Assembly: GCF_023634805.2 (NCBI RefSeq)
Contig: NZ_CP106881.1
Coordinates: 558,001 to 622,000, forward strand
Source: Comamonas endophytica
GTDB lineage: Bacteria > Pseudomonadota > Gammaproteobacteria > Burkholderiales > Burkholderiaceae_C
Length of the DNA stretch: 64,000 nt
Reading direction: 5' to 3'
Shown: positions 1-64,000 of the stretch, in pieces
How the letters are laid out: each line of letters opens with the position of its first letter
Position numbering within the stretch: position 1 is the first letter of the stretch
Notes under the pieces: model-generated
Databases searched by the model: none
What the model saw: only the letters and a program-made list of their open reading frames with translations
Told to the model about the DNA's origin: nothing
Position numbers and translations under genes: made by a program

Positions 1-1
1 C

Positions 2-880
2 AGCGAGGACGAACTGCTGGCCCAGGCGCTGCCGCGCCTGCAGCAGCTGCTGGCCGAGGGGGTGTGCGCCATCGAGATCAAGTCGGGCTACGGCCTTTCG
101 CTCGTGCACGAGCGCCGGCAGCTGCGCGTCGCGCGCCGGCTCGGGCAGCTGTGCGGCGTCACGGTGCGCAGCACCTTCCTGGGCGCGCACGCGCTGCCGC
201 CCGAATACGCGGGCCGCAGCCAGGCCTACATCGACCTCGTCTGCAGCCACATGCTGCCGGCGCTGGCCGCCGAAGGCCTGGTCGACGCGGTCGACGTGTT
301 CTGCGAGCGCATTGCCTTCTCGCTGGCGGAAACCGAGCAGGTGTTTCATGCCGCGCGGCAGCTCGGCCTGCCGATCAAGCTGCATGCCGAGCAGCTGTCG
401 AACATGGAAGGCGCGGCGCTGGCGGCGCGCCATGGCGCGCTGTCATGCGACCATGTGGAGCATCTGTCGGCCAACGGCATTGCCGCCATGCGCGCTGCCG
501 GCACGGTGGCGGTGCTTTTGCCCGGCGCCTTCTACACCCTGCGCGATACCCGGCGCCCGCCGATCGCGGCGCTGCGCGCAGCCGGCGTGCCGATGGCCGT
601 ATCCACCGACCACAATCCCGGCAGCTCGCCCTGCCTGAGCCTGCTGCTCATGGCCAACATGGCCTGCACCTTGTTCGGCCTCACCGTGCCCGAGGCGCTG
701 GCCGGCATCACGCGGCATGCGGCGCGCGCGCTGGGCCTGCAGGATACGCACGGCTTGATCGCCAGCGGGCGGCCCGCCAACTTCGTGCTCTGGCCGGTGC
801 AGGACGGCGCGGAGCTGGCCTACTGGCTGGGCCAGCGCCCGGCCTGCACCATCGTGCGCCAGGGGCGCATTGCCGCATGA
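2..880 (+). CDS. hutI: Imidazolonepropionase (5' end outside the window)
   Basis: Third step of histidine degradation: hydrolyses 4-imidazolone-5-propanoate to N-formimino-L-glutamate. The reading frame is open from the window edge, so the N-terminus with the first metal-binding histidines is missing; about 292 of the roughly 400-420 residues usual for the family are visible. Amidohydrolase features present are KSGYG, the LHAEQ histidine, the CDHVEHL segment and [10 protein letters not shown], which carries the late aspartate. The stop codon overlaps the hutF start in an ATGA arrangement, indicating translational coupling in a hut operon that begins upstream of the window. Confidence 0.95.
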
Positions 881-2277
881 GCGCGCCCGGCATTGTTTCG
901 GACTGCAGGCTCTGGGCCCAGGATGCGCTGCTGCCCCAGGGTTGGGCGCGCGAAGTGCTGCTGCAGTGGGACGCGGCCGGCACCTTCACGCAGGTCGAAA
1001 GCGGGGTACCGGCGCCTGCGGGCGTGGAGCGTGCCGCCGGCCCGCTGCTGCCGGGCATGCCCAATGTGCACTCGCATGCCTTCCAGCGCGCGTTTGCCGG
1101 CCTGACCGAATGGCGCGGCAAGGCGCCCGACAGCTTCTGGAGCTGGCGCCGCCGCATGTATGCCTTTGCCAACCGCATCACGCCCGAGGCGCTCGAGGCG
1201 ATTGCGCTGTGGGTGTATCTCGAGATGCTGGACGCCGGCTATACCTCGGTCTGCGAGTTCCACTACCTGCACCATGACGCGGGCGGCCGTCCCTATGCCG
1301 ACGATGCCACCATGAGCCTGGCGCTGCTGCGCGCTGCGCACAAAGCGGGCATGGGCATGACGCTGCTGCCCGTGCTCTATCAGACCTCCGGCTTCGGCGT
1401 GCCGCCCGCCCCCGAGCAGGCGCGCTTCATCCGCAGCACCGACAAGCTGCTGGCCCTGGTGCAGCGGCTGGCGCCCATTGCGCAGTCGCAGGGCGCGGCG
1501 CTGGGCCTGGCGCCGCATTCGCTGCGCGCGGTGCCGCCGGCCAGCCTCGAGGCCGGCGTCGCCGGGCTGCATGCGCTGCTGCCGAAGGCGCCGGTGCATA
1601 TCCACGTTGCCGAGCAGCGTCAGGAGGTGCGCGACTGCATTGCCTGGAGCGGGCAACGACCGGCGCAATGGCTGCTGGACCATGCACCCGTCGACGCGCG
1701 CTGGTGCCTGGTGCATGCCACCCACATGGCGCCAGGGGAATATGCCGCGGCCGCGCGCAGCGGCGCCGTCGTCGGCCTGTGCCCCAGCACCGAGGCGAAT
1801 CTGGGCGACGGCATCTTCAACCTGCCGCGCTGGCTGCGCCATGGCGGACGCTGGGGCGTGGGCTCCGACAGCCAGGTCTGCGTCAACGCGGCCGAGGAAC
1901 TGATGCTGCTGGAATACGGCCAGCGCCTGCAGCGGCGCCGGCGCAATGTGCTGGCCAGCGCCGGGCAGCCACATACCGCCACGGCCATGCTGCTGCAGGC
2001 CGTGGCCGGCGGCGCCCAGGCCACGGGCCGCGCGGTGGCCGGACTGCAATCGGGCCAGCAGGCGGATTTCGTGATGCTCGATCCCGCGCATATCGCGCTG
2101 CGCGGCCTGGCCGCCGAATACGCGCTGGCCGGCCATGTGTTCGCCAGCGCGCGCAGCTCGGCGGTGCAGCAGGTATGGGTGGCCGGACAGCAGCGCCTGC
2201 TGCCACGCCACCATACGCTGCGCACGCGCGCCGAGGCGGCCTTCGAGCGCGTGCGCTGGCAGCTGCTGCAAGCATAG
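877..2277 (+). CDS. hutF: Formimidoylglutamate deiminase
   Basis: Converts N-formimino-L-glutamate to N-formyl-L-glutamate and ammonia, the branch of histidine degradation that later needs N-formylglutamate amidohydrolase (HutG). The 466-residue product is an amidohydrolase with the N-terminal metal-binding [13 protein letters not shown] segment, central HIHVAEQ and late GSDSQV aspartate. The ATG at 877 overlaps the hutI stop by 4 bp. A longer frame runs upstream in the same phase but lies entirely over hutI, so the coupled ATG is the sensible start. No hutG follows in the window; hutF is the last gene of this strand before convergent purL. Confidence 0.95.
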
Positions 2278-2313
2278 AACATGCAATCGCGAACAGCGTC
2301 TCTTGTCTCAGAA

Positions 2314-2488
2314 GCACCGAGCAAGGGCCGCACCTGGGCGGCCCCCCCGCAGCGGGGGTGCCGTCCCTAGCCGGGCGCCCCCCTCCATCGAAGGATGTGA
2401 GGGGGAAGCCGCGGCCCGCGTAGGGCGGCCCGCGTAGGGCGGCCCGCCTAGGGGGGCCCGCCTAGGGCGTGAGCGGCTCAGAGGGTGA
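2314..2488. repeat. Dispersed 3'-end repeat, copy A (four 14-bp units)
   Basis: This GC-rich element fills most of the spacer between convergent hutF and purL. It matches 17044-17171 and 61699-61806 in the order GCACCGAGCAAGGGCCGC, a C-rich/CGAAGGATG/G-rich hairpin, and an AGCCGC...GCGGCT stem. In this copy the last stem (2407-2412 with 2473-2478) is interrupted by four tandem 14-bp near-palindromic units at 2413-2426, 2427-2440, 2441-2454 and 2455-2468. The element ends directly before the purL stop codon, so in RNA terms it is the 3' flank of purL. Confidence 0.85.
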
Positions 2489-5400
2489 TTAGGCTATCCA
2501 TTTGCGGGCATTGCGCCAGACGCGCATCCAGGGGCTGAACTCGCTCTTGTCGCCCGAGGTCCAGCTCATCTGCACGTTGCGGAAGACGCGCTCCGGGTGC
2601 GGCATCATGGCCGTGAAGCGGCCGTCGGCCGTGGTCACCGCCGTGAGGCCGCCGGCGCTGCCGTTCGGGTTGAACGGGTACTGCTCGGTGGGCTGGCCGT
2701 GGTTGTCCACATAGCGCATCGCGCCCAGCACCTGAGCCGCATTGCCGCGCTCGCTGAAGTTGGCGAAGCCTTCGCCGTGCGCCACGGCGATCGGCAGGCG
2801 GCTGCCGGCCATGCCCTGCAGGAACAGGCTGGGCGACTCCAGCACCTCGACCATCGACAGGCGCGCCTCGAAGCGGTTGCTCTGGTTCTGCGTGAAGCGC
2901 GGCCAGTCCTGCGCGCCGGGAATGATCTGCGCCAGCTCGGCAAACATCTGGCAGCCATTGCACACGCCCAGGCCGAAGGTGTCGGTGCGGCCGAAGAACT
3001 GCTGGAACTGCTGCGACAGGCGCTCGTTGAAGGTGACAGAGCGTGCCCAGCCGATGCCCGCGCCCAGCGTGTCGCCGTAGCTGAAGCCGCCGCAGGCGAC
3101 GATGCCGGCGAAGTCCTGCAGCTTCGCGCGGCCGGTCTGCAGGTCGGTCATGTGCACGTCGACGGCCTCGAAGCCGGCTTCGGTGAAGGCATAGGCCATC
3201 TCCACATGCGAGTTCACGCCCTGCTCGCGCAGCACCGCGACGCGGGGCTTGGCCAGGTTCAGGAAGGGCGCGGCGACGTCTTCCTTGGGATCGAAGCTCA
3301 GTTCCAGGTGCATGCCCGGATCGCCAGGCTCGCCCGCGGCCGCGTGCTCGGCATCGGCGCAGGCCGGGTTGTCGCGCTGCTGCGCGATCTTCCAGCTGAC
3401 CGCATCCCAGACCTGGTGCAGGTCGCTCAACGAGGCGCTGAACACCGACTTGGCATCGCGCCAGACCTGCAGCTGGCCCTTGCCCGCGTCGATGGGGCTC
3501 GACAGCGGACGGGTCTTGCCGACGAAATGGCTGCACTGCGCCAGGCCGTGCTCGCGCAGCGTCTGCATGACTTCATTGCGCTCGGAGGTCTTCACCTGCA
3601 GCAGCACGCCGATCTCTTCGTTGAACAGCGCCTTGAGCGTGAGCTCCTCGCGCCGGCCGCTGACCTGCTGCGCCCAGTTCTTGCTGTCGCCGCTGTCCAT
3701 GCGGCTGTCGGAGATGCCGTCGCCCTCGGTGACCAGCATGTCGACGTTGAGCGACACGCCCACATGGCCGGCAAAGGCCATTTCCGCCGCGGTGGCCAGC
3801 AGTCCGCCGTCGCCGCGGTCGTGGTAGGCCAGGATCTGGCCCTTGGCGCGCAGCGCGTTGACGGCATCGACCAGCCGCACCAGGTCCTGCGCGTCGTCGA
3901 GGTCTGGCGTTTCGTTGCCGCTCTGGCCCAGCACCTGTCCCAGGATCGAGCCGCCCATGCGCATCTTGCCGCGGCCCAGGTCGATCAGCACCAGCGTCGT
4001 GTCTTCTTCCACGGCATCGAGCTGCGGCGTGAGCGTCGTGCGCACGTCCTCGATCGAAGCGAAGCCGGTGATGATCAGGCTCACGGGCGAGGTGACCTTC
4101 TTGGTCACGCCATCCTCCGTCCACTGCGTGCGCATGGACAGCGAGTCCTTGCCCACGGGAATGGAGATGTCCAGCGCCGGGCACAGCTCCATGCCCACCG
4201 CCTTGACGGTGGCGTACAGGGCAGCGTCCTCGCCGGGCTCGCCGCAGGCCGCCATCCAGTTGGCCGACATCTTGACGCGCGGCAGTTCGATCGGCGCGGC
4301 CAGCAGGTTGGTGATGGCTTCGGCCACCGCCATGCGGCCCGAGGCCGGCGCGTTGATGGCCGCCAGCGGCGTGCGCTCGCCCATCGCCATCGCCTCGCCC
4401 GCGAAACCGCGGAAATCGGCCAGCGTCACCGCCACGTCGGCCACCGGCACCTGCCACGGGCCGACCATCTGGTCGCGGTGCGTCAGGCCGCCCACCGCGC
4501 GGTCGCCAATGGTGATCAGGAAGCGCTTGGAGGCCACCGTCGGGTGCGCCAGCACATCGATCACCGCGGATTCCAGCGGCACGCCGGTCAGCAGCATGTT
4601 CGGCAGCGTGCGCTCGCACGAGGTCACTTCCTTGTGCATCTTGGGCGGCTTGCCCAGCAGCACGTCCATCGGCATGTCGACCGGGAATTTCTGCGCGCCC
4701 TCGGCCACCGCCGTGTCCTCCAGCACCAGCTGGCGCTCCTCGGTGGCCGTGCCGATCACCGCGAACGGGCAGCGCTCGCGTTCGCAGAACGCGGTGAACT
4801 GCGCCAGCGACTCGGGCGCGATCGCCAGCACATAGCGCTCCTGGCTTTCGTTCGACCAGATCTCCTTGGGCGACAGGCCGGATTCCTCCAGGTTGACGGC
4901 GCGCAGATCGAAGCGTGCGCCGCGGCCCGCGTCGTTGGTCAGCTCGGGGAAGGCATTCGACAAGCCGCCCGCACCCACGTCGTGGATCGCCAGGATAGGG
5001 TTGTTCGCGCCCTGCTGCCAGCAGTGGTTGATCACCTCCTGCGCGCGGCGTTCGATCTCGGGGTTGCCGCGCTGCACAGAGTCGAAGTCGAGCTCGGCGG
5101 CGTTGGTGCCCGTGGCCATCGAGCTGGCGGCGCTGCCGCCCATGCCGATGCGCATGCCCGGGCCGCCCAGCTGGATCAGCAGCGAACCCGCGGGAAATTC
5201 GATCTTCTTCGTCTGGTCGGCATCGATCACGCCCAGGCCGCCGGCGATCATGATCGGCTTGTGGTAGCCGCGCAGCACGCTGCCGACTTCCTGCTCGTAC
5301 TCGCGGAAGTAGCCCGCGAGGTTCGGGCGCCCGAATTCGTTGTTGAAGGCCGCGCCGCCCAGCGGGCCCTCGATCATGATCTGCAACGGGCTGGCGATGT

Positions 5401-6496
5401 GCTCGGGCCGGCCGATCTCGCTGCCCCAGAGCTTGGAGACGGTGAAGCCGCTCAGGCCGGCCTTGGGCTTGGAGCCGCGGCCGGTCGCGCCCTCGTCGCG
5501 GATCTCGCCGCCCGCGCCGGTCGAGGCGCCCGGGAACGGAGAGATGGCCGTGGGGTGGTTGTGCGTCTCGACCTTCATCAGCACGTGATGGGTCGCCTCT
5601 TCCTTGACATAGGTGGGCGCGGCGGCCTGGCCCGCCTGTGCATCGAGGCGCGCGACGAAGCGCTCGACCTGGTGGCCTTCCATGATCGAGGCATTGTCCG
5701 AATAGGCCACCACCGTGTGCTGCGGCGAGAGCTGGTGCGTGTTGCGGATCATGCCGAACAGCGATTTCTCCTGCGGCACGCCGTCGATGGTGAAGCTGGC
5801 GTTGAAGATCTTGTGGCGGCAGTGCTCGGAGTTGGCCTGCGCGAACATCATCAGCTCCACGTCGGTGGGATTGCGCTTGAGGCCCTGGAAGGCATCGACC
5901 AGATAGCCGATCTCGTCGTCGGCCAGCGCCAGGCCCCAGGCCTTGTTGGCCTCGACCAGCGCCTGCGCGCCGCCGCCGAGCACGTCGACGAAGGCCATCG
6001 GCTGCGCCTGCAGCTCGGTGAACAGCTTGGCGGCTTCGTTGCGCGAGGTCATGACCGACTCCGTCATGCGGTCGTGCAGCAATGCCGCCACCTGGCCCAG
6101 CTGCTCGGGCGTGAGTTCGGGCGTGCCGCCGAGCAGGCCGCTCTTGAGCTGGATGCGGTACTCGGTGATGCGCTCCACGCGCTGGATCGCCAGGCCGCAG
6201 TTGCGCACGATGTCGGTGGCCTTCGAGGCCCAGGGCGAGATCGTGCCCAGGCGCGGCGTGACCACCAGCGCCAGGCCGTCCTCGGGTCCCGCATAGGGCT
6301 CGCCATAGTTGAGCAACGCCGCCAGCCGGCTGTGGGCATCGCCGTCGGGCGCGGTGTCGGTGGCCACGAGATGCACGAAGCGCGCGGTGACGCCGTTGAT
6401 CTTGGGGTGGATCGCTTCCAGGGCGGAAAGCAATTGTCGGGCGCGGAAAGAGCTCAGGGCGTTGCCGCCCTCCAGCTGGGTCAAATGCAAGGTCAC
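2489..6496 (-). CDS. purL: Phosphoribosylformylglycinamidine synthase (large, single-chain)
   Basis: Fourth step of purine synthesis: FGAR plus glutamine and ATP to FGAM. The 1335-residue product is the long proteobacterial form, with an N-terminal domain, two PurM-like halves (NSEHCRHK and [16 protein letters not shown] are typical) and a C-terminal class I glutamine amidotransferase with the nucleophile in GVCNGCQMF (about residue 1180) and the HPE of its triad near the end. The start is taken as GTG at 6496 ([10 protein letters not shown]), because the open frame runs much further upstream through map and glnD as an antisense artefact. A TAAAAT hexamer lies at 6559-6564. The gene converges on hutF. 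Confidence 0.95.
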
Positions 6497-6558
6497 GTGG
6501 CAGCCTGTCGGAATGTGAGGCGTGGAGACGGCGCGGTGCGCCGTGGGCGATGCGCGGC

Positions 6559-6564
6559 ATTTTA
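6559..6564 (-). promoter_or_regulatory. Putative purL -10 element
   Basis: TAAAAT on the minus strand, about 62 nt before the purL GTG. It lies in the spacer between purL and divergent map. No convincing -35 was identified. Confidence 0.4.
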
Positions 6565-6619
6565 CTTGCGCCCCGTGAGGTCCGCAGACTGGAGCCCTGC
6601 AGGCCCGGAGGTGCAATGG

Positions 6620-6625
6620 GATAAT
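6620..6625 (+). promoter_or_regulatory. Putative map -10 element, start-proximal
   Basis: GATAAT with only 6 nt between it and the map ATG. If used, transcription would begin at or within a base or two of the start codon, giving a leaderless mRNA. There is no Shine-Dalgarno sequence in that gap. Confidence 0.45.
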
Positions 6626-6631
6626 TGCCCG

Positions 6632-7447
6632 ATGAGCATCACCATCAAAACCGCCGAAGACATCGAAGGCATGCGCGTCGCCTGCCGCCTGGCTTCCGAA
6701 GTGCTGGACTACATTGCCCCCCACATCAAACCCGGCATCACCACCGCGGAAATCGACCGCCTGGGCGCCGAGTGCATGGCGCAGCAGGGCACGGTCTCGG
6801 CCACCATCGGCTACCAGCCCCCCGGCTACCCGCCCTACCCCGGCCACCTGTGCACCTCGGTCAACCACGTGGTCTGCCACGGCATCCCGAGCGACAAGCC
6901 GCTGAAGAAGGGCGACATCGTCAACGTCGACGTCACCGTCATCACGCCCGAAGGCTGGTATGGCGACAACTCGCGCATGTACCTGATCGGCGAATGCTCG
7001 ATTGCCGCCAAGCGCCTGTCGCAGCTGACCTTCGAGTCGATGTGGCTGGGCATCCAGCAGGTCAAGCCCGGCAACACGCTGGGTGACATCGGCCATGCGA
7101 TCCAGCGCTTCGCCGAGGGCCACGGGCTGTCGGTGGTGCGCGAGTTCTGCGGCCACGGCATCGGCAGGAAGTTCCACGAGGAGCCGCAGATCCTGCATTA
7201 CGGCAAGCCCGGCGAAGGCACCGTGCTCGAGGCCGGCATGGTGTTCACCATCGAGCCCATGCTCAACCTGGGCAAGCGCGACATCAAGGAACTGGGCCGC
7301 GACGGCTGGACCATCGTCACCAAGGACCACAGCCTGTCGGCGCAGTGGGAGCACACGCTGGTGGTGACACCGACCGGCTATGAAGTCATGACGCTGTCGG
7401 CCGGCTCGCCGCCGCTGCCGGCCTTCGTCACGGCCACGCGCTGCTGA
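6632..7447 (+). CDS. map: Methionine aminopeptidase, type I
   Basis: Removes the initiator methionine from nascent proteins after deformylation. The 271-residue product has the pita-bread fold signatures: VNVDVTV with a metal-binding aspartate, the second aspartate in [20 protein letters not shown] carrying the metal histidine, and the glutamates in FTIEPM and WEHTL. The start ATG at 6632 follows a GATAAT hexamer by 6 nt and has no Shine-Dalgarno sequence. Peptide deformylase, the preceding enzyme in the same process, is encoded nearby at 10472-11011 on the other strand. glnD follows after 78 nt in the same direction. Confidence 0.96.
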
Positions 7448-7525
7448 GCATGCTGCCCGGCAGGGCTTGCATGCGCATGATTCTTGCTTGATGAACGGTG
7501 GATATTTCTTTTTCTTCCCTTGCCC

Positions 7526-10111
7526 ATGAATCCTCTGCACGCCCTGCGTGACACCTACCGCCTGGAAAAGGCCGCCCTGGTGGCCGCGCTGCTCACGCCC
7601 GCCATGCAAAAGCGCAACATCCGCCAGGCGCTGCACCAGTTGAGTGCATTGACCGATCGCGTGCTGTGCCAGCTCTGGGAACGTGCCGGCCTGCCCGCCG
7701 GCGCCGCGCTGCTGGCCGTGGGCGGCTACGGCCGTGCCCAGCTTTTCCCGGCCTCGGACGTCGACGTGCTGGTGCTGCTGCCTGAACCGGCTGTGGCGGG
7801 CAGCGAACTCGCAGGGCAGCTCGAGCAGTTCATCGGCAGCTGCTGGGACGTGGGGCTGGAGATCGGCTCGAGCGTGCGCACCGTCGCCGAATGCCTGGAG
7901 GAGTCGGAGCGCGACGTGACGGTGCAGACGGCGCTGCTGGAAGCGCGCCGCATCTGCGGCAGCCTGGCGCTGATCGAGGACTTCACGCGCCAGTACCGCG
8001 CGCAGATGGACCCGCGCGCCTTCATGATGGCCAAGACGCTGGAGATGCGCCAGCGCCACAACAAGTTCGAGAACACGCCCTACGCGCTCGAGCCCAACTG
8101 CAAGGAGTCGCCCGGCGGCCTGCGCGACCTGCACTACATCATGTGGCTGGCGCGCGCCGCGGGCCTGGGCAACAGCTGGCGCGAACTGGCGACCAACGGC
8201 CTGGCGACCGAGCTCGAAGCCCAGCAGCTCGAAGCCAACGAGGCGCTGCTGAGCCTGGTGCGCGCGCGGCTGCATGCGATTTCCGGGCGCCATGAGGACC
8301 GGCTGGTGTTCGACCTGCAGACCGCCGTGGCCGAGAGCTTCGGCTTCCAGTCGGTCGCGCCCGACGGCCAGCGCCTGGCGCTGCGCGCCAGCGAAACACT
8401 GATGCGCGAGTACTACTGGGCGGCCAAGGCGGTGACGCAGCTGTGCCACATCCTGCGGCTGAACATCGAGGAGCGCGTGAGTCCCGCCTCGCACGAGCTG
8501 GTGCCGCTCAACGAGCGCTTCTTCGACAAGGCCGGCATGATCGAGATCGCCAGCGACGATCTCTACGAGCGCCACCCGCACGCGATCCTCGAGACCTTCC
8601 TGGTGTACGAGACCCATGTGGGCCTCACCGACCTGTCGGCGCGCACGCTGCGCGCGCTCTACCACGCGCGCGGCCTGATGGACAGCAGCTTCCGCCACGA
8701 CCCGGTCAACCGCGCCACCTTCCTGAAGATCCTGAAACAGCCCAGCGGCCTCACGCATGCGATGCGGCTGATGAACCAGACCTCGGTGCTCGGGCGCTAT
8801 CTCTGGCCGTTCCGGCGCATCGTCGGCCAGATGCAGCACGACCTGTTCCATGTCTACACGGTGGACCAGCACATCCTGATGGTGCTGCGCAACATGCGCC
8901 GCTTCTTCATGGCCGAGCACGCGCACGAGTACCCGATGTGCTCGCAGCTCGCCGGCGGCTGGGACAAGCCCTGGCTGCTGTACCTTGCGGCGCTGTTCCA
9001 CGACATCGGCAAGGGCCGTGGCGGCGACCACTCGGTGATCGGCGCAGTGGAAGTCAAGCGCTTTTGCCGGGCGCACGGCATCGACAGGGCCGATGCGGCG
9101 CTGGTCGAATTCCTGGTGCGCGAGCACCTGACCATGAGCCAGGTGGCGCAGAAGCAGGACCTGGCCGATCCCGAGGTCATCACCGCGTTCGCGCAGCGCG
9201 TGGGCACCGAGCGCCGCCTCACGGCGCTGTACCTGCTCACCGTGGCCGACATCCGCGGCACCAGCCCCAAGGTCTGGAACGCCTGGAAGGGCAAGCTGCT
9301 CGAGGACCTGTACCGCGCCACGCTGCGCGTGCTCGGCGGCCGCGCCCCCGACGCCGCGGCCGAGATCGAGTCGCGCAAGCGCGAGGCGCTGGTGCAGCTG
9401 GCGCTGTCGGCCCAGCCCTTCGAGTCGCACAGGAAGCTGTGGGACACGCTGGACGTGCGCTACTTCATGCGCCACGAAGCGGCCGACATCGCCTGGCACG
9501 CGCGCCACCTGTCGCGCAATGTCGGCGCATCGCACCCCATCGTGCGCGCGCGCAAGTCGCTGGCCGGCGAAGGCCTGCAGGTACTGGTCTACGCCCGCGA
9601 CCGCGCCGACCTGTTCGCGCGCATCTGCAGCTACTTCGACCGCGCCGGCTTCAGCATTCTCGATGCGCGCGTGCATACCGCGGGCAATGGCTATGCGCTA
9701 GACACCTTCCAGATCGTCGCACCGGCGATGCAGGAGCGCTATCGCGAGCTGATGAATCTGGTGGAGACAGAGCTCGTGCAGACCATCGAGCGCGGCGGCG
9801 AACTCCCGGAGCCCACCCAGCGCCGCGTGTCCCGCCGCGTCAAGAGCTTTCCCATGGTGCCGCGCGTGAGCTTGTGTCCTGACGAGAAGGCACAGCATTG
9901 GCTGCTGAGCATTTCGGCCATCGACCGTGCCGGTTTGCTTTATGTGGTTGCACGCATTCTGGCGCGCCACCGCCTGAGCGTGCAACTGGCGAAGGTCAGC
10001 ACGCTGGGCGAGCGTGTGGAAGACACCTTTCTGGTGGAAGGGGCGCAGTTGCAGAGCAATGCGAGGCAGATTGCGATTGAGACGGAGTTGATTGAGGCGC
10101 TGTCGTTTTAG
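7526..10111 (+). CDS. glnD: [Protein-PII] uridylyltransferase / uridylyl-removing enzyme
   Basis: Glutamine sensor that uridylylates PII under nitrogen limitation and removes UMP under sufficiency. The product is 861 residues against about 890 in E. coli. The nucleotidyltransferase motif [17 protein letters not shown] is at residues 66-82, an HD hydrolase motif ([14 protein letters not shown]) near residue 490, and two ACT-type regions at the C-terminus. The start is ATG 7526 ([10 protein letters not shown]); the frame extends 14 codons further upstream without a good ribosome site. Its likely substrate, a PII protein with Tyr51, is encoded at 28946-29284. Confidence 0.95.
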
Positions 10112-10185
10112 AAGCTGGCTTCAGCCGGGCGGCCAGCACACTTTAACGGGTTCAACGGCATGCCTTTGCCGCGGGCAGGGGCCGG

Positions 10186-10309
10186 GTCTAGGCCCGGCAG
10201 CCGACTTCGTTTTCTTGACGCACAAGAAACCGAAGCAAAAGAATCGGCGGGGGCGCCTGGCCCCATCTGCCTGCGATCTTCCGCTTCGCGGCAGGCGCAG
10301 GCAGATGGG
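10186..10309. repeat. Cluster of intergenic palindromes between glnD and def
   Basis: The 360-bp spacer 10112-10471 has no gene. It contains GCCGGG...CCCGGC, an 11-of-12 inverted pair TTCGTTTTCTTG / CAAGAAACCGAA around a 5-nt loop, and a perfect 14-bp inverted repeat CCCATCTGCCTGCG (10262-10275) / CGCAGGCAGATGGG (10296-10309) with a 20-nt loop. Both neighbours end here (glnD and def are convergent), so this is 3'-flank structure that may terminate or stabilise either transcript. No good U-tract follows any of the stems. Confidence 0.65.
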
Positions 10310-10390
10310 CGGCGGCAGGGAGCGGGATAGCTTCTTTGAGACGTAAAAAATGTTGACCTCATTTCTAACGCGCCCTCGCGGGTTCAATAA

Positions 10391-10432
10391 CCGTTCGTCC
10401 TGAGCCTGTCGAAGGATGGACGGCCTGCGCTC
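10391..10432. repeat. REP-like sequence, single copy
   Basis: CCGTTCGTCCTGAGCCTG followed by TCGAAGGATGGACGGCCTGCGCTC. The same core recurs as an inverted pair at 28754-28864. It is of the type found as dispersed REP elements in many proteobacteria. It sits between convergent glnD and def. Confidence 0.7.
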
Positions 10433-10471
10433 AAAACAAGGGCGCTATCTTGGTCGCAGCAAGTCTCTGCC

Positions 10472-11011
10472 TCAATCGTCCTCCGCCGCACTGATCCCCG
10501 GAAACAACACCTCCGTGAACCCGAACTTCGAAAAATCCGTCATCCGCATCGGATAGAGCTTCCCCCACACATGGTCACACTCATGCTGCACCACCCGCGC
10601 ATGAAACCCTTCGACCGTGCGATCGATGGGATCCCCATACTGATCGAAGCCCGTATAACGGATGCGCTGCCACCGCGGCACCACGCCCCGCATGCCCGGC
10701 ACCGACAGGCACCCTTCCCAGTCATGCTCCACCGCATCCCCCAGCGGTGTGATCGTCGGATTGATCAGCACCGTGCGCGGCACCACCGGTGCCTCGGGAT
10801 AGCGCGGATTGGGCGCCCCCGAGCCGAAGATCACCACCTGCAGATCCACGCCGATCTGCGGCGCGGCCAGGCCCGCGCCGTTGGCCGCGGCCATGGTGTC
10901 CAGCAGGTCGGTCACCAGCAGATGCAGTGCATCGGTATCAAACGCCGTCACCGGCTGGGCCACGCGCAGCAGCCGCGCATCGCCCATCTTCAAAATCGTG
11001 CGTACCGTCAT
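10472..11011 (-). CDS. def: Peptide deformylase
   Basis: Removes the formyl group from the N-terminal methionine of nascent proteins. The 179-residue product has all three family motifs: [15 protein letters not shown] (metal cysteine) and QHECDH (two metal histidines and the catalytic glutamate). The start is ATG 11011 ([10 protein letters not shown]); a 40-codon upstream extension rich in Arg/Pro/Ala has no family similarity that I can see. Transcribed towards glnD and divergent from the YbaN-like gene. Confidence 0.95.
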
Positions 11012-11139
11012 ATGTATTCCTTGCAACGCGGGCGGTGCAACGGCACCTCCGCGGCCGGGCGCAAACCGGCCCGGCACCGCCACCAAGCATAGCGCGCCTG
11101 CCGGCTGCGCGCGCAGCCATCCTCGCGGCACAATAGGCC

Positions 11140-11568
11140 ATGCCCGATCCCGAGCAGCCCGCCCCTGCCCCGACGCGCAGCATTCCCGCGCTGCGCATGC
11201 TGCCCTCGCGCCCGCTGCGCTGGCTGCTGCAGGGCTGCGCCTGGCTGTGCCTGGCGCTGGGCATTGCGGGCGTGTTCATTCCCGGCCTTCCGACCACCGT
11301 GTTCATCCTGCTGGCGGGCTGGGCAGCGGCGCGCAGTTCCGAGCGGCTGCATCTGTGGCTGTGGCAGCACCGGCTGTTCGGCCCGATGCTGCAGGACTGG
11401 GCCGCGGGCGGCCGCGTGGGTCGGCGCGCCAAATGGAGCGCCAGCGCCGCCATGGCATTGGGCGCGGCCGTGGTGTGCTGGGCTCCCGTGCCCAGCTGGG
11501 TGCGCTGGTTCTCGCTGACCAGCATGGCCTGCGTGCTGGCCTGGCTATGGGCCAGGCCCGAAACCTGA
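11140..11568 (+). CDS. YbaN-like inner membrane protein (DUF454)
   Basis: A 142-residue membrane protein matching the DUF454/YbaN pattern: hydrophobic segment with [21 protein letters not shown], then an [24 protein letters not shown] stretch, and two further hydrophobic segments near the C-terminus. The biochemical role of the family is not established to my knowledge. A CACAAT hexamer at 11129-11134 lies only 5 nt before the ATG. A short hairpin with a TTTTC tail at about 11600-11617 may end its transcript before the tRNA genes. Confidence 0.85.
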
Positions 11569-11625
11569 GCGGCAAGAAATTCAGCAAAAATTGCCCATCT
11601 TTTCCGGAGACGGAAATTTTCATCC

Positions 11626-11631
11626 TATAAT
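11626..11631 (+). promoter_or_regulatory. Putative -10 element of the tRNA-Asn cluster
   Basis: A perfect TATAAT hexamer 11 nt before the first tRNA-Asn. No clear -35 at standard spacing was recognised. The small TTTCCG/CGGAAA hairpin just upstream could separate this unit from the YbaN-like gene. Confidence 0.6.
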
Positions 11632-11642
11632 TCAAGTCTTGT

Positions 11643-11718
11643 TCCTCAATAGCTCAGTCGGTAGAGCGCCGGACTGTTAATCCGTAGGTCCCTGGTTCGA
11701 GCCCAGGTTGAGGAGCCA
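11643..11718 (+). tRNA. tRNA-Asn (GTT), copy 1
   Basis: A 76-nt cloverleaf. Acceptor arm TCCTCAA pairs with TTGAGGA, the anticodon loop is ACTGTTAAT with anticodon GTT, the T arm contains GGTTCGAGCC, and the 3' CCA is encoded. Identical to copies 2 and 3. Confidence 0.97.
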
Positions 11719-11770
11719 AGAATTTTTCTTGCCTTGCAATCGAACAAGGCAATTGCGTCAGTCAAGTTGT

Positions 11771-11846
11771 TCCTCAATAGCTCAGTCGGTAGAGCGCCGG
11801 ACTGTTAATCCGTAGGTCCCTGGTTCGAGCCCAGGTTGAGGAGCCA
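11771..11846 (+). tRNA. tRNA-Asn (GTT), copy 2
   Basis: Second identical 76-nt copy, with anticodon GTT and encoded CCA. A 52-nt spacer separates it from copy 1; the spacer holds a short TTGCCTTG...CAAGGCAA inverted repeat that may guide processing. Confidence 0.97.
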
Positions 11847-11888
11847 AAAATTTCTGCCCGGCAATTGTACCGGGCGTACCGCAGATAT

Positions 11889-11964
11889 TCCTCAATAGCT
11901 CAGTCGGTAGAGCGCCGGACTGTTAATCCGTAGGTCCCTGGTTCGAGCCCAGGTTGAGGAGCCA
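11889..11964 (+). tRNA. tRNA-Asn (GTT), copy 3
   Basis: Third identical 76-nt copy, with anticodon GTT and encoded CCA, 42 nt after copy 2. A strong terminator begins 4 nt after its CCA, so the three genes are probably one transcript. Confidence 0.97.
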
Positions 11965-11968
11965 CAAG

Positions 11969-12002
11969 AAGCCAAGCAGTTTTCGACTGCTTGGCTTTTT
12001 TT
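11969..12002 (+). terminator. Rho-independent terminator of the tRNA-Asn cluster
   Basis: A perfect 11-bp stem AGCCAAGCAGT / ACTGCTTGGCT with loop TTTCG, extended by an A-T pair and followed by a run of T. One of the clearest terminators in the window. Confidence 0.93.
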
Positions 12003-12127
12003 GCCTTTTGCCACGGCAGGCCCCAAGCTTCTAAGCTGTTTTCGAATGAAGGAAATGAGTTTTTATTCGTTCCATGTCGAAGCAGCCCTGCGTAGTATCG
12101 CGTTTTTGACTTGCGCCGGCTTGCCCC

Positions 12128-13003
12128 ATGACCCACGCCACCACAGAACAGCTCCGCGTCACCCCGTTGGGAGAGCACATCGGTGCCCAGATCGACGGTA
12201 TCGACCTTGCACAGCCGCTCGATGCCCGCACAGTGGCGTTCATCAAGGATGCCTGGGAGCGCCATCTGGTGCTGCGCTTTCGCGGCCAGACGCAGCTCAG
12301 CCTGCAGGGGCAGATCGCCTTTTCCCGCCACTTCGGCGAGCTGGACAAGCGACCCATTGCGGCCAAGGCGATGCACGCCAGCGTACAGGAACTGCCCGAT
12401 GAAATCGCCATCATCTCGAATGTGAAGATCGATGCCCAGCCGATCGGCGGGCTCGGCGATGGCGAATCCGTCTGGCATGCCGACATGACCTACAACCCCA
12501 CGCCGCCGCGCGCGGCGCTGCTGCATGCGCATGAAGTGCCGGCCAGCGGCGGGGACACCCAGTTCCTGAACCTGTATGCCGCCTATGAAGGCCTGCCCCA
12601 GGATCTGAAGCAGACCATTGCCGGGCTCGACTGCATCCATGACGCCAGCATCAACAGCGCCGGCGAACTGCGCCTGGGCTTCGAGCGCGTGACCGATCCG
12701 CGCAATACGGTGGGCGCGCGTCATCCGCTGGTACGCATCCACCCCGTGACCGGCCGCAAGAGCCTGTACCTCGGCCGCCGCCGCAATGCGTATGTGCCCG
12801 GCCTGTCGCTGGCCGACAGCGAGGAGCTGCTGGACACGCTCTGGGCGCATGCCGTGCAGGATGCATTCACCTGGCGCCAGCAGTGGCAGCCTGGCGACCT
12901 CGTGGGCTGGGACAACCGCGTCACGCTGCACCGGCGCGATGCCTTCGACCCCCTGGCCCGCCGCCTGATGTACCGCACCCAGGTCAGCGACCGCGTGCAG
13001 TAA
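12128..13003 (+). CDS. TauD/TfdA-family Fe(II)/2-oxoglutarate dioxygenase
   Basis: A 291-residue non-haem iron oxygenase that should couple 2-oxoglutarate decarboxylation to oxidation of an unknown substrate. The facial triad is visible: His117 and Asp119 in WHADMTY and His268 in VTLHRRDAF, followed by a distal arginine in MYRTQV for 2-oxoglutarate. Members act on taurine, phenoxyacetates and other small acids, so the substrate cannot be read from sequence. A Bug-type solute-binding protein follows after 72 nt on the same strand, suggesting that import and attack of one organic acid are encoded together. Confidence 0.9.
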   Translation: MTHATTEQLRVTPLGEHIGAQIDGIDLAQPLDARTVAFIKDAWERHLVLRFRGQTQLSLQGQIAFSRHFGELDKRPIAAKAMHASVQELPDEIAIISNVKIDAQPIGGLGDGESVWHADMTYNPTPPRAALLHAHEVPASGGDTQFLNLYAAYEGLPQDLKQTIAGLDCIHDASINSAGELRLGFERVTDPRNTVGARHPLVRIHPVTGRKSLYLGRRRNAYVPGLSLADSEELLDTLWAHAVQDAFTWRQQWQPGDLVGWDNRVTLHRRDAFDPLARRLMYRTQVSDRVQ

Positions 13004-13075
13004 ACAGCTTCCCTTATCTCCCGCTGCCCGCCGCTGCCCGAATGCGCAGCGGTAACGCCGCCGCATGCCTTCCCC

Positions 13076-14071
13076 ATGACCATGACCCAACGAATTCCTT
13101 CCCCCCGACGCATGCTGTCCAGCCTGCTGGCACTGGGTGCCCTGCTGGCCGGCCCGACCGGCGCCGCCGACCGGCCTGCCCATCCCCTGCGCCCGATCAA
13201 CATCGTCGTCGCCGGCCCCGCGGGCGGCGCCACCGATGGCGTGGCCCGGCTGATCGCGGCGCGCATGAGCGTGACGCTGGGGCAGGACGTCATCGTCGAG
13301 AACAAGGCCGGCGCCGGCGGCGTGATCGGCACCAAGTACGTGGCGCAGTCCAAGCCTGACGGGCAGACGCTGCTGCTGGGCCACATCGCCACCAATGCGA
13401 TCGCACCCGCCGTGCATGCGCCGCGTCCCTACGACCCGGTGGCGGATTTCGAATCCATCGGCTTCATCGGCAGCACCGCCAGCGTGCTGGTGGTGCCGGC
13501 CAAGGGCCCGGCAACGCTCAAGGCCCTGCTGGCGTCCGGCAACGGCGCACCGCTGAGCTATGGCTCCACCGGCATCGGCGGCACGGCGCACCTGCTGGGC
13601 CATGTGTTCGGCCAGGCGACCGGCGCGGCCACGCTGCACGTGCCCTACCGCGGCAGCCCGCCGGCGCTGCAGGACCTGGTGGGCGGGCGCATCAGCATGA
13701 TGTTCGCCACCTCGGGCGCGGTCGCGTCGTATCTCGAAGCCGGCTCGATCAAGCCGCTGGCGGTGGCCGCCAACCAGCGCAGCCGCTTCCTGCCCGACGT
13801 GCCCACCTTCAAGGAACTGAACTATCCGAACGTGGTCCAGGAAGGCTGGTTCGGGTTGTTCTCCGCTGCCGGCACGCCCCAGGAAACCGTGCGCCGTCTC
13901 AACCAGCATCTCAACACGGCACTCGCCGACCCCACGGTGCGCAAGGGGCTCGAGCAGCTGTTCGTGGAAACCGCCGCGCCCGCAGGCCCGGAGAACTTCA
14001 AGTCATTCGTGCGGAAGGAGGCGGCGCACTGGGCCGGCGTCGTCGCCAGCTCGGGGGTCAAGACCCAATAA
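13076..14071 (+). CDS. Bug-family (TctC-like) periplasmic substrate-binding protein
   Basis: A 331-residue tripartite tricarboxylate transporter receptor. Residues about 1-31 form a signal peptide (basic start, LLALGALLAGPTGAA core, cleavage near AAD). The mature part has the family hallmarks PINIVVAGPAGGATDGVARL, VENKAGAGGVIG, a YGSTGIGGTAH-like ligand loop and HVPYRGSPPALQDLVGGRI. These proteins bind carboxylates or amides in the periplasm. No TctA/TctB membrane genes are nearby, which is common for Bug genes. The dioxygenase immediately upstream is the best clue to its ligand. Confidence 0.92.
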   Translation: MTMTQRIPSPRRMLSSLLALGALLAGPTGAADRPAHPLRPINIVVAGPAGGATDGVARLIAARMSVTLGQDVIVENKAGAGGVIGTKYVAQSKPDGQTLLLGHIATNAIAPAVHAPRPYDPVADFESIGFIGSTASVLVVPAKGPATLKALLASGNGAPLSYGSTGIGGTAHLLGHVFGQATGAATLHVPYRGSPPALQDLVGGRISMMFATSGAVASYLEAGSIKPLAVAANQRSRFLPDVPTFKELNYPNVVQEGWFGLFSAAGTPQETVRRLNQHLNTALADPTVRKGLEQLFVETAAPAGPENFKSFVRKEAAHWAGVVASSGVKTQ

Positions 14072-14161
14072 GCGTTTCCTGCACGCGGGCGCAGCCCCAG
14101 AAAGACCAACTGCCCCGGCCAGTGATGGCGCGGGGCAGTGGCATTGGTTCAAACGGCGCGC

Positions 14162-14464
14162 TCAGGCGGCACGCACGACCGACGGGCCGGCCATGGGCGT
14201 CACCGCTGCGGGAGCCTCCACGCGCGCCGCGGGCAGCCCGCCCTTGGCGGCGCTGTGGCGGCGCAGCGCCTGTTCCTCCCATTCGTGGATCTCCTGCTCC
14301 AGGCGCTGCGCACGGGCGGCATACATCTCCGCCGAAGACTGGTAATGCTCGGCGGCGATCGAATGTTCGAGCATTGCCATGCGTGCTTCCTGAAGATAGG
14401 CCCGGCTGCGGCGGATATGGCGCGGCTCGGTCAAACTCCCACCCCAGATCTTGCTGAACGGCAT
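14162..14464 (-). CDS. Hypothetical small coiled-coil protein
   Basis: A 100-residue protein that I do not recognise. The ATG at 14464 has a textbook Shine-Dalgarno (AAGGAGCAAAT before ATG), which favours it over the in-frame extension to 14569. It begins MPFSKIWGG, has a charged helical middle (residues about 15-70, rich in Glu, Arg, Ala, Gln) and an Ala/Pro/Val-rich tail. No signal peptide or membrane segment is seen. It is convergent with the Bug gene and divergent from aat. No function is proposed. Confidence 0.75.
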   Translation of the reverse strand: MPFSKIWGGSLTEPRHIRRSRAYLQEARMAMLEHSIAAEHYQSSAEMYAARAQRLEQEIHEWEEQALRRHSAAKGGLPAARVEAPAAVTPMAGPSVVRAA

Positions 14465-14604
14465 ATTTGCTCCTTGATGGCTTCTAGTCGGCGCAAGCGT
14501 TTGCAACGCTTGCGGATAGACGTAAATTAAGCCTTGGAAGTCGCAACCGATGTCAACACAATGCAACATCGGCTGTAGGATGCTCCCCTACCCATCTGAA
14601 TTCC

Positions 14605-15345
14605 ATGTCCAACTCCCTTGTCTGGCTGGCTCCGCACGAGCCCTTCCCCGGCGTCGAGCAGACCTGGGGCGAGGGCGATCCCATTCCCGGCTTGCTGGCG
14701 GCGGGCGGGCAGCTGGATGCCCAGCACCTGCGCAATGCCTATTGCCAGGGCATCTTCCCTTGGTTCAGCGCCGGGCAGCCGATCCTCTGGTGGTCGCCTG
14801 ACCCGCGCATGGTGCTGCAGGTGCAGGACTTCAGGCTGCATCGCTCGCTGCGCAAGACGCTGCAGCGCTTTCGCGCCACGCCCGGCTGCGAGATCCGCAT
14901 CGACTCCGCCTTCGAGACGGTGATGCGCCACTGCGCGCGCACCCCGCGCCCCGGCCAGGACGGCACCTGGATCGTGGAAAGCATCGTCCAGGCCTACAGC
15001 GAATTGCACCGCCAGGGCGATGCCCACAGCGTGGAGACCTGGATCGACGGCCAGCTGGTCGGCGGCCTGTATTGCGTGGCGCTGGGGCACGCGGTGTTCG
15101 GCGAATCGATGTTCGCGCATGCCACCGACGCCTCGAAGATCGCGCTGGCGGCGCTGGTCGCGCTGTGCCGCGCGCAGGGCGCCGCGCAGATCGATTGCCA
15201 GCAGGCCACGCCGCATCTGGCCTCGATGGGCGCGCGCACGATGCCGCGCAGCGAGTTCGTCGCGCAGGTGCAGGCGCAGCGCGCCCGGCCGCGCATGGAT
15301 TGGCGCTTCGACGCCGTATACTGGGAGCGGCTGGGCCTCGCATGA
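14605..15345 (+). CDS. aat: Leucyl/phenylalanyl-tRNA-protein transferase
   Basis: Adds Leu or Phe from aminoacyl-tRNA to proteins with N-terminal Lys or Arg, marking them for ClpS/ClpAP degradation. The 246-residue product has the family signatures [45 protein letters not shown] and [18 protein letters not shown]. Its stop overlaps the bpt start (ATGA), so both N-degron transferases are made from one coupled unit. Confidence 0.96.
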
Positions 15346-16115
15346 CGCAACTCAACGACCTCCCCCTTCAGGCATTGCAGTTCTATGCCACTGCCGCCTA
15401 CCCCTGCAGCTACGTGGCTGGACGCATGGCCCGCTCGCAGGTCGCCACGCCCAGCCATCTGATACAGGACGCCGCCTATTCCGAATTGGTCACGCTGGGT
15501 TTCAGGCGCAGCGGCCTGTTCACCTACCGGCCCTACTGCGACGGCTGCCGCGCCTGCATTCCGCTTCGCGTGCTGGCGCACGAATTCCGCCCTGACCGCA
15601 GCCAGCGCCGCGCCATCGCCCAGCACCAGGCGCTGCAGGTCTCGATCGGCCGACTGGCCTTCAGCGACGAGCACTACCAGATGTACCTGCGCTATCAGCG
15701 CCGGCGCCACAGCGGCGGCGGCATGGATGAAGACCGCATCGACCAGTACACCCAGTTCCTGCTGCAAAGCCGCGTCAATTCGCGTCTCGTGGAATTCCGC
15801 GAACCGGCCGCGGATGATGCGCCCGGCGCGCTGAAGATGGTCTCGATCCTCGACGTGCTGGAGGACGGGCTTTCGGCCGTGTACACCTTCTACGAGCCCG
15901 AGGCGCGCGCCAGCTATGGCACCTTCAATGTGCTGTGGCAGATCGACCAGGCACGCGCGATGGGCCTGCCTTATGTGTATCTGGGCTACTGGATCGAGCA
16001 CAGCGCCAAGATGGAATACAAGTCGCGCTTCCTGCCGCACGAGGTGCGCATCCATGAGGAGTGGCAGCGCGTCGACCGGGCGGAGCACGCCGCGCGCCGC
16101 GCCGCGCTGGCGTGA
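15342..16115 (+). CDS. bpt: Aspartate/glutamate leucyltransferase (Bpt)
   Basis: Transfers Leu to N-terminal Asp or Glu. The bacterial enzyme resembles eukaryotic arginyltransferase Ate1 but uses leucyl-tRNA. The product has 257 residues with [17 protein letters not shown] near the N-terminus, the [12 protein letters not shown] cysteine motif and the later [20 protein letters not shown] block. It starts at an ATG overlapping the aat stop. Paired with Aat it widens the set of destabilising N-termini that feed the Leu/N-degron pathway. Confidence 0.95.
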
Positions 16116-16182
16116 AGGCCGCCCGCCTGCGCGGGCGCGCGTGGGCAGGCGCTAGAATCCGACATTGCCGTCCATCTTCCGC

Positions 16183-17004
16183 ATGATGAAAACGAATGAA
16201 TCCGGCACGCCGGGCGCGCCCAGCGTCCAAGTCCTTGAACGCATGTTCACCCTGATCGACGTGCTGGCTTCGCGCGAGGAAGCGGTGTCGCTCAAGGAAA
16301 TCAGCGAGAAGACCGGGCTGCACCCTTCCACCGCGCACCGCATCCTCAACGACCTGACGCTCGGCCGCTATGTCGACCGCCCCGAGTCGGGCAGCTACCG
16401 GCTGGGCATGCGCCTGCTGGAGCTGGGCAATCTGGTCAAGGCGCGGCTCAGCGTGCGCGAGGCCGCCATGGCGCCGATGCGCCTGCTGCACAAGCAGATC
16501 CAGCAGCCCGTCAACCTGAGCGTGCGCCAGGGCGACGAGATCGTCTATGTGGAGCGCACCTACAGCGAGCGCTCGGGCATGCAGGTGGTGCGGGCGATCG
16601 GCGGCCATGCGCCGCTGCACCTGACCTCGACGGGCAAGCTGTTCCTCGCCGCCGACGACCCGCAGCGCGTGCGCGCCTATGCCACGCGCACGGGCCTGGC
16701 CGGCAACACGCACAACTCCATCACCCAGCTCGGCACGCTCGAGCACGAGCTGGCCAAGGCCCGGCAATATGGCATCGCGCGCGACAACGAGGAGCTGGAG
16801 CTGGGGGTGCGCTGCATGGCAGCGGGCATCTACGACGACCAGGGCAAGCTGGTGGCCGGACTGTCGATCTCCGCGCCCGCCGACCGCATCGACGACGGCT
16901 GGCTGCCCAGGCTGCAGGCCACGGCCGCGGAAATCTCGATGTCGCTGGGATTTGCCGGCTGGCGCTCCACGCAGGGCATGCCGGCCAGCAGTACAGCTGG
17001 CTAA
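16183..17004 (+). CDS. IclR-family transcriptional regulator
   Basis: A 273-residue regulator with an N-terminal winged helix (VSLKEISEKTGLHPSTAHRI, about residues 35-54) and a C-terminal effector domain with RQGDEIVYVERTYSE, APLHLTSTGKLFLA and the ELGVRCMAAGIYD/VAGLSISAP blocks. The start is at tandem ATGATG (16183/16186). An in-frame TTG at 16165 is 6 nt from a TAGAAT hexamer (16153-16158), so a longer protein is possible. The regulated genes and effector are not evident; the nearest catabolic genes are the dioxygenase/Bug pair 3 kb upstream. Confidence 0.9.
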   Translation: MMKTNESGTPGAPSVQVLERMFTLIDVLASREEAVSLKEISEKTGLHPSTAHRILNDLTLGRYVDRPESGSYRLGMRLLELGNLVKARLSVREAAMAPMRLLHKQIQQPVNLSVRQGDEIVYVERTYSERSGMQVVRAIGGHAPLHLTSTGKLFLAADDPQRVRAYATRTGLAGNTHNSITQLGTLEHELAKARQYGIARDNEELELGVRCMAAGIYDDQGKLVAGLSISAPADRIDDGWLPRLQATAAEISMSLGFAGWRSTQGMPASSTAG

Positions 17005-17043
17005 GCGCGCGATTTCGAAAAAGGCATAACCAAAGCCAGGGGC

Positions 17044-17171
17044 TTCGAGCAAGGGCCGCCCCGCAGTGAGGGCCCCGGTCCTGCGCCGACCCTACCCCCT
17101 CCACCGAAGGATGAGAGGGGGAAGCCGGGGCCCGCCTAGGGCGTAAGCGGCTCAGAGGGTCAGGGGGTGCT
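17044..17171. repeat. Dispersed 3'-end repeat, copy B (one 14-bp unit)
   Basis: Same element as copies A and C, between convergent IclR gene and pbpG. It carries TTCGAGCAAGGGCCGC, the CCCCCTCCACCGAAGG / GAGGGGG hairpin, one GGCCCGCCTAGGGC unit (17129-17142) and GTAAGCGGCTCAGAGGGT, then runs straight into the pbpG stop codon. Confidence 0.85.
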
Positions 17172-18281
17172 TTAGCCTTTGATCTTGTGGCTGGCGAGGG
17201 TTGCGGTCGCGCCGGCCTGGTTCTCGACCCAATGGCGCACGCGTTCCGCATCCGCCAGGCGGCTGAACTTGCCGGCCGAGTCCAGGAACACCATGATCAG
17301 CTTGCGGCCCGCGACCTCGGCCTGCATCACCAGGCACTGGCCGGCTTCGGAGATATAGCCGGTCTTCTGCAGGCCGATCTCCCAGGCCGGATTCTTCACC
17401 AGGCGATTGGTGTTGTTGTACTGCAGCGTGCGCGGGCCCTGCGCCACTTCATAGCCGGGCGAGGTGCTGAGCTCGCGCACCAGTGGATCGCCATGCGCGA
17501 CGTTCACCAGGATCGCGAGGTCGCGTGCGCTCGACTGGTTGCGGCTCGACAGGCCCGTGGGCTCCACATACTTGGTGTCGACCATGCCCAGCAGCTTGGC
17601 CTTGACGTTCATCTGCGTCACGAAGGCCGCGAGGCCGCCGGGATAGGTGCGGCCCAGCGCGTGCGCGGCGCGGTTCTCGCTCGACATCAGCGCCAGATGC
17701 AGCATCTCGCCGCGCGTGAGCGTGGCGCCGACGCGCAGGCGCGAGCTGCTGCCCTTCTCGGTGTCGACGTCATCCTGGGTGATGGTCAGCATCTCGTCCA
17801 TCGGCAGGCGTGCCTGGGAGATGATCAGCCCGGTCATGAGCTTCGTCAGCGAGGCAATAGGCAGCACCGCATGGTCGTTCTTGCTCAGCAGCACTTCATG
17901 CGTGTCCTGATCCACCACCAGCGCCACGCTGGACTTCAGGTCCAGCGGATCGGGGACTGCATGCAGGCCCGCCATCTGGCCAAAGGACTGGCGTGCGGGC
18001 GCATAGGCCACCGCACGCACCGGCGCGCGCGCGCTGCTGGCGACGGCGCGGGCCGCGACCGGTTGCTTGCGCGCCGAAGCCTTGGCCTTGACGACCTTGG
18101 CCGCGCGCGGAGCCTTGACCACCTTGGCCGAACGCGCGGGCTTGCTGGCACTGCTGGCCTGCTTCTTGGCGACTTTTTTCTCTGCGGCGTGGGCTCCCGG
18201 CAGGGCCAGGGACCAACTCAATGCGAGGACGGCTGAAACCTCGAAAATACGGGCCAGCGCGGTGCGGGGACGGTGGTGCAT
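17172..18281 (-). CDS. pbpG: D-alanyl-D-alanine endopeptidase (PBP7/8-like serine hydrolase)
   Basis: Periplasmic low-molecular-weight penicillin-binding protein that cuts peptidoglycan cross-links. The 369-residue product has a signal peptide (residues about 1-33, cleaved after AHAA), then a Lys/Ala-rich linker of roughly 60 residues, then the peptidase S11 domain with SLTK (active Ser near residue 144), SSEN and KTG. It is longer than E. coli PbpG because of the basic linker, which may bind the cell wall. The S11 domain lacks the extra C-terminal domain of PBP5-type enzymes, supporting endopeptidase rather than carboxypeptidase. Confidence 0.9.
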   Translation of the reverse strand: MHHRPRTALARIFEVSAVLALSWSLALPGAHAAEKKVAKKQASSASKPARSAKVVKAPRAAKVVKAKASARKQPVAARAVASSARAPVRAVAYAPARQSFGQMAGLHAVPDPLDLKSSVALVVDQDTHEVLLSKNDHAVLPIASLTKLMTGLIISQARLPMDEMLTITQDDVDTEKGSSSRLRVGATLTRGEMLHLALMSSENRAAHALGRTYPGGLAAFVTQMNVKAKLLGMVDTKYVEPTGLSSRNQSSARDLAILVNVAHGDPLVRELSTSPGYEVAQGPRTLQYNNTNRLVKNPAWEIGLQKTGYISEAGQCLVMQAEVAGRKLIMVFLDSAGKFSRLADAERVRHWVENQAGATATLASHKIKG

Positions 18282-18327
18282 CCAAATGCTCCAAGCAGCA
18301 AAAGTATTAAAACAGCAAAGCCGAATC

Positions 18328-18363
18328 GAAAAAGTCGCACAACAGCAACAAGTTGCACGACTT
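18328..18363 (-). terminator. Putative terminator between leuA and pbpG
   Basis: On the minus strand AGTCGTGCAAC and GTTGTGCGACT form an 11-bp stem (two G-U pairs) around TTGTTGCT, followed by TTTTTC. It lies about 145 nt after the leuA stop and 47 nt before the pbpG ATG. It may end leuA transcription or regulate pbpG. Confidence 0.65.
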
Positions 18364-18506
18364 TCATGAGAATGTGAGCGAGATTATAGGCCGGGGCTTT
18401 GACCTTGCGCTACCACCATTTTGCGCCGGTCAAGCAATTCCTGCAGCGTGCATGCAACGGCCGGAGCCAGCGTCCACTGCGCTGGCCCGGCCGCTGGGGG
18501 CTCAGA

Positions 18507-20174
18507 TCATGCGAGGGATGCCACCGTGGAACGCGGCGCGCGCTCGAGGCCCGACACGATGGCGCTGATCGAGGCCGAGACGATGTTGGCATCCATGCCC
18601 ACGCCATAGACCACATGCGCATCGTCGACGCGCAGCTCGACGTAGGCCGCGGCCTGCGCATTGGCGCCGGCGCTGACCGCATGCTCGGCATAGTTGAGCA
18701 CGCGGATGCTGCGGCCCGTGGCTTCACTCAACGCGGCGACAAATGCATCGATGGGCCCCGTACCCTCGCCTTCGAGGCTGCATTTCTCCCCATGGACCAG
18801 GAATTCGCCGCTGATGGCCACCGTGCCGCTTTCGCCGCTGAGGCGGTACTGGGGACGAGCCGCATCCAGGCGGTATTCCTTCTGGAACAGGCTCCACAGG
18901 TCCTGCGCCGTCAATTCCTTGCCGCTGGCGTCCATCTCGCGCTGCACGGCCTGGCTGAACTCGATCTGCAGGCGGCGCGGCAACTGGAGGCCGTATTCGC
19001 TTTCCAGCAGATAGGCAATGCCGCCCTTGCCCGACTGACTGTTGACGCGGATCACGGCCTCGTAGCTGCGGCCCAGGTCCTTGGGGTCGATGGGCAGGTA
19101 GGGCATGTCCCAGACGTCGCCTTCCTTGTGCGCGGCAAAGGCCTTCTTGATCGCGTCCTGGTGCGAGCCCGAGAACGAGGTGTAGACCAGCTCGCCCACA
19201 TAGGGATGGCGCGGGTGCACGGGCAACTGGTTGCAGTGCTCCACGGTGGCGCGGATGTCGTCGATGCGCGAGAAATCCAGGCCCGGGTGCACGCCCTGGG
19301 TGTACATGTTGAGCGCGACGTTGACCACATCGAGGTTGCCGGTGCGCTCGCCGTTGCCGAACAGGCAGCCTTCGAGTCGGTCGGCGCCGGCCATCAGCGC
19401 CAGCTCGGCCGTGGCCGTGCCCGTGCCGCGGTCGTTGTGCGGGTGCACCGACAGCACGATCGAGTCGCGGCGCTCGAGGTGGCGGTGGGTCCACTCCACC
19501 ATGTCGGCAAACAGGTTGGGCGTCGAGTGCTCGACCGTGGTCGGCAGGTTGATGATGCACTTCTTCCCGGGCGTGGGCTGCCACACGGCGGTGACCGCGT
19601 CGATCACGCGCTTGGAAAAAGCCAGCTCGGTGTCCGAATACATCTCGGGCGAGTACTGGAAGGTCCACTCGGTGCCGGGATAGTCGGCGGCGATGTCCTG
19701 GAACAGCTGGGCGTTGCTGCGCGCGAGTTCGACGATCTCGTCCTCGCTCATGTTCAGCACCACGCGGCGCATCACCGGCGCGGTGGCGTTGTACAGATGC
19801 ACGATGGCGCGCGGCACGCCGGCCAGCGCCTCGAAGGTACGGCGGATCAAGGGCTCGCGCGCCTGCGTCAGCACCTGCACCGTGACGTCGTCGGGGATGC
19901 GGTTCTCCTCGATCAGCTTGCGCATGAAGTCGAACTCGACCTGCGAGGCGGAGGGAAAGCCGACTTCGATCTCCTTGAAGCCGATGTCCACCAGCTGCTC
20001 GAACATGCGCATCTTGCGCGCGATGTCCATGGGCTCGATCAGCGCCTGGTTGCCGTCCCGCAGGTCCACGCTGCACCACACCGGAGGCTGGCTGATCACC
20101 GCGTCCGGCCAGGTGCGGTCGGCGAGGCGGACGGGAGGAAATGCGCGGTATTTGCTGGCGGGGTTCTGCAACAT
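18507..20174 (-). CDS. leuA: 2-isopropylmalate synthase (long form)
   Basis: First committed step of leucine synthesis: acetyl-CoA plus 2-ketoisovalerate to 2-isopropylmalate. The 555-residue product is the long type with [17 protein letters not shown], the metal-site [34 protein letters not shown] and a C-terminal allosteric domain ([12 protein letters not shown] near the end). The start is ATG 20174 ([10 protein letters not shown]). The 5' region carries a leader peptide and terminator, so transcription is probably controlled by leucyl-tRNA supply. The leuBCD genes are not in the window, but ilvC and ilvBH, which make the precursor, are just upstream. Confidence 0.96.
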
Positions 20175-20221
20175 CTTGGCTCTTTCGGAAAATGGAAAAG
20201 GGGGTTGTGCACCAGCGATCC

Positions 20222-20259
20222 ACAAAACAAAACGGCCCGTCGCTGGTGCTACGGGCCGT
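20222..20259 (-). terminator. leuA attenuator terminator
   Basis: On the minus strand ACGGCCCGT / ACGGGCCGT form a perfect 9-bp stem with a 10-nt loop, followed by TTTTGTTTTG. It lies between the leader peptide (stop at 20285) and the leuA start at 20174, the position expected for an attenuator. Confidence 0.85.
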
Positions 20260-20284
20260 GAAGTAGGGGAATGCGCGCGCGCTA

Positions 20285-20335
20285 CTAGATCTGCCCGGGG
20301 GACATGCTTAGTAGGGCTAGCGACAGGTTTTGCAT
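20285..20335 (-). CDS. leuL: leu operon leader peptide, [16 protein letters not shown]
   Basis: A 16-residue open frame, too short for normal gene calling, ends 110 nt before leuA. It holds four leucine codons within five codons of each other (Leu4, 6, 8, 9), three of them CTA, which is very rare in neighbouring genes where CTG dominates. A terminator hairpin follows at 20222-20259. This is the architecture of ribosome-mediated attenuation: stalling at Leu codons should prevent the terminator. A TAAAGT hexamer at 20343-20348 lies 7 nt before the ATG, so the leader RNA may start nearly at the start codon. Confidence 0.85.
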
Positions 20336-20411
20336 GAGGTTCACTTTAGCACAAGTTCCTTGGAGCGGGTGCTTGAATTTCCCCCCGGGTCTTCCCGGAG
20401 GAAGCAGCTTC

Positions 20412-21245
20412 TCACTTGTGGAGGCCGCGTTCCTCGGGCTCGTCTTTCGACGTGCTGATGACGCTGGTCTGCAGCCCCTTCGTCTTGCGCCAGGCATAGA
20501 CCGCATAGCCGCTGAAGCCATACAGCACGAACACGCCGAACAGCACCGTGGGCGCGTGGATGTTGATCACCGCGATGGCCAGCACGATCAGCACGATGGC
20601 GGCAAAGGGCACGCTGCGCTTCATGTGGATGTCCTTGAAGCTGTAGAAAGGCACGTTGGTGACCATGGTCAGGCCGGCATAGAGCGTCAGCGCGAACATG
20701 GCCCAGGTCAGCTGGGTCCAGGTGAGCCAGCCGTCGGCGCCGCGCAGCAGGCCGTAATCGCTGAGCAGCCAGATGAAGCCCGTGACCAGCGCCGCCGCGG
20801 CCGGCGACGGCAGGCCCTGGAAATAGCGCTTGTCGACCACGGCTGTGTTGACATTGAAACGCGCCAGGCGCAGCGCGGCGCAGGAGCAGTAGACAAAGGC
20901 CGCGATCCAGCCCCAGCGCCCCAGGCCCTTGAGCGCCCATTCATAGGCGATCAGCGCCGGCGCGACGCCGAACGACACCATGTCGGAGAGCGAATCCATC
21001 TGCTCGCCAAAAGCGCTTTGCGTGTTCGTCATGCGCGCCACGCGGCCGTCGAGGCTGTCGAGCACCATGGCGCTGAAGACGCCGATGGCCGCCAGGTCGA
21101 AGCGCCCGTTCATCGCCATGACGATGGCGTAGAAGCCGCCAAACAGCGCCGCCAGCGTGAACAGGTTGGGCAGGATATAGATGCCCTTGCGGCGCTTGCG
21201 CACCACCACGCCCGGGGTATCAATCAACTCGTCGCCGTCATGCAT
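20412..21245 (-). CDS. pssA: CDP-diacylglycerol--serine O-phosphatidyltransferase
   Basis: Makes phosphatidylserine, the precursor of phosphatidylethanolamine, in the inner membrane. The 277-residue product has the CDP-alcohol phosphotransferase motif as LDSLDGRVARMTNTQSAFGEQMDSLSDMV (D-G-x2-A-R-x8-G-x3-D-x3-D) and about seven to eight hydrophobic segments. The start is ATG 21245 (MHDGDELIDTPG), preceded by GGAGG at good spacing; an 11-codon extension to 21278 has no such site. It lies between ilvC and leuA on the same strand. Confidence 0.93.
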   Translation of the reverse strand: MHDGDELIDTPGVVVRKRRKGIYILPNLFTLAALFGGFYAIVMAMNGRFDLAAIGVFSAMVLDSLDGRVARMTNTQSAFGEQMDSLSDMVSFGVAPALIAYEWALKGLGRWGWIAAFVYCSCAALRLARFNVNTAVVDKRYFQGLPSPAAAALVTGFIWLLSDYGLLRGADGWLTWTQLTWAMFALTLYAGLTMVTNVPFYSFKDIHMKRSVPFAAIVLIVLAIAVINIHAPTVLFGVFVLYGFSGYAVYAWRKTKGLQTSVISTSKDEPEERGLHK

Positions 21246-21427
21246 GTAATAAACCTCCACCGCTGGGCCCGTGCGCACGGGCCGTTGAAACCGTCATATA
21301 TGAGAGGGAGCTCCGTCAGGGGCTCCGTGTGTGCTGCAGTGTACCCGGGTGTCCTGCGGGTACATGGATAAATATGGCTCCCACGGGCTGCAACTGGTGT
21401 AGGAGCCGTTCGTCCGTTCGCAGGAAC

Positions 21428-21450
21428 GAAAAAGCCACCTTGCGGTGGCT
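21428..21450 (-). terminator. Rho-independent terminator after ilvC
   Basis: Minus-strand AGCCACC-GCAA-GGTGGCT followed by TTTTTC, 38 nt after the ilvC stop. It separates the ilvBHC unit from pssA. Confidence 0.88.
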
Positions 21451-21487
21451 TCGCATGACGACGGCAGAGCCCGGGCCCTGCTTCGCA

Positions 21488-23048
<1,561 letters not shown>

Positions 23049-23125
23049 GGGATTCCTCTTTTCGCCGCCCTCCCCCGCGCACGGTAATGCGCGGGCTTGG
23101 CGGACAATAGATTCGTCTAAGGGGA

Positions 23126-23176
23126 GCTGCCGCAAGGGCAGCCGGAAGTATGCGACAGCAGGGCCCGGGGCCCTGC
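23126..23176 (-). promoter_or_regulatory. Two intercistronic hairpins between ilvB and ilvH
   Basis: A perfect 8-bp inverted repeat GCAGGGCC / GGCCCTGC (23158-23176) begins 3 nt after the ilvB stop, and a second stem GCTGCC / GGCAGC with a 5-nt loop lies at 23126-23142. Neither has a U-tract, so processing or 3'-end stabilisation is more likely than termination. Confidence 0.5.
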
Positions 23177-23179
23177 CGC

Positions 23180-24958
23180 TCAGAGGTCGTCGCTGCCGAG
23201 CAGCATCTCCGTGATGCCCTTGCCGGCCTGGACCATCGGGAACACGTTCTCGGTGGGATCGGTGCGGAAGTCGAGGAACACGGTCCGGTCCTTGAGGCGG
23301 CGCGCCTCGCGCAGTGCCGGCTCCACGTCCTCGGGGCGCTCGATCAGCAGGCCCACGTGGCCGTAGGCTTCGGCCAGCTTGACGAAGTTCGGCAAGGCGT
23401 CCATGTAGCTATGGCTGTAGCGGCCGGAATACTCGATCTCCTGCCACTGGCGCACCATGCCCAGGTAGCGGTTGTTGAGCGAGCAGATCTTGATCGGCGT
23501 GTTGTGCTGCAGGCAGGTCGACAGCTCCTGGATGTTCATCTGCACCGAGCCTTCGCCGGTGATGCAGAACACCTCGGCGTCGGGCCTGGCCAGCTTCACG
23601 CCCATGGCGTAGGGAATGCCCACGCCCATCGTGCCCAGGCCGCCGGAGTTGATCCAGCGGCGCGGCTTGTCGAAGCGGTAGTACTGCGCCGCCCACATCT
23701 GGTGCTGGCCCACGTCGGAGGTGATGTAGGTGTCGGAGTCGCGCGTCATGTTGAACAGCGTCTCGACCACGTACTGGGGCTTGATGACCTCGGGGTTGCT
23801 GTTGTCGTAGCGCAGGCAGTCGCGCCCGCGCCAGCCCTCGATGGTGTCCCACCAGGCGGCCAGCGCACCGGCATCGGGGCGTGCCGAAGTCTCGCGCAGC
23901 ATGGCGATCAGCTCGCCCAGGACGTCCTTGACGTCGCCCACGATCGGCACGTCGACGCGCACGCGCTTGGAGATCGACGAGGGGTCGATGTCGATGTGGA
24001 TGATCTTGCGCTCGACCGACAGGAAGTGCTTGGGGTTGCCGATGACGCGGTCGTCGAAGCGCGCGCCCACGGCCAGCAGCACGTCGCAGCTTTGCATCGC
24101 GTTGTTGGCCTCGATGGTGCCGTGCATGCCCAGCATGCCCAGGTACTTGCGCTCGCTGGCGGGATAGGCGCCCAGGCCCATCAGCGTGTGCGTGACGGGC
24201 ATGCCCAGCATGTCGACCAGCGTGCGCAGCTCGTTGCAGGCATTGCCCAGCAGCACGCCGCCGCCGGTGTAGATGTAGGGGCGCTTGGCGCTCAGCAGCA
24301 GCTGCAGCGCCTTGCGGATCTGGCCGCTGTGGCCCTTCTTGACCGGGTTGTAGGAGCGCATCTCCACGCCCTGCGGATAACCGGTCCAGGCGGCCTTCTT
24401 GAAGGACACGTCCTTCGGGATGTCCACCACCACCGGGCCAGGGCGGCCCGAGCGCGCGATGTGGAAGGCCTTCTTCATGGTGGCGGCGATGTCGCGCGCA
24501 TCCTTGACCAGGAAGTTGTGCTTGACGATGGGGCGCGTGATGCCCACGGTGTCGCATTCCTGGAAGGCGTCGGTGCCGATGGATGCGGTCGAGGTCTGGC
24601 CGCTGATCACGACCAGCGGAATGCTGTCGGTATAGGCCGTGGCAATGCCGGTGACGGCGTTCGTCAGGCCAGGGCCGGAGGTCACCAGGGCCACGCCGAC
24701 TTCGCCGGTGGCGCGCGCGAAGCCATCGGCGGCATGCACTGCGGCCTGTTCGTGGCGCACCAGCACGTGCTGGATGGATTCCTGCCGGTAAAGCGCGTCG
24801 TAAATATACAACACAGCGCCGCCCGGATAACCCCACAGATGCTGCACGCCTTCGGCCTGGAGCGATTTGACGAGGATCTCGGCGCCCATGAGCTCGGGAG
24901 GACGCGCGGAAGACGCTGCTGCGGCAGCGGAAGAAAGCTCTGCCCTGGAAATTTCCAT
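23180..24958 (-). CDS. ilvB: Acetolactate synthase large (catalytic) subunit
   Basis: ThDP-, FAD- and Mg-dependent condensation of pyruvate with pyruvate or 2-ketobutyrate. The 592-residue product has the catalytic glutamate in VRHEQAAVHAADG, the GPGLTNAVTGIATAY loop, RFDDRVIGNP, and the ThDP motif TGEGSVQMNIQEL...NN. It carries an Ala/Ser-rich N-terminal extension (residues about 8-20) before ELMGAEILVKSL. The start is ATG 24958 with AAAGG upstream; a TTG two codons earlier is the alternative. It is divergent from the ECF sigma gene across a 303-bp spacer. No branched-chain leader peptide was found upstream. Confidence 0.96.
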   Translation of the reverse strand: MEISRAELSSAAAAASSARPPELMGAEILVKSLQAEGVQHLWGYPGGAVLYIYDALYRQESIQHVLVRHEQAAVHAADGFARATGEVGVALVTSGPGLTNAVTGIATAYTDSIPLVVISGQTSTASIGTDAFQECDTVGITRPIVKHNFLVKDARDIAATMKKAFHIARSGRPGPVVVDIPKDVSFKKAAWTGYPQGVEMRSYNPVKKGHSGQIRKALQLLLSAKRPYIYTGGGVLLGNACNELRTLVDMLGMPVTHTLMGLGAYPASERKYLGMLGMHGTIEANNAMQSCDVLLAVGARFDDRVIGNPKHFLSVERKIIHIDIDPSSISKRVRVDVPIVGDVKDVLGELIAMLRETSARPDAGALAAWWDTIEGWRGRDCLRYDNSNPEVIKPQYVVETLFNMTRDSDTYITSDVGQHQMWAAQYYRFDKPRRWINSGGLGTMGVGIPYAMGVKLARPDAEVFCITGEGSVQMNIQELSTCLQHNTPIKICSLNNRYLGMVRQWQEIEYSGRYSHSYMDALPNFVKLAEAYGHVGLLIERPEDVEPALREARRLKDRTVFLDFRTDPTENVFPMVQAGKGITEMLLGSDDL

Positions 24959-25108
24959 GATCAACCTTTGTGAATTTCTCTAACGAAAAACCTTGGGTGC
25001 CCCTGGCCTGTGCCCTTGTGGGGCCGGTTTGGGACTTGAGGCCATGGTCATGGGCGAAATGTGTGGACGCCGGACCGAGACCCGTTTGCTTTTTTGATGT
25101 GCGCCCGG

Positions 25109-25173
25109 ATTATCGCACTGCAGCAAAAGCTTGGGGGCCGCAGTGCGGCAAAATTATCCTGCGGTGCGATAAT
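25109..25173. promoter_or_regulatory. Inverted repeat with two outward GATAAT hexamers (ilvB / ECF sigma spacer)
   Basis: In the gene-free 24959-25261 spacer, arms ATTATCGCACTGCAG (25109-25123) and CTGCGGTGCGATAAT (25159-25173) match at 14 of 15 positions when inverted. Each arm ends in GATAAT pointing outward, one towards ilvB and one towards the sigma gene, so the repeat may hold two divergent -10 elements or an operator shared by both. A smaller GCCGCA...TGCGGC stem lies inside. Confidence 0.55.
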
Positions 25174-25261
25174 TCGCCCCGAGCCCAGGCTGGCGGGGAC
25201 CCGGAACCGGGCGCGCCGCAGCCGCCCTTCTTCCCGTTTTCGTCGCGCCAGGCTGACCTCT

Positions 25262-25831
25262 TTGGCAACCGAACAAGAACTATCGCAATTTCTCAAGGAT
25301 GTGGAAAAACGCGCTTTCAAGCGCGCGCTCTACCATGTCCGCGACGAGGAGGCGGCGCTCGACATCGTGCAAGACAGTATGCTCAAGCTGTCGCACCATT
25401 ACGGGGACAAGCCGCGCGCCGAGCTGCCGATGCTGTTCCAGCGCATCCTGTCGAACTGCACGCTGGACTGGTTCAGGCGGCAGAAGACACGCAATGCGGT
25501 GTTCACGCGGATGAGCGATTTCGAGCCCGAAGGGGACGACGGCATGGACTTTGATCTGCTGGAGTCCTATGCTGGCGACGCAAACGAGGAAACCGTGCAG
25601 AGCGCCGAGGAACAAACGCAGCGCGCACAGACTCTACAGAGCATAGAAAAAGAGGTACAGGAGCTGCCACCACGTCAACGGGAAGCATTCCTGATGCGTT
25701 ATTGGGAGGAAATGGATGTCGCAGAGACGGCAGCCGCCATGGGTTGTTCGGAAGGCAGTGTCAAGACGCACTGCTTTCGTGCCATTCAGACCCTCAGCAA
25801 GGCACTGAAGGCCAAAGGAATCCAGTTATGA
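25262..25831 (+). CDS. ECF-type RNA polymerase sigma factor
   Basis: A 189-residue sigma-70-family factor. Region 2 covers about residues 12-70 (EKRAFKRALYHVRDEEAALD, then IVQDSMLKL and WFRRQKTRN), and region 4 lies near the C-terminus (LPPRQREAFLMRYWEEMDV and an HTH with GCSEGSVKTHCFRAIQTL). The start is taken as TTG 25262 (LATEQELSQF), where homology begins; the 67-codon Arg-rich extension upstream is probably non-coding. The stop overlaps the next gene (ATGA). No recognisable zinc anti-sigma gene is adjacent; the coupled DUF3619 membrane protein is the positional candidate. Confidence 0.88.
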   Translation: MATEQELSQFLKDVEKRAFKRALYHVRDEEAALDIVQDSMLKLSHHYGDKPRAELPMLFQRILSNCTLDWFRRQKTRNAVFTRMSDFEPEGDDGMDFDLLESYAGDANEETVQSAEEQTQRAQTLQSIEKEVQELPPRQREAFLMRYWEEMDVAETAAAMGCSEGSVKTHCFRAIQTLSKALKAKGIQL

Positions 25832-26277
25832 ACATTGCAGCATCACCTTCGCTCGAGCAGGCCGCCGACCGCTTTGCGCGCCGCGTCACTGCGCGTCTGA
25901 GCCAAAACAACGAATTGCTCGCGTACGACATCAGCGAGCGGCTGCGCGCCGGGCGCGAACGCGCGCTGTCCGAGCGCCGCCGCGAGGTGCAGGTGCACCA
26001 GCGCGCGCCCGCCGTTGCGGTGCAGCACCAGGGCGGCGTGGCCACCCTGGGCGGGCCCGGCCGGCAAAGCTGGTGGCGCAGCGCACTGACGGCGGCGCCG
26101 CTGGCCGGGCTGGCCATCAGCCTGGCAGTGTTCATCACCTCGCAGACCGATCTGGGCATGCACGAGGTGGCCGAAGTCGACGCCGCCCTGCTCACTGACG
26201 ACCTGCCGCCCTCGGCCTACGCCGACCCCGGCTTCGTGCAGTTCATCCAGACAGCGCCTTCGGGATCCACGCTCTGA
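25828..26277 (+). CDS. DUF3619-family single-span membrane protein
   Basis: 149 residues: an N-terminal, Arg/Glu-rich soluble part of about 85 residues, one membrane segment (ALTAAPLAGLAISLAVFITS, about residues 90-110), and a short acidic C-terminal tail. It is translationally coupled to the ECF sigma gene (ATGA). Family function is unknown. The topology, with a cytoplasmic helical domain followed by one span, resembles anti-sigma factors, and its position right after a sigma gene supports that as a hypothesis only. Confidence 0.8.
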   Translation: MNIAASPSLEQAADRFARRVTARLSQNNELLAYDISERLRAGRERALSERRREVQVHQRAPAVAVQHQGGVATLGGPGRQSWWRSALTAAPLAGLAISLAVFITSQTDLGMHEVAEVDAALLTDDLPPSAYADPGFVQFIQTAPSGSTL

Positions 26278-26304
26278 TTCCCTTGCCCGAGATATTGCGG
26301 TTGC

Positions 26305-27177
26305 ATGCCCCCTGTCCAGCGCACTGAATCGAGCAGCCCCGTCGGCGTTGCGCTGGCCTCGGCGATACTGCTGGCGCTGGCGCTGCTGGCCGGCTGGATC
26401 GTGCCGCTGGTGCGCCAGGCCCCCAGCGCGCTGCCGATGCCTGCGGTGGCGCAGGCACCTGCGCCCGGCTCCGATGCGCCGCGCAATGGCCTGTCGCAGC
26501 GCCGCCTGCTGGCCTCGGGCCCGAACTGGGGCGAGCTCAGCGCCGCGCAGCAGCGCGTGCTGCAACCGCTGGAGAAGCGCTGGTCCTTCATGGGCGAGGT
26601 GCAAAAGAACCGCTGGATGGTGCTGGCCGACAGCTTCGACACCCTGCCTGCGACCGAGCAGCTCAAGCTGCGCGACCGCATGGTGTCCTGGGCCAGCCTG
26701 AGCGCACAGCAGCGCAGCCAGGCGCGCCTCAATTACGCCATCACGAACCGCATGGCGCCCAAGGACAAATGGGCGCAGTGGGAGGCCTACCAGGCGCTGA
26801 CCGAAGAAGAAAAGCGCGCGCTGGCGGCCAAGGCCGCGGCCGCGCGGCCCGTCGGCGCCGCCCCCGCGCTGCGCCCGGTGCCGGCCAAGAAGCTGGCGCG
26901 CGTGCCCGCGGCGACGGCCGGCGGCGGCAACGTCGCCAACCTGCCGAAGATTCCGCGTCCGGCGCCGCAGCCCACCCACCACATCGCGGCGCCGGCCCCG
27001 GTGCCCCCGCCGCCGCCTGCGGTCGTCGTCGAGACCCGGCCGGTGCCCATGCCCAACGTCGTGGAGACGGCGCCGGTGAACCTTTCGACCGCCACGGCGC
27101 TGCCCCTGCCGCCGCTGGCGCCGCTGGGTGGCGAGGTCCCGGCTGCGCCAGCGGCCTCCGAACCGCTGGCACCGTGA
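26305..27177 (+). CDS. DUF3106-family protein with N-terminal membrane anchor
   Basis: 290 residues. One hydrophobic span near residues 14-35, then the DUF3106 core (about residues 72-150) with repeated aromatic helices: PNWGELSAAQQRVLQPLEKRW, MVLADSFDTLPATEQ and WASLSAQQRSQARLNY. The rest is a long Pro/Ala-rich tail (residues about 175-290). Function unknown; Trp/Arg-spaced helices suggest a protein-interaction role outside the inner membrane. It overlaps the RDD gene (GTGA), placing it in the sigma operon. Confidence 0.8.
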   Translation: MPPVQRTESSSPVGVALASAILLALALLAGWIVPLVRQAPSALPMPAVAQAPAPGSDAPRNGLSQRRLLASGPNWGELSAAQQRVLQPLEKRWSFMGEVQKNRWMVLADSFDTLPATEQLKLRDRMVSWASLSAQQRSQARLNYAITNRMAPKDKWAQWEAYQALTEEEKRALAAKAAAARPVGAAPALRPVPAKKLARVPAATAGGGNVANLPKIPRPAPQPTHHIAAPAPVPPPPPAVVVETRPVPMPNVVETAPVNLSTATALPLPPLAPLGGEVPAAPAASEPLAP

Positions 27178-27710
27178 CGCAGCCCCTGCCGCCCACCCCC
27201 AGCCTGCGCCGGCGCATGGCCTGCTGGCTCTATGAAGGGTTGCTGCTGTTCGGCGTGGTGTTCATTGCCGGCTATCTTTTCGGCACGCTGAGCCAGACGC
27301 GCCATGCCCTGGACAACCGTCATCTGCTGCAAGCCTTCGTGTTTGTCGTGTTCGGCATCTATTTCACCTGGCTCTGGTCCAAAGGCCAGACGCTGGCCAT
27401 GAAGACCTGGCATATCCGCGTCACCGACCGGGCCGGCCGGCCGCTGACCCAGGGGCGGGCGCTGCTGCGCTATCTGCTGAGCTGGCTCTGGTTCCTGCCG
27501 CCGCTGACGGTGATCGGCCCCTTCCATCTGCCCGCCGGCGAGACCGCGGTGCTGATGCTGGGCTGGATCGCGGTCTGGGCGCTGCTCAGCCGCCTGCACC
27601 CACAGCGCCAGTTCCTGCACGATGCGCTGGCCGGCACACGGCTGGTGCACGATGCGCCTGGCGAAGCCCGCGCGCGCCTCAAGCAGCGCAAGGCCGATGG
27701 CCTGGCCTGA
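27174..27710 (+). CDS. RDD-family membrane protein
   Basis: 178 residues with the RDD pattern: RRRMACWLYEGLLLFGVVFI in the first span, a second span ending WLWSKGQTLAMKTWHIRV, a third and fourth span, and QRQFLHDALAGTRLV near the C-terminus. The classical Arg-Asp-Asp of the first span is not retained exactly here (Tyr-Glu replaces Asp). The GTG start overlaps the DUF3106 stop. RDD proteins are membrane proteins of mostly unknown role, some linked to ion or osmotic adaptation. Confidence 0.85.
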   Translation: MTQPLPPTPSLRRRMACWLYEGLLLFGVVFIAGYLFGTLSQTRHALDNRHLLQAFVFVVFGIYFTWLWSKGQTLAMKTWHIRVTDRAGRPLTQGRALLRYLLSWLWFLPPLTVIGPFHLPAGETAVLMLGWIAVWALLSRLHPQRQFLHDALAGTRLVHDAPGEARARLKQRKADGLA

Positions 27711-27726
27711 GCCGGACTGCAGACGC

Positions 27727-28110
27727 ATGCAGCTGGAAAGCAACCCGCAGAAAAGCCGCAGCGGCCTGCAGCGCATCTGGCATGCGGGCGGCTATTCGCT
27801 GCAGGGGCTGCGCGCGGCCTGGGGCGAGAAGGCCTTTCGCACCGAGGCCGTGTGCGCAATCTGCCTGCTGCCGCTGGCGCCCTGGCTTGCGCGCAGCTGG
27901 AGTGAGGGCATACTGCTGGTGGGCTCGGTGGTGCTGGTGCTGATCGTCGAGTTGCTCAACAGCGCCATCGAAGCCGCCATCGACCGCATCGGCCCCGAAT
28001 GGCATGCGCTGTCCAAGCGCGCCAAGGACATGGGCAGCGCGGCGGTGCTGCTGGCGCTGCTGCTGTGCGCGGGCACCTGGCTGTCCGCCCTTTACCTAAG
28101 ATTCCTATGA
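27727..28110 (+). CDS. dgkA: Diacylglycerol kinase (prokaryotic type)
   Basis: A 127-residue integral membrane kinase that rephosphorylates diacylglycerol to phosphatidic acid, recycling lipid released by membrane-derived oligosaccharide or LPS modification. It has the three-span layout, with AWGEKAFRTEAVC before the first span and the signature VELLNSAIEAAIDRIG containing the metal glutamates. The start is ATG 27727. Its stop overlaps the next ATG, so it belongs to the same run of genes as the ECF sigma factor. Confidence 0.93.
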   Translation: MQLESNPQKSRSGLQRIWHAGGYSLQGLRAAWGEKAFRTEAVCAICLLPLAPWLARSWSEGILLVGSVVLVLIVELLNSAIEAAIDRIGPEWHALSKRAKDMGSAAVLLALLLCAGTWLSALYLRFL

Positions 28111-28709
28111 CGAAACCTTCGACACCCGCTTTCTCCCTCTGCGTCTATTGCGGCTCGCGTCCCGGCGTGGATCCGCGGTTCGCCGAAGTCGCCACCCAGG
28201 TCGGCACCTGGATCGGCGAACATGGCGGGCAGCTGGTCTATGGCGGCGGCCGCTCCGGCCTGATGGGCACGGTAGCCGAGGCCACGCGCCGCGCGGGCGG
28301 CCGCGTGGTCGGCGTCATTCCCCAGGCATTGGTCGACAAGGAGCATGCCAACCGGGCCTGCGACGAACTGTACATCGTGCAGACCATGCACGAGCGCAAG
28401 GCCATGATGGCCGAGCGCGCCGATGCCTTCCTGGCGCTGCCCGGCGGCATCGGCACCTTCGAGGAACTGTTCGAGGTCTGGACCTGGCGCCAGCTGGGCT
28501 ACCACGACAAGCCGATCGGCGTGCTCAACGCCGCGGGCTATTACGACAATCTGCTCACTTTCCTGGCCTCCAGCGTGCAGAGCGGGCTGATGGGGGAGTG
28601 GCAGATGGGACTGATCGAGACGCAGACGGATGCCGAGGTGCTGCTGCCGAATCTGGTCGAGGCGGCGGGGACTGCGCGGGAAACCAGAGCGCTGCGGGCG
28701 GTGATTTGA
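28107..28709 (+). CDS. LOG-family (TIGR00730) nucleotide 5'-monophosphate phosphoribohydrolase
   Basis: 200 residues of the LOG ('lonely guy') family, which release the base from nucleoside 5'-monophosphates; plant and some bacterial members activate cytokinins. Signatures seen are VYCGSRPG, GGQLVYGGGRSGLMGTVAEA, the HERKAMMAERADAFLALPGG stretch and the PGGIGTFEE phosphate-binding motif. In a free-living proteobacterium a housekeeping nucleotide-salvage role is as likely as hormone production. Last gene of the sigma-factor run. Confidence 0.9.
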   Translation: MTKPSTPAFSLCVYCGSRPGVDPRFAEVATQVGTWIGEHGGQLVYGGGRSGLMGTVAEATRRAGGRVVGVIPQALVDKEHANRACDELYIVQTMHERKAMMAERADAFLALPGGIGTFEELFEVWTWRQLGYHDKPIGVLNAAGYYDNLLTFLASSVQSGLMGEWQMGLIETQTDAEVLLPNLVEAAGTARETRALRAVI

Positions 28710-28753
28710 GCATTTAGGCCTGTCTCACCACGCGGAGCACGCCCCAAAGCGCC

Positions 28754-28864
28754 CTTCGACAAGCTCAGGGCGAACGGTATTTGGGGAGTTGAATTCAGGG
28801 GAGGTGAACCGTTCGTCCTGAGCCTGCCTCGGCGGCCCCGTCGAACGATGGACGTCCTGCGCTC
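28754..28864. repeat. Inverted pair of REP-like sequences (REPIN-like)
   Basis: CTTCGACAAGCTCAGGGCGAACGG (28754-28777, shown here as two joined blocks CTTCGACAAGCTC and AGGGCGAACGG) faces CCGTTCGTCCTGAGCCTG (28809-28826) across a 31-nt spacer. The right copy matches 10391-10432 but has about 14 extra bases (CCTCGGCGGCCCC region) inserted before GTCGAA. It lies between convergent LOG gene and glnB. No transposase is in the window. Confidence 0.7.
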
Positions 28865-28945
28865 GGGATACCGTGACGCATGCCTGGCATGGTGCAGGTT
28901 CATAAGGCTACAACCCACCGATCCTGCAAACCTCAAGTCCAGGAT

Positions 28946-30977
<2,032 letters not shown>

Positions 30978-31048
30978 GGATAGAAATCTGGCCGGCAAGG
31001 CCCATTGCAAAAGCGCTGGCCCGCGGGCCCGGGACAAGGGGAGCAGGC

Positions 31049-32275
31049 ATGGATGAAGCTGCAATTATCACCCGCGTGTTCACCGAGGTGCAGCAGATCC
31101 CCGCGCCGGCCTGGAACGCGCTGCTGGCGCGGCAGCCCGTGCCCACGCCTTTCATGCGCCATGAGTACTTCGCGGCATTGGAATCGAGCGGCAGCGCGAC
31201 GCTTGCAACCGGCTGGCAGCCCTGCTTCGTCACGCTCTGGGAGGGCGATGCGCTGATTGCCGCCTGCCCGGTGTACGCCAAGAACCACTCCTCGGGCGAA
31301 TACGTCTTTGACTGGGCCTGGGCGCGTGCCTATGCCGAGCATGGCCTCGACTACTACCCCAAGGCGGTGATCGCGGTGCCGTTCACACCCGTGCCGGGCA
31401 CGCGGCTGCTGGCGCGCGATGCCGCCACGCGCGCGCTGCTGGCGCGGACCGTGCGCCGCTGGGTCGAGGCGCAGGATGGCTGGTCTTCCCTGCACGCGCT
31501 GTTCACGGAGGACGCCGATCTGGCCGCCTGCCGCGCCGACGGCTGGATGCAGCGCGGCGGCGTGCAGTTCCATTGGACCAACAGTGCCGCCGATACACGC
31601 CAGCCGCTGCGCGACTTCGAGCACTTCCTGGCGCAGCTGCAGCAGTCCAAGCGCAAGAAGATCCGCCAGGAGCGGCGCAAGGTGGCCGAGGCCGGCGTGG
31701 TGTTCCGCGCGCTGCGCGGCGCCGAGATCGGAACCGAGGACTGGGACTTCTTCTACCGCTGCTACGAGCGCACCTATCTGGAGCATGGCAACGCGCCCTA
31801 CCTGTCGCGCGAATTCTTCGGCGCCATGGCCGCGCAGATGCCGGAGCACTGGCTGCTGTTCATCGCCGAGCACGCAGGCCGGCGCATCGCCGCCAGCCTG
31901 ATCGCGCTCAATGCAGAAGCCGCGGGCGGCCGCGTGGAAGGCAGTGTCGCCTACGGCCGCTACTGGGGGGCGCTCGAGCGCGTCGACTGCCTGCATTTCG
32001 AGGCCTGCTACTACCAGCCCATCGCATGGTGCATCGCGCAGGGCATCGCGCGTTTCGAGGGCGGCGCGCAGGGCGAGCACAAGATGGCGCGGGCGCTGCT
32101 GCCCACGCCCACGGCCAGCGCCCACTGGATTGCCCACCCGGCATTTGCCGATGCCGTGGACCGCTTCCTGGAGCGCGAGGGCAGCGGCGTGCAGGCCTAT
32201 CTGGAGGAACTGCACGCGCACAGCCCGCTGCGTCTGGCGCCGCCGCTTCAGAGCAGCGCAGCGGCGGCTGCCTGA
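31049..32275 (+). CDS. FemAB-like / GNAT-fold protein (DUF482, COG3146)
   Basis: A 408-residue cytosolic protein with two acyltransferase-like halves. The family hallmarks are TPFMRHEYFAALESSG near the N-terminus, YDYKAVIAVPFTPVPG-like sequence (here YYPKAVIAVPFTPVPG), QFHWTN, KRKKIRQERRKV, and the C-terminal FEGGAQGEHKMARALLPTPT block. Annotated in relatives as peptidogalycan biosynthesis or N-acyltransferase-like; the true substrate is not known. The start ATG follows GGGGAGCAGGC. It is divergent from nadE and convergent with the first chemoreceptor gene. Confidence 0.85.
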   Translation: MDEAAIITRVFTEVQQIPAPAWNALLARQPVPTPFMRHEYFAALESSGSATLATGWQPCFVTLWEGDALIAACPVYAKNHSSGEYVFDWAWARAYAEHGLDYYPKAVIAVPFTPVPGTRLLARDAATRALLARTVRRWVEAQDGWSSLHALFTEDADLAACRADGWMQRGGVQFHWTNSAADTRQPLRDFEHFLAQLQQSKRKKIRQERRKVAEAGVVFRALRGAEIGTEDWDFFYRCYERTYLEHGNAPYLSREFFGAMAAQMPEHWLLFIAEHAGRRIAASLIALNAEAAGGRVEGSVAYGRYWGALERVDCLHFEACYYQPIAWCIAQGIARFEGGAQGEHKMARALLPTPTASAHWIAHPAFADAVDRFLEREGSGVQAYLEELHAHSPLRLAPPLQSSAAAAA

Positions 32276-32288
32276 GCTGCGGCCCGGG

Positions 32289-34031
32289 TCAGAAGCTTTC
32301 CCAGTCGTCGCTGGCTTCGGCGCCGCGGGCCTGCGGCGCGCGCGCAATGCGTGGCGCGGGGGCGGCGGGCTTGGGCGCCGGCTTGGGCGCCGGCATGACC
32401 CGCGCGGCCGGGCGTGGCACCGTGGCGCCCGGCGCGACGGCGCCCGGCGCGGCGGGCGCGGCTGCGGGCATGGGCCCGCGCGCCTGCGCGCCCTGGGCCA
32501 ACTGGAACACCGCCACCGCATCGACCAGCTCCTGCGCCTGGCGCTTGAGGCTGTCTGCCGCCGCCGCGCTCTGCTCGACCAGCGCCGCATTCTGCTGCGT
32601 CGCCTGGTCCATCTGCGTGATAGCCTCGCCCACCTGCGCCACGCCCGTGCTCTGCTCGCTGCTGGCGGCGCTGATCTCGCCCATGATGTCGGTGACGCGG
32701 CGGATCGCACTCACCACCTCGGTCATGGTCTCGCCCGCGCGGTCCGCCTGCTGCGTGCCCTGCTCGACGCGCTCGACGCTGGCCGTGATCAGCGCCTTGA
32801 TCTCCTTGGCCGCCTCGGCGCTGCGCTGCGCCAGACTGCGCACCTCGCTGGCCACGACCGCGAAGCCGCGGCCCTGCTCGCCGGCGCGCGCCGCCTCGAC
32901 GGCCGCGTTCAGCGCCAGGATGTTGGTCTGGAAGGCAATGCCGTCGATCACGCCGATGATGTCGGCGATCTTGCGGCTGCTGTCGTTGATGCCCTTCATG
33001 GTGCCGACCACCTGGGCCACGACGTCGCCGCCCTGCACCGCCACCGTGGAGGCATTGAGCGCCAGCTGGTTCGCCTGGCGCGCGTTGTCGGCGTTCTGGC
33101 GCACGGTGGAGCCCAGCTGTTCCATCGAGGCGGCGGTCTGCTCGAGCGCGCTGGCCTGCTCCTCGGTGCGGCCCGACAGGTCGCTGTTGCCCGAGGCGAT
33201 CTGCGCGCTGGCCGTGGCCACGGCCTCGGAGCCGCCGCGCACGTGCGCCACGATGCTGCGCAGGTTGTCCTGCATGCCGGCGAGGCCGCGCAGCATCTGC
33301 GCGGTTTCGTCGTCGCCCTGTGCGTGGATCTCGGAGGTCAGGTCACCCTTGCGGATGGCGTCGGCGACCTCGGCCGCGCGGTGGATCGGGCGCGTGATCG
33401 AGCGCGTGGTCAGCGTCGCCAGCAGCAGGCCCAGCAGCAGGGCCAGTCCGGCGCCCACGGCCAGCGCGATCTGGCTTGCCGTGGCCGAATCGGCCGCGGC
33501 GGCCTGCACCTCGGCCAGCGTCCTGGCGGCGTCATCGGACACGTTGGTCACGGCCCTGAGATAGCTTTGCGCCAGGGGGCGCAGCTGTTCATCCAACGCC
33601 TGCGTGATGTCTTCGCCCTGCGCCTGGCGTTGCTGCAGCTGCGTGCGCAGATCCGAATAGGTCTTGCGTTGCTTGGCGACCTCGGCCATCAGCGCCTGGG
33701 CCTCGCTGTCCTGCGTCATCTCATTGAGCTGCTTCAGGGTCTTGTTGACGAACTCCGTCGAAGCCGCCATGTCCTTGCGCAAAGCCGCCTGATACAGCGG
33801 ATCGCGGCTTTGCATCAGCGACGAGGTGCGCACCCAATTGATATCGATGGACGATGCCCAGCGCTGCGACAGCAGGCTGCGCTGCATTTCCACCGTGGCA
33901 ATGGCCTGGTTGGCATCCTTGAGCACCTCCAGGCGCCATGCGCCCAGGCCGGCAAGGACCGCAGTGATCAACAAAAGCAACGAAAAAGCCAGCGTGAGGC
34001 GGGTGCCGATCTTCAGATGAGCGTAGCGCAT
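32289..34031 (-). CDS. Methyl-accepting chemotaxis protein, receptor 1
   Basis: 580 residues. Membrane span at about 9-31, a periplasmic helical ligand domain of the four-helix-bundle type (about 32-185), second span at about 186-210, HAMP, then the long cytoplasmic signalling coil with the hairpin tip [21 protein letters not shown] Pro/Ala-rich linker leads to a terminal DDWESF, resembling the xWxxF tether that binds CheR/CheB in enterobacteria (NWETF). The start is ATG 34031 ([10 protein letters not shown]). A 746-bp part of the signalling domain is almost identical to receptor 2. Ligand unknown. Confidence 0.92.
32477..33222. repeat. Long direct repeat, left copy (chemoreceptor signalling domain)
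   Basis: Matches 35075-35820 at a constant offset of 2598 bp. I found a single difference over 746 bp (C at 32517, T at 35115). Identity stops sharply at both ends, just before the HAMP-proximal region and in the C-terminal linker. Confidence 0.9.
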
Positions 34032-34169
34032 GGTTCCTGTCTCTGTGGAAGCGCCCCGGTATTGCAAAGCAGTCCAGGGACAATGTAATAAAATGTATCA
34101 AGCGCGTGGCGCTGTGTGCAGGTGCCAGGCGCAAAAGCAACGCAAACCGGACCTGCCGGCACAGCGTTT

Positions 34170-34685
34170 TCAGGCGACGGCGGCCTTGAGCAACCCCATG
34201 TCGGCCGAGCTCAGCAGCGCCTCGATGTCCATGACGATCAGCATGCGCTCGTCCACATTGGCAATGCCCTTGATGAAGGCCGCATCGACCTGCGACTGGA
34301 ACTGCGGCGTGGGGCGGATCGCATCCAGCGCCAGATTGACCACGTCGGCCACCGAGTCGACCACTACGCCGAGCACGGTATCGGCGACATTGAGGATGAT
34401 GACGACGGTGAAGGGCGTGTACTCCACGGTCGGGCAGCCGAGCTTCATGCGCAGGTCGACGATGGGCACGATGACGCCACGCAGATCGACCACGCCCTTG
34501 ATGAAATCGGGCGCATGGGCAATGCGCGTGGGGGTTTCATAGGAGCGGATTTCCTGCACGCGCAGGATGTCGATGCCGTACTCCTCCTGGCCCAGCTGGA
34601 AGGTCAGGAATTCGGCGCGTGCCACCTGGGCCGTGGCCTGGCTGCGCGAGCGCTGCGCGCCGGAAGAGGAAAAATTCGAAAGCAT
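34170..34685 (-). CDS. cheW: Chemotaxis coupling protein CheW
   Basis: A 171-residue scaffold linking chemoreceptors to CheA. The CheW fold starts after a Ser/Gln-rich N-terminus of about 25 residues: EFLTFQLGQEEYGIDILRVQEIRSY, RIAHAPDFIKGVVDLRGVIVPIVDLR and VVVDSVADVVNL. The start is ATG 34685, with GGGAGC upstream. It lies between two receptor genes on the same strand, forming a mcp-cheW-mcp array. No cheA is in the window, so the kinase must be elsewhere. Confidence 0.94.
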   Translation of the reverse strand: MLSNFSSSGAQRSRSQATAQVARAEFLTFQLGQEEYGIDILRVQEIRSYETPTRIAHAPDFIKGVVDLRGVIVPIVDLRMKLGCPTVEYTPFTVVIILNVADTVLGVVVDSVADVVNLALDAIRPTPQFQSQVDAAFIKGIANVDERMLIVMDIEALLSSADMGLLKAAVA

Positions 34686-34856
34686 GGGAGCTCCCTGGAA
34701 TGGGGTTCGCCGCGATGCGGCAGTATCTGCATCACCTGCGTGATGGCGTGGAGAAAAGGGCTCGGTGGAAAGCGCCGCGGGCGCCAGCCCAACCGAATTA
34801 CATATTGTCACTAAAACCGGGCGCGGCCGCGCAAAGAACTTTGCGCGGCACGGGCT

Positions 34857-36665
34857 TCAGAAGCTTTCCCACTCGTCTTCCGCGGCCTTGCGTAGCGCGG
34901 GTGCCGGGGCAGCAGGCGCCGGAGCAGGCGGCTGCGCCGCGGGGGCCGGTGCAGCCAGAGGCGCCGCAGCGACCCGCGGGGCGCGCGCCGGGGTCCGTGG
35001 CGCCGCGGGCAGGCCACTGGCACGCGCGCCCAGGCGCTGCGCCGCGGTGGCCGCAGTGTCCATGGACGCAAGCGCGCGCGCCTGCGCGCCCTGGGCCAAC
35101 TGGAACACCGCCACTGCATCGACCAGCTCCTGCGCCTGGCGCTTGAGGCTGTCTGCCGCCGCCGCGCTCTGCTCGACCAGCGCCGCATTCTGCTGCGTCG
35201 CCTGGTCCATCTGCGTGATAGCCTCGCCCACCTGCGCCACGCCCGTGCTCTGCTCGCTGCTGGCGGCGCTGATCTCGCCCATGATGTCGGTGACGCGGCG
35301 GATCGCACTCACCACCTCGGTCATGGTCTCGCCCGCGCGGTCCGCCTGCTGCGTGCCCTGCTCGACGCGCTCGACGCTGGCCGTGATCAGCGCCTTGATC
35401 TCCTTGGCCGCCTCGGCGCTGCGCTGCGCCAGACTGCGCACCTCGCTGGCCACGACCGCGAAGCCGCGGCCCTGCTCGCCGGCGCGCGCCGCCTCGACGG
35501 CCGCGTTCAGCGCCAGGATGTTGGTCTGGAAGGCAATGCCGTCGATCACGCCGATGATGTCGGCGATCTTGCGGCTGCTGTCGTTGATGCCCTTCATGGT
35601 GCCGACCACCTGGGCCACGACGTCGCCGCCCTGCACCGCCACCGTGGAGGCATTGAGCGCCAGCTGGTTCGCCTGGCGCGCGTTGTCGGCGTTCTGGCGC
35701 ACGGTGGAGCCCAGCTGTTCCATCGAGGCGGCGGTCTGCTCGAGCGCGCTGGCCTGCTCCTCGGTGCGGCCCGACAGGTCGCTGTTGCCCGAGGCGATCT
35801 GCGCGCTGGCCGTGGCCACGCCTTCGGCGTTGCTGCGCACGCTGTTGACGGTCTGCGCCAGGCTGCCCTGCATGCGCTGCAGGGCTTCGAGCAGCTCGCC
35901 CATTTCATCGCGGCTGCCCGATTCGATCGACTGCGACAGGTCGCCCTGCGCGATGTGGTTGGCGGCATCGACCGCCTGGCGCACCGGCCGCACCACCGCG
36001 CGCGTCACCAGCGCACCAAAGAAGGCTGCGATCAGCGCGCTCAGCGCCACGCCGGCCGCGAGCCAGATCAGCGCCGTGTCATAGACTTCGGCTGCCGCCT
36101 GCTGGGCGCTCTTGGCGCGCTCGCGGCTCAGCCGGTTGAGCCGGCCGATGGTCTCGGTCAGGGCCGTGAACGCTGCTTCCGAAGCGCCGCTGTAGAGATT
36201 GCTGACGTCATCGCCCAGCAGGGAATCCTGTTCGCCCAGGCTGTAATCCTTGTTCCTGGCGGCCTGCAGCAGGGCCTGGTGGCTGTTCATGTAGTTGTCG
36301 CGCTCCGTGCGGTACTGCGACATCAGCGCGCGTTCCTCCTCGTCATGCTCCGCCGATTCATAGGAACGCTCCGCCGCCTGCACCAGCTCGATGACCGCGG
36401 TCGTACGCGATGCGATGCCCGAGACTTCCTCCAGGCTCTTGGCAGCTGCCACCCCGGCGTCCATGCGCCGCAGGCGGTTCCATTGCACGCGGATATCGCC
36501 AGTGTCGGCCACGCTCTGCAGCGCGTGACCGCCCAGGAAGCGCGTCGTGGCATCGATGTTCTTCATCTGCCACAGCGCCAGGCCACCCACGGCGACCGTC
36601 AGCAGCACCAGCAGAAAAAATCCCAGGCCCAGTTTGACGCCCAGGCGCATATCAGCCAATTTCAT
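34857..36665 (-). CDS. Methyl-accepting chemotaxis protein, receptor 2
   Basis: 602 residues. First span about 8-30 ([20 protein letters not shown]), periplasmic helical sensing region, second span about 190-212, HAMP, signalling coil with the same tip as receptor 1, then an Ala/Pro-rich linker ending DEWESF, again an xWxSF-type tail. The sensory halves of the two receptors differ clearly while 746 bp of signalling sequence is nearly identical. The start is ATG 36665 with GAGAG upstream; ATG 36671 (two codons earlier) is an alternative. Ligand unknown. Confidence 0.92.
35075..35820. repeat. Long direct repeat, right copy (chemoreceptor signalling domain)
   Basis: Partner of 32477-33222, one mismatch in 746 bp, same orientation. 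cheW lies between the two copies, so recombination between them would remove cheW and fuse receptor 2 sensing to receptor 1 output. Confidence 0.9.
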
Positions 36666-36730
36666 GTGCATCTCTCTTTTGTTGAATGCTGCCATCCCTC
36701 CACCCCCGCGCACTGCGCCCGGGGTGCCCC

Positions 36731-36768
36731 AATCAAAACAGCGTGCTGCCATTGCTGGCAACACGCTG
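36731..36768 (-). terminator. Rho-independent terminator after ppa
   Basis: Minus-strand stem CAGCGTG / CACGCTG with an inner TGCC / GGCA helix, followed by TTTTGATT, about 60 nt after the ppa stop and before receptor 2. Confidence 0.85.
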
Positions 36769-36826
36769 TGAACTCAACGCCGGGGACCTGGCCCGGCCCC
36801 CGGCGCAAGGCGCGTGCAACGCGCCA

Positions 36827-37354
36827 TCAGCCCTGGTAGTTGGCGATGCCGTCGGCCACTTCCTTCTTGGCCGCGTCCACGCCCTGCCAGCCCTGGACCT
36901 TGACCCACTTGCCCTTTTCCAGGTCCTTGTAGTGCTCGAAGAAGTGCGAGATCTGCGCCAGCGTGATCTCGGGCAGGTCCTCGATCGATTCGATCTTGGC
37001 GTACTGCGGCAGGATCTTGGCGGTGGGCACGGCCAGCACCTTGCCGTCGATGCCGGCTTCGTCTTCCATCATCAGGATGCCCAGCGCGCGGCAGGGGACG
37101 ACCACGCCCGGGGGCAGCGGGAAGGGGGTCATCACCAGCACGTCCACCGGGTCGCCGTCGCCCGACAGCGTCTGCGGCACGTAGCCGTAGTTGGTGGGGT
37201 AGTGCATGGCGGTGGTCATGAAGCGGTCGACGAAGATCGCGCCCGACTCCTTGTCCACTTCGTATTTCACGGGATCGGCGTTCATCGAGATTTCAACGAC
37301 CACGTTGAAGGTGTCGGGAGCGTTCTTGCCGGGGGAGACTTTGTCGAGGGACAT
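36827..37354 (-). CDS. ppa: Inorganic pyrophosphatase, family I
   Basis: Hydrolyses pyrophosphate released by biosynthesis. The 175-residue product has the signature [17 protein letters not shown] with the metal aspartates, upstream [13 protein letters not shown] and IGVL-type downstream strand. The start is ATG 37354 ([11 protein letters not shown]); the 56-codon upstream extension has no family similarity. It ends with a clear terminator before the receptor 2 gene and is divergent from the Crp/Fnr regulator. Confidence 0.96.
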
Positions 37355-37557
37355 GATGGGTAGGGAGTTGAATGGAACGAAGCGCGCGAAGCGGCTTGGC
37401 CGTGATTCTAGGCGCAGCCTCGAAGCCTGCCGGCAAATAGGCCCGCACATGCGGCGGGCACCCGCTGCATTTGCGCCATCAGGGTTTCCCTGCAGCGGCG
37501 AAAACGCGCCGGCATGCGTCAATAGTGCCGTGCCCTTTTACCGCCCCGCCTGCAGCG

Positions 37558-38301
37558 ATGCCCACACCCGTGCCACCGCCCTCCTTCTCGCCGCTGCTGC
37601 CCGAGCATCTTCCCATCCTGCGTTCGGGCCGCTGGTTCCACGGACTGCCCAGGCCGCTGGCGCAGCAGCTCGCGCAGCTGGCGCGCGTGCGGTGCCTCGC
37701 GCCTGGCGAGGCCGTGTTCCGGCGCGGCGATCCGCCGGACGGGTTGCATGCGGTGCTGCGCGGCACGCTGCGCATGTCCGGCGCCGGCACGGGCGCCCGC
37801 GCGCGCGGCACGCTGCTGATGCTGCTGGAGGCGCCGTCATGGTTTGGCGAGCCATCGCTGTTCGACCAGTCCCCGCGTGCACATGACGTGATTGCGGTCC
37901 AGGGCAGCAGCGTGCTGCAGGTGCCGCAGGCGCCGCTGCTGGACTGGCTGCAGCAGCACCCCGAGCACTGGCGGCCGCTGGCGCTGCTGGTGACGCTCAG
38001 GCTGCGCCAGGCCCTGGCCATGCTGGAAGACCAGGCCACGCTGGCCGCGCCCCAGCGGCTCGCGCGCTGGCTGGTGTCGCTGGCGCTGGACCACGGCCAG
38101 CGGCTGGACAGCACGCAGTCGCGCCGCGTGCTGCACCTGTCGCAGGAGCAGCTGGCGCACATGCTGGCGCTGTCGCGCCAGACCACCAACCAGATGCTGC
38201 AGGAGCTGCAGCAGCGCGGCCTGCTGCGCCTGCACCGCGGGCGGCTCGAAATCCTGGATCTGCCCGGCCTGCGCGGCATCGCCCTCGCCGAGCCGCACTG
38301 A
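37558..38301 (+). CDS. Crp/Fnr-family transcriptional regulator
   Basis: 247 residues with a cyclic-nucleotide-binding-like beta-roll (about residues 35-150, GEAVFRRGDPPDGLHAVLRG and WFGEPSLFDQSPRAHD) and a Crp-type helix-turn-helix (LSQEQLAHMLALSRQTTNQML, about 200-220). It lacks the N-terminal cysteine cluster of Fnr, so it is not an oxygen-sensing iron-sulphur protein of that kind. The ATG at 37558 removes a 29-codon Pro/Arg-rich extension. Target genes are unknown; moaA-mobA-moeA lie downstream but there is no direct evidence of control. Confidence 0.88.
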   Translation: MPTPVPPPSFSPLLPEHLPILRSGRWFHGLPRPLAQQLAQLARVRCLAPGEAVFRRGDPPDGLHAVLRGTLRMSGAGTGARARGTLLMLLEAPSWFGEPSLFDQSPRAHDVIAVQGSSVLQVPQAPLLDWLQQHPEHWRPLALLVTLRLRQALAMLEDQATLAAPQRLARWLVSLALDHGQRLDSTQSRRVLHLSQEQLAHMLALSRQTTNQMLQELQQRGLLRLHRGRLEILDLPGLRGIALAEPH

Positions 38302-38394
38302 AGGCGCCCGGGTGCTTGCCTGCCGGGCCATTGTTCGCTAGGGTCGAGGCTGGCGGCAGCCGCACCGCGGCGCCCTGCTCCCGAAGAATCCACG

Positions 38395-38991
38395 ATGCCC
38401 TTGACAGAAATTCCCGGCCGTTCTCCCCAGCACCTGCGCGACGTGCGCTACCGCAGCTTCTCCCGCCCCGATGGCCTCTGGGACATCGAAGGCGAGCTCC
38501 ATGACCGCAAGGCCGTGGACCTGACCCTGCAAGGCAACCGGCGCGTGCCCGCGGGCAAGGCCATCCACCACATGTGGATCCGCGCCACCGTCGACACCTC
38601 GCTGCAGGTGAAAGCCATCGAGGTGGCGATGGACTCGCACCCCCTGGGCCACTGCCCCGAGGCCGCGGCCGCGCTGCAGAAGATGGTCGGCTGCCAGATG
38701 GGCCGCGGCTGGCGCAAGGCGATCCAGGAGCACCTGGGCGGCGTCGCCAGCTGCACCCACCTGCGCGAGCTGCTGTTCAACATGGCGACGGCCGCGTTCC
38801 AGTCGGTGCCGAATGTCTTTGCCAGCGAGGATCCCTCGCAGCCGCCGCGCCATCTGGGCCAGTGCCTGGGCTGGGACTTCAACGGCCCGGGCATCGCCGC
38901 CTACTATCCGCAGTTCGTCCGCTGGCAAGCCCATGCGCGCGCGGCCCGGCCCGAGGATGCGGGCGACGCGGTGGCGAAGCCGGCTTCCTGA
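38395..38991 (+). CDS. DUF2889-family protein
   Basis: 198 residues of the DUF2889 family, common in Burkholderiales and of unknown function. Features seen are the [20 protein letters not shown] opening, [29 protein letters not shown] and [10 protein letters not shown], with His and Cys residues that could bind a metal. No signal peptide or membrane span. It lies 93 nt after the Crp/Fnr gene and 80 nt before moaA. Confidence 0.85.
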
Positions 38992-39071
38992 CGCGGCGAC
39001 AGCCCCGGAGCCTGCCCGGGCATGCTTGCGTCCTACGCATGCCCAGCCGGTGCTTGCGGCAAAATGCACCC

Positions 39072-40220
39072 ATGGCTGTACGAGTGATTCCCCTGGTAGA
39101 TCAGCGCACGGCGGCCCTTTCGGCGGCGGTGCCGGCGTTGGCTGCCGCCCCTACCGGCCGGCTGCTGGACCAGCTGGGCCGGCCGCTGCGCGACCTGCGC
39201 ATCAGCGTCACCGACCGCTGCAACTTCCGCTGCCAGTACTGCATGCCCAAGGAAGTCTTCGACAAGGACTACAAATACCTGCCGCACAGCGCACTGCTGA
39301 GCTTCGAGGAGATCACGCGGCTGGCGCGGCTGTTCCTGGCGCATGGCGTGCGCAAGATCCGCCTCACCGGCGGCGAGCCGCTGCTGCGCAAGAACCTGGA
39401 GGCACTGGTGGCGCAACTGGCGGCGCTGCGTACCGCCGAGGGGCTGCCGGCCGATCTGACGCTGACCACCAATGCCTCGCTGCTGGCGCGCAAGGCACGC
39501 GCGCTCAAGGATGCGGGCTTGAACCGGCTCACGGTGAGCCTGGACGCGCTGGACGACAGCGTGTTCCGCCGCATGAACGACGTCGACTTCGGCGTGGCCG
39601 AGGTGCTCGATGGCATCGAGGCTGCGCAGGCCGTGGGCTTCGATCGCATCAAGGTCAACATGGTGGTGCAGCGCGGCACCAACGACGACCAGATCCTGCC
39701 GATGGCGCGCTTTTTCCGCGGCACCGGCGTGGCGCTGCGCTTCATCGAATACATGGATGTGGGTGCCACCAACGGCTGGCGCATGGACCAGGTGCTGCCT
39801 TCGGCGCAGGTGCGCGAGCGCCTGGAATCCGAGTTCTCGCTGGTGCCGCTCGCGCCCGGCAGCCGCGGCGAGACCGCCTCGCGCTGGGGCTACGCCGATG
39901 GTGAGGGCACGCATGACCCGGCGCTGGGCGAGGTCGGCTTCATCAGCAGCGTCACCGAAGCGTTCTGCGGCGACTGCAACCGCGCGCGGCTGTCGACCGA
40001 AGGCAAGCTGTACCTGTGCCTGTTTGCCTCGCAGGGCTGGGACCTGCGCGGCCTGCTGCGCACGGGCGCGAGCGACGCCGAGCTGGCCGCCGCCATCGCG
40101 CCGATATGGCAGCAGCGCAGCGACCAGTACTCGCAGCTGCGCAGCAGCCTGCCCGCGGACATGGCCCCGCCCGGCGCCGCCTCCGGCCGGCGCATCGAGA
40201 TGAGCTATATCGGTGGCTGA
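39072..40220 (+). CDS. moaA: GTP 3',8-cyclase (molybdenum cofactor)
   Basis: Radical-SAM enzyme for the first step of molybdenum cofactor synthesis. The 382-residue product has the N-terminal cluster motif [10 protein letters not shown] (about residues 48-57), [10 protein letters not shown], and the C-terminal cluster cysteines in [18 protein letters not shown] and CLFA. It ends YIGG, the GG tail needed for catalysis. The ATG at 39072 is 6 nt after a CAAAAT hexamer (39060-39065), another start-proximal -10 candidate. It overlaps mobA by 8 bp. Confidence 0.96.
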
Positions 40221-40848
40221 AACCCTGGCGCGCGAAGACATCACCGGCCTGGTGCTGGCCGGCGGCCGCGGCACGCGCATGGGCGGCGCCGACAAGGGCC
40301 TGCAGCCTTTTCGCGGCGTCCCGCTGGCGCTGCATGCCCTGCAGCGGCTGGCGCCGCAGGTCGGCGGCTGCATGCTCAATGCCAATCGCAATCTGGCGCA
40401 GTATGCGGCGTTTGGCGTATCCGTTTGGCCAGACAGTCTGGTGGAATATCCCGGCCCGCTGGCCGGCTTCCTGTGCGGCCTTGAACACTGCGGCACGCCC
40501 TGGCTGCTCACGGTGCCCTGCGACACGCCGCTGTTTCCGCATAACCTGGCCGAGCGCCTGGCGCGCGCGGCGGCGGCCGAAGCTGCCGAGATCGTGTTTG
40601 CCGCGGGCGCCGAAACCGATGCCCGGGGCGAGGTGCGCTGGCGCGATCAGCCGGTGTTTTGCCTGCTGCAGGCCGCGCTGGCGCCGAGCCTGCAGCGCTA
40701 TCTGGCCGAAGGCGGACGCAAGATCGACCATTGGGCGCGCATGCACCGCTGCATCAGCGTGGCATTCGATCGGCCCGCGGACGACACGCGTGCGTTTGCC
40801 AATGCCAATACCCTGCAGGAACTGCACGCCCTGGAACACGCCCGATGA
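40213..40848 (+). CDS. mobA: Molybdenum cofactor guanylyltransferase
   Basis: Attaches GMP to molybdopterin to form the MGD cofactor of DMSO-reductase-family enzymes. The 211-residue nucleotidyltransferase has [19 protein letters not shown] at residues 15-33, [14 protein letters not shown] and [13 protein letters not shown] start inside the end of moaA; the stop overlaps the moeA ATG (ATGA). The three genes form a coupled Moco unit and imply nitrate reductase, formate dehydrogenase or similar enzymes elsewhere. Confidence 0.95.
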
Positions 40849-42134
40849 CAATGCCGCCCACCCTGCAGGAAATTGCCGCCCGCCTCGAAGGCTATGACCC
40901 CGAGGCCATGGATGTGGACAGCGTCCGGCGCTTTCTCGAGGCCCTGGCGCCCGCGCCCGAGCACAGCGAAGTGCTGGCGCTGGGCGCCGCGCTGGACCGG
41001 GTGCTGGCCCAGGATCTGGTCTCGCCCATCCACGTGCCGGCGCATGACAACTCCGCCATGGACGGCTATGCCTTTGCCGGCAGCGCGCTGCAGCCGGGCC
41101 AGGGACTGCGGCTGCGCATCGCCGGCAGCGTGCATGCGGGAGCCACCTGGCCGCGCGCGCTGCAGCCCGGCGAATGCCTGCGCATCATGACCGGCGCCGT
41201 CATGCCCGCGGGCGCGGACACCGTCGTGCCGCAGGAACTGGCAGCGCTGGAAGAAGGCGGACAGCTGTGGATCGCTCCCGATCTGCTGCAGCCCGGCGCC
41301 AACCGCCGCCGCCGCGGCGAGGACCTGCAGCAGGGCAGCCTGGCGCTGGCTTGCGGCGAACGGCTCACCCCCGCGGCGCTGGGCCTGCTGGCCAGCCTGG
41401 GGCTGGCCGAGGTGCGCGTGTTCCGCCGGCTGCGCGTGGCGTATTTCTCCACCGGCGACGAGATCCTGAGCCCGGGCGCCGCGCCGCGCCCCGGCGCGGT
41501 CTACGACAGCAACCGTTTCACCGTCTGCGCGCTGCTGCGCCGGCTGGGTGTCGAGGTCATCGAAGGCGAGCCGGTGGGCGACGATCCGGCGCTGCTCGAG
41601 GCGGCGCTTGTGCGTGCCGCACTGGAGGCCGATGCCGTGATCACCAGCGGCGGCGTGAGCACCGGCGACGCCGACCATCTGCGCCCGCTGTTGCAGCGCC
41701 TGGGCGAAGTGGCGTTCTGGCGCGTGGCCATGCGCCCCGGCAGGCCGCTGGCCGTGGGGCGCCTGCATGGCAAGCCTTCCCCCACGCTGCTGTTCGGCCT
41801 GCCGGGCAATCCGGTCGCGGCCATGGTGGCCTTCGTGGCGCTGGTGCGCCCGGCGCTGCTGCAGATGATGGGTTGCCGCGCGCGGCCCCAGCCGCTGCTG
41901 CAGGCGGTGAGCAGCGAGACCCTGCGCAAGCGCCCGGGCCGCACCGAATACCAGCGCGGCATCGTCAGCCTGGGCGCCGACGGCCGGCTGCAGGTGCGCA
42001 CCACCGGCAGCCAGGGCTCAGGCGTGCTCAGCTCGATGCTCCAGGCCAACGGGCTGATCGTGCTGCCCCATGGGCAGGGCACGGTGCAGGCGGGCGATTT
42101 GGTCCGCGTGCTGATGTTCGACGGCGCATTCTGA
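40845..42134 (+). CDS. moeA: Molybdopterin molybdenumtransferase
   Basis: Inserts molybdate into adenylated molybdopterin. The 429-residue product has NSAMDGYAF, the MTGAVMPAGADTVV block, STGDEILSPG and SGGVSTGDADH, and a C-terminal beta-barrel (GRTEYQRGIVSL). It is coupled to mobA by an ATGA overlap and is the last gene of the Moco unit. Confidence 0.96.
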   Translation: MTMPPTLQEIAARLEGYDPEAMDVDSVRRFLEALAPAPEHSEVLALGAALDRVLAQDLVSPIHVPAHDNSAMDGYAFAGSALQPGQGLRLRIAGSVHAGATWPRALQPGECLRIMTGAVMPAGADTVVPQELAALEEGGQLWIAPDLLQPGANRRRRGEDLQQGSLALACGERLTPAALGLLASLGLAEVRVFRRLRVAYFSTGDEILSPGAAPRPGAVYDSNRFTVCALLRRLGVEVIEGEPVGDDPALLEAALVRAALEADAVITSGGVSTGDADHLRPLLQRLGEVAFWRVAMRPGRPLAVGRLHGKPSPTLLFGLPGNPVAAMVAFVALVRPALLQMMGCRARPQPLLQAVSSETLRKRPGRTEYQRGIVSLGADGRLQVRTTGSQGSGVLSSMLQANGLIVLPHGQGTVQAGDLVRVLMFDGAF

Positions 42135-42276
42135 GCCGTCCATTGCATCGTTGCCGGATCCGGTGAGGAAGCGGCATCGTCCCACTGGACGCCCCGGCCG
42201 GTTGCTGTAACGTGCCAGCAGGCAGGACGCCGCGCGCGGCCCCTGCACCCCCAGTCACTACGAAGGAGCCCCGCCC

Positions 42277-42606
42277 ATGACCTACCAGAGCCAGCAACTT
42301 GCCCAGAACCCCGCGATACAGGATGTCGAGGCCCTGCGCGGCAATGCGGTGCTGGAGTTCGGCACCGCCTGGTGCGGCTACTGCCAGGGCGCGCAGCCGC
42401 TGATCCGCGAGGCGCTGGCCGGGCGCGAGGACGTGCAGCATCTGAAGGTGGAAGACGGCCCGGGCCGCCCGCTGGGCCGCAACTACCGCGTCAAGCTCTG
42501 GCCGACGCTGATCTTCCTGCGCAATGGGCAGGAAGTGGGACGCAGCGTTCGGCCGACTTCCAGTGCCGCCCTGGCAGCCGAAATGGCCAAACTATCCCAG
42601 GGCTGA
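42277..42606 (+). CDS. Thioredoxin-family protein with a CGYC active site
   Basis: A 109-residue cytosolic thioredoxin fold with AWCGYCQGAQPLI at about residues 31-43. The Gly-Tyr dipeptide between the cysteines differs from the Gly-Pro of canonical TrxA (54771-55103), predicting different redox properties. A cis-Pro is present in WPTLIFLRNG. The start ATG follows AAGGAGCCCCGCCC, a good ribosome site. Convergent with rnhA. Confidence 0.88.
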   Translation: MTYQSQQLAQNPAIQDVEALRGNAVLEFGTAWCGYCQGAQPLIREALAGREDVQHLKVEDGPGRPLGRNYRVKLWPTLIFLRNGQEVGRSVRPTSSAALAAEMAKLSQG

Positions 42607-42613
42607 GGCGCGT

Positions 42614-43063
42614 TCAACGGCGCCCCAGCGCCTTTTCCACGCCTCGGTTGGCCAGCATGTCCGCCCGCTCGTTGCCCGGGTCGCCCGCATGCCCGCGCAC
42701 CCAGCGCCAGTCGATGCGGTGGCCGCCGCTGCCGACCAGCGCGTCGAGCCTCTGCCACAGCTCGGCGTTCTTCACCGGCTCCCTGGACGCCGTGCGCCAG
42801 CCCTTGGCCTTCCAGCCATGGATCCACTCGGTGATGCCCTTGAGCACATACTGGCTGTCGATGAACAGTGTCACGTCGCAGGGCCTCTTGAGCGCGGCCA
42901 GCGCCTCGATCACCGCCTGCAGTTCCATGCGGTTGTTGGTCGTGCCCAGTTCCCCGCCAAACAATTCCTTTTCCATGGCCCCGGCGCGCAGCAGCACGCC
43001 CCAGCCCCCGGGTCCGGGGTTGCCCTTGCAGGCGCCATCGGTGTAGATCACAACTTGATTCAA
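42614..43063 (-). CDS. rnhA: Ribonuclease HI
   Basis: Cleaves RNA in RNA-DNA hybrids, removing primers and R-loops. The 149-residue product has all active-site residues in context: [43 protein letters not shown], and [16 protein letters not shown] with the last aspartate. The start is ATG 43063. It is 11 nt downstream of the methyltransferase gene, so the two are probably cotranscribed. Confidence 0.96.
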
Positions 43064-43074
43064 ACTTCTTCCCT

Positions 43075-43878
43075 CTAGATTTTTCTATTGCTGTGGCAGC
43101 CATGGCTGTGGCAGCCATTGCTACCACCGCTGCGCTGTGCCACCGGCGCCGCGGCGCCGGCCGCCACGGGCTGCGGGCGCACGCGCCATGCCGGCTCGAG
43201 CAGCCGCATGCCGGCCACGCGCTTGGTGGCCACCACGCAGTACACGCCCCCGAGTATGGGCCACGCACGCTCGCCCAGCGGATCCATCCAGCCCCAGCGC
43301 TGATGCCAGCACGCGGACTGCACCGCGGGCCGGTGGCAGCCGAACTCCACCGCCTGCACGTCGAGCGCCAGCAGCCGCAGCCAGTCGCGCAGCCGCCAGT
43401 AGCCGATGGCGCTGCGCACGTCCGGCAGGTGCGCGCCGCGCGGCGCGAGCGCCGACTGCATTCCCCACCAGCTGGCAGGGTTGATACCGCAGATCACCAC
43501 CCGCCCCTCGGGCACCAGCACGCGCGCCACCTCGCGCAGCGCGCCATGCGGATCGGGCGTCGTTTCCAGCGTGTGCGGCAATACCAGCAGGTCCAGGCTG
43601 GCTTCGGCAAAGGGCAGCGCGGAAGCTTCGAGCACGGCGTGCACCGGCTCGCGCGGCCCGCCGTCCACGGGTATGCTGCCAGTCCATGCCGCAGCAGCGG
43701 CAGTGGATTGCAGCGCCAGCCAGCGGTGCGGCATGCGATTGGCGCGCAAGCCCTGTAGCATAGGCAGCCCCAGCTGCAGGCTGTGGTAGCCAAACACATC
43801 CGCCACGGCCTCGTCGCAGCGCTGCTGTTCCCAGTCGAGCAGGTAGCGCCCGGTGGGGGAATCAAGCCAGTGGTGCAT
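43075..43878 (-). CDS. Class I SAM-dependent methyltransferase with Cys/His-rich tail
   Basis: 267 residues. The methyltransferase type 11 core is partly recognisable: [45 protein letters not shown] and later sheet. The usual glycine-rich motif I is weak. The protein ends in two imperfect five-residue repeats ([10 protein letters not shown]) encoded by a 15-bp tandem duplication at 43092-43121. The start is taken as ATG 43878 ([11 protein letters not shown]); ATG 43899 is an alternative and would overlap the gloB start codon on the other strand. Substrate unknown; it precedes rnhA, as in several Burkholderiales. Confidence 0.82.
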
Positions 43879-43881
43879 CCC

Positions 43882-43887
43882 TATAAT
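43882..43887 (+). promoter_or_regulatory. Putative gloB -10 element
   Basis: A perfect TATAAT with 10 nt to the gloB ATG, leaving at most a few bases of 5' untranslated RNA and no ribosome site. It lies in the short gap to the divergent methyltransferase gene. Confidence 0.5.
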
Positions 43888-43897
43888 TTTGTCGCTC

Positions 43898-44671
43898 ATG
43901 AACCTGTTGCCGCTGCCCGCTTTCTCTGACAACTATGTTTGGATGCTGCACGACGGCCGCCAGGCCCTGGTCATCGACCCGGGCGAAGCCGGCCCGGTGC
44001 TTGCGGCATTGGAGCGCCACGCGCTGCAGCTGCAAGCCATTCTAATCACGCACCACCACGCCGATCACGTCGGCGGCGTCGATGCGCTGCGCGCCGCGAC
44101 CGGTGCGCCGGTCTGGGGCCCGGCGCGTGAAAAGCTGCCCGAACCCGTGGCGCGCGTGCGCGGCGGCGACCAGGTCGATGCGCTGGGCGGCCCCTGGCAG
44201 GTGATCGACGTGCCCGGGCACACCGCGGGCCACATCGCCTTCTACAGCGCCAGCGCCATGGAGCAGCCGCTGCTGTTTTGCGGCGACACGCTGTTCTCCG
44301 GTGGCTGCGGTCGCCTCTTCGAAGGCACGCCGCAGCAGATGCAGCAATCGCTCGACGCGCTGGCTGCCCTGCCGGACGCCACGCTGGTCTGCTGCGCGCA
44401 CGAATACACACTTTCTAACCTTCGCTTCGCGCTGGCGGTGGAACCAAACAACGCCGCCCTGCTCCACCACCTGGAGCATTGCCGGGGCCTGCGGGCTCGG
44501 GGCGAGCCCACCCTGCCTTCCAGCCTCGGGCTGGAGCGCAGCATCAACCCCTTTCTTCGTACGCGCCATGGCGCCGTGGCCGCCAGTGCCCAGCGCCATG
44601 ACCCGCGTATCCACCCGCAGCAAGCCCATGAGGTGCTTGCGGCATTGCGCGCCTGGAAAAACGTTTTCTGA
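43898..44671 (+). CDS. gloB: Hydroxyacylglutathione hydrolase (glyoxalase II)
   Basis: Hydrolyses S-lactoylglutathione in methylglyoxal detoxification. The 257-residue metallo-beta-lactamase-fold enzyme has the THHHADHVGG metal motif (about residues 50-59), VPGHTAGHIAFY, FCGDTLFSGGCGRLFEGTP and the CAHEYTLSNLRFA block. The start is ATG 43898 (MNLLPLPAFSDNY), the usual family opening; an upstream in-frame extension of 15 codons is unlikely. The stop overlaps the mltD ATG by one base. Confidence 0.96.
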   Translation: MNLLPLPAFSDNYVWMLHDGRQALVIDPGEAGPVLAALERHALQLQAILITHHHADHVGGVDALRAATGAPVWGPAREKLPEPVARVRGGDQVDALGGPWQVIDVPGHTAGHIAFYSASAMEQPLLFCGDTLFSGGCGRLFEGTPQQMQQSLDALAALPDATLVCCAHEYTLSNLRFALAVEPNNAALLHHLEHCRGLRARGEPTLPSSLGLERSINPFLRTRHGAVAASAQRHDPRIHPQQAHEVLAALRAWKNVF

Positions 44672-46179
44672 TGAAGCTTCTCTATCCCGCACTGCTGAGC
44701 AGCGTGCTCTGGCTGGCCGGCTGCGCCACCGTGACCCCTGACGGCTCCGCCTCCGATGCCGGGGCCTCGCTCAGCCATACGCCGCAATACCCGAATGGCT
44801 CGCTGAGCCCGCTGCAGACCACCGAGCTGACGACGCCGGGCGTGGCCTCGCTGTCGGCGCCAGCCGATCTCTGGGACCGCATCCGGCGCGGCTTCGCCAT
44901 GCCCGACCTCGAGCACGAACTGGTCCACGACCGCGAGCAGTGGTATTCGAGCCGGCCCGACTACATCCTGCGCATGACCGAGCGCTCGAGCAAGTACCTG
45001 TTCCACATCGTCGAGGAGCTCGAGCGCCGCGGCATGCCCACCGAGCTGGCGCTGCTGCCCTACATCGAGAGCGCGTTCAACCCGCAGGCCGTCTCGAGCG
45101 CCAAGGCCGCCGGCATGTGGCAGTTCATGCCCGCCACCGGCACCTACTTCGACCTCAAGCAGAACATCTTCCGCGACGACCGCCGCGACGTGCTGGCCTC
45201 GACGCGCGCCGCGCTCGACTACCTGCAAAAGCTCTACGGCATGTTCGGCGACTGGCACCTGGCGCTGGCGGCGTACAACTGGGGCGAAGGCAGCGTCGGC
45301 CGCGCCATCGCGCGCAACCGCAAGGCCGGCCTGGGCATCAGCTACTCCGAGCTCAACATGCCCGCCGAGACGCGCCTCTACGTGCCCAAGCTGCAGGCGG
45401 TGAAGAACATCGTCAACCGGCCGGATGTGTTCAGCGCCGAGCTGCCGCTGATCGAGAACCACCCCTACTTCCAGACCGTGGACATCACGCGCGACATCGA
45501 CGTCGAGCTCGCGGCCAAGCTGGCCGACGTGTCGGTGGCCGATTTCCGCGCGCTCAATCCCTCGCTCAGCCGCCCGGTGATCTTTGCCGCCGGCACGCCG
45601 CAGATCCTGCTGCCCTGGGACAACGCCAAGGTGTTCCAGCGCAACCTCGCCGCCTACGACAAGGGCCAGTATTCGAGCTGGACCGTCTGGACCGCGCCCT
45701 CGACGCTGACTGCGGCCGATGCCGCGCAGCGCGTGGGCATGAGCGAGGAAGCATTGCGCACGCTCAACAGCATTCCGCCGCGCATGCTGATCAAGGCCGG
45801 CTCGGCGCTGATGGTGCCGCGCACCGCCAGCACGCTGACCGATGTCTCAAGCCAGGTGGCGGACAACGGCTACATGTCGCTGGCGCCCGAGATCGTGACG
45901 CGCCGCACCACCGTGAAGGCGCAAAAGCGCGACACGCTGGCCAGCCTGGCGCGCCGCCACCGCGTGAGCGTCGCCAACCTGGCCGACTGGAACGACATGA
46001 ACGTGAACTCGGCGATCAAGGCCGGGCAGTCGATCGTGCTGTTCGTGCCGCTGCGCGGCACTTCGGTCACGCCCTCGCGCACGCGCGCCGGCAAGGTGGC
46101 GGTGGCGGCGCGCTCGAACAAGGCACCGGCCGCCACTTCCAAGAAGGGCGGCACGCCCTCGAAGGTGAAGAAGCGCTGA
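44671..46179 (+). CDS. mltD: Membrane-bound lytic murein transglycosylase D
   Basis: Outer-membrane lipoprotein that cleaves peptidoglycan glycan strands with 1,6-anhydro product formation. 502 residues: lipobox LAGC (Cys17), an SLT domain with the catalytic glutamate in PYIESAFNPQA, the AAGMWQFMPATGTYFDL and ALAAYNWGEGSVGRAI blocks, and at least one clear C-terminal LysM repeat (VKAQKRDTLASLARRHRVSV). The tail is Lys/Ala-rich. The start overlaps the gloB stop (TGATG). Confidence 0.95.
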   Translation: MKLLYPALLSSVLWLAGCATVTPDGSASDAGASLSHTPQYPNGSLSPLQTTELTTPGVASLSAPADLWDRIRRGFAMPDLEHELVHDREQWYSSRPDYILRMTERSSKYLFHIVEELERRGMPTELALLPYIESAFNPQAVSSAKAAGMWQFMPATGTYFDLKQNIFRDDRRDVLASTRAALDYLQKLYGMFGDWHLALAAYNWGEGSVGRAIARNRKAGLGISYSELNMPAETRLYVPKLQAVKNIVNRPDVFSAELPLIENHPYFQTVDITRDIDVELAAKLADVSVADFRALNPSLSRPVIFAAGTPQILLPWDNAKVFQRNLAAYDKGQYSSWTVWTAPSTLTAADAAQRVGMSEEALRTLNSIPPRMLIKAGSALMVPRTASTLTDVSSQVADNGYMSLAPEIVTRRTTVKAQKRDTLASLARRHRVSVANLADWNDMNVNSAIKAGQSIVLFVPLRGTSVTPSRTRAGKVAVAARSNKAPAATSKKGGTPSKVKKR

Positions 46180-46195
46180 GCGCGGGCGCTCAGCG
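46174..46195. terminator. Perfect 22-bp palindrome over the convergent mltD/MAPEG stops
   Basis: CGCTGAGCGC (46174-46183) and GCGCTCAGCG (46186-46195) are perfectly inverted with a 2-nt spacer and contain both stop codons of the convergent genes. It could be a shared bidirectional 3' hairpin, but no T-run follows on either side. Confidence 0.45.
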
Positions 46196-46603
46196 ATAGC
46201 CGAGAAAAAGAATCGCCACATTCACCGCCATGCCCGCAGCCCATGTCAGGCTGCGCAGCGTGGCGCGATCGGCCACGTACAGCGCGATGTAGAGCGCGCG
46301 CAGCAGCACATAGGCCAGCGCCAGCAGGTCCAGCCAGTGCTGCGCCGCCCCTAGCTGATGGGCAATGATCACCGCACCGATGAAGAACGGCAGGCCCTCG
46401 AAGCTGTTGGCCTGCGCGGCATTGGCGCGCGCCGGCAGGCCGGTCTGCCTTAGCAGCCAGCCGCGCGGATCGTTGTTGTCGAAACCGCCTTGCTCCCTGG
46501 TGCGGCCGATGCCGCCGCCGCCCTTGGCAATATAGGCGCAGACCATGGGCAGCAGCGCGGCAATCAACACGCACCAGTAGGCCAGGGTGAAAGACTGGTC
46601 CAT
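46190..46603 (-). CDS. MAPEG-family membrane protein
   Basis: 137 residues with four hydrophobic segments, of the MAPEG superfamily (membrane-associated proteins in eicosanoid and glutathione metabolism). Features are AYIAKGGGGIGRTREQGGFDN after the first span, then RANAAQANSFEGLPFFIGAV, the family's conserved Arg-Ala-x-x-Asn-x-x-Glu region. The bacterial role is not established. The start ATG 46603 has AAGGAG at 9 nt. It lies downstream of recR on the same strand. Confidence 0.88.
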   Translation of the reverse strand: MDQSFTLAYWCVLIAALLPMVCAYIAKGGGGIGRTREQGGFDNNDPRGWLLRQTGLPARANAAQANSFEGLPFFIGAVIIAHQLGAAQHWLDLLALAYVLLRALYIALYVADRATLRSLTWAAGMAVNVAILFLGYR

Positions 46604-46632
46604 GGGATTCGCTCCTTGTGTTGCAACGGGAT

Positions 46633-47229
46633 TCAGCGCCGGTCCGAAAGTGCATGGGCAATGGTGCCCAGATCCACATACTCCAGCTCGCTGCCCACCG
46701 GCACGCCGCGCGCCAGCCGCGTCACATGCACGCCGCGGCTCTTGAGCGCCTCGCTGATCGCATGCGCCGTGGCCTCGCCCTCGGCGGTGAAGCTGGTGGC
46801 CAGGATCACCTCCTGCACGCCGCCCTCGCCCGTGCGCGCGAGCAACTCGGGCAGGCCCAGGTCGCGCGGCCCGATGCCGTCGAGCGGCGACAGCCGCCCC
46901 ATCAGCACATAGTAGCGGCCCTGGTAGGCGCCGGTGCGCTCCATCGCCGCGAGATCGGCCGGGGTTTCCACCACGCACAGGCGCGCGCTGTCGCGGCTTT
47001 CGTCCTGGCAGATGGCGCACAGCCGGCCCACGGTGAAGGTATGGCACTGCGCGCAATGCTGCACCGTCTCCAGCGCCGCATCGAGCGCGCGCGCCAGCTG
47101 GCCCGCGCCCTCGCGGTCGCGCTGCAGCAGCTGATAGGCCATGCGCTGCGCCGACTTCACGCCCACGCCCGGCAGGCGGCGCAGGGCCTGGATCAGATCA
47201 TCCAGTGGATGTACATCGGGAATGGTCAT
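46633..47229 (-). CDS. recR: Recombination mediator protein RecR
   Basis: Works with RecO and RecF to load RecA on gapped DNA. The 198-residue product has an N-terminal helix-hairpin-helix ([19 protein letters not shown]), a four-cysteine zinc finger ([19 protein letters not shown]) and a Toprim domain ([15 protein letters not shown]). It is part of dnaX-ybaB-recR, the arrangement seen in many proteobacteria. Confidence 0.96.
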
Positions 47230-47308
47230 CGTTTCCTTCTTGCGCGGAAAAAAAGACCTGCGCGAAGGCAGGTCGTGTGTCTGGCAAAGCCGGCCTTCGG
47301 CCGTTCCC

Positions 47309-47641
47309 TCAGAACGGGAATTTCATGCCGCCAGGCAGGCCCGGCATGCCGGCCGTCAGCTTGCCCATCTTTTCCTGGGAAGTCTCTTCGGCCTTGCGCA
47401 CCGCGGCATTGAAGGCGGCAGCCACCAGGTCCTCCAGCATGTCCTTGTCTTCCGCCAGCAGGCTGGGGTCGATGGTCACGCGCTTGACGTCGTGCTTGCA
47501 GGTCATCAGCACCTTGACCAGGCCGGCGCCGGATTCGCCCTCGACCTCGACATTGCCCAGTTCGTCCTGGGCCTTCTTGAGGTTGTCCTGCATGGCCTGG
47601 GCCTGCTTCATGAGGCCGGCGAGTTGTCCTTTGTTGAACAT
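47309..47641 (-). CDS. ybaB: YbaB/EbfC nucleoid-associated protein
   Basis: A 110-residue dimeric DNA-binding protein. The pattern [29 protein letters not shown], then [30 protein letters not shown] and a Gly/Pro-rich C-terminus, is typical. It sits 20 nt after dnaX and before recR in the same operon. Confidence 0.95.
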
Positions 47642-47661
47642 GTTTCTTCCTTTTGATAAGT

Positions 47662-49590
47662 TTAAGCAGGTTTGATACTACCCGGCACGATGCGTGCGCC
47701 ATGCTCGCGCATCAGCGTCTGCACCAGGGGGTCATTCATCACGATGTCCTCGGCCACGCGCTGGCGCTCCTGCGCCGCGGCCGCATTGCGCCGCGCGGGC
47801 GTGTCGGTGACCGGGCCGATCTCGACGCTCAGCTGCTGCGCCAGGCCGGCTTCAGCCAGCGCCGCGCGCAAACGCTCGCGCGCCGTGGCCTGGTTCAGCG
47901 ACTGGCGCTGCACGCACAGCGTCCAGTGATCGCCCTCGCAGCCCACGAGCTGCGACTGCAGCGCCAGCTCGCGCACCAGCGCGGTGATGGCCTCGCTGGC
48001 GATCAGCTGCTGCACGGCGGCAAACCAGCGGTCGCCCTCGGGCGTGGTCTGCACCGGCTCGCCCGAAGGCTCGGAGGGAGTCCAGGCGGCGCGGGCCATC
48101 GGTTCGGGTGGGGATTCGGGTTCAGTCTGAGGCTCGGGCGCGGCGGGCCGGCGCTGCGCCATCCGAGGCGACTCCTGCGGCAGCGGCTCCCAGGGCGGCA
48201 CCTCCATCGGCGCGAATTCCACGTTGTCGATGCCAAAGGGCTCGCCCTCGCCATCCTCGGCAGACACCACGGCTTCGGCCAGCGGCTGGCGCACGGGCGG
48301 CTCGGCGCGCGGCGGCGCCACGGGCGCGGCAGCGGGCGCAGGCGCTGCGACCGGTGCGGGGCGCGCAGCGGGAACGGGCACGGGAGCCGGAGCTGGCGGC
48401 TCAGGCCTTGCCGCGGGCGCTGCCACAGGTGCCGCAACTGGGGCTGGCGCTGGGGCAGTCTCAGCTATTGCCGGAGTTTTTTTTTCAGCCGGTGCCTTGA
48501 AGGCCAGCAGCCGCAGCAGCGCCATGGTCAGCGCCGCGTATTCATCGGGCGCCAGGCCCAGCTCGGTGCGGCCATGCAGGCAGATGCTGTAGAGCAGCTG
48601 CGTTTCATCGGCCGGCATGGCCTGCGCCAGACGGGCGATCATCTCGGCCTCGGGGTCGCTGGCGTCCTGCGCCATCTGCGGCACGGCCTGCAGCACCGCC
48701 ATGCGCTGCAGCACGGCGGCCATTTCCTCGAGCGTGGAGGCAGCGGACAGTCCATTCACGCGCAGCGCATCGGACGTCTCGACGACGCTGCGGCCATCGC
48801 CCTGCGCCAGCGCGGCAATCAGGCGGAACACATGCGAGCGGTCGACGCTGCCGAGCATCTGGCGCACGCCCGCTTCCAGCAGCTGGCCGCTGCCGAAGGC
48901 AATGGCCTGGTCGGTCAGCGACAACGCATCGCGCATCGAGCCGCGCGCGGCGCGCGCCAGCAGGCGCAGCGCCTGCGGCTCGGCGGGAATGTTCTCCGCC
49001 TCCAGGACCCGGCCCAGATGCTCGAGCACGGTTTCGGGCGCCATCGGCCGCAGGTTGAACTGCAGGCAGCGCGAGAGCACCGTCATCGGCACCTTCTGCG
49101 GATCGGTCGTAGCCAGCACGAACTTCAGGTATTCGGGCGGCTCCTCGAGCGTCTTGAGCATGGCGTTGAACGCCGTGTTCGTCAGCATGTGCACTTCGTC
49201 GATCATGAAGACCTTGAAGCGACCCTGCACCGGCTTGTAGACCGCCTGCTCGAGCAGTCCCTGGACCTCGTCCACACCGCGGTTGGACGCCGCATCCAGC
49301 TCGGTATAGTCGGGAAAACGCCCACTGTCGATCTCGGTGCAGGCGGCGCAGACGCCGCAGGGCGTGGCGGTGATGCCGCCCTGGCCGTCGGGCCCCTGGC
49401 AGTTGAGCGACTTGGCCAGGATGCGCGACACCGTCGTCTTGCCCACGCCGCGGGTGCCGGTGAACAGGTAGGCATGGTGCAGGCGCTGCTGCGTCAGGGC
49501 GTTCGAAAGCGCCTGCACGACATGCTCCTGCCCCACCATTTCGGAGAAATTGCGGGGACGGTATTTGCGGGCAAGCACGAGGTAGGACAT
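47662..49590 (-). CDS. dnaX: DNA polymerase III tau subunit (gamma/tau gene)
   Basis: Clamp-loader ATPase and replisome organiser. 642 residues: Walker [10 protein letters not shown], the zinc-binding [10 protein letters not shown] segment, DEVHML, sensor-1 region, domain III ending near residue 365, then a long Pro/Ala/Glu-rich linker (about 370-510) and a C-terminal polymerase-binding domain. The start is ATG 49590 ([15 protein letters not shown]). At the domain III/linker border (codons 369-372) lies a run of nine A, with stops in both other frames within 5-6 codons, so a shorter gamma product is likely. First gene of dnaX-ybaB-recR. Confidence 0.95.
48461..48486 (-). promoter_or_regulatory. 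Predicted slippage site in dnaX (A9 run plus out-of-frame stops)
   Basis: Coding strand GAA AAA AAA ACT CCG GCA ATA GCT GAG; the A9 run is at 48477-48485. A -1 shift reads AAC TCC GGC AAT AGC TGA, a +1 shift reads CTC CGG CAA TAG. Either ends the protein at about 375 residues, after domain III. Rare ATA is used in the zero frame where it supplies the overlapping stop codons. Confidence 0.75.
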
Positions 49591-49744
49591 GGCAGCGATT
49601 CTACGGGGGCCGACCACGGGCGGCACCGGGGCACGGTATTTTTACCCGGGCAGGCAGGGCAATGGGGCGGCGCGTTGGTTGACCAAGGGAGGGTGCACGG
49701 GCCTGCCTGGGGTCAATTTCCCGCCAGCTCCCTCCAGGCTGCGC

Positions 49745-49750
49745 TACAAT
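49745..49750 (+). promoter_or_regulatory. Putative -10 element of the SRP RNA gene
   Basis: TACAAT, 7 nt before the predicted 5' end of the 4.5S RNA, the right distance for transcription start. Confidence 0.6.
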
Positions 49751-49757
49751 CGCCGAT

Positions 49758-49851
49758 GACGGGCCTCCCCGCATGGTGAAGCAGCCAACCGGGTCAGGTG
49801 GGGAACCAAGCAGCCCTAACTGTGGAGCCAGTGCCGGGGGTAAGGCTCGTC
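49758..49851 (+). ncRNA. ffs: 4.5S signal recognition particle RNA
   Basis: About 94-nt hairpin RNA that binds Ffh. The 5' GACGGGCCT pairs with 3' AGGCTCGTC, and the conserved apical domain is present: GGTCAGGTGGGGAACC with the GGAA tetraloop, followed by AAGCAGCCCTAAC. Exact ends are estimated from pairing and the upstream TACAAT. It is divergent from dnaX. Confidence 0.93.
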
Positions 49852-50291
49852 AACTTCTTTTCTGGATGTCTGCGTTCGCAGGTCCTCGGCGCAAGGCAAT
49901 GCAGGCGGCGCCCTCCCGCCTGCTCGGCGCCACTCCTCCTGCTCGATTGTCCGCCCCCGCTCCATGCGGCGATCGCCTTCGTCCAGCGCCAAGCTTGCCG
50001 CGCAAGCTCCTGGCTTCACGTGGACTCCTTCATCCTGCGCCCATCTGCCACTGTATCCGCGGACTGCCAGCAGCTTTTCAGCTTCCGATAAGACGACAAG
50101 TTCGCCGCCTACAGCGCTGCCTGCACACGGACTTAGACTGGATCGACATGCGGGAATGCGCAGGACCCTGGCTGTCACTCAAGCACCGCGATCCTTCCCA
50201 CTCTCCGGTCGCATGCATGGAAGTGCGATGCGCTCTGCCGATCGCTCGGGAACGCGCAGGTCGCGCGCGCGAGGTCTGAATGGAGGTCACC
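49852..50291 (+). other. Gene-poor spacer after the SRP RNA
   Basis: About 440 bp with no gene I can support. Short open frames here have no recognisable motif, good ribosome site or consistent codon pattern. No clear terminator with a T-run follows the SRP RNA. The composition looks slightly less uniform than flanking core genes, and the PfpI gene that follows begins an accessory-looking cluster. Confidence 0.5.
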
Positions 50292-51050
50292 ATGGAAGTC
50301 ATGCATCAGTTGAAGGGAAAACGCATCGCGGTGCTCGCCGCGGACGGATTCGAGAAGGTCGAGCTGACCGTGCCGGTCACGGCCCTGCGCCTATCGCGCG
50401 CGGAGGTCGACGTCATCTCCCTGCGTGCAGGGCACATCCGTGGCGTCAACCTGCACGAGCCGGCGAGCCGGGTGAAAGTGGATCACACGCTGTCGGATGT
50501 GTCGCCGCAGGACTACGACGCGCTGTTGATTCCGGGCGGCTTCATCAATCCAGACCTGTTGCGCCAGTCGGCGGCGGCGCGCGAGTTCGTGCGCAACTTC
50601 GACGCCTCGGCGAAACCCATTGCAACGCTGTGCCACGGGCCTTGGGTATTGGCTTCGGCCGGACTGACAGCCGGCCGGCAGATGACATCCTGGCCGGGAG
50701 TGCGCGATGACCTGGTCAACGCTGGCGCGATCTGGCTGGACCAGCCGGTCGTGCGCGATGGCAACTGGCTCACCAGCCGCGGCCCGCAGGACATGGTGCC
50801 GTTCGTGCGGGAGCTCGTGCCCTTCTTTGCCGGGCAGGCGCACACAGTGGCAGCCGAAGGCACGGGCGGCGCTTGCGGCTCGTCACCGCAGCGCGAGACA
50901 CCTCCGCAGCCAGTGCTGCAAGCGATGAAATGGCTGCCGCGGCCTTCGCTGCGTACCCTCGTGCTGATCGGCGCATTCGCCGTGTTCTATGCCGCGCGCA
51001 ACAGGAACCACGGGCCGCGCGGTGGACCGGACCGCCGCCACGCCGAGTAG
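50292..51050 (+). CDS. PfpI/DJ-1-family protein with C-terminal membrane anchor
   Basis: 252 residues. The DJ-1/PfpI domain (about residues 7-185) has the nucleophile elbow ATLCHGPWVLASAG and the ALLIPGGFINPDLL loop; members act as proteases, chaperones or glyoxalase/deglycase-type enzymes under stress. A linker follows, then one C-terminal hydrophobic segment (LRTLVLIGAFAVFYAA) and a basic tail, an unusual addition. The start ATG 50292 has GGAGGT at 5 nt; ATG 50280 is less well placed. It converges on the dehydrogenase gene and belongs to a small stress-type cluster. Confidence 0.87.
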   Translation: MEVMHQLKGKRIAVLAADGFEKVELTVPVTALRLSRAEVDVISLRAGHIRGVNLHEPASRVKVDHTLSDVSPQDYDALLIPGGFINPDLLRQSAAAREFVRNFDASAKPIATLCHGPWVLASAGLTAGRQMTSWPGVRDDLVNAGAIWLDQPVVRDGNWLTSRGPQDMVPFVRELVPFFAGQAHTVAAEGTGGACGSSPQRETPPQPVLQAMKWLPRPSLRTLVLIGAFAVFYAARNRNHGPRGGPDRRHAE

Positions 51051-51126
51051 ACCCGGGCCTGCTGGCGCCAGGAGGGGCTGCAGATCGAGCCGACGCGGCA
51101 CAGTGGCCCCCCCGATTTCTGTCAAT

Positions 51127-51155
51127 AGCCGAGGGCACCGGAAGTGACCTCGGCT
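51127..51155. terminator. Hairpin between convergent PfpI and dehydrogenase genes
   Basis: AGCCGAGG (51127-51134) and CCTCGGCT (51148-51155) form a perfect 8-bp stem. T-tracts are poor on both sides, so the assignment as a bidirectional terminator is tentative. Confidence 0.5.
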
Positions 51156-51184
51156 TGTGCTCGCGCCAGAGATCGGCAGGTCTT

Positions 51185-52324
51185 TCAACCGTTCGGTTTC
51201 AGCGTGATCTTGGTCCAGCCCTCCTTGCGTTCATCGAAGTTCCTGTACGCCTCGGGCGCCTGCTCCAGCGGCAGCTCGTGCGACACGATCCACGAGGGCT
51301 TGACCTTCTCCTGCTCGATGAGGCGGCTGAGGTAGCGGTTGTATGCCTTCACCGGGCACTGGCCCGTGCCCAGCTTCTGGCCCTTGAACCAGAACATGCC
51401 GAAGTCGAAGGCCATCTGTCCGCGGCGCTGGAGCTTTTCCTTGGCGTTCGGGTCCTGGGGCACGAACACGCCCACACAGCCGATGCGGCCAGTGAACTTG
51501 ACCGCGTGCACGAGGTTGTTCATGGTGAGGTTCGGCACTTCTTCATGCCGCATGTTGCAGCACTGGTAGCCCACGCATTCGCAGCCGCAGTCCGCACCGC
51601 GCCCGCCGGTCAGCTCCATGACCCGCTCTATGCCGCCGCCTTCGCTGTCATCGATCGCAACCGCGCCGATCTGTTCGGCCAGCGCCAGCCTGTCCTTGTG
51701 GGTGTCGACCACCATCACCAGGCTCGCGCCCTTGACGGTGGCCGACAGGGCGGCCATCAGCCCCACCGGCCCGGCGCCGTAGATCACCACCGACTCGCCG
51801 GCACACAGCTGCGCCATCTCGGTGGCGTGGAAGCCGGTGGGGAAGATGTCGGAGAGCATCACGTAGTCGTTCTGCTTCTCGGAGGCATCGCGCGGCAGGA
51901 TGAGGCAGTTGTAGTCGGCGTAGGGCACGCGCAGCAGTTCGGCCTGGCCACCATGGTAGGGGCCCATGTCGGCGAAGCCGTAGGCGGCGCCGGCCAGCCC
52001 GGGATTCGTCGTGAGGCAGTAATTGCACAGACCGCGCTCGCAGTTCTCGCAGAACCCGCAACCGATGTTGAACGGCACGGACACCATGTCGCCGACCTTG
52101 ACGCCATCCACCGCTCGCCCGACCTCGATCACCTCGCCCACGTTCTCATGGCCGAGAATGCGGCCCGGCTTCATGTCGGTGCGGCCTTCGTACATGTGCA
52201 GATCCGAGCCGCAGATGTTGGTGCGTGTGATGCGCACCAGTGCATCCGTGTGGCGCTCGATGCGGGCGTCGGGCATGTTCTGGACCCGGACATCGCAGGG
52301 TCCGTTGTAGACAAGGGCCTTCAT
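51185..52324 (-). CDS. Zinc-dependent alcohol dehydrogenase, glutathione-independent formaldehyde dehydrogenase type
   Basis: 379 residues of the medium-chain dehydrogenase family, closest in pattern to glutathione-independent formaldehyde dehydrogenase. Catalytic-zinc NICGSDLHMYEG and GHENVGEVIEVG, structural-zinc cysteines in IGCGFCENCERGLC, and the NAD motif VIYGAGPVGLMAAL are visible, as is the GADCGCECVGYQC insertion typical of this subgroup. Its ATG overlaps the hemerythrin gene stop (ATGA), so the two are coupled. Physiological substrate may be formaldehyde or another aldehyde/alcohol. Confidence 0.88.
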   Translation of the reverse strand: MKALVYNGPCDVRVQNMPDARIERHTDALVRITRTNICGSDLHMYEGRTDMKPGRILGHENVGEVIEVGRAVDGVKVGDMVSVPFNIGCGFCENCERGLCNYCLTTNPGLAGAAYGFADMGPYHGGQAELLRVPYADYNCLILPRDASEKQNDYVMLSDIFPTGFHATEMAQLCAGESVVIYGAGPVGLMAALSATVKGASLVMVVDTHKDRLALAEQIGAVAIDDSEGGGIERVMELTGGRGADCGCECVGYQCCNMRHEEVPNLTMNNLVHAVKFTGRIGCVGVFVPQDPNAKEKLQRRGQMAFDFGMFWFKGQKLGTGQCPVKAYNRYLSRLIEQEKVKPSWIVSHELPLEQAPEAYRNFDERKEGWTKITLKPNG

Positions 52325-52827
52325 GACGCCATCTCCTTCTTTCCAGCCGGCGCGGGCGCCGGCTGGCCGGTCTGCAGTTCCTTCTTGCGCGCATAGAGCT
52401 CGGGGACCATGCCGCGCAGGTCGGCGGTGGAGTAGCGCGCCTTCAAGAACATCTGCTCGCGCTCTTGCATCACATGGTCCATGATGGCCATGCCGAGCTG
52501 GATGACGGTGTCGTCGTAACCCGCGTCCGTGGGCTCCATGGCGCGTATCCGGGCAATGGCCTCCTTCGCCTCGGCATGCTCGCTCAGCGCCTCCTCCATC
52601 AACGCATCATCCTGGATCGCCTGCTGCACAGCCGGGTAGAAGATCTCCTCCTCGATCTGCGTGTGCACGCTGAGGTCCTGGCAGATCTTCAGGGCCAGCT
52701 GCTGCCGGGCTCCGGGTGGCGCGCCATCGTCACACAAGCCCTGGTAGTCGAGGAACTGCTTCTGCGCCATCTTGTGGTCCGCATCCAGCAGGTAGACCGC
52801 ATCTTCAAAAGCAAGGGTTGAGCTCAT
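52321..52827 (-). CDS. Hemerythrin HHE-domain protein
   Basis: A 168-residue helical protein with a hemerythrin-like di-iron site: histidines and carboxylates in LDADHKMAQKQF, VHTQIEEEIFYPAV, LSEHAEAKEAI and MDHVMQEREQMF. Such proteins bind oxygen, NO or iron and are linked to oxidative or nitrosative stress. The start is ATG 52827 (MSSTLAFEDAVYLL). It is the first gene of a two-gene unit with the dehydrogenase. Confidence 0.88.
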   Translation of the reverse strand: MSSTLAFEDAVYLLDADHKMAQKQFLDYQGLCDDGAPPGARQQLALKICQDLSVHTQIEEEIFYPAVQQAIQDDALMEEALSEHAEAKEAIARIRAMEPTDAGYDDTVIQLGMAIMDHVMQEREQMFLKARYSTADLRGMVPELYARKKELQTGQPAPAPAGKKEMAS

Positions 52828-53185
52828 ACGAACTCCGTTTTGTGAGAGGGGATCGAAGTTTGCGCGGCATGTTTGAAAGCGGGTGTCGGAAGATGCCGGG
52901 AGCATCGTAGGATCCCGTGAAGATGAGTTAGCGATGCTGGATGCACCTGGCCACTCGAAGGGCATCCAACTGGAGCACTGCTGCCCTCCCTCTGCGTCTT
53001 CAAAGCTCGCCTGGATCCTCAGTCGGCCCGCCCAGCTGGCAGCAATGCCCGCCCCAACGCCGGCCATGCGACCTGGCCTCATCGGTCGCTGCTGCGTCGC
53101 TTTCCCCTCTCCTTCAGACGGCAACCCATCTGGCGTGGGTATTTGCCTTGCTGCGGCCGGCGCAGGGTGCCGGCCGGATCCGCTC
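52828..53185. other. Gene-poor spacer at the far edge of the stress cluster
   Basis: 358 bp between the hemerythrin start and the YhiN-like gene end. No gene, RNA or clear terminator was recognised. It should contain the hemerythrin promoter near 52830-52900, but no convincing -10/-35 pair was identified. Confidence 0.5.
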
Positions 53186-54532
53186 TCACGCTGCCAGGAA
53201 CTTCTGCACGCCTTCGGCCGTGTACACGCCACTGGCCAGGCAGGCCGTCAGCAGATAGCCACCCGTCGGCGCCTCCCAGTCGAGCATCTCGCCCGCGCAG
53301 AACACACCGGGAATGGCCTGCAGCATGCCGTTGGCATCGAGCGCCTCGAAGGCCACGCCGCCCGCGGTGCTGATGGCCTCGGCCACCGGGCGGGCCGCCG
53401 CCAGCGTCAGCGGCAGGGCCTTGATGGCCTGTGCCAGTGCTGCGGGATCGTTGACGCCCTCGCGCCCCAGCACTTCATGCAGCAGGCCCATCTTCACGCC
53501 ATCGATGCCCAGTCGGCTCTTGAGGTGGCTGCTCAGGCTGCGCGCGCCGCGTGGATGGCAGACCTCGGCGGCGACGCGTTCGGCGCCGTGTTCGGGCAGC
53601 AGGTCGAGATGCAGCGTCGCATGGCCATGGCCCCCGATCTCGTTGCGCAGCCACTGCGAGGCGGCGTAGACCAGGCTGCCTTCGATGCCGGTTGCGGTGA
53701 TGACGAATTCCCCGCGCCGCGCAAAGGCATGGCCCTGGCTGTCGGTGAAAGACAGGCCGACCGATTTGAGCGGCTGGCCGGCAAAGCGTTCCTGGAAATG
53801 CGGCGTCCAGCCGCGCGCCGGCGCCGCCTCCAGGCCCACGAGCTCGCGCAGGAAGGTGCGCCGTGTCTCCGCGGTGCCGGACGCCACGTTCAGCACGTCG
53901 AAGCCGCAGTTCGCTGGCTGCAGCGGAGCCACGTGCACGCCGCGCGCCTCGAGCCACGGCGCCCACGCGCCGTCCGAGCCCAGCTGCGGCCAGCTCGCGC
54001 CGCCCAGCGCCAGCACCAGCGCCCGCGCGCGCACCAGCAGCTCCCCTGCGGGCGTGGCAAAGCGCAGCGCGCCCTCGCCTTCGCCCTCGGTCTTCCATCC
54101 CAGCCAGCGGTGGCGCGTATGGAACTGCACACCCAGGGAGCGCAGCTGCACCAGCCAGGCGCGCAGCAGCGGCGCGGCCTTCATGCCGACGGGAAACACG
54201 CGCCCCGAGGTGCCGACGAAAGTCTCGATGCCCAGACCCGCAGCCCATTCCTTGACCTGCGCGGCGCCAAAGACCTGCAGCATGGGCTCGATCTGCGCGC
54301 GGCGCGCGCCAAAGCGCGCGGCAAAGGCGTCATCCGGCTCCGAATGGGTCAGGTTCAGGCCGCCCTTGCCGGCCAGCAGGAACTTGCGCCCCACCGAGGG
54401 CATGGCATCGAACAGATGCACGCGCACGCCGGCCTGCGCCAGGCGCTGGGCGGCCATCAGGCCGGCCGGGCCGCCCCCGACGATGGCGACGTCGCAGTCC
54501 AGTGGCGCATGGGGAGTGGGGGCTTCGGTCAT
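53186..54532 (-). CDS. HI0933/YhiN-family flavoprotein
   Basis: A 448-residue FAD-binding protein of the HI0933/YhiN family (TIGR03862-like). It opens with the dinucleotide motif VAIVGGGPAGLMAAQRLAQAG (about residues 15-35), then GRKFLLAGKGGLNLTHSE, GTSGRVFPVGMKAAPLLRAW, ALGGASWPQLGSDG, and ends CAGEMLDWEAPTGGYLL. Reaction unknown; relatives are annotated as NAD(P)/FAD-dependent oxidoreductases. The start is ATG 54532 (MTEAPTPHAP). It is divergent from trxA, with a palindrome between them. Confidence 0.88.
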   Translation of the reverse strand: MTEAPTPHAPLDCDVAIVGGGPAGLMAAQRLAQAGVRVHLFDAMPSVGRKFLLAGKGGLNLTHSEPDDAFAARFGARRAQIEPMLQVFGAAQVKEWAAGLGIETFVGTSGRVFPVGMKAAPLLRAWLVQLRSLGVQFHTRHRWLGWKTEGEGEGALRFATPAGELLVRARALVLALGGASWPQLGSDGAWAPWLEARGVHVAPLQPANCGFDVLNVASGTAETRRTFLRELVGLEAAPARGWTPHFQERFAGQPLKSVGLSFTDSQGHAFARRGEFVITATGIEGSLVYAASQWLRNEIGGHGHATLHLDLLPEHGAERVAAEVCHPRGARSLSSHLKSRLGIDGVKMGLLHEVLGREGVNDPAALAQAIKALPLTLAAARPVAEAISTAGGVAFEALDANGMLQAIPGVFCAGEMLDWEAPTGGYLLTACLASGVYTAEGVQKFLAA

Positions 54533-54647
54533 TCGGTGGATTCCTCGTTGAAACGCATGGGTGCAAGGCGCGCAGCATACCGCCATGTGGCATGTCGCCG
54601 CCAAAGATGCAGGACGCGACCGCGCCTTTTGCAGGCTCATCGCCCCA

Positions 54648-54666
54648 CGCTATGACAGTCATAGCG
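54648..54666. promoter_or_regulatory. Operator-like palindrome upstream of trxA and the flavoprotein gene
   Basis: CGCTATGA-CAG-TCATAGCG, perfect 8-bp arms with a 3-nt spacer, in the divergent spacer between the flavoprotein gene and trxA. The form suits a dimeric regulator site. No T-run follows. Confidence 0.45.
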
Positions 54667-54770
54667 CCATATGTCGTCTTCATCAGTGCCTGCAAGCGCG
54701 TTTGCTGTCACAATCGAAGCCAGTTTTGCGAGAATTCGCCTTATTCAGCCAACACCCCAAGGAAAAATCC

Positions 54771-55103
54771 ATGGCAAGCGCCCTCATCAAGAATGTCTCC
54801 GACGCCTCTTTCGAAGCCGAAGTGCTGCAAGCCGGCACCACGGTGCTGGTGGATTACTGGGCCGAGTGGTGCGGCCCCTGCAAGATGATCGCCCCGATCC
54901 TTGACGAAGTCGCCGGCACCTACCAGGGCAAGTTGACCATCGCCAAGATGAATGTCGATGAAAACCGCGAGATCCCCGCGAAGTTCGGCATCCGCGGCAT
55001 CCCCACGCTGATGCTGTTCAAGAACGGCGAGCTGGCCGCCACCAAGGTCGGCGCGTTGAGCAAGGCCCAGCTGACCGCGTTCCTGGACGAACAACTGGCC
55101 TGA
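54771..55103 (+). CDS. trxA: Thioredoxin 1
   Basis: The general cytosolic disulphide reductase. The 110-residue product has [20 protein letters not shown] (WCGPC at residues 33-37 or so), [15 protein letters not shown] with the cis-Pro, and ends with an amphipathic helix. The start ATG 54771 follows AAGGAAAAATCC. It precedes rho, as in many proteobacteria. Confidence 0.97.
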
Positions 55104-55122
55104 TCGTCAGATAGCCCCGGTT

Positions 55123-55159
55123 CCCGGGTGGTGCGATCGCCTTGATCCACCACCCTGGG
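55123..55159 (+). terminator. Strong hairpin after trxA
   Basis: GGGTGGTG / CACCACCC (8 bp), extended by CCC / GGG past a single bulged T, with a 14-nt loop, 20 nt after the trxA stop. A C-rich rather than T-rich stretch follows, so it may be a weak terminator or an mRNA 3' stabiliser. Confidence 0.55.
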
Positions 55160-55226
55160 GCCCCCTTCCTGCGGCCGCGCAACGCGTCCCAGTTCCGTTA
55201 TTTCCTGCCCGCAGATCTTTTCCTGT

Positions 55227-55232
55227 CATAAT
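55227..55232 (+). promoter_or_regulatory. Putative rho -10 element
   Basis: CATAAT in TCCTGTCATAATCTGC, about 135 nt before the rho ATG, implying a leader of roughly 130 nt. In E. coli rho is autoregulated within its leader; a similar arrangement is possible here. Confidence 0.45.
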
Positions 55233-55367
55233 CTGCACAGATCACCGGCCCACTGCATTGACGGCCGTTTCGAGATCACCAGGCAAGCTAGGGCCCACGA
55301 CTTTCCGTGTACCGCCCAGCCTTCCGCCTCATTCCTGATTCCAAACACTCCGCCAAGGAGTCACCCC

Positions 55368-56630
55368 ATGCACCTTAATGAACTCAAGGCACAGCACGTG
55401 TCTGAAGTCCTGAAGCAGGCCGAAGAGCTCGAGATCGAAAACGTTGGCCGGATGCGCAAACAGGAAATCATGTTTGCCATCATCAAGAAGCGCGCGAAGG
55501 CCGGCGAACAGGTATTTGCCGACGGTGTGCTCGAGATCCTGCCCGATGGCTTCGGCTTCCTGCGCAGCCCCGATACCAGCTACACCGCCAGCACGGACGA
55601 CATCTACATCTCCCCCAGCCAGGTGCGCCGCTTCAACCTGCACACCGGCGACATGATCGAAGGCGAAGTGCGCACGCCCAAGGACGGCGAGCGCTATTTC
55701 GCGCTGACCAAGCTCGACAAGGTCAACGGCGGCCCGCCGGAGCAGAACAAGCACAAGGTGATGTTCGAGAACCTGACGCCGCTGTTCCCCAAGGAGCAGC
55801 TGCGCCTGGAACGCGAGATCAAGTCGGACGAGAACATCACCGGCCGCATCATTGACATCATCGCCCCCATCGGCCGCGGCCAGCGCGCGCTGATCGTCGC
55901 CCCGCCCAAGAGCGGCAAGACGATGATGATGCAGAACATCGCCCACGCCATCACCGCCAACCACCCCGACGTGCACATGATGGTGCTGCTGGTCGACGAG
56001 CGCCCGGAAGAAGTCACGGAAATGCAGCGCTCGGTCAAGGGCGAGATCATTGCCTCGACCTTCGACGAGCCGGCCACGCGCCACGTCCACGTGGCCGAAA
56101 TGGTCATCGAGCGCGCCAAGCGCCTGGTCGAGCTGAAGAAGGACGTCGTGATCCTGCTGGACTCGATCACGCGCCTGGCCCGCGCCTACAACAACGTCGT
56201 GCCCTCGTCGGGCAAGGTGCTGTCGGGCGGTGTCGATTCCAACGCGCTGCAGCGCCCCAAGCGCTTCTTCGGCGCGGCGCGCAAGGTCGAGGAAGGCGGT
56301 TCGCTGACCATCATCGCCACCGCCCTGGTCGATACCGGCAGCCGCATGGACGAAGTGATCTTCGAGGAGTTCAAGGGTACGGGCAACAGCGAACTGCACC
56401 TGAACCGCCGCCTCTACGAGAAGCGCGTGTTCCCGGCCATCGAGCTCAACAAGAGCGGCACGCGCCGCGAGGAGCTGCTGCTGTCGACCGAGATCCTGAA
56501 CAAGACGCGCATCCTGCGCCAGTTCCTATACAACATGGACGACATCGAGGCCACCGAGCTGATGATCAAGAACATGAAGGCGACGAAGACCAACAACGAC
56601 TTCTTCGACATGATGCGCCGCGGCGGCTAA
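55368..56630 (+). CDS. rho: Transcription termination factor Rho
   Basis: Hexameric RNA-dependent ATPase that terminates transcription. 420 residues: N-terminal helix bundle, cold-shock-like RNA-binding domain ([20 protein letters not shown]), Walker A APPKSGKT (about residues 179-186), Walker [17 protein letters not shown] and the R-loop/Q-loop region [19 protein letters not shown]. The start ATG 55368 has AAGGAG upstream. A clear intrinsic terminator follows the gene. Confidence 0.98.
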
Positions 56631-56663
56631 TTCCCACCCGTGCGCAAGGCTGTACCTGCACCA

Positions 56664-56695
56664 AAAGCCTCCGAGGTATACTCGGGGGCTTTTTC
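56664..56695 (+). terminator. Rho-independent terminator after rho
   Basis: AGCCTCCGAG / CTCGGGGGCT (10 bp with one G-U pair), loop GTATA, followed by TTTTCT, 34 nt after the rho stop. Confidence 0.9.
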
Positions 56696-56781
56696 TATTG
56701 CGGAAAGTACGTTCAATTTGAACCAATGCAAAGGTTGCACTGGGTTGGGCACGGCTACCGCACTTGACCTGAAGGAAGATC

Positions 56782-57039
56782 ATGAAAGAAGGAATCCACC
56801 CCAACTACCGCGAAGTGCTGTTCGTTGACCTGTCCAACGGCTTCAAGTTCGTGACCCGTTCCTGCGTGAACACCAAGGAAATGGGCACGACCGACGACGG
56901 TCGCGAACTGCCGATGTTCAAGCTGGACACTTCGAGCGAATCGCATCCCTTCTACACCGGCACGCAGAAGTCTGTCGACAACATGGGCGGCCGCGTCGAG
57001 CGCTTCCGCAACCGTTTCGGCAAGACCGCAGCCAAGTAA
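56782..57039 (+). CDS. rpmE2: 50S ribosomal protein L31, type B (zinc-free)
   Basis: An 85-residue L31 paralogue. MKEGIHPNYREVLFVDLSNG and FYTGTQKSVDNMGGRVERF are typical; the paired cysteines that bind zinc in type A L31 are absent (only one Cys, in RSCVNTKE). Type B genes are often derepressed by zinc limitation, but here it is the L31 next to rho, with no visible Zur site that I can identify. Confidence 0.95.
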   Translation: MKEGIHPNYREVLFVDLSNGFKFVTRSCVNTKEMGTTDDGRELPMFKLDTSSESHPFYTGTQKSVDNMGGRVERFRNRFGKTAAK

Positions 57040-57058
57040 TACTGCGCTCCCATGCCAA

Positions 57059-57087
57059 AGGCAGCCCGGGCAACCGGGCTGCCTTTT
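57059..57087 (+). terminator. Rho-independent terminator after rpmE2
   Basis: AGGCAGCCCGG-GCAA-CCGGGCTGCCT, a perfect 11-bp stem with tetraloop, followed by TTTTTC. Confidence 0.93.
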
Positions 57088-57171
57088 TCTTTGGCCGCGT
57101 CGCGCGCCATTGTCGCGGCCATCCGCCCGGCTTCGCGTATTCTTGCTCTTTTCCTGACGTCCTAACGCCGC

Positions 57172-58884
57172 GTGAACCAACCTACTCCCGCCATCGTTTC
57201 GCAACAGGCCGTGCGCCGCCTGCCGCGCTGGGCCCTGGTGCTGCTGTGCCTGGCCTACGTGGTGCCGGGCTTCGTCGGCCGCGCGCCCTGGAGGAACGCC
57301 GACATCACGGCCTTCGGCTACATGCGCGCGCTGTTCGAGGGCCGCACCGAGTGGCTCGATCCGCTGCTCGCCGGCATGGGGCCGCAGACCGACGGCCTGC
57401 TGGCCTATTGGCTCGGCGCCTGGGCGCTGCAGCTGCTGCCTTCCGCCCTGCCGCCGGAAATGGCCGTGCGGGTGCCCTTCATGCTGCTGCTGCTGCTGAC
57501 CATGGCCGCGACCTGGTGGGGCGTGTACTGCCTGGCGCGCAGCCCTGGCGCCCAACCGGTGGCCTTTGCCTTTGGCGGCGAGGCCAACCCCATCGACTAC
57601 GCGCGCGCCATGGCCGACGGCGGGCTGCTGGCGCTGATCGCCAGCCTGGGCCTGGCACAGCTGTCGCACGAGACCACCAGCTACGTGACCCAACTGGCCT
57701 GCACCACGCTGGTGTTCTTCGCGGCCGCGGCCATGCCCTACCGCCGTGCCGCGCCCGCTGTCGCCATGCTGCTGGGGTTGGCCGGGCTGGTGCTCAGCGG
57801 CGCGCCGACGATGGCGGTGCTGATGGGCCTGGGCGGGGCGGCGCTGGCCTGGCTGTCGCCGGTCGAAGCCACGCGCGCCGCGCGCTGGTGGGCGCTGGGC
57901 TGGCTGGCCAGCACCGCGTTGGCCGCCCTGCTCGCCACCTGGCTCGAGATCTGGCAGTGGCGCATTGCGCTGCCGGGCTGGGGCAGCCCCGAATGGCCCA
58001 GCCTGCTGCGCCTGCTGCTGTGGTTCAGCTGGCCCGCCTGGCCGCTGGCGCTGTGGACGCTGTGGCGCTGGCGCCGGCAGATCGCGCATCCGCTGCGCCA
58101 CCGCCATCTGGTGCTGCCGATCTGGTTTGCCGGGCTCGCCATCGTTGCCGCCGTTCTGACCCAGCCTGCCGACCGCGCGCTGCTGCCGGGCCTGCCGGCC
58201 ATCGCCACGCTGGCCGCGTTCGCGCTGCCCACGCTGCGCCGCAGCATCGGCGCGCTGATCGACTGGTTCACGCTGCTGTTCTTCAGCGTGTCGGCCATTG
58301 CCATCTGGGTGATCTGGATTTCCATGCAGACCGGCGTGCCCGCCAAGCCGGCCGCCAACGTCGCCAAGCTGGCGCCGGGCTTCGTGCCCGAGTTCTCGCT
58401 GCTGGCGCTGGGCGTGGCGCTGGCGGCAACCGTTGCCTGGTGTGCGCTGGTGGTCTGGCGCACCGCGCGCAACCGCGCCGTGATCTGGAAGAGCCTGGTG
58501 CTGCCGGCCTCGGGCGCGACGCTCGGCTGGCTCCTGCTGATGACGCTGTGGTTGCCGCTGCTGGATTACGCGCGCAGCTACGCGCCGCAGGTGCGGCAGG
58601 TCATGGCGGCGATGGGCGAGCCGGCGCCGCGCTGCGTGGCCACCTACGGGCTCAGCCGCGCGCAGCTGGTGGGCCTGGAGTTCCACGGCAAGGTGACGAC
58701 CACGCAGATCTCGACGACCAGCGCGAACCGCCGGCCCTGCGACTGGCTGGTGGCCGAGGCGCAGATGTGGGATGCCACGCAGGACCGCGCGCTGCAGCGC
58801 GACTGGCAGCCGGTGGCGCGCATCGCGCGGCCCACGGTGAGGAACGACCAGCTGGTGCTGCTGCGCAAGCGACCGGGCCGATGA
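57172..58884 (+). CDS. Multi-span membrane protein, GT-C (ArnT/PMT-like) glycosyltransferase fold
   Basis: 570 residues with about ten or more hydrophobic segments. The first periplasmic loop GRAPWRNADITAFGYMRALFEG and FEGRTEWLDPLLAG resemble GT39/ArnT-type transferases that use polyprenyl-phosphate sugars, with acidic residues (Asp in NADIT) where the catalytic Asp is expected. A smaller C-terminal soluble part holds a CVATYGLSRAQ / RPCDWLVAEAQ pair of cysteines. Function is inferred from fold only. The GTG start at 57172 is the first in frame; the stop overlaps the MATE gene (ATGA). Confidence 0.75.
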   Translation: MNQPTPAIVSQQAVRRLPRWALVLLCLAYVVPGFVGRAPWRNADITAFGYMRALFEGRTEWLDPLLAGMGPQTDGLLAYWLGAWALQLLPSALPPEMAVRVPFMLLLLLTMAATWWGVYCLARSPGAQPVAFAFGGEANPIDYARAMADGGLLALIASLGLAQLSHETTSYVTQLACTTLVFFAAAAMPYRRAAPAVAMLLGLAGLVLSGAPTMAVLMGLGGAALAWLSPVEATRAARWWALGWLASTALAALLATWLEIWQWRIALPGWGSPEWPSLLRLLLWFSWPAWPLALWTLWRWRRQIAHPLRHRHLVLPIWFAGLAIVAAVLTQPADRALLPGLPAIATLAAFALPTLRRSIGALIDWFTLLFFSVSAIAIWVIWISMQTGVPAKPAANVAKLAPGFVPEFSLLALGVALAATVAWCALVVWRTARNRAVIWKSLVLPASGATLGWLLLMTLWLPLLDYARSYAPQVRQVMAAMGEPAPRCVATYGLSRAQLVGLEFHGKVTTTQISTTSANRRPCDWLVAEAQMWDATQDRALQRDWQPVARIARPTVRNDQLVLLRKRPGR

Positions 58885-60242
58885 GATCCGAGCTCTCGAC
58901 CATTGCCCGCCATGCGCTCACGGTGCTGGCGGGCCAGCTGGCCGTCATGGCCTTCGGCGTGACCGACACCATCGTCGCCGGGCGCTATTCCCCCGCGGCG
59001 CTTGCCGCGCTGTCGGTGGCCTCGGCGGTGTTCATCAGCGTCTATATCTCGCTGATGGGCATCCTGCAGGCGCTTCTGCCGCTGTGGTCCGAGCAGCGCG
59101 GCGCGGGCCGGCTGGCGGCCATCGGCGGCTCGCTGCGCCAGTCGCTGTACCTGTGTCTGGGCATCTGCGTGGTCGGCATGTCGGTGCTGCTGTCGCCCGA
59201 GCCGCTGCTGCGCTGGACCGATGTGCCCGAGGCGCTCGAGGGCGACGTGCGCCGGTACCTCGCGATCCTGGCCTGGGGGCTGCCGGCGGCCATGCTGTTT
59301 CGCATCTACAGCACGCTCAACCAGTCGCTGGGGCGGCCCCTGCTGGTGACCTGGCTGCAGCTCGGCGCGCTGGCGCTCAAGCTGCCGCTGTCGGTCTGGT
59401 TCACCTTTGGCGGCGCGGGCCTGCCGGCGCTGGGCGTGGCCGGCTGCGCCTGGGCCACGCTGGTGGTCAACTACACGCTGTTCGGCGTGGGCCTGTGGCT
59501 GCTGCGCACGCAGCCGCTCTATGTACCGCTGCAGCTGTGGCAGCGCATGGAGCGCATCGACTGGCGCCGGATCGGCCAGTTCCTGCGCCTGGGCCTGCCC
59601 GCAGGCATGGCGATTCTCGTGGAAGTGACCTCCTTCACGCTGGTGGCGCTGTTCGTCGCGCGCCAGGGCAACCTGGCCGCGGCCAGCCACCAGATCGCGG
59701 CCAATCTCGCGGGCGTCTGCTACATGGTGCCGCTGTCGCTGGCTATCGCCACCAGCGCGCGCGTGAGCTGGTGGCGCGGCGCGGGCAACGAGGCGCAGGC
59801 GCAGCAGCTGGTGGCGCTGGGCTGGCGCCTGGCGGCGCTGCTGGGCCTGCTACTGGGCGGCCTGCTGCTGGCCGGGCGGTATTGGCTGACGACGGTCTAC
59901 ACCAGCGATGCCCAGGTGGCGGCGCTGGCCGGCGCACTGCTGCTGTGGGTCGCGGCCTACCATGTGGCCGACTCCGTGCAGTGCTTCTGCGTTTTCGTGC
60001 TGCGCTGCTACCGCATCACCGTGGTGCCGCTGCTGACCTACTGCGTGCTGCTGTGGGGCGGCGGCCTGGCCGGCGGCTACTGGCTGGCCTATGGTGGCGT
60101 CGGCCCCTGGAGCGGCCGGCCCACGCCGGCGCCGTTCTGGGCGATGAGCGCGCTGGCGCTGTGGGTCACGGCGCTGGCCTTCAGCGCCCTGCTGTGGCGC
60201 ACGCTGCGCCGGCACCGCGCACCGGGCGCCCAACCCTCATGA
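58881..60242 (+). CDS. MATE-family efflux transporter
   Basis: 453 residues, about 12 hydrophobic spans, of the NorM-type multidrug and toxin extrusion family. Features are GQLAVMAFGVTDTIVAGRYS in the first span, the GILQALLPLWSEQRGAGR loop, FRIYSTLNQSLGRPLLV and FVARQGNLAAASHQIAAN in the second half. Cation-coupled export of cationic drugs or metabolites is expected; the substrate is unknown. It is coupled to the GT-C-like gene by ATGA and ends 6 bp inside the end of convergent phoR. Confidence 0.92.
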   Translation: MRSELSTIARHALTVLAGQLAVMAFGVTDTIVAGRYSPAALAALSVASAVFISVYISLMGILQALLPLWSEQRGAGRLAAIGGSLRQSLYLCLGICVVGMSVLLSPEPLLRWTDVPEALEGDVRRYLAILAWGLPAAMLFRIYSTLNQSLGRPLLVTWLQLGALALKLPLSVWFTFGGAGLPALGVAGCAWATLVVNYTLFGVGLWLLRTQPLYVPLQLWQRMERIDWRRIGQFLRLGLPAGMAILVEVTSFTLVALFVARQGNLAAASHQIAANLAGVCYMVPLSLAIATSARVSWWRGAGNEAQAQQLVALGWRLAALLGLLLGGLLLAGRYWLTTVYTSDAQVAALAGALLLWVAAYHVADSVQCFCVFVLRCYRITVVPLLTYCVLLWGGGLAGGYWLAYGGVGPWSGRPTPAPFWAMSALALWVTALAFSALLWRTLRRHRAPGAQPS

Positions 60243-61625
60243 GGCGTCTGCGGGGGCCGGCAGCGCCGGTGGGCGCAGGCGCTGCGCAGGAAAGGTGACG
60301 GAAAACACCGAGCCGCTGCCCACCGTGCTGCGCACGTCGAGCGTCGCGCCATGGCGCTGCAGCACATGCTTGACGATGGCCAGCCCCAGGCCGGTGCCGC
60401 CGGTGTCGCGCGAGCGGCTGCGGTCCACGCGGTAGAAGCGCTCGGTCAGCCGCGCCAGGTGCGTCGATTCGATGCCTGGCCCCTCATCCTGCACGGAGAA
60501 GGTGGCGCTGCCATCGGCATGCGCCTGCCAGCGCACCGTGACGCGCTTGCCGGCCGGGGTGTAGCGCAGCGCGTTGGCCAGCAGGTTGGAGAACGCGCTC
60601 TGCAGCTCGGTGGCCGCGCCGGCGATCTCGCCCAGGTCCACGCCGGGCGCCGAATCCGGGAATTCGATGACATGCGGCCGGGCGTTGGCGCGCGTCAGCG
60701 CCACCGACAGCCCGCGTGCCTCGTCCTCGCACTGGCGCAGCAGCAGGCCCACGGGCGTCCACTGCGTCAGCCCCGGCGGCGGGCTGCCCTCCAGGCGCGA
60801 CAGCGCCAGCAGGTCTTCGACCAGATGCTGCATGCGCGCCGACTGCTGCGCCATCAGCGCCAGGTAGCGCGCGCGCTCCTCCTCTTCCAGCGGCAGGGTC
60901 TGCAGGGTCTCGACGAAGCCCACCAGCACCGTCAGCGGCGTGCGGATCTCGTGCGATACGTTGGCGACGAAATCGCGGCGCATGGCCTCGGCCTGCTCGT
61001 GCTCCGTGATGTCGATCGCCAGCAGCAGGCGCCGGCCATCGCCATAGGGGTAGAGCTGCACGGCCAGGCGCATGGGCCGCGCCGGCGTGCTGTCGCGCCC
61101 CTGCAGCACCACGCCGCGGGAGAAGTCCTGCGCATGCAGGTAGTGGCTGAAGGCCGGATCGCGCACCAGGTTGCCGATGTTCTGCATGCGGTCGCGCACC
61201 GCATCGAAGCCGAACTGGATATTGGAGATCTGGTTGCACCACTCGATGCGCCCTTCCTCGTCGAGCAACACCACGCCGTTCGGGCTGGCCTGCAGCGCCG
61301 ACAGCATGTCGTTCAGGCGCTCGTCGCTGGCCTGGGTCTGCTGGCGCTGCTGGCGCAGCCAGCGCCGCGCGCGGTCGCCGACCTCGCCCCACAGCCCGCG
61401 CTGCACGGGGGCATGGGCCAGCTCGGTGCTGCGCAGCCAGGCCAGCAGCCGCAGGGCGCCCCAGCTGTCATGGGCGAACCAAAGCCAGCTGCCCAGCAGC
61501 ATGCCGATCAGCGCGCCCGGCACGCCCCCCAGCCAGCAGCCCGCCGCGCTGCCCGCCAACTGCAACCCCAGAAACCACAAACTACGCGAGACCATATTTT
61601 TTGCCCATTGCTGCGCCGGCAGCAT
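60237..61625 (-). CDS. phoR: Phosphate-regulon sensor histidine kinase
   Basis: 462 residues. Two N-terminal membrane spans (about residues 10-55), a PAS domain (about 105-205, SPNGVVLLDEEGRIEWCN), DHp domain with the phospho-histidine in VANVSHEIRTPLTVLVGFVE, and ATPase domain (NLLANALRYTPAG, VQDEGPGIES, GGTGLGLAIVKHVL). It lacks an external sensing domain, as PhoR does. Start chosen at ATG 61625; GTG 61649 and ATG 61595 are alternatives. A 169-bp gap containing dispersed repeat C separates it from phoB, unusual in an otherwise tight pho operon. Confidence 0.93.
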   Translation of the reverse strand: MLPAQQWAKNMVSRSLWFLGLQLAGSAAGCWLGGVPGALIGMLLGSWLWFAHDSWGALRLLAWLRSTELAHAPVQRGLWGEVGDRARRWLRQQRQQTQASDERLNDMLSALQASPNGVVLLDEEGRIEWCNQISNIQFGFDAVRDRMQNIGNLVRDPAFSHYLHAQDFSRGVVLQGRDSTPARPMRLAVQLYPYGDGRRLLLAIDITEHEQAEAMRRDFVANVSHEIRTPLTVLVGFVETLQTLPLEEEERARYLALMAQQSARMQHLVEDLLALSRLEGSPPPGLTQWTPVGLLLRQCEDEARGLSVALTRANARPHVIEFPDSAPGVDLGEIAGAATELQSAFSNLLANALRYTPAGKRVTVRWQAHADGSATFSVQDEGPGIESTHLARLTERFYRVDRSRSRDTGGTGLGLAIVKHVLQRHGATLDVRSTVGSGSVFSVTFPAQRLRPPALPAPADAS

Positions 61626-61698
61626 GCTCCTATCGATTCTCAGTCCCACATGCTGTCGGTATCGGGCGCGGCTTGCTCACTGGCATGCCCCATCACAG

Positions 61699-61806
61699 AG
61701 GCACCGAGGAAGGGCCGCCCCGCACCGAGAGTGCCGCCCCTACGCGGGCCGCCCCCTCCCCCGAAGGATGGGAGGGGAAAGCCGCGTAAGCGGCTCAGGG
61801 GGTGCT
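61699..61806. repeat. Dispersed 3'-end repeat, copy C (no 14-bp unit)
   Basis: Same element as copies A and B, here inside the pho operon between phoB and phoR. It contains GCACCGAGGAAGGGCCGC, the CCCCCTCCCCCGAAGG / GGAGGGG hairpin and an uninterrupted stem AGCCGC-GTAA-GCGGCT (61780-61795). The phoB stop codon (61795-61797) and its last codons fall inside the repeat's GGCTCAGGGGGTGCTT end. Confidence 0.85.
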
Positions 61807-62502
61807 TGGATTTGCCGGAGGAAGGCTCAGGCGATAGCCTGCGCCGCGCACCGTCTCGACCAGCCCGCTGGCTTCGCCCAGCGCCTCGCGCAGCCGCTTG
61901 ACATGCACGTCGACCGTGCGCTCCTCGATGAAGACATGGTCGCCCCAGACCTTGTCCAGCAACTGCGAGCGGCTGTGCACGCGCTCGGGGTGCCTCATGA
62001 AGTAATGCAGCAGCTTGAACTCCGTCGGCCCGAGCTTGAGCGGCTCGCCGCTGTAGCTCACGCGGTGGGCCGCCGCGTCCAGCACCAGCGCGCCGGCGCT
62101 GACCTGGTCCTGCAGCTGCTCGGGCGCGCGCCGGCGCAGCACGGCGCGGATGCGCGCCAGCAGCTCCTGGGTGGAAAAGGGCTTGGTGATGTAGTCGTCG
62201 GCGCCCGCATCCAGCCCCGCGACCTTGTCGGGCTCGTCGCCGCGCGCCGTGAGCATCAGGATCGGCACGGGCTTGGTGCGGGCATCCGCGCGCCACTTGC
62301 GCGCCAGCGCCAGTCCGCTCGTGCCGGGCAGCATCCAGTCCAGCAGGATCACGTCGGGCAGCACCGCATCGAGCTCGCGCTGGGCCGACACCCCGTCTTC
62401 GGCCCAGATCGGCTGGAAGCCGTTGTGCCGCAGGTTCACCGCAATCAGCTCGGCAATCGCTGGTTCGTCCTCGACAATGAGAACCAAGGGCAATTTCTTC
62501 AT
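61795..62502 (-). CDS. phoB: Phosphate-regulon response regulator
   Basis: 235 residues: a receiver domain (acidic pocket VEDEP, phospho-acceptor Asp in VILLDWMLPG, LTARGDE, and the KPFSTQELLARI switch) and an OmpR/PhoB winged-helix domain with ERVHSRSQLLDKVWGDHVFIE and RTVDVHVKRLREAL. Its C-terminal Pro-Ser-Thr-Pro tail is encoded by dispersed repeat C. Start at ATG 62502 (MKKLPLVLIVEDEP); an in-frame TTG at 62523 overlapping the phoU stop is the alternative. Part of pstB-phoU-phoB-phoR. Confidence 0.95.
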   Translation of the reverse strand: MKKLPLVLIVEDEPAIAELIAVNLRHNGFQPIWAEDGVSAQRELDAVLPDVILLDWMLPGTSGLALARKWRADARTKPVPILMLTARGDEPDKVAGLDAGADDYITKPFSTQELLARIRAVLRRRAPEQLQDQVSAGALVLDAAAHRVSYSGEPLKLGPTEFKLLHYFMRHPERVHSRSQLLDKVWGDHVFIEERTVDVHVKRLREALGEASGLVETVRGAGYRLSLPPANPSTP

Positions 62503-62519
62503 CCCTGTTGTCTTCCCGC

Positions 62520-63221
62520 TCAAAGCACGGCCGATTCAATGGCCGCCATGGTCTGGTGGCGCACGTCCTTGCCTTCCACCAGGTAGATGATCTGTTCCGC
62601 CAGGTTCTTCGAATGGTCGCCGATGCGCTCGATGGCCTTGGCCAGGAACAGCAGATCCAGGCTTGCCGAGATGGTGCGCGGGTCCTCCATCATGTAGGTG
62701 ATGAGCTTGCGCACGAAGCCGTCGAATTCCTGGTCGATCAGGTCGTCTTCCTTGAGGATCGCCACCGCGCCCTTGGTGTCGAGGCGCGCGAGCGCATCGA
62801 GCGTCTTGCGCAGCAGGCCCGAGGCCAGGTCGGCAGCCACGCGCAGCTCGTTGGAGGGCAGCACGCGCGCCGCCCCGCTGTTGATGATCGAGCGCACCAT
62901 GCGCGACATCTTGTGCGCCTCGTCGCCCATGCGCTCGAGGTTGGTGATGGCCTTGGAGAAGGCCATCAGCAGGCGCAGGTCGCGCGCCGTCGGCTGGCGC
63001 CGCGCGATGATCGAGGACAGCTCGTGGTCGATCTCGACTTCCATCGCGTTGATCTGCTGCTCGGTCGCGTCCACCTGCTCGGCGGCCTCGACACTCAGCT
63101 CCGCGAGCGAATAGACCGCCAGGCGGATCTGCGCTTCCACCATGCCACCGAGCTCCATCACCCGCGTGGAGATGCGGTTGAGCTCGCTGTCGAATTGCGA
63201 CGAGAGGTGTTTGTCGGTCAT
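62520..63221 (-). CDS. phoU: Phosphate transport system regulatory protein PhoU
   Basis: 233 residues in two homologous three-helix bundles, linking the Pst transporter to PhoR inhibition. The opening HLSSQFDSELNRISTRVMELGGMVEAQI and the paired metal motifs (MGDEAHKMSRM, then later ERIGDHSKNLAEQIIYLVEG) are typical. The start is ATG 63221, 13 nt after pstB. Confidence 0.96.
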   Translation of the reverse strand: MTDKHLSSQFDSELNRISTRVMELGGMVEAQIRLAVYSLAELSVEAAEQVDATEQQINAMEVEIDHELSSIIARRQPTARDLRLLMAFSKAITNLERMGDEAHKMSRMVRSIINSGAARVLPSNELRVAADLASGLLRKTLDALARLDTKGAVAILKEDDLIDQEFDGFVRKLITYMMEDPRTISASLDLLFLAKAIERIGDHSKNLAEQIIYLVEGKDVRHQTMAAIESAVL

Positions 63222-63234
63222 GCTTGTTGTCTCC

Positions 63235-64000
<766 letters not shown>

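Follow-up and report, generated by a model that had tools for sequence, protein, structure and literature searches.

A conserved nine-adenine run in dnaX of Comamonas endophytica and its relatives as a candidate slippage site for a gamma-like clamp-loader subunit

The dnaX gene of Comamonas endophytica carries nine consecutive A's (A9) on its coding strand where domain III gives way to the linker, which raises the question of whether this run is a programmed recoding site from which a short, gamma-like DnaX would be made in addition to full-length tau. A first-pass annotation of the window, by which we mean the whole 64,000-nucleotide stretch analysed here (contig NZ_CP106881.1, positions 558,001 to 622,000), had proposed a slippage site of the Thermus thermophilus type. 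In this regard, reading of the sequence confirms A9 at the domain III border with stops in both other frames, the -1 frame ending at the sixth codon (TGA) and the +1 frame at the fourth (TAG), just as it had stated (Table 1). Its remark that the two stops overlap a rare ATA codon (48468-48466) applies to the TAG; the TGA arises from GCT GAG.

The window gene is matched by the TIGR02397 profile (E 8.1e-123) and contains the Pfam domains DNA_pol3_delta2, DNAX_ATPase_lid, DNA_pol3_gamma3 and DNA_pol3_tau_5, and the E. coli gamma chain (1jr3_A) aligns with residues 1-366 of its product. At the run, frame 0 reads GAA AAA AAA ACT CCG GCA ATA GCT GAG. From the ATG at 49590, the predicted products comprise 374 residues in the +1 frame, 376 in the -1 frame and 642 for tau, in agreement with the short product of about 375 residues, made up of domains I-III, that had been anticipated. 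E. coli gamma reaches beyond domain III, and the short product predicted here would thus be no exact equivalent of it. Downstream of dnaX lie ebfC (47309-47641) and then recR (46633-47229). Directly upstream, head-to-head with dnaX, the window carries ffs, the bacterial small SRP RNA (RF00169, 49758-49854, plus strand).

Table 1. Positions of dnaX, of the candidate slippage run and of the associated stops in the window
Feature	Position	Strand	Remarks and basis
dnaX (DNA polymerase III subunit tau/gamma)	47662..49590	-	642 aa from ATG 49590; ORF, TIGR02397, Pfam
Domain III (Pfam DNA_pol3_gamma3)	48493..48876	-	Pfam match; 3' end directly before A9
A9 slippage run (candidate), phase G-AA AAA AAA A-CT	48477..48485	-	Sequence read and conservation
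TAG stop, +1 frame (A8 or A11 transcripts would reach it)	48465..48467	-	4th codon
TGA stop, -1 frame (A10 transcripts or a -1 ribosomal shift would reach it)	48461..48463	-	6th codon
Coding sequence (371 codons) common to tau and to the gamma-like short form predicted	48478..49590	-	
Tau domain V (Pfam DNA_pol3_tau_5), absent from the short product	47683..48051	-	Pfam match

In a list of all runs of at least seven, the dnaX A9 is the sole homopolymer of at least eight nucleotides in the window; dinucleotide shuffles of the window gave a mean of 0.10 A8 matches, and two or more in 2 of 100 shuffles. The whole genome (4.49 Mb, 3 contigs) holds four A9/T9 runs, and that of dnaX is the only one inside a recognisable protein gene, as judged from ORF lists and reading. 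On this same basis, the other three comprise one located between ORFs and two identical copies on contig C3. The latter pair is flanked by two plausible genes, overlaps a pair of anonymous minus-strand ORFs and resembles a terminator. The first-pass annotation had argued that such a run is unlikely to persist without selection; chance is indeed excluded, mainly by the conservation described below. Elsewhere, the window includes an ilvH cis-regulatory RNA (RF02993, 23050-23117, minus strand; 96.7 bits against a gathering score of 55.1) and three tRNA-Asn(GTT) genes in tandem (11643-11964, plus strand).

Within the host genus, dnaX was matched at threshold in 50 of 53 genomes, three giving no match, and among the resulting 50 loci, one per matching genome, 49 carry A9 in the same codon phase. 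The exception, L048, has neither the run nor the Lys-Lys pair. Named genome records identify the genus as Comamonas, one locus (from G047) coinciding with Comamonas testosteroni NFYY023, and matching site sequences indicate that the genus set apparently includes Delftia as well. Genome G002 yielded two dnaX matches, on contigs C34 and C29 (90% and 82% identity), possibly reflecting a mixed assembly or a second copy; the C29 match was left out of the count.

At the level of the family, dnaX was found in all 250 genomes searched, spanning 126 genus codes. Eighty loci, nearly one per genus code and taken among the higher-scoring matches listed, comprised 66 with A9, one each with A10, A8 and A_AAA_AAG (A6G), and 11 without a site, including L104, which carries an N within the run. 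To counter the score bias, 60 further family loci were collected with a query from a genus without the site and by handle, 50 of which were left once repeats and partial matches had been removed; these more distant loci comprised 46 with no site, three with A9 (L317, L323, L332) and one with A_AAA_AAG (L328). Within the family, then, the A9 site is widespread on one side and scarce on the other. A set of 80 named loci from Delftia, Acidovorax, Variovorax, Rhodoferax, Ramlibacter, Hydrogenophaga, Limnohabitans and others, of which 63 were new relative to the sets already described and many come from the same or close genomes, gave 75 A9, three A10 and two A_AAA_AAG, both in Polaromonas. Identical sequences over 500 nt around the site and matches ending before query residue 340 were dropped, as were L002 and L003, which are not dnaX; the 332 distinct loci kept were searched for the site up to 110 nt from where the domain III match ends.

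The same run length and phase recur in 176 distinct family loci, and the A10 and A8 variants of the family other than L277 (L099, L251, L274, L115) keep the frame. Both observations bear on the idea that A9 could be explained by an assembly artefact or by phase variation of a mutable tract. Homopolymers do mutate and are error-prone in assemblies, and two loci look like errors: L104, with its N, and L277, with A10 and a broken frame. Against the constancy of length and phase, however, this explanation is barely credible; tau is expected to be essential, and therefore off-phase cells should not survive. As for L277, a named MAG of an uncultured beta proteobacterium, it has A10 where its relatives have A9 and its frame 0 ends at 385 aa, so that either its assembly is in error or the arrangement is reversed, with tau needing slippage.

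In a dnaX tree of 147 rows, many of whose inner forks are weakly supported, A9 marks one clade of 95 rows with a support of 97 (SH-aLRT, quick search). This clade holds 77 of the 81 A9, A10 or A8 rows together with 14 A_AAA_AAG rows and four rows without a site, L104 being one of the latter. The A9 label requires 11 changes on the tree, compared with a mean of 48.6 when shuffled. The host-genus locus L048 and rows L325 and L327 lack the site inside the A9 clade; therefore, the site can be lost. The expectation that relatives would conserve the run thus holds for one clade of the family, and fails in 46 of the 50 loci from its more distant genera.

What keeps the run in place? Across the 176 family loci it occurs at 23 different offsets, 1 to 91 nt past the end of the domain III match, from which it follows that the linker has been remodelled around the run and that its position is not fixed simply by protein alignment. 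With the codon usage of the individual gene taken into account, the probability that synonymous codons would spell A9 is about 0.03 per gene (median), and synonymous choice by itself would yield A9 in 3.7 of 66 loci. These figures weigh against the view that no recoding takes place, the A9 being a relic or held by its Glu-Lys-Lys-Thr peptide and giving rise to no important short product. It is true that Glu-Lys-Lys-Thr/Ser is itself kept in 171 of the 180 loci with the run, and a low-complexity linker could carry a neutral motif. Nevertheless, Gln replaces Glu with the run intact in 8 of the 180, a Lys-Lys pair occurs within 40 codons in 181/181 A9 loci against 3/116 loci without a site, and the stops persist in both frames even though the +1 stop is spanned by 35 different peptides. 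We consequently consider the absence of recoding very improbable.

The first-pass annotation had suggested comparing the two stops among relatives, and 62 of 69 loci (genus code g84 present twice) keep both, against 2.0% in codon shuffles, which, like the Leu comparison below, ignore shared ancestry. Taken singly, the +1-frame stop falls at index 6 or below in 66 of the 69 loci (12.6% in codon shuffles) and the -1-frame stop at index 8 or below in 65 (17.2%). Of the two, the +1 stop is the more tightly placed, standing at the second codon in 58/69. Likewise, both stops are present in 38 of 49 loci of the host genus (2.8% by codon shuffle) and in 46 of 58 of the named set (2.9%). Different residues and codons supply the +1 stop. 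Where a Leu codon follows the run, as it usually does, its last two bases plus the next base form the +1 stop in 132 of 135 loci, compared with 14.0% at other Leu codons of these genes; the spellings are CTG+A (115), the rare CTA codon before G (9) or A (5), TTA+A (2) and TTA+G (1). This is the strongest single sign of selection.

Taken together, these features make it likely that the A9 run is a programmed recoding site from which polymerase slippage would generate a gamma-like clamp-loader subunit of dnaX. RNA polymerase would slip on A9 and produce transcripts with 8, 10, 11 or other numbers of A's; on those in the wrong frame, translation would end within a few codons, yielding a 374- or 376-residue protein composed of domains I-III, and the A9 and A12 transcripts would give full-length tau (642 residues, with one more Lys from A12). 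Since polymerase slippage both adds and removes bases it needs both stops, and both are retained in the A9 clade; for a ribosomal -1 shift, a stop in the -1 frame would suffice, and the retention of the +1 stop therefore points towards transcripts of variable length. We infer from these sequence patterns that slippage occurs and at what level, that transcription rather than the ribosome would be its main agent, and that the short protein would function as gamma. The Thermus-type reading of the first-pass annotation is thus supported by a run and a pair of stops conserved far beyond codon-shuffle expectation, and its interpretation is very likely right in kind.

It could be argued that the short form arises, as in E. 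coli, by ribosomal -1 frameshifting, here on A_AAA_AAA inside the run. The in-frame heptamer is present and is a possible slip site that could add to slippage or replace it, and 65/69 loci keep a -1 stop at index 8 or below. In addition, predicted folding around the site in A9 loci is somewhat stronger than in codon shuffles (minimum free energy, mean z -0.59, se 0.13), with mean z of -0.36 and -0.32 just downstream of the site and of -0.06 to 0.14 in downstream-shifted controls; the A_AAA_AAG loci gave -0.34 and 0.01 downstream, with controls at -0.38 to -0.21. The extra folding at A9 exceeds its controls but is weak, and we claim no conserved stem. Ribosomal shifting leaves unexplained, however, both the +1 stop (second codon in 58/69 loci; 132/135 Leu sites) and the use of nine A's rather than seven, and A9 loci show no conserved upstream element, unlike the A_AAA_AAG lineage discussed below. 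Moreover, PMC5009743 describes A_AAA_AAA as far less prone to shifting in E. coli than A_AAA_AAG. We therefore regard a ribosomal origin of the short form as unlikely, and continue to favour polymerase slippage.

Reporter experiments in E. coli (PMC3711429) gave frame changes of 10, 40 and 63% for 7, 9 and 11 A's, the 40% for nine A's coming from a run of another gene family. Runs of this kind are thus efficient, whichever mechanism is at work; frame change that rises with poly-A length does not separate a ribosomal from a transcriptional origin.

Nested in the A9 clade is a lineage, consisting of Polaromonas (genus code g90) and genus code g28, that carries in place of A9 an in-frame A_AAA_AAG, the E. 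coli-type heptamer. Code g90 was taken as Polaromonas because the named Polaromonas locus L270 and the g90 genome L348, which was dropped from the counts as a repeat, have the same site context. The g90 search matched 27 of 31 genomes and gave 28 loci, 25 of them with the in-frame heptamer; L366 (74% identity) has no site, and L367 and L368 are pieces of one broken gene. The heptamer is likewise found in 5/5 loci of g28. In 23 distinct g90 loci, the -1 stop lies at index 6 or below in 23/23 (expectation 20.4%) and the +1 stop is present in 1/23 (expectation 15.3%), so that the lineage keeps the -1 stop only, as ribosomal frameshifting would need.

The same lineage displays a purine-rich upstream element, GGG-RGY-GCC-GYC-GAG, that is held at synonymous sites in 31 loci: GCC in 31/31 (38% of the Ala codons of these genes), GGG in 26/31 (15% of Gly codons) and GAG in 28/31. 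It looks like a Shine-Dalgarno-like stimulator, resembling that of E. coli dnaX. We found no conserved upstream element in the A9 loci, and the window dnaX is without A_AAA_AAG, having A_AAA_AAA inside its A9.

The phylogeny of the heptamer deserves comment, as a first quick tree split Polaromonas from g28, which would imply two separate origins of A_AAA_AAG. A tree holding all 14 A_AAA_AAG rows together proved better in likelihood by 64.66 (p-AU 0.829); since this grouping is not rejected, one switch is enough. Two origins were accordingly set aside, and a single origin is preferred, though not proven; g28 sits on a long branch. Within one family, the short DnaX thus appears to be made by two mechanisms. 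We think it probable, with somewhat less assurance than for the slippage site itself, that the device was swapped: the ancestor of the clade would have had A9 slippage with both stops, the Polaromonas/g28 lineage would have changed once to ribosomal -1 shifting on A_AAA_AAG, gaining the Shine-Dalgarno-like element and losing the +1 stop, and the distant genera would mostly have neither device.

Differences in tRNA-Lys content were considered as a cause of this switch. According to PMC5009743, two tRNA-Lys species may favour polymerase slippage and a sole tRNA-Lys ribosomal shifting, a proposed correlate that does not define the Thermus type. The host genome has three CUU and one UUU tRNA-Lys genes. 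A CUU gene was matched in 15/15 A9 genomes (several of them matching CUU only, with a pattern that misses some UUU genes), in 12/12 genomes of genera without the site (dnaX read in 10) and in 8/12 Polaromonas genomes (dnaX read in 11), where the other four, three with no pattern match at all and one with UUU only, do not imply absence of CUU. The CUU gene was matched in all three groups and therefore does not discriminate among them; tRNA-Lys content as the cause of the Polaromonas switch is not supported. Our survey hence bears on the tRNA-Lys explanation of mechanism choice and does not support it.

How far does the site extend beyond the family? Among 64 distinct loci from the rest of the order, counted without L133 of the host family, a run of A9 or A10 lies no more than 110 nt from domain III in five, namely L148 and L150 (both f49), L176 (f47), L162 (f4) and, in another phase, L191; L184 has A8 and L186 A_AAA_AAG. 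Deeper in the linker, A9 or A10 occurs in L135, L171 and L181. Only a -1 stop is nearby in L148, L150 and L135, and the two-frame pattern is not universal among these loci. In 69 loci of the class, searched over a wider stretch, we found eight with A9 or more, five with in-frame A_AAA_AAG, six with other short runs and 50 with none. Such sporadic sites in order and class indicate that they arise repeatedly; deep conservation is particular to the A9 clade. The site is therefore not general to Burkholderiales: it marks one clade of one family and is sporadic elsewhere.

Two further observations concern these outlying loci. In L144, L165 and L171 of the order, A8G or A9G runs in another phase lie 110-188 nt past domain III, with a -1 stop one to two codons on, and may be independent shift sites. 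L135 (f7) contains A9 as GCT GAA AAA AAA ACT GAG, 463 nt past domain III and with an immediate -1 stop, a candidate for a separate site outside the host family.

A 2012 review (PMC3290774) states that, enterobacteria and Thermus apart, most bacteria are without a dnaX frameshift signature and possibly produce no gamma. An entry for a dnaX frameshift in Neisseria is also described (PMC5009743, PMC3711429, PMC1088944 and PMC3290774 collectively), and PMC1088944 notes that comparison does not readily predict functional truncating sites like the one in Thermus dnaX. Our searches, which covered open-licence papers, listed none recognisable as dealing with dnaX recoding in the host family (Comamonas, Polaromonas, Comamonadaceae). 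To the first-pass annotation our findings add how far the clade extends, the retention of the +1 stop and, in Polaromonas and g28, the substitution of an E. coli-type site for A9, probably once. A signature conserved across so large a clade argues that a short DnaX is selected there. Related genera that appear to differ in mechanism also form a natural experiment, in which one can ask what maintains gamma and by what route one recoding device gives way to another while the product persists.

Comparison with known systems was made through the published descriptions of Thermus and E. coli dnaX. The dnaX gene of Thermus is described in PMC1088944 and PMC5009743 as having A9 on the coding strand with tau in one frame and stops nearby in both others. 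Like it, the window gene and its relatives have nine A's, an intact tau frame and conserved nearby stops in both other frames; unlike it, the run here adjoins domain III, and whereas slippage and a 1:1 ratio were measured in Thermus, slippage at the present site is a prediction. As the Thermus lineage is unrelated, the likeness is probably convergent. A two-ORF dnaX with A10 in the GeneTack set, for which PMC3711429 suggests transcriptional realignment, is likewise a case of a poly-A recoding site in dnaX, but there the shift is needed for tau, which here is the unshifted product. Caulobacter also obtains a gamma-like short form from dnaX; there, it is proteolysis that makes it, through cleavage of tau (PMC5009743).

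With E. coli dnaX, which uses a -1 ribosomal frameshift on A_AAA_AAG, the window shares the gene and the predicted output, gamma, but it has A9 together with a conserved +1 stop and is devoid of the upstream element. The Polaromonas/g28 lineage, for its part, resembles E. coli in its in-frame heptamer, its upstream purine-rich element and its -1 stop. In Polaromonas, about 15 nt separate the element from the heptamer, against 10 nt between stimulator and heptamer in E. coli, and no stem-loop downstream was conspicuous.
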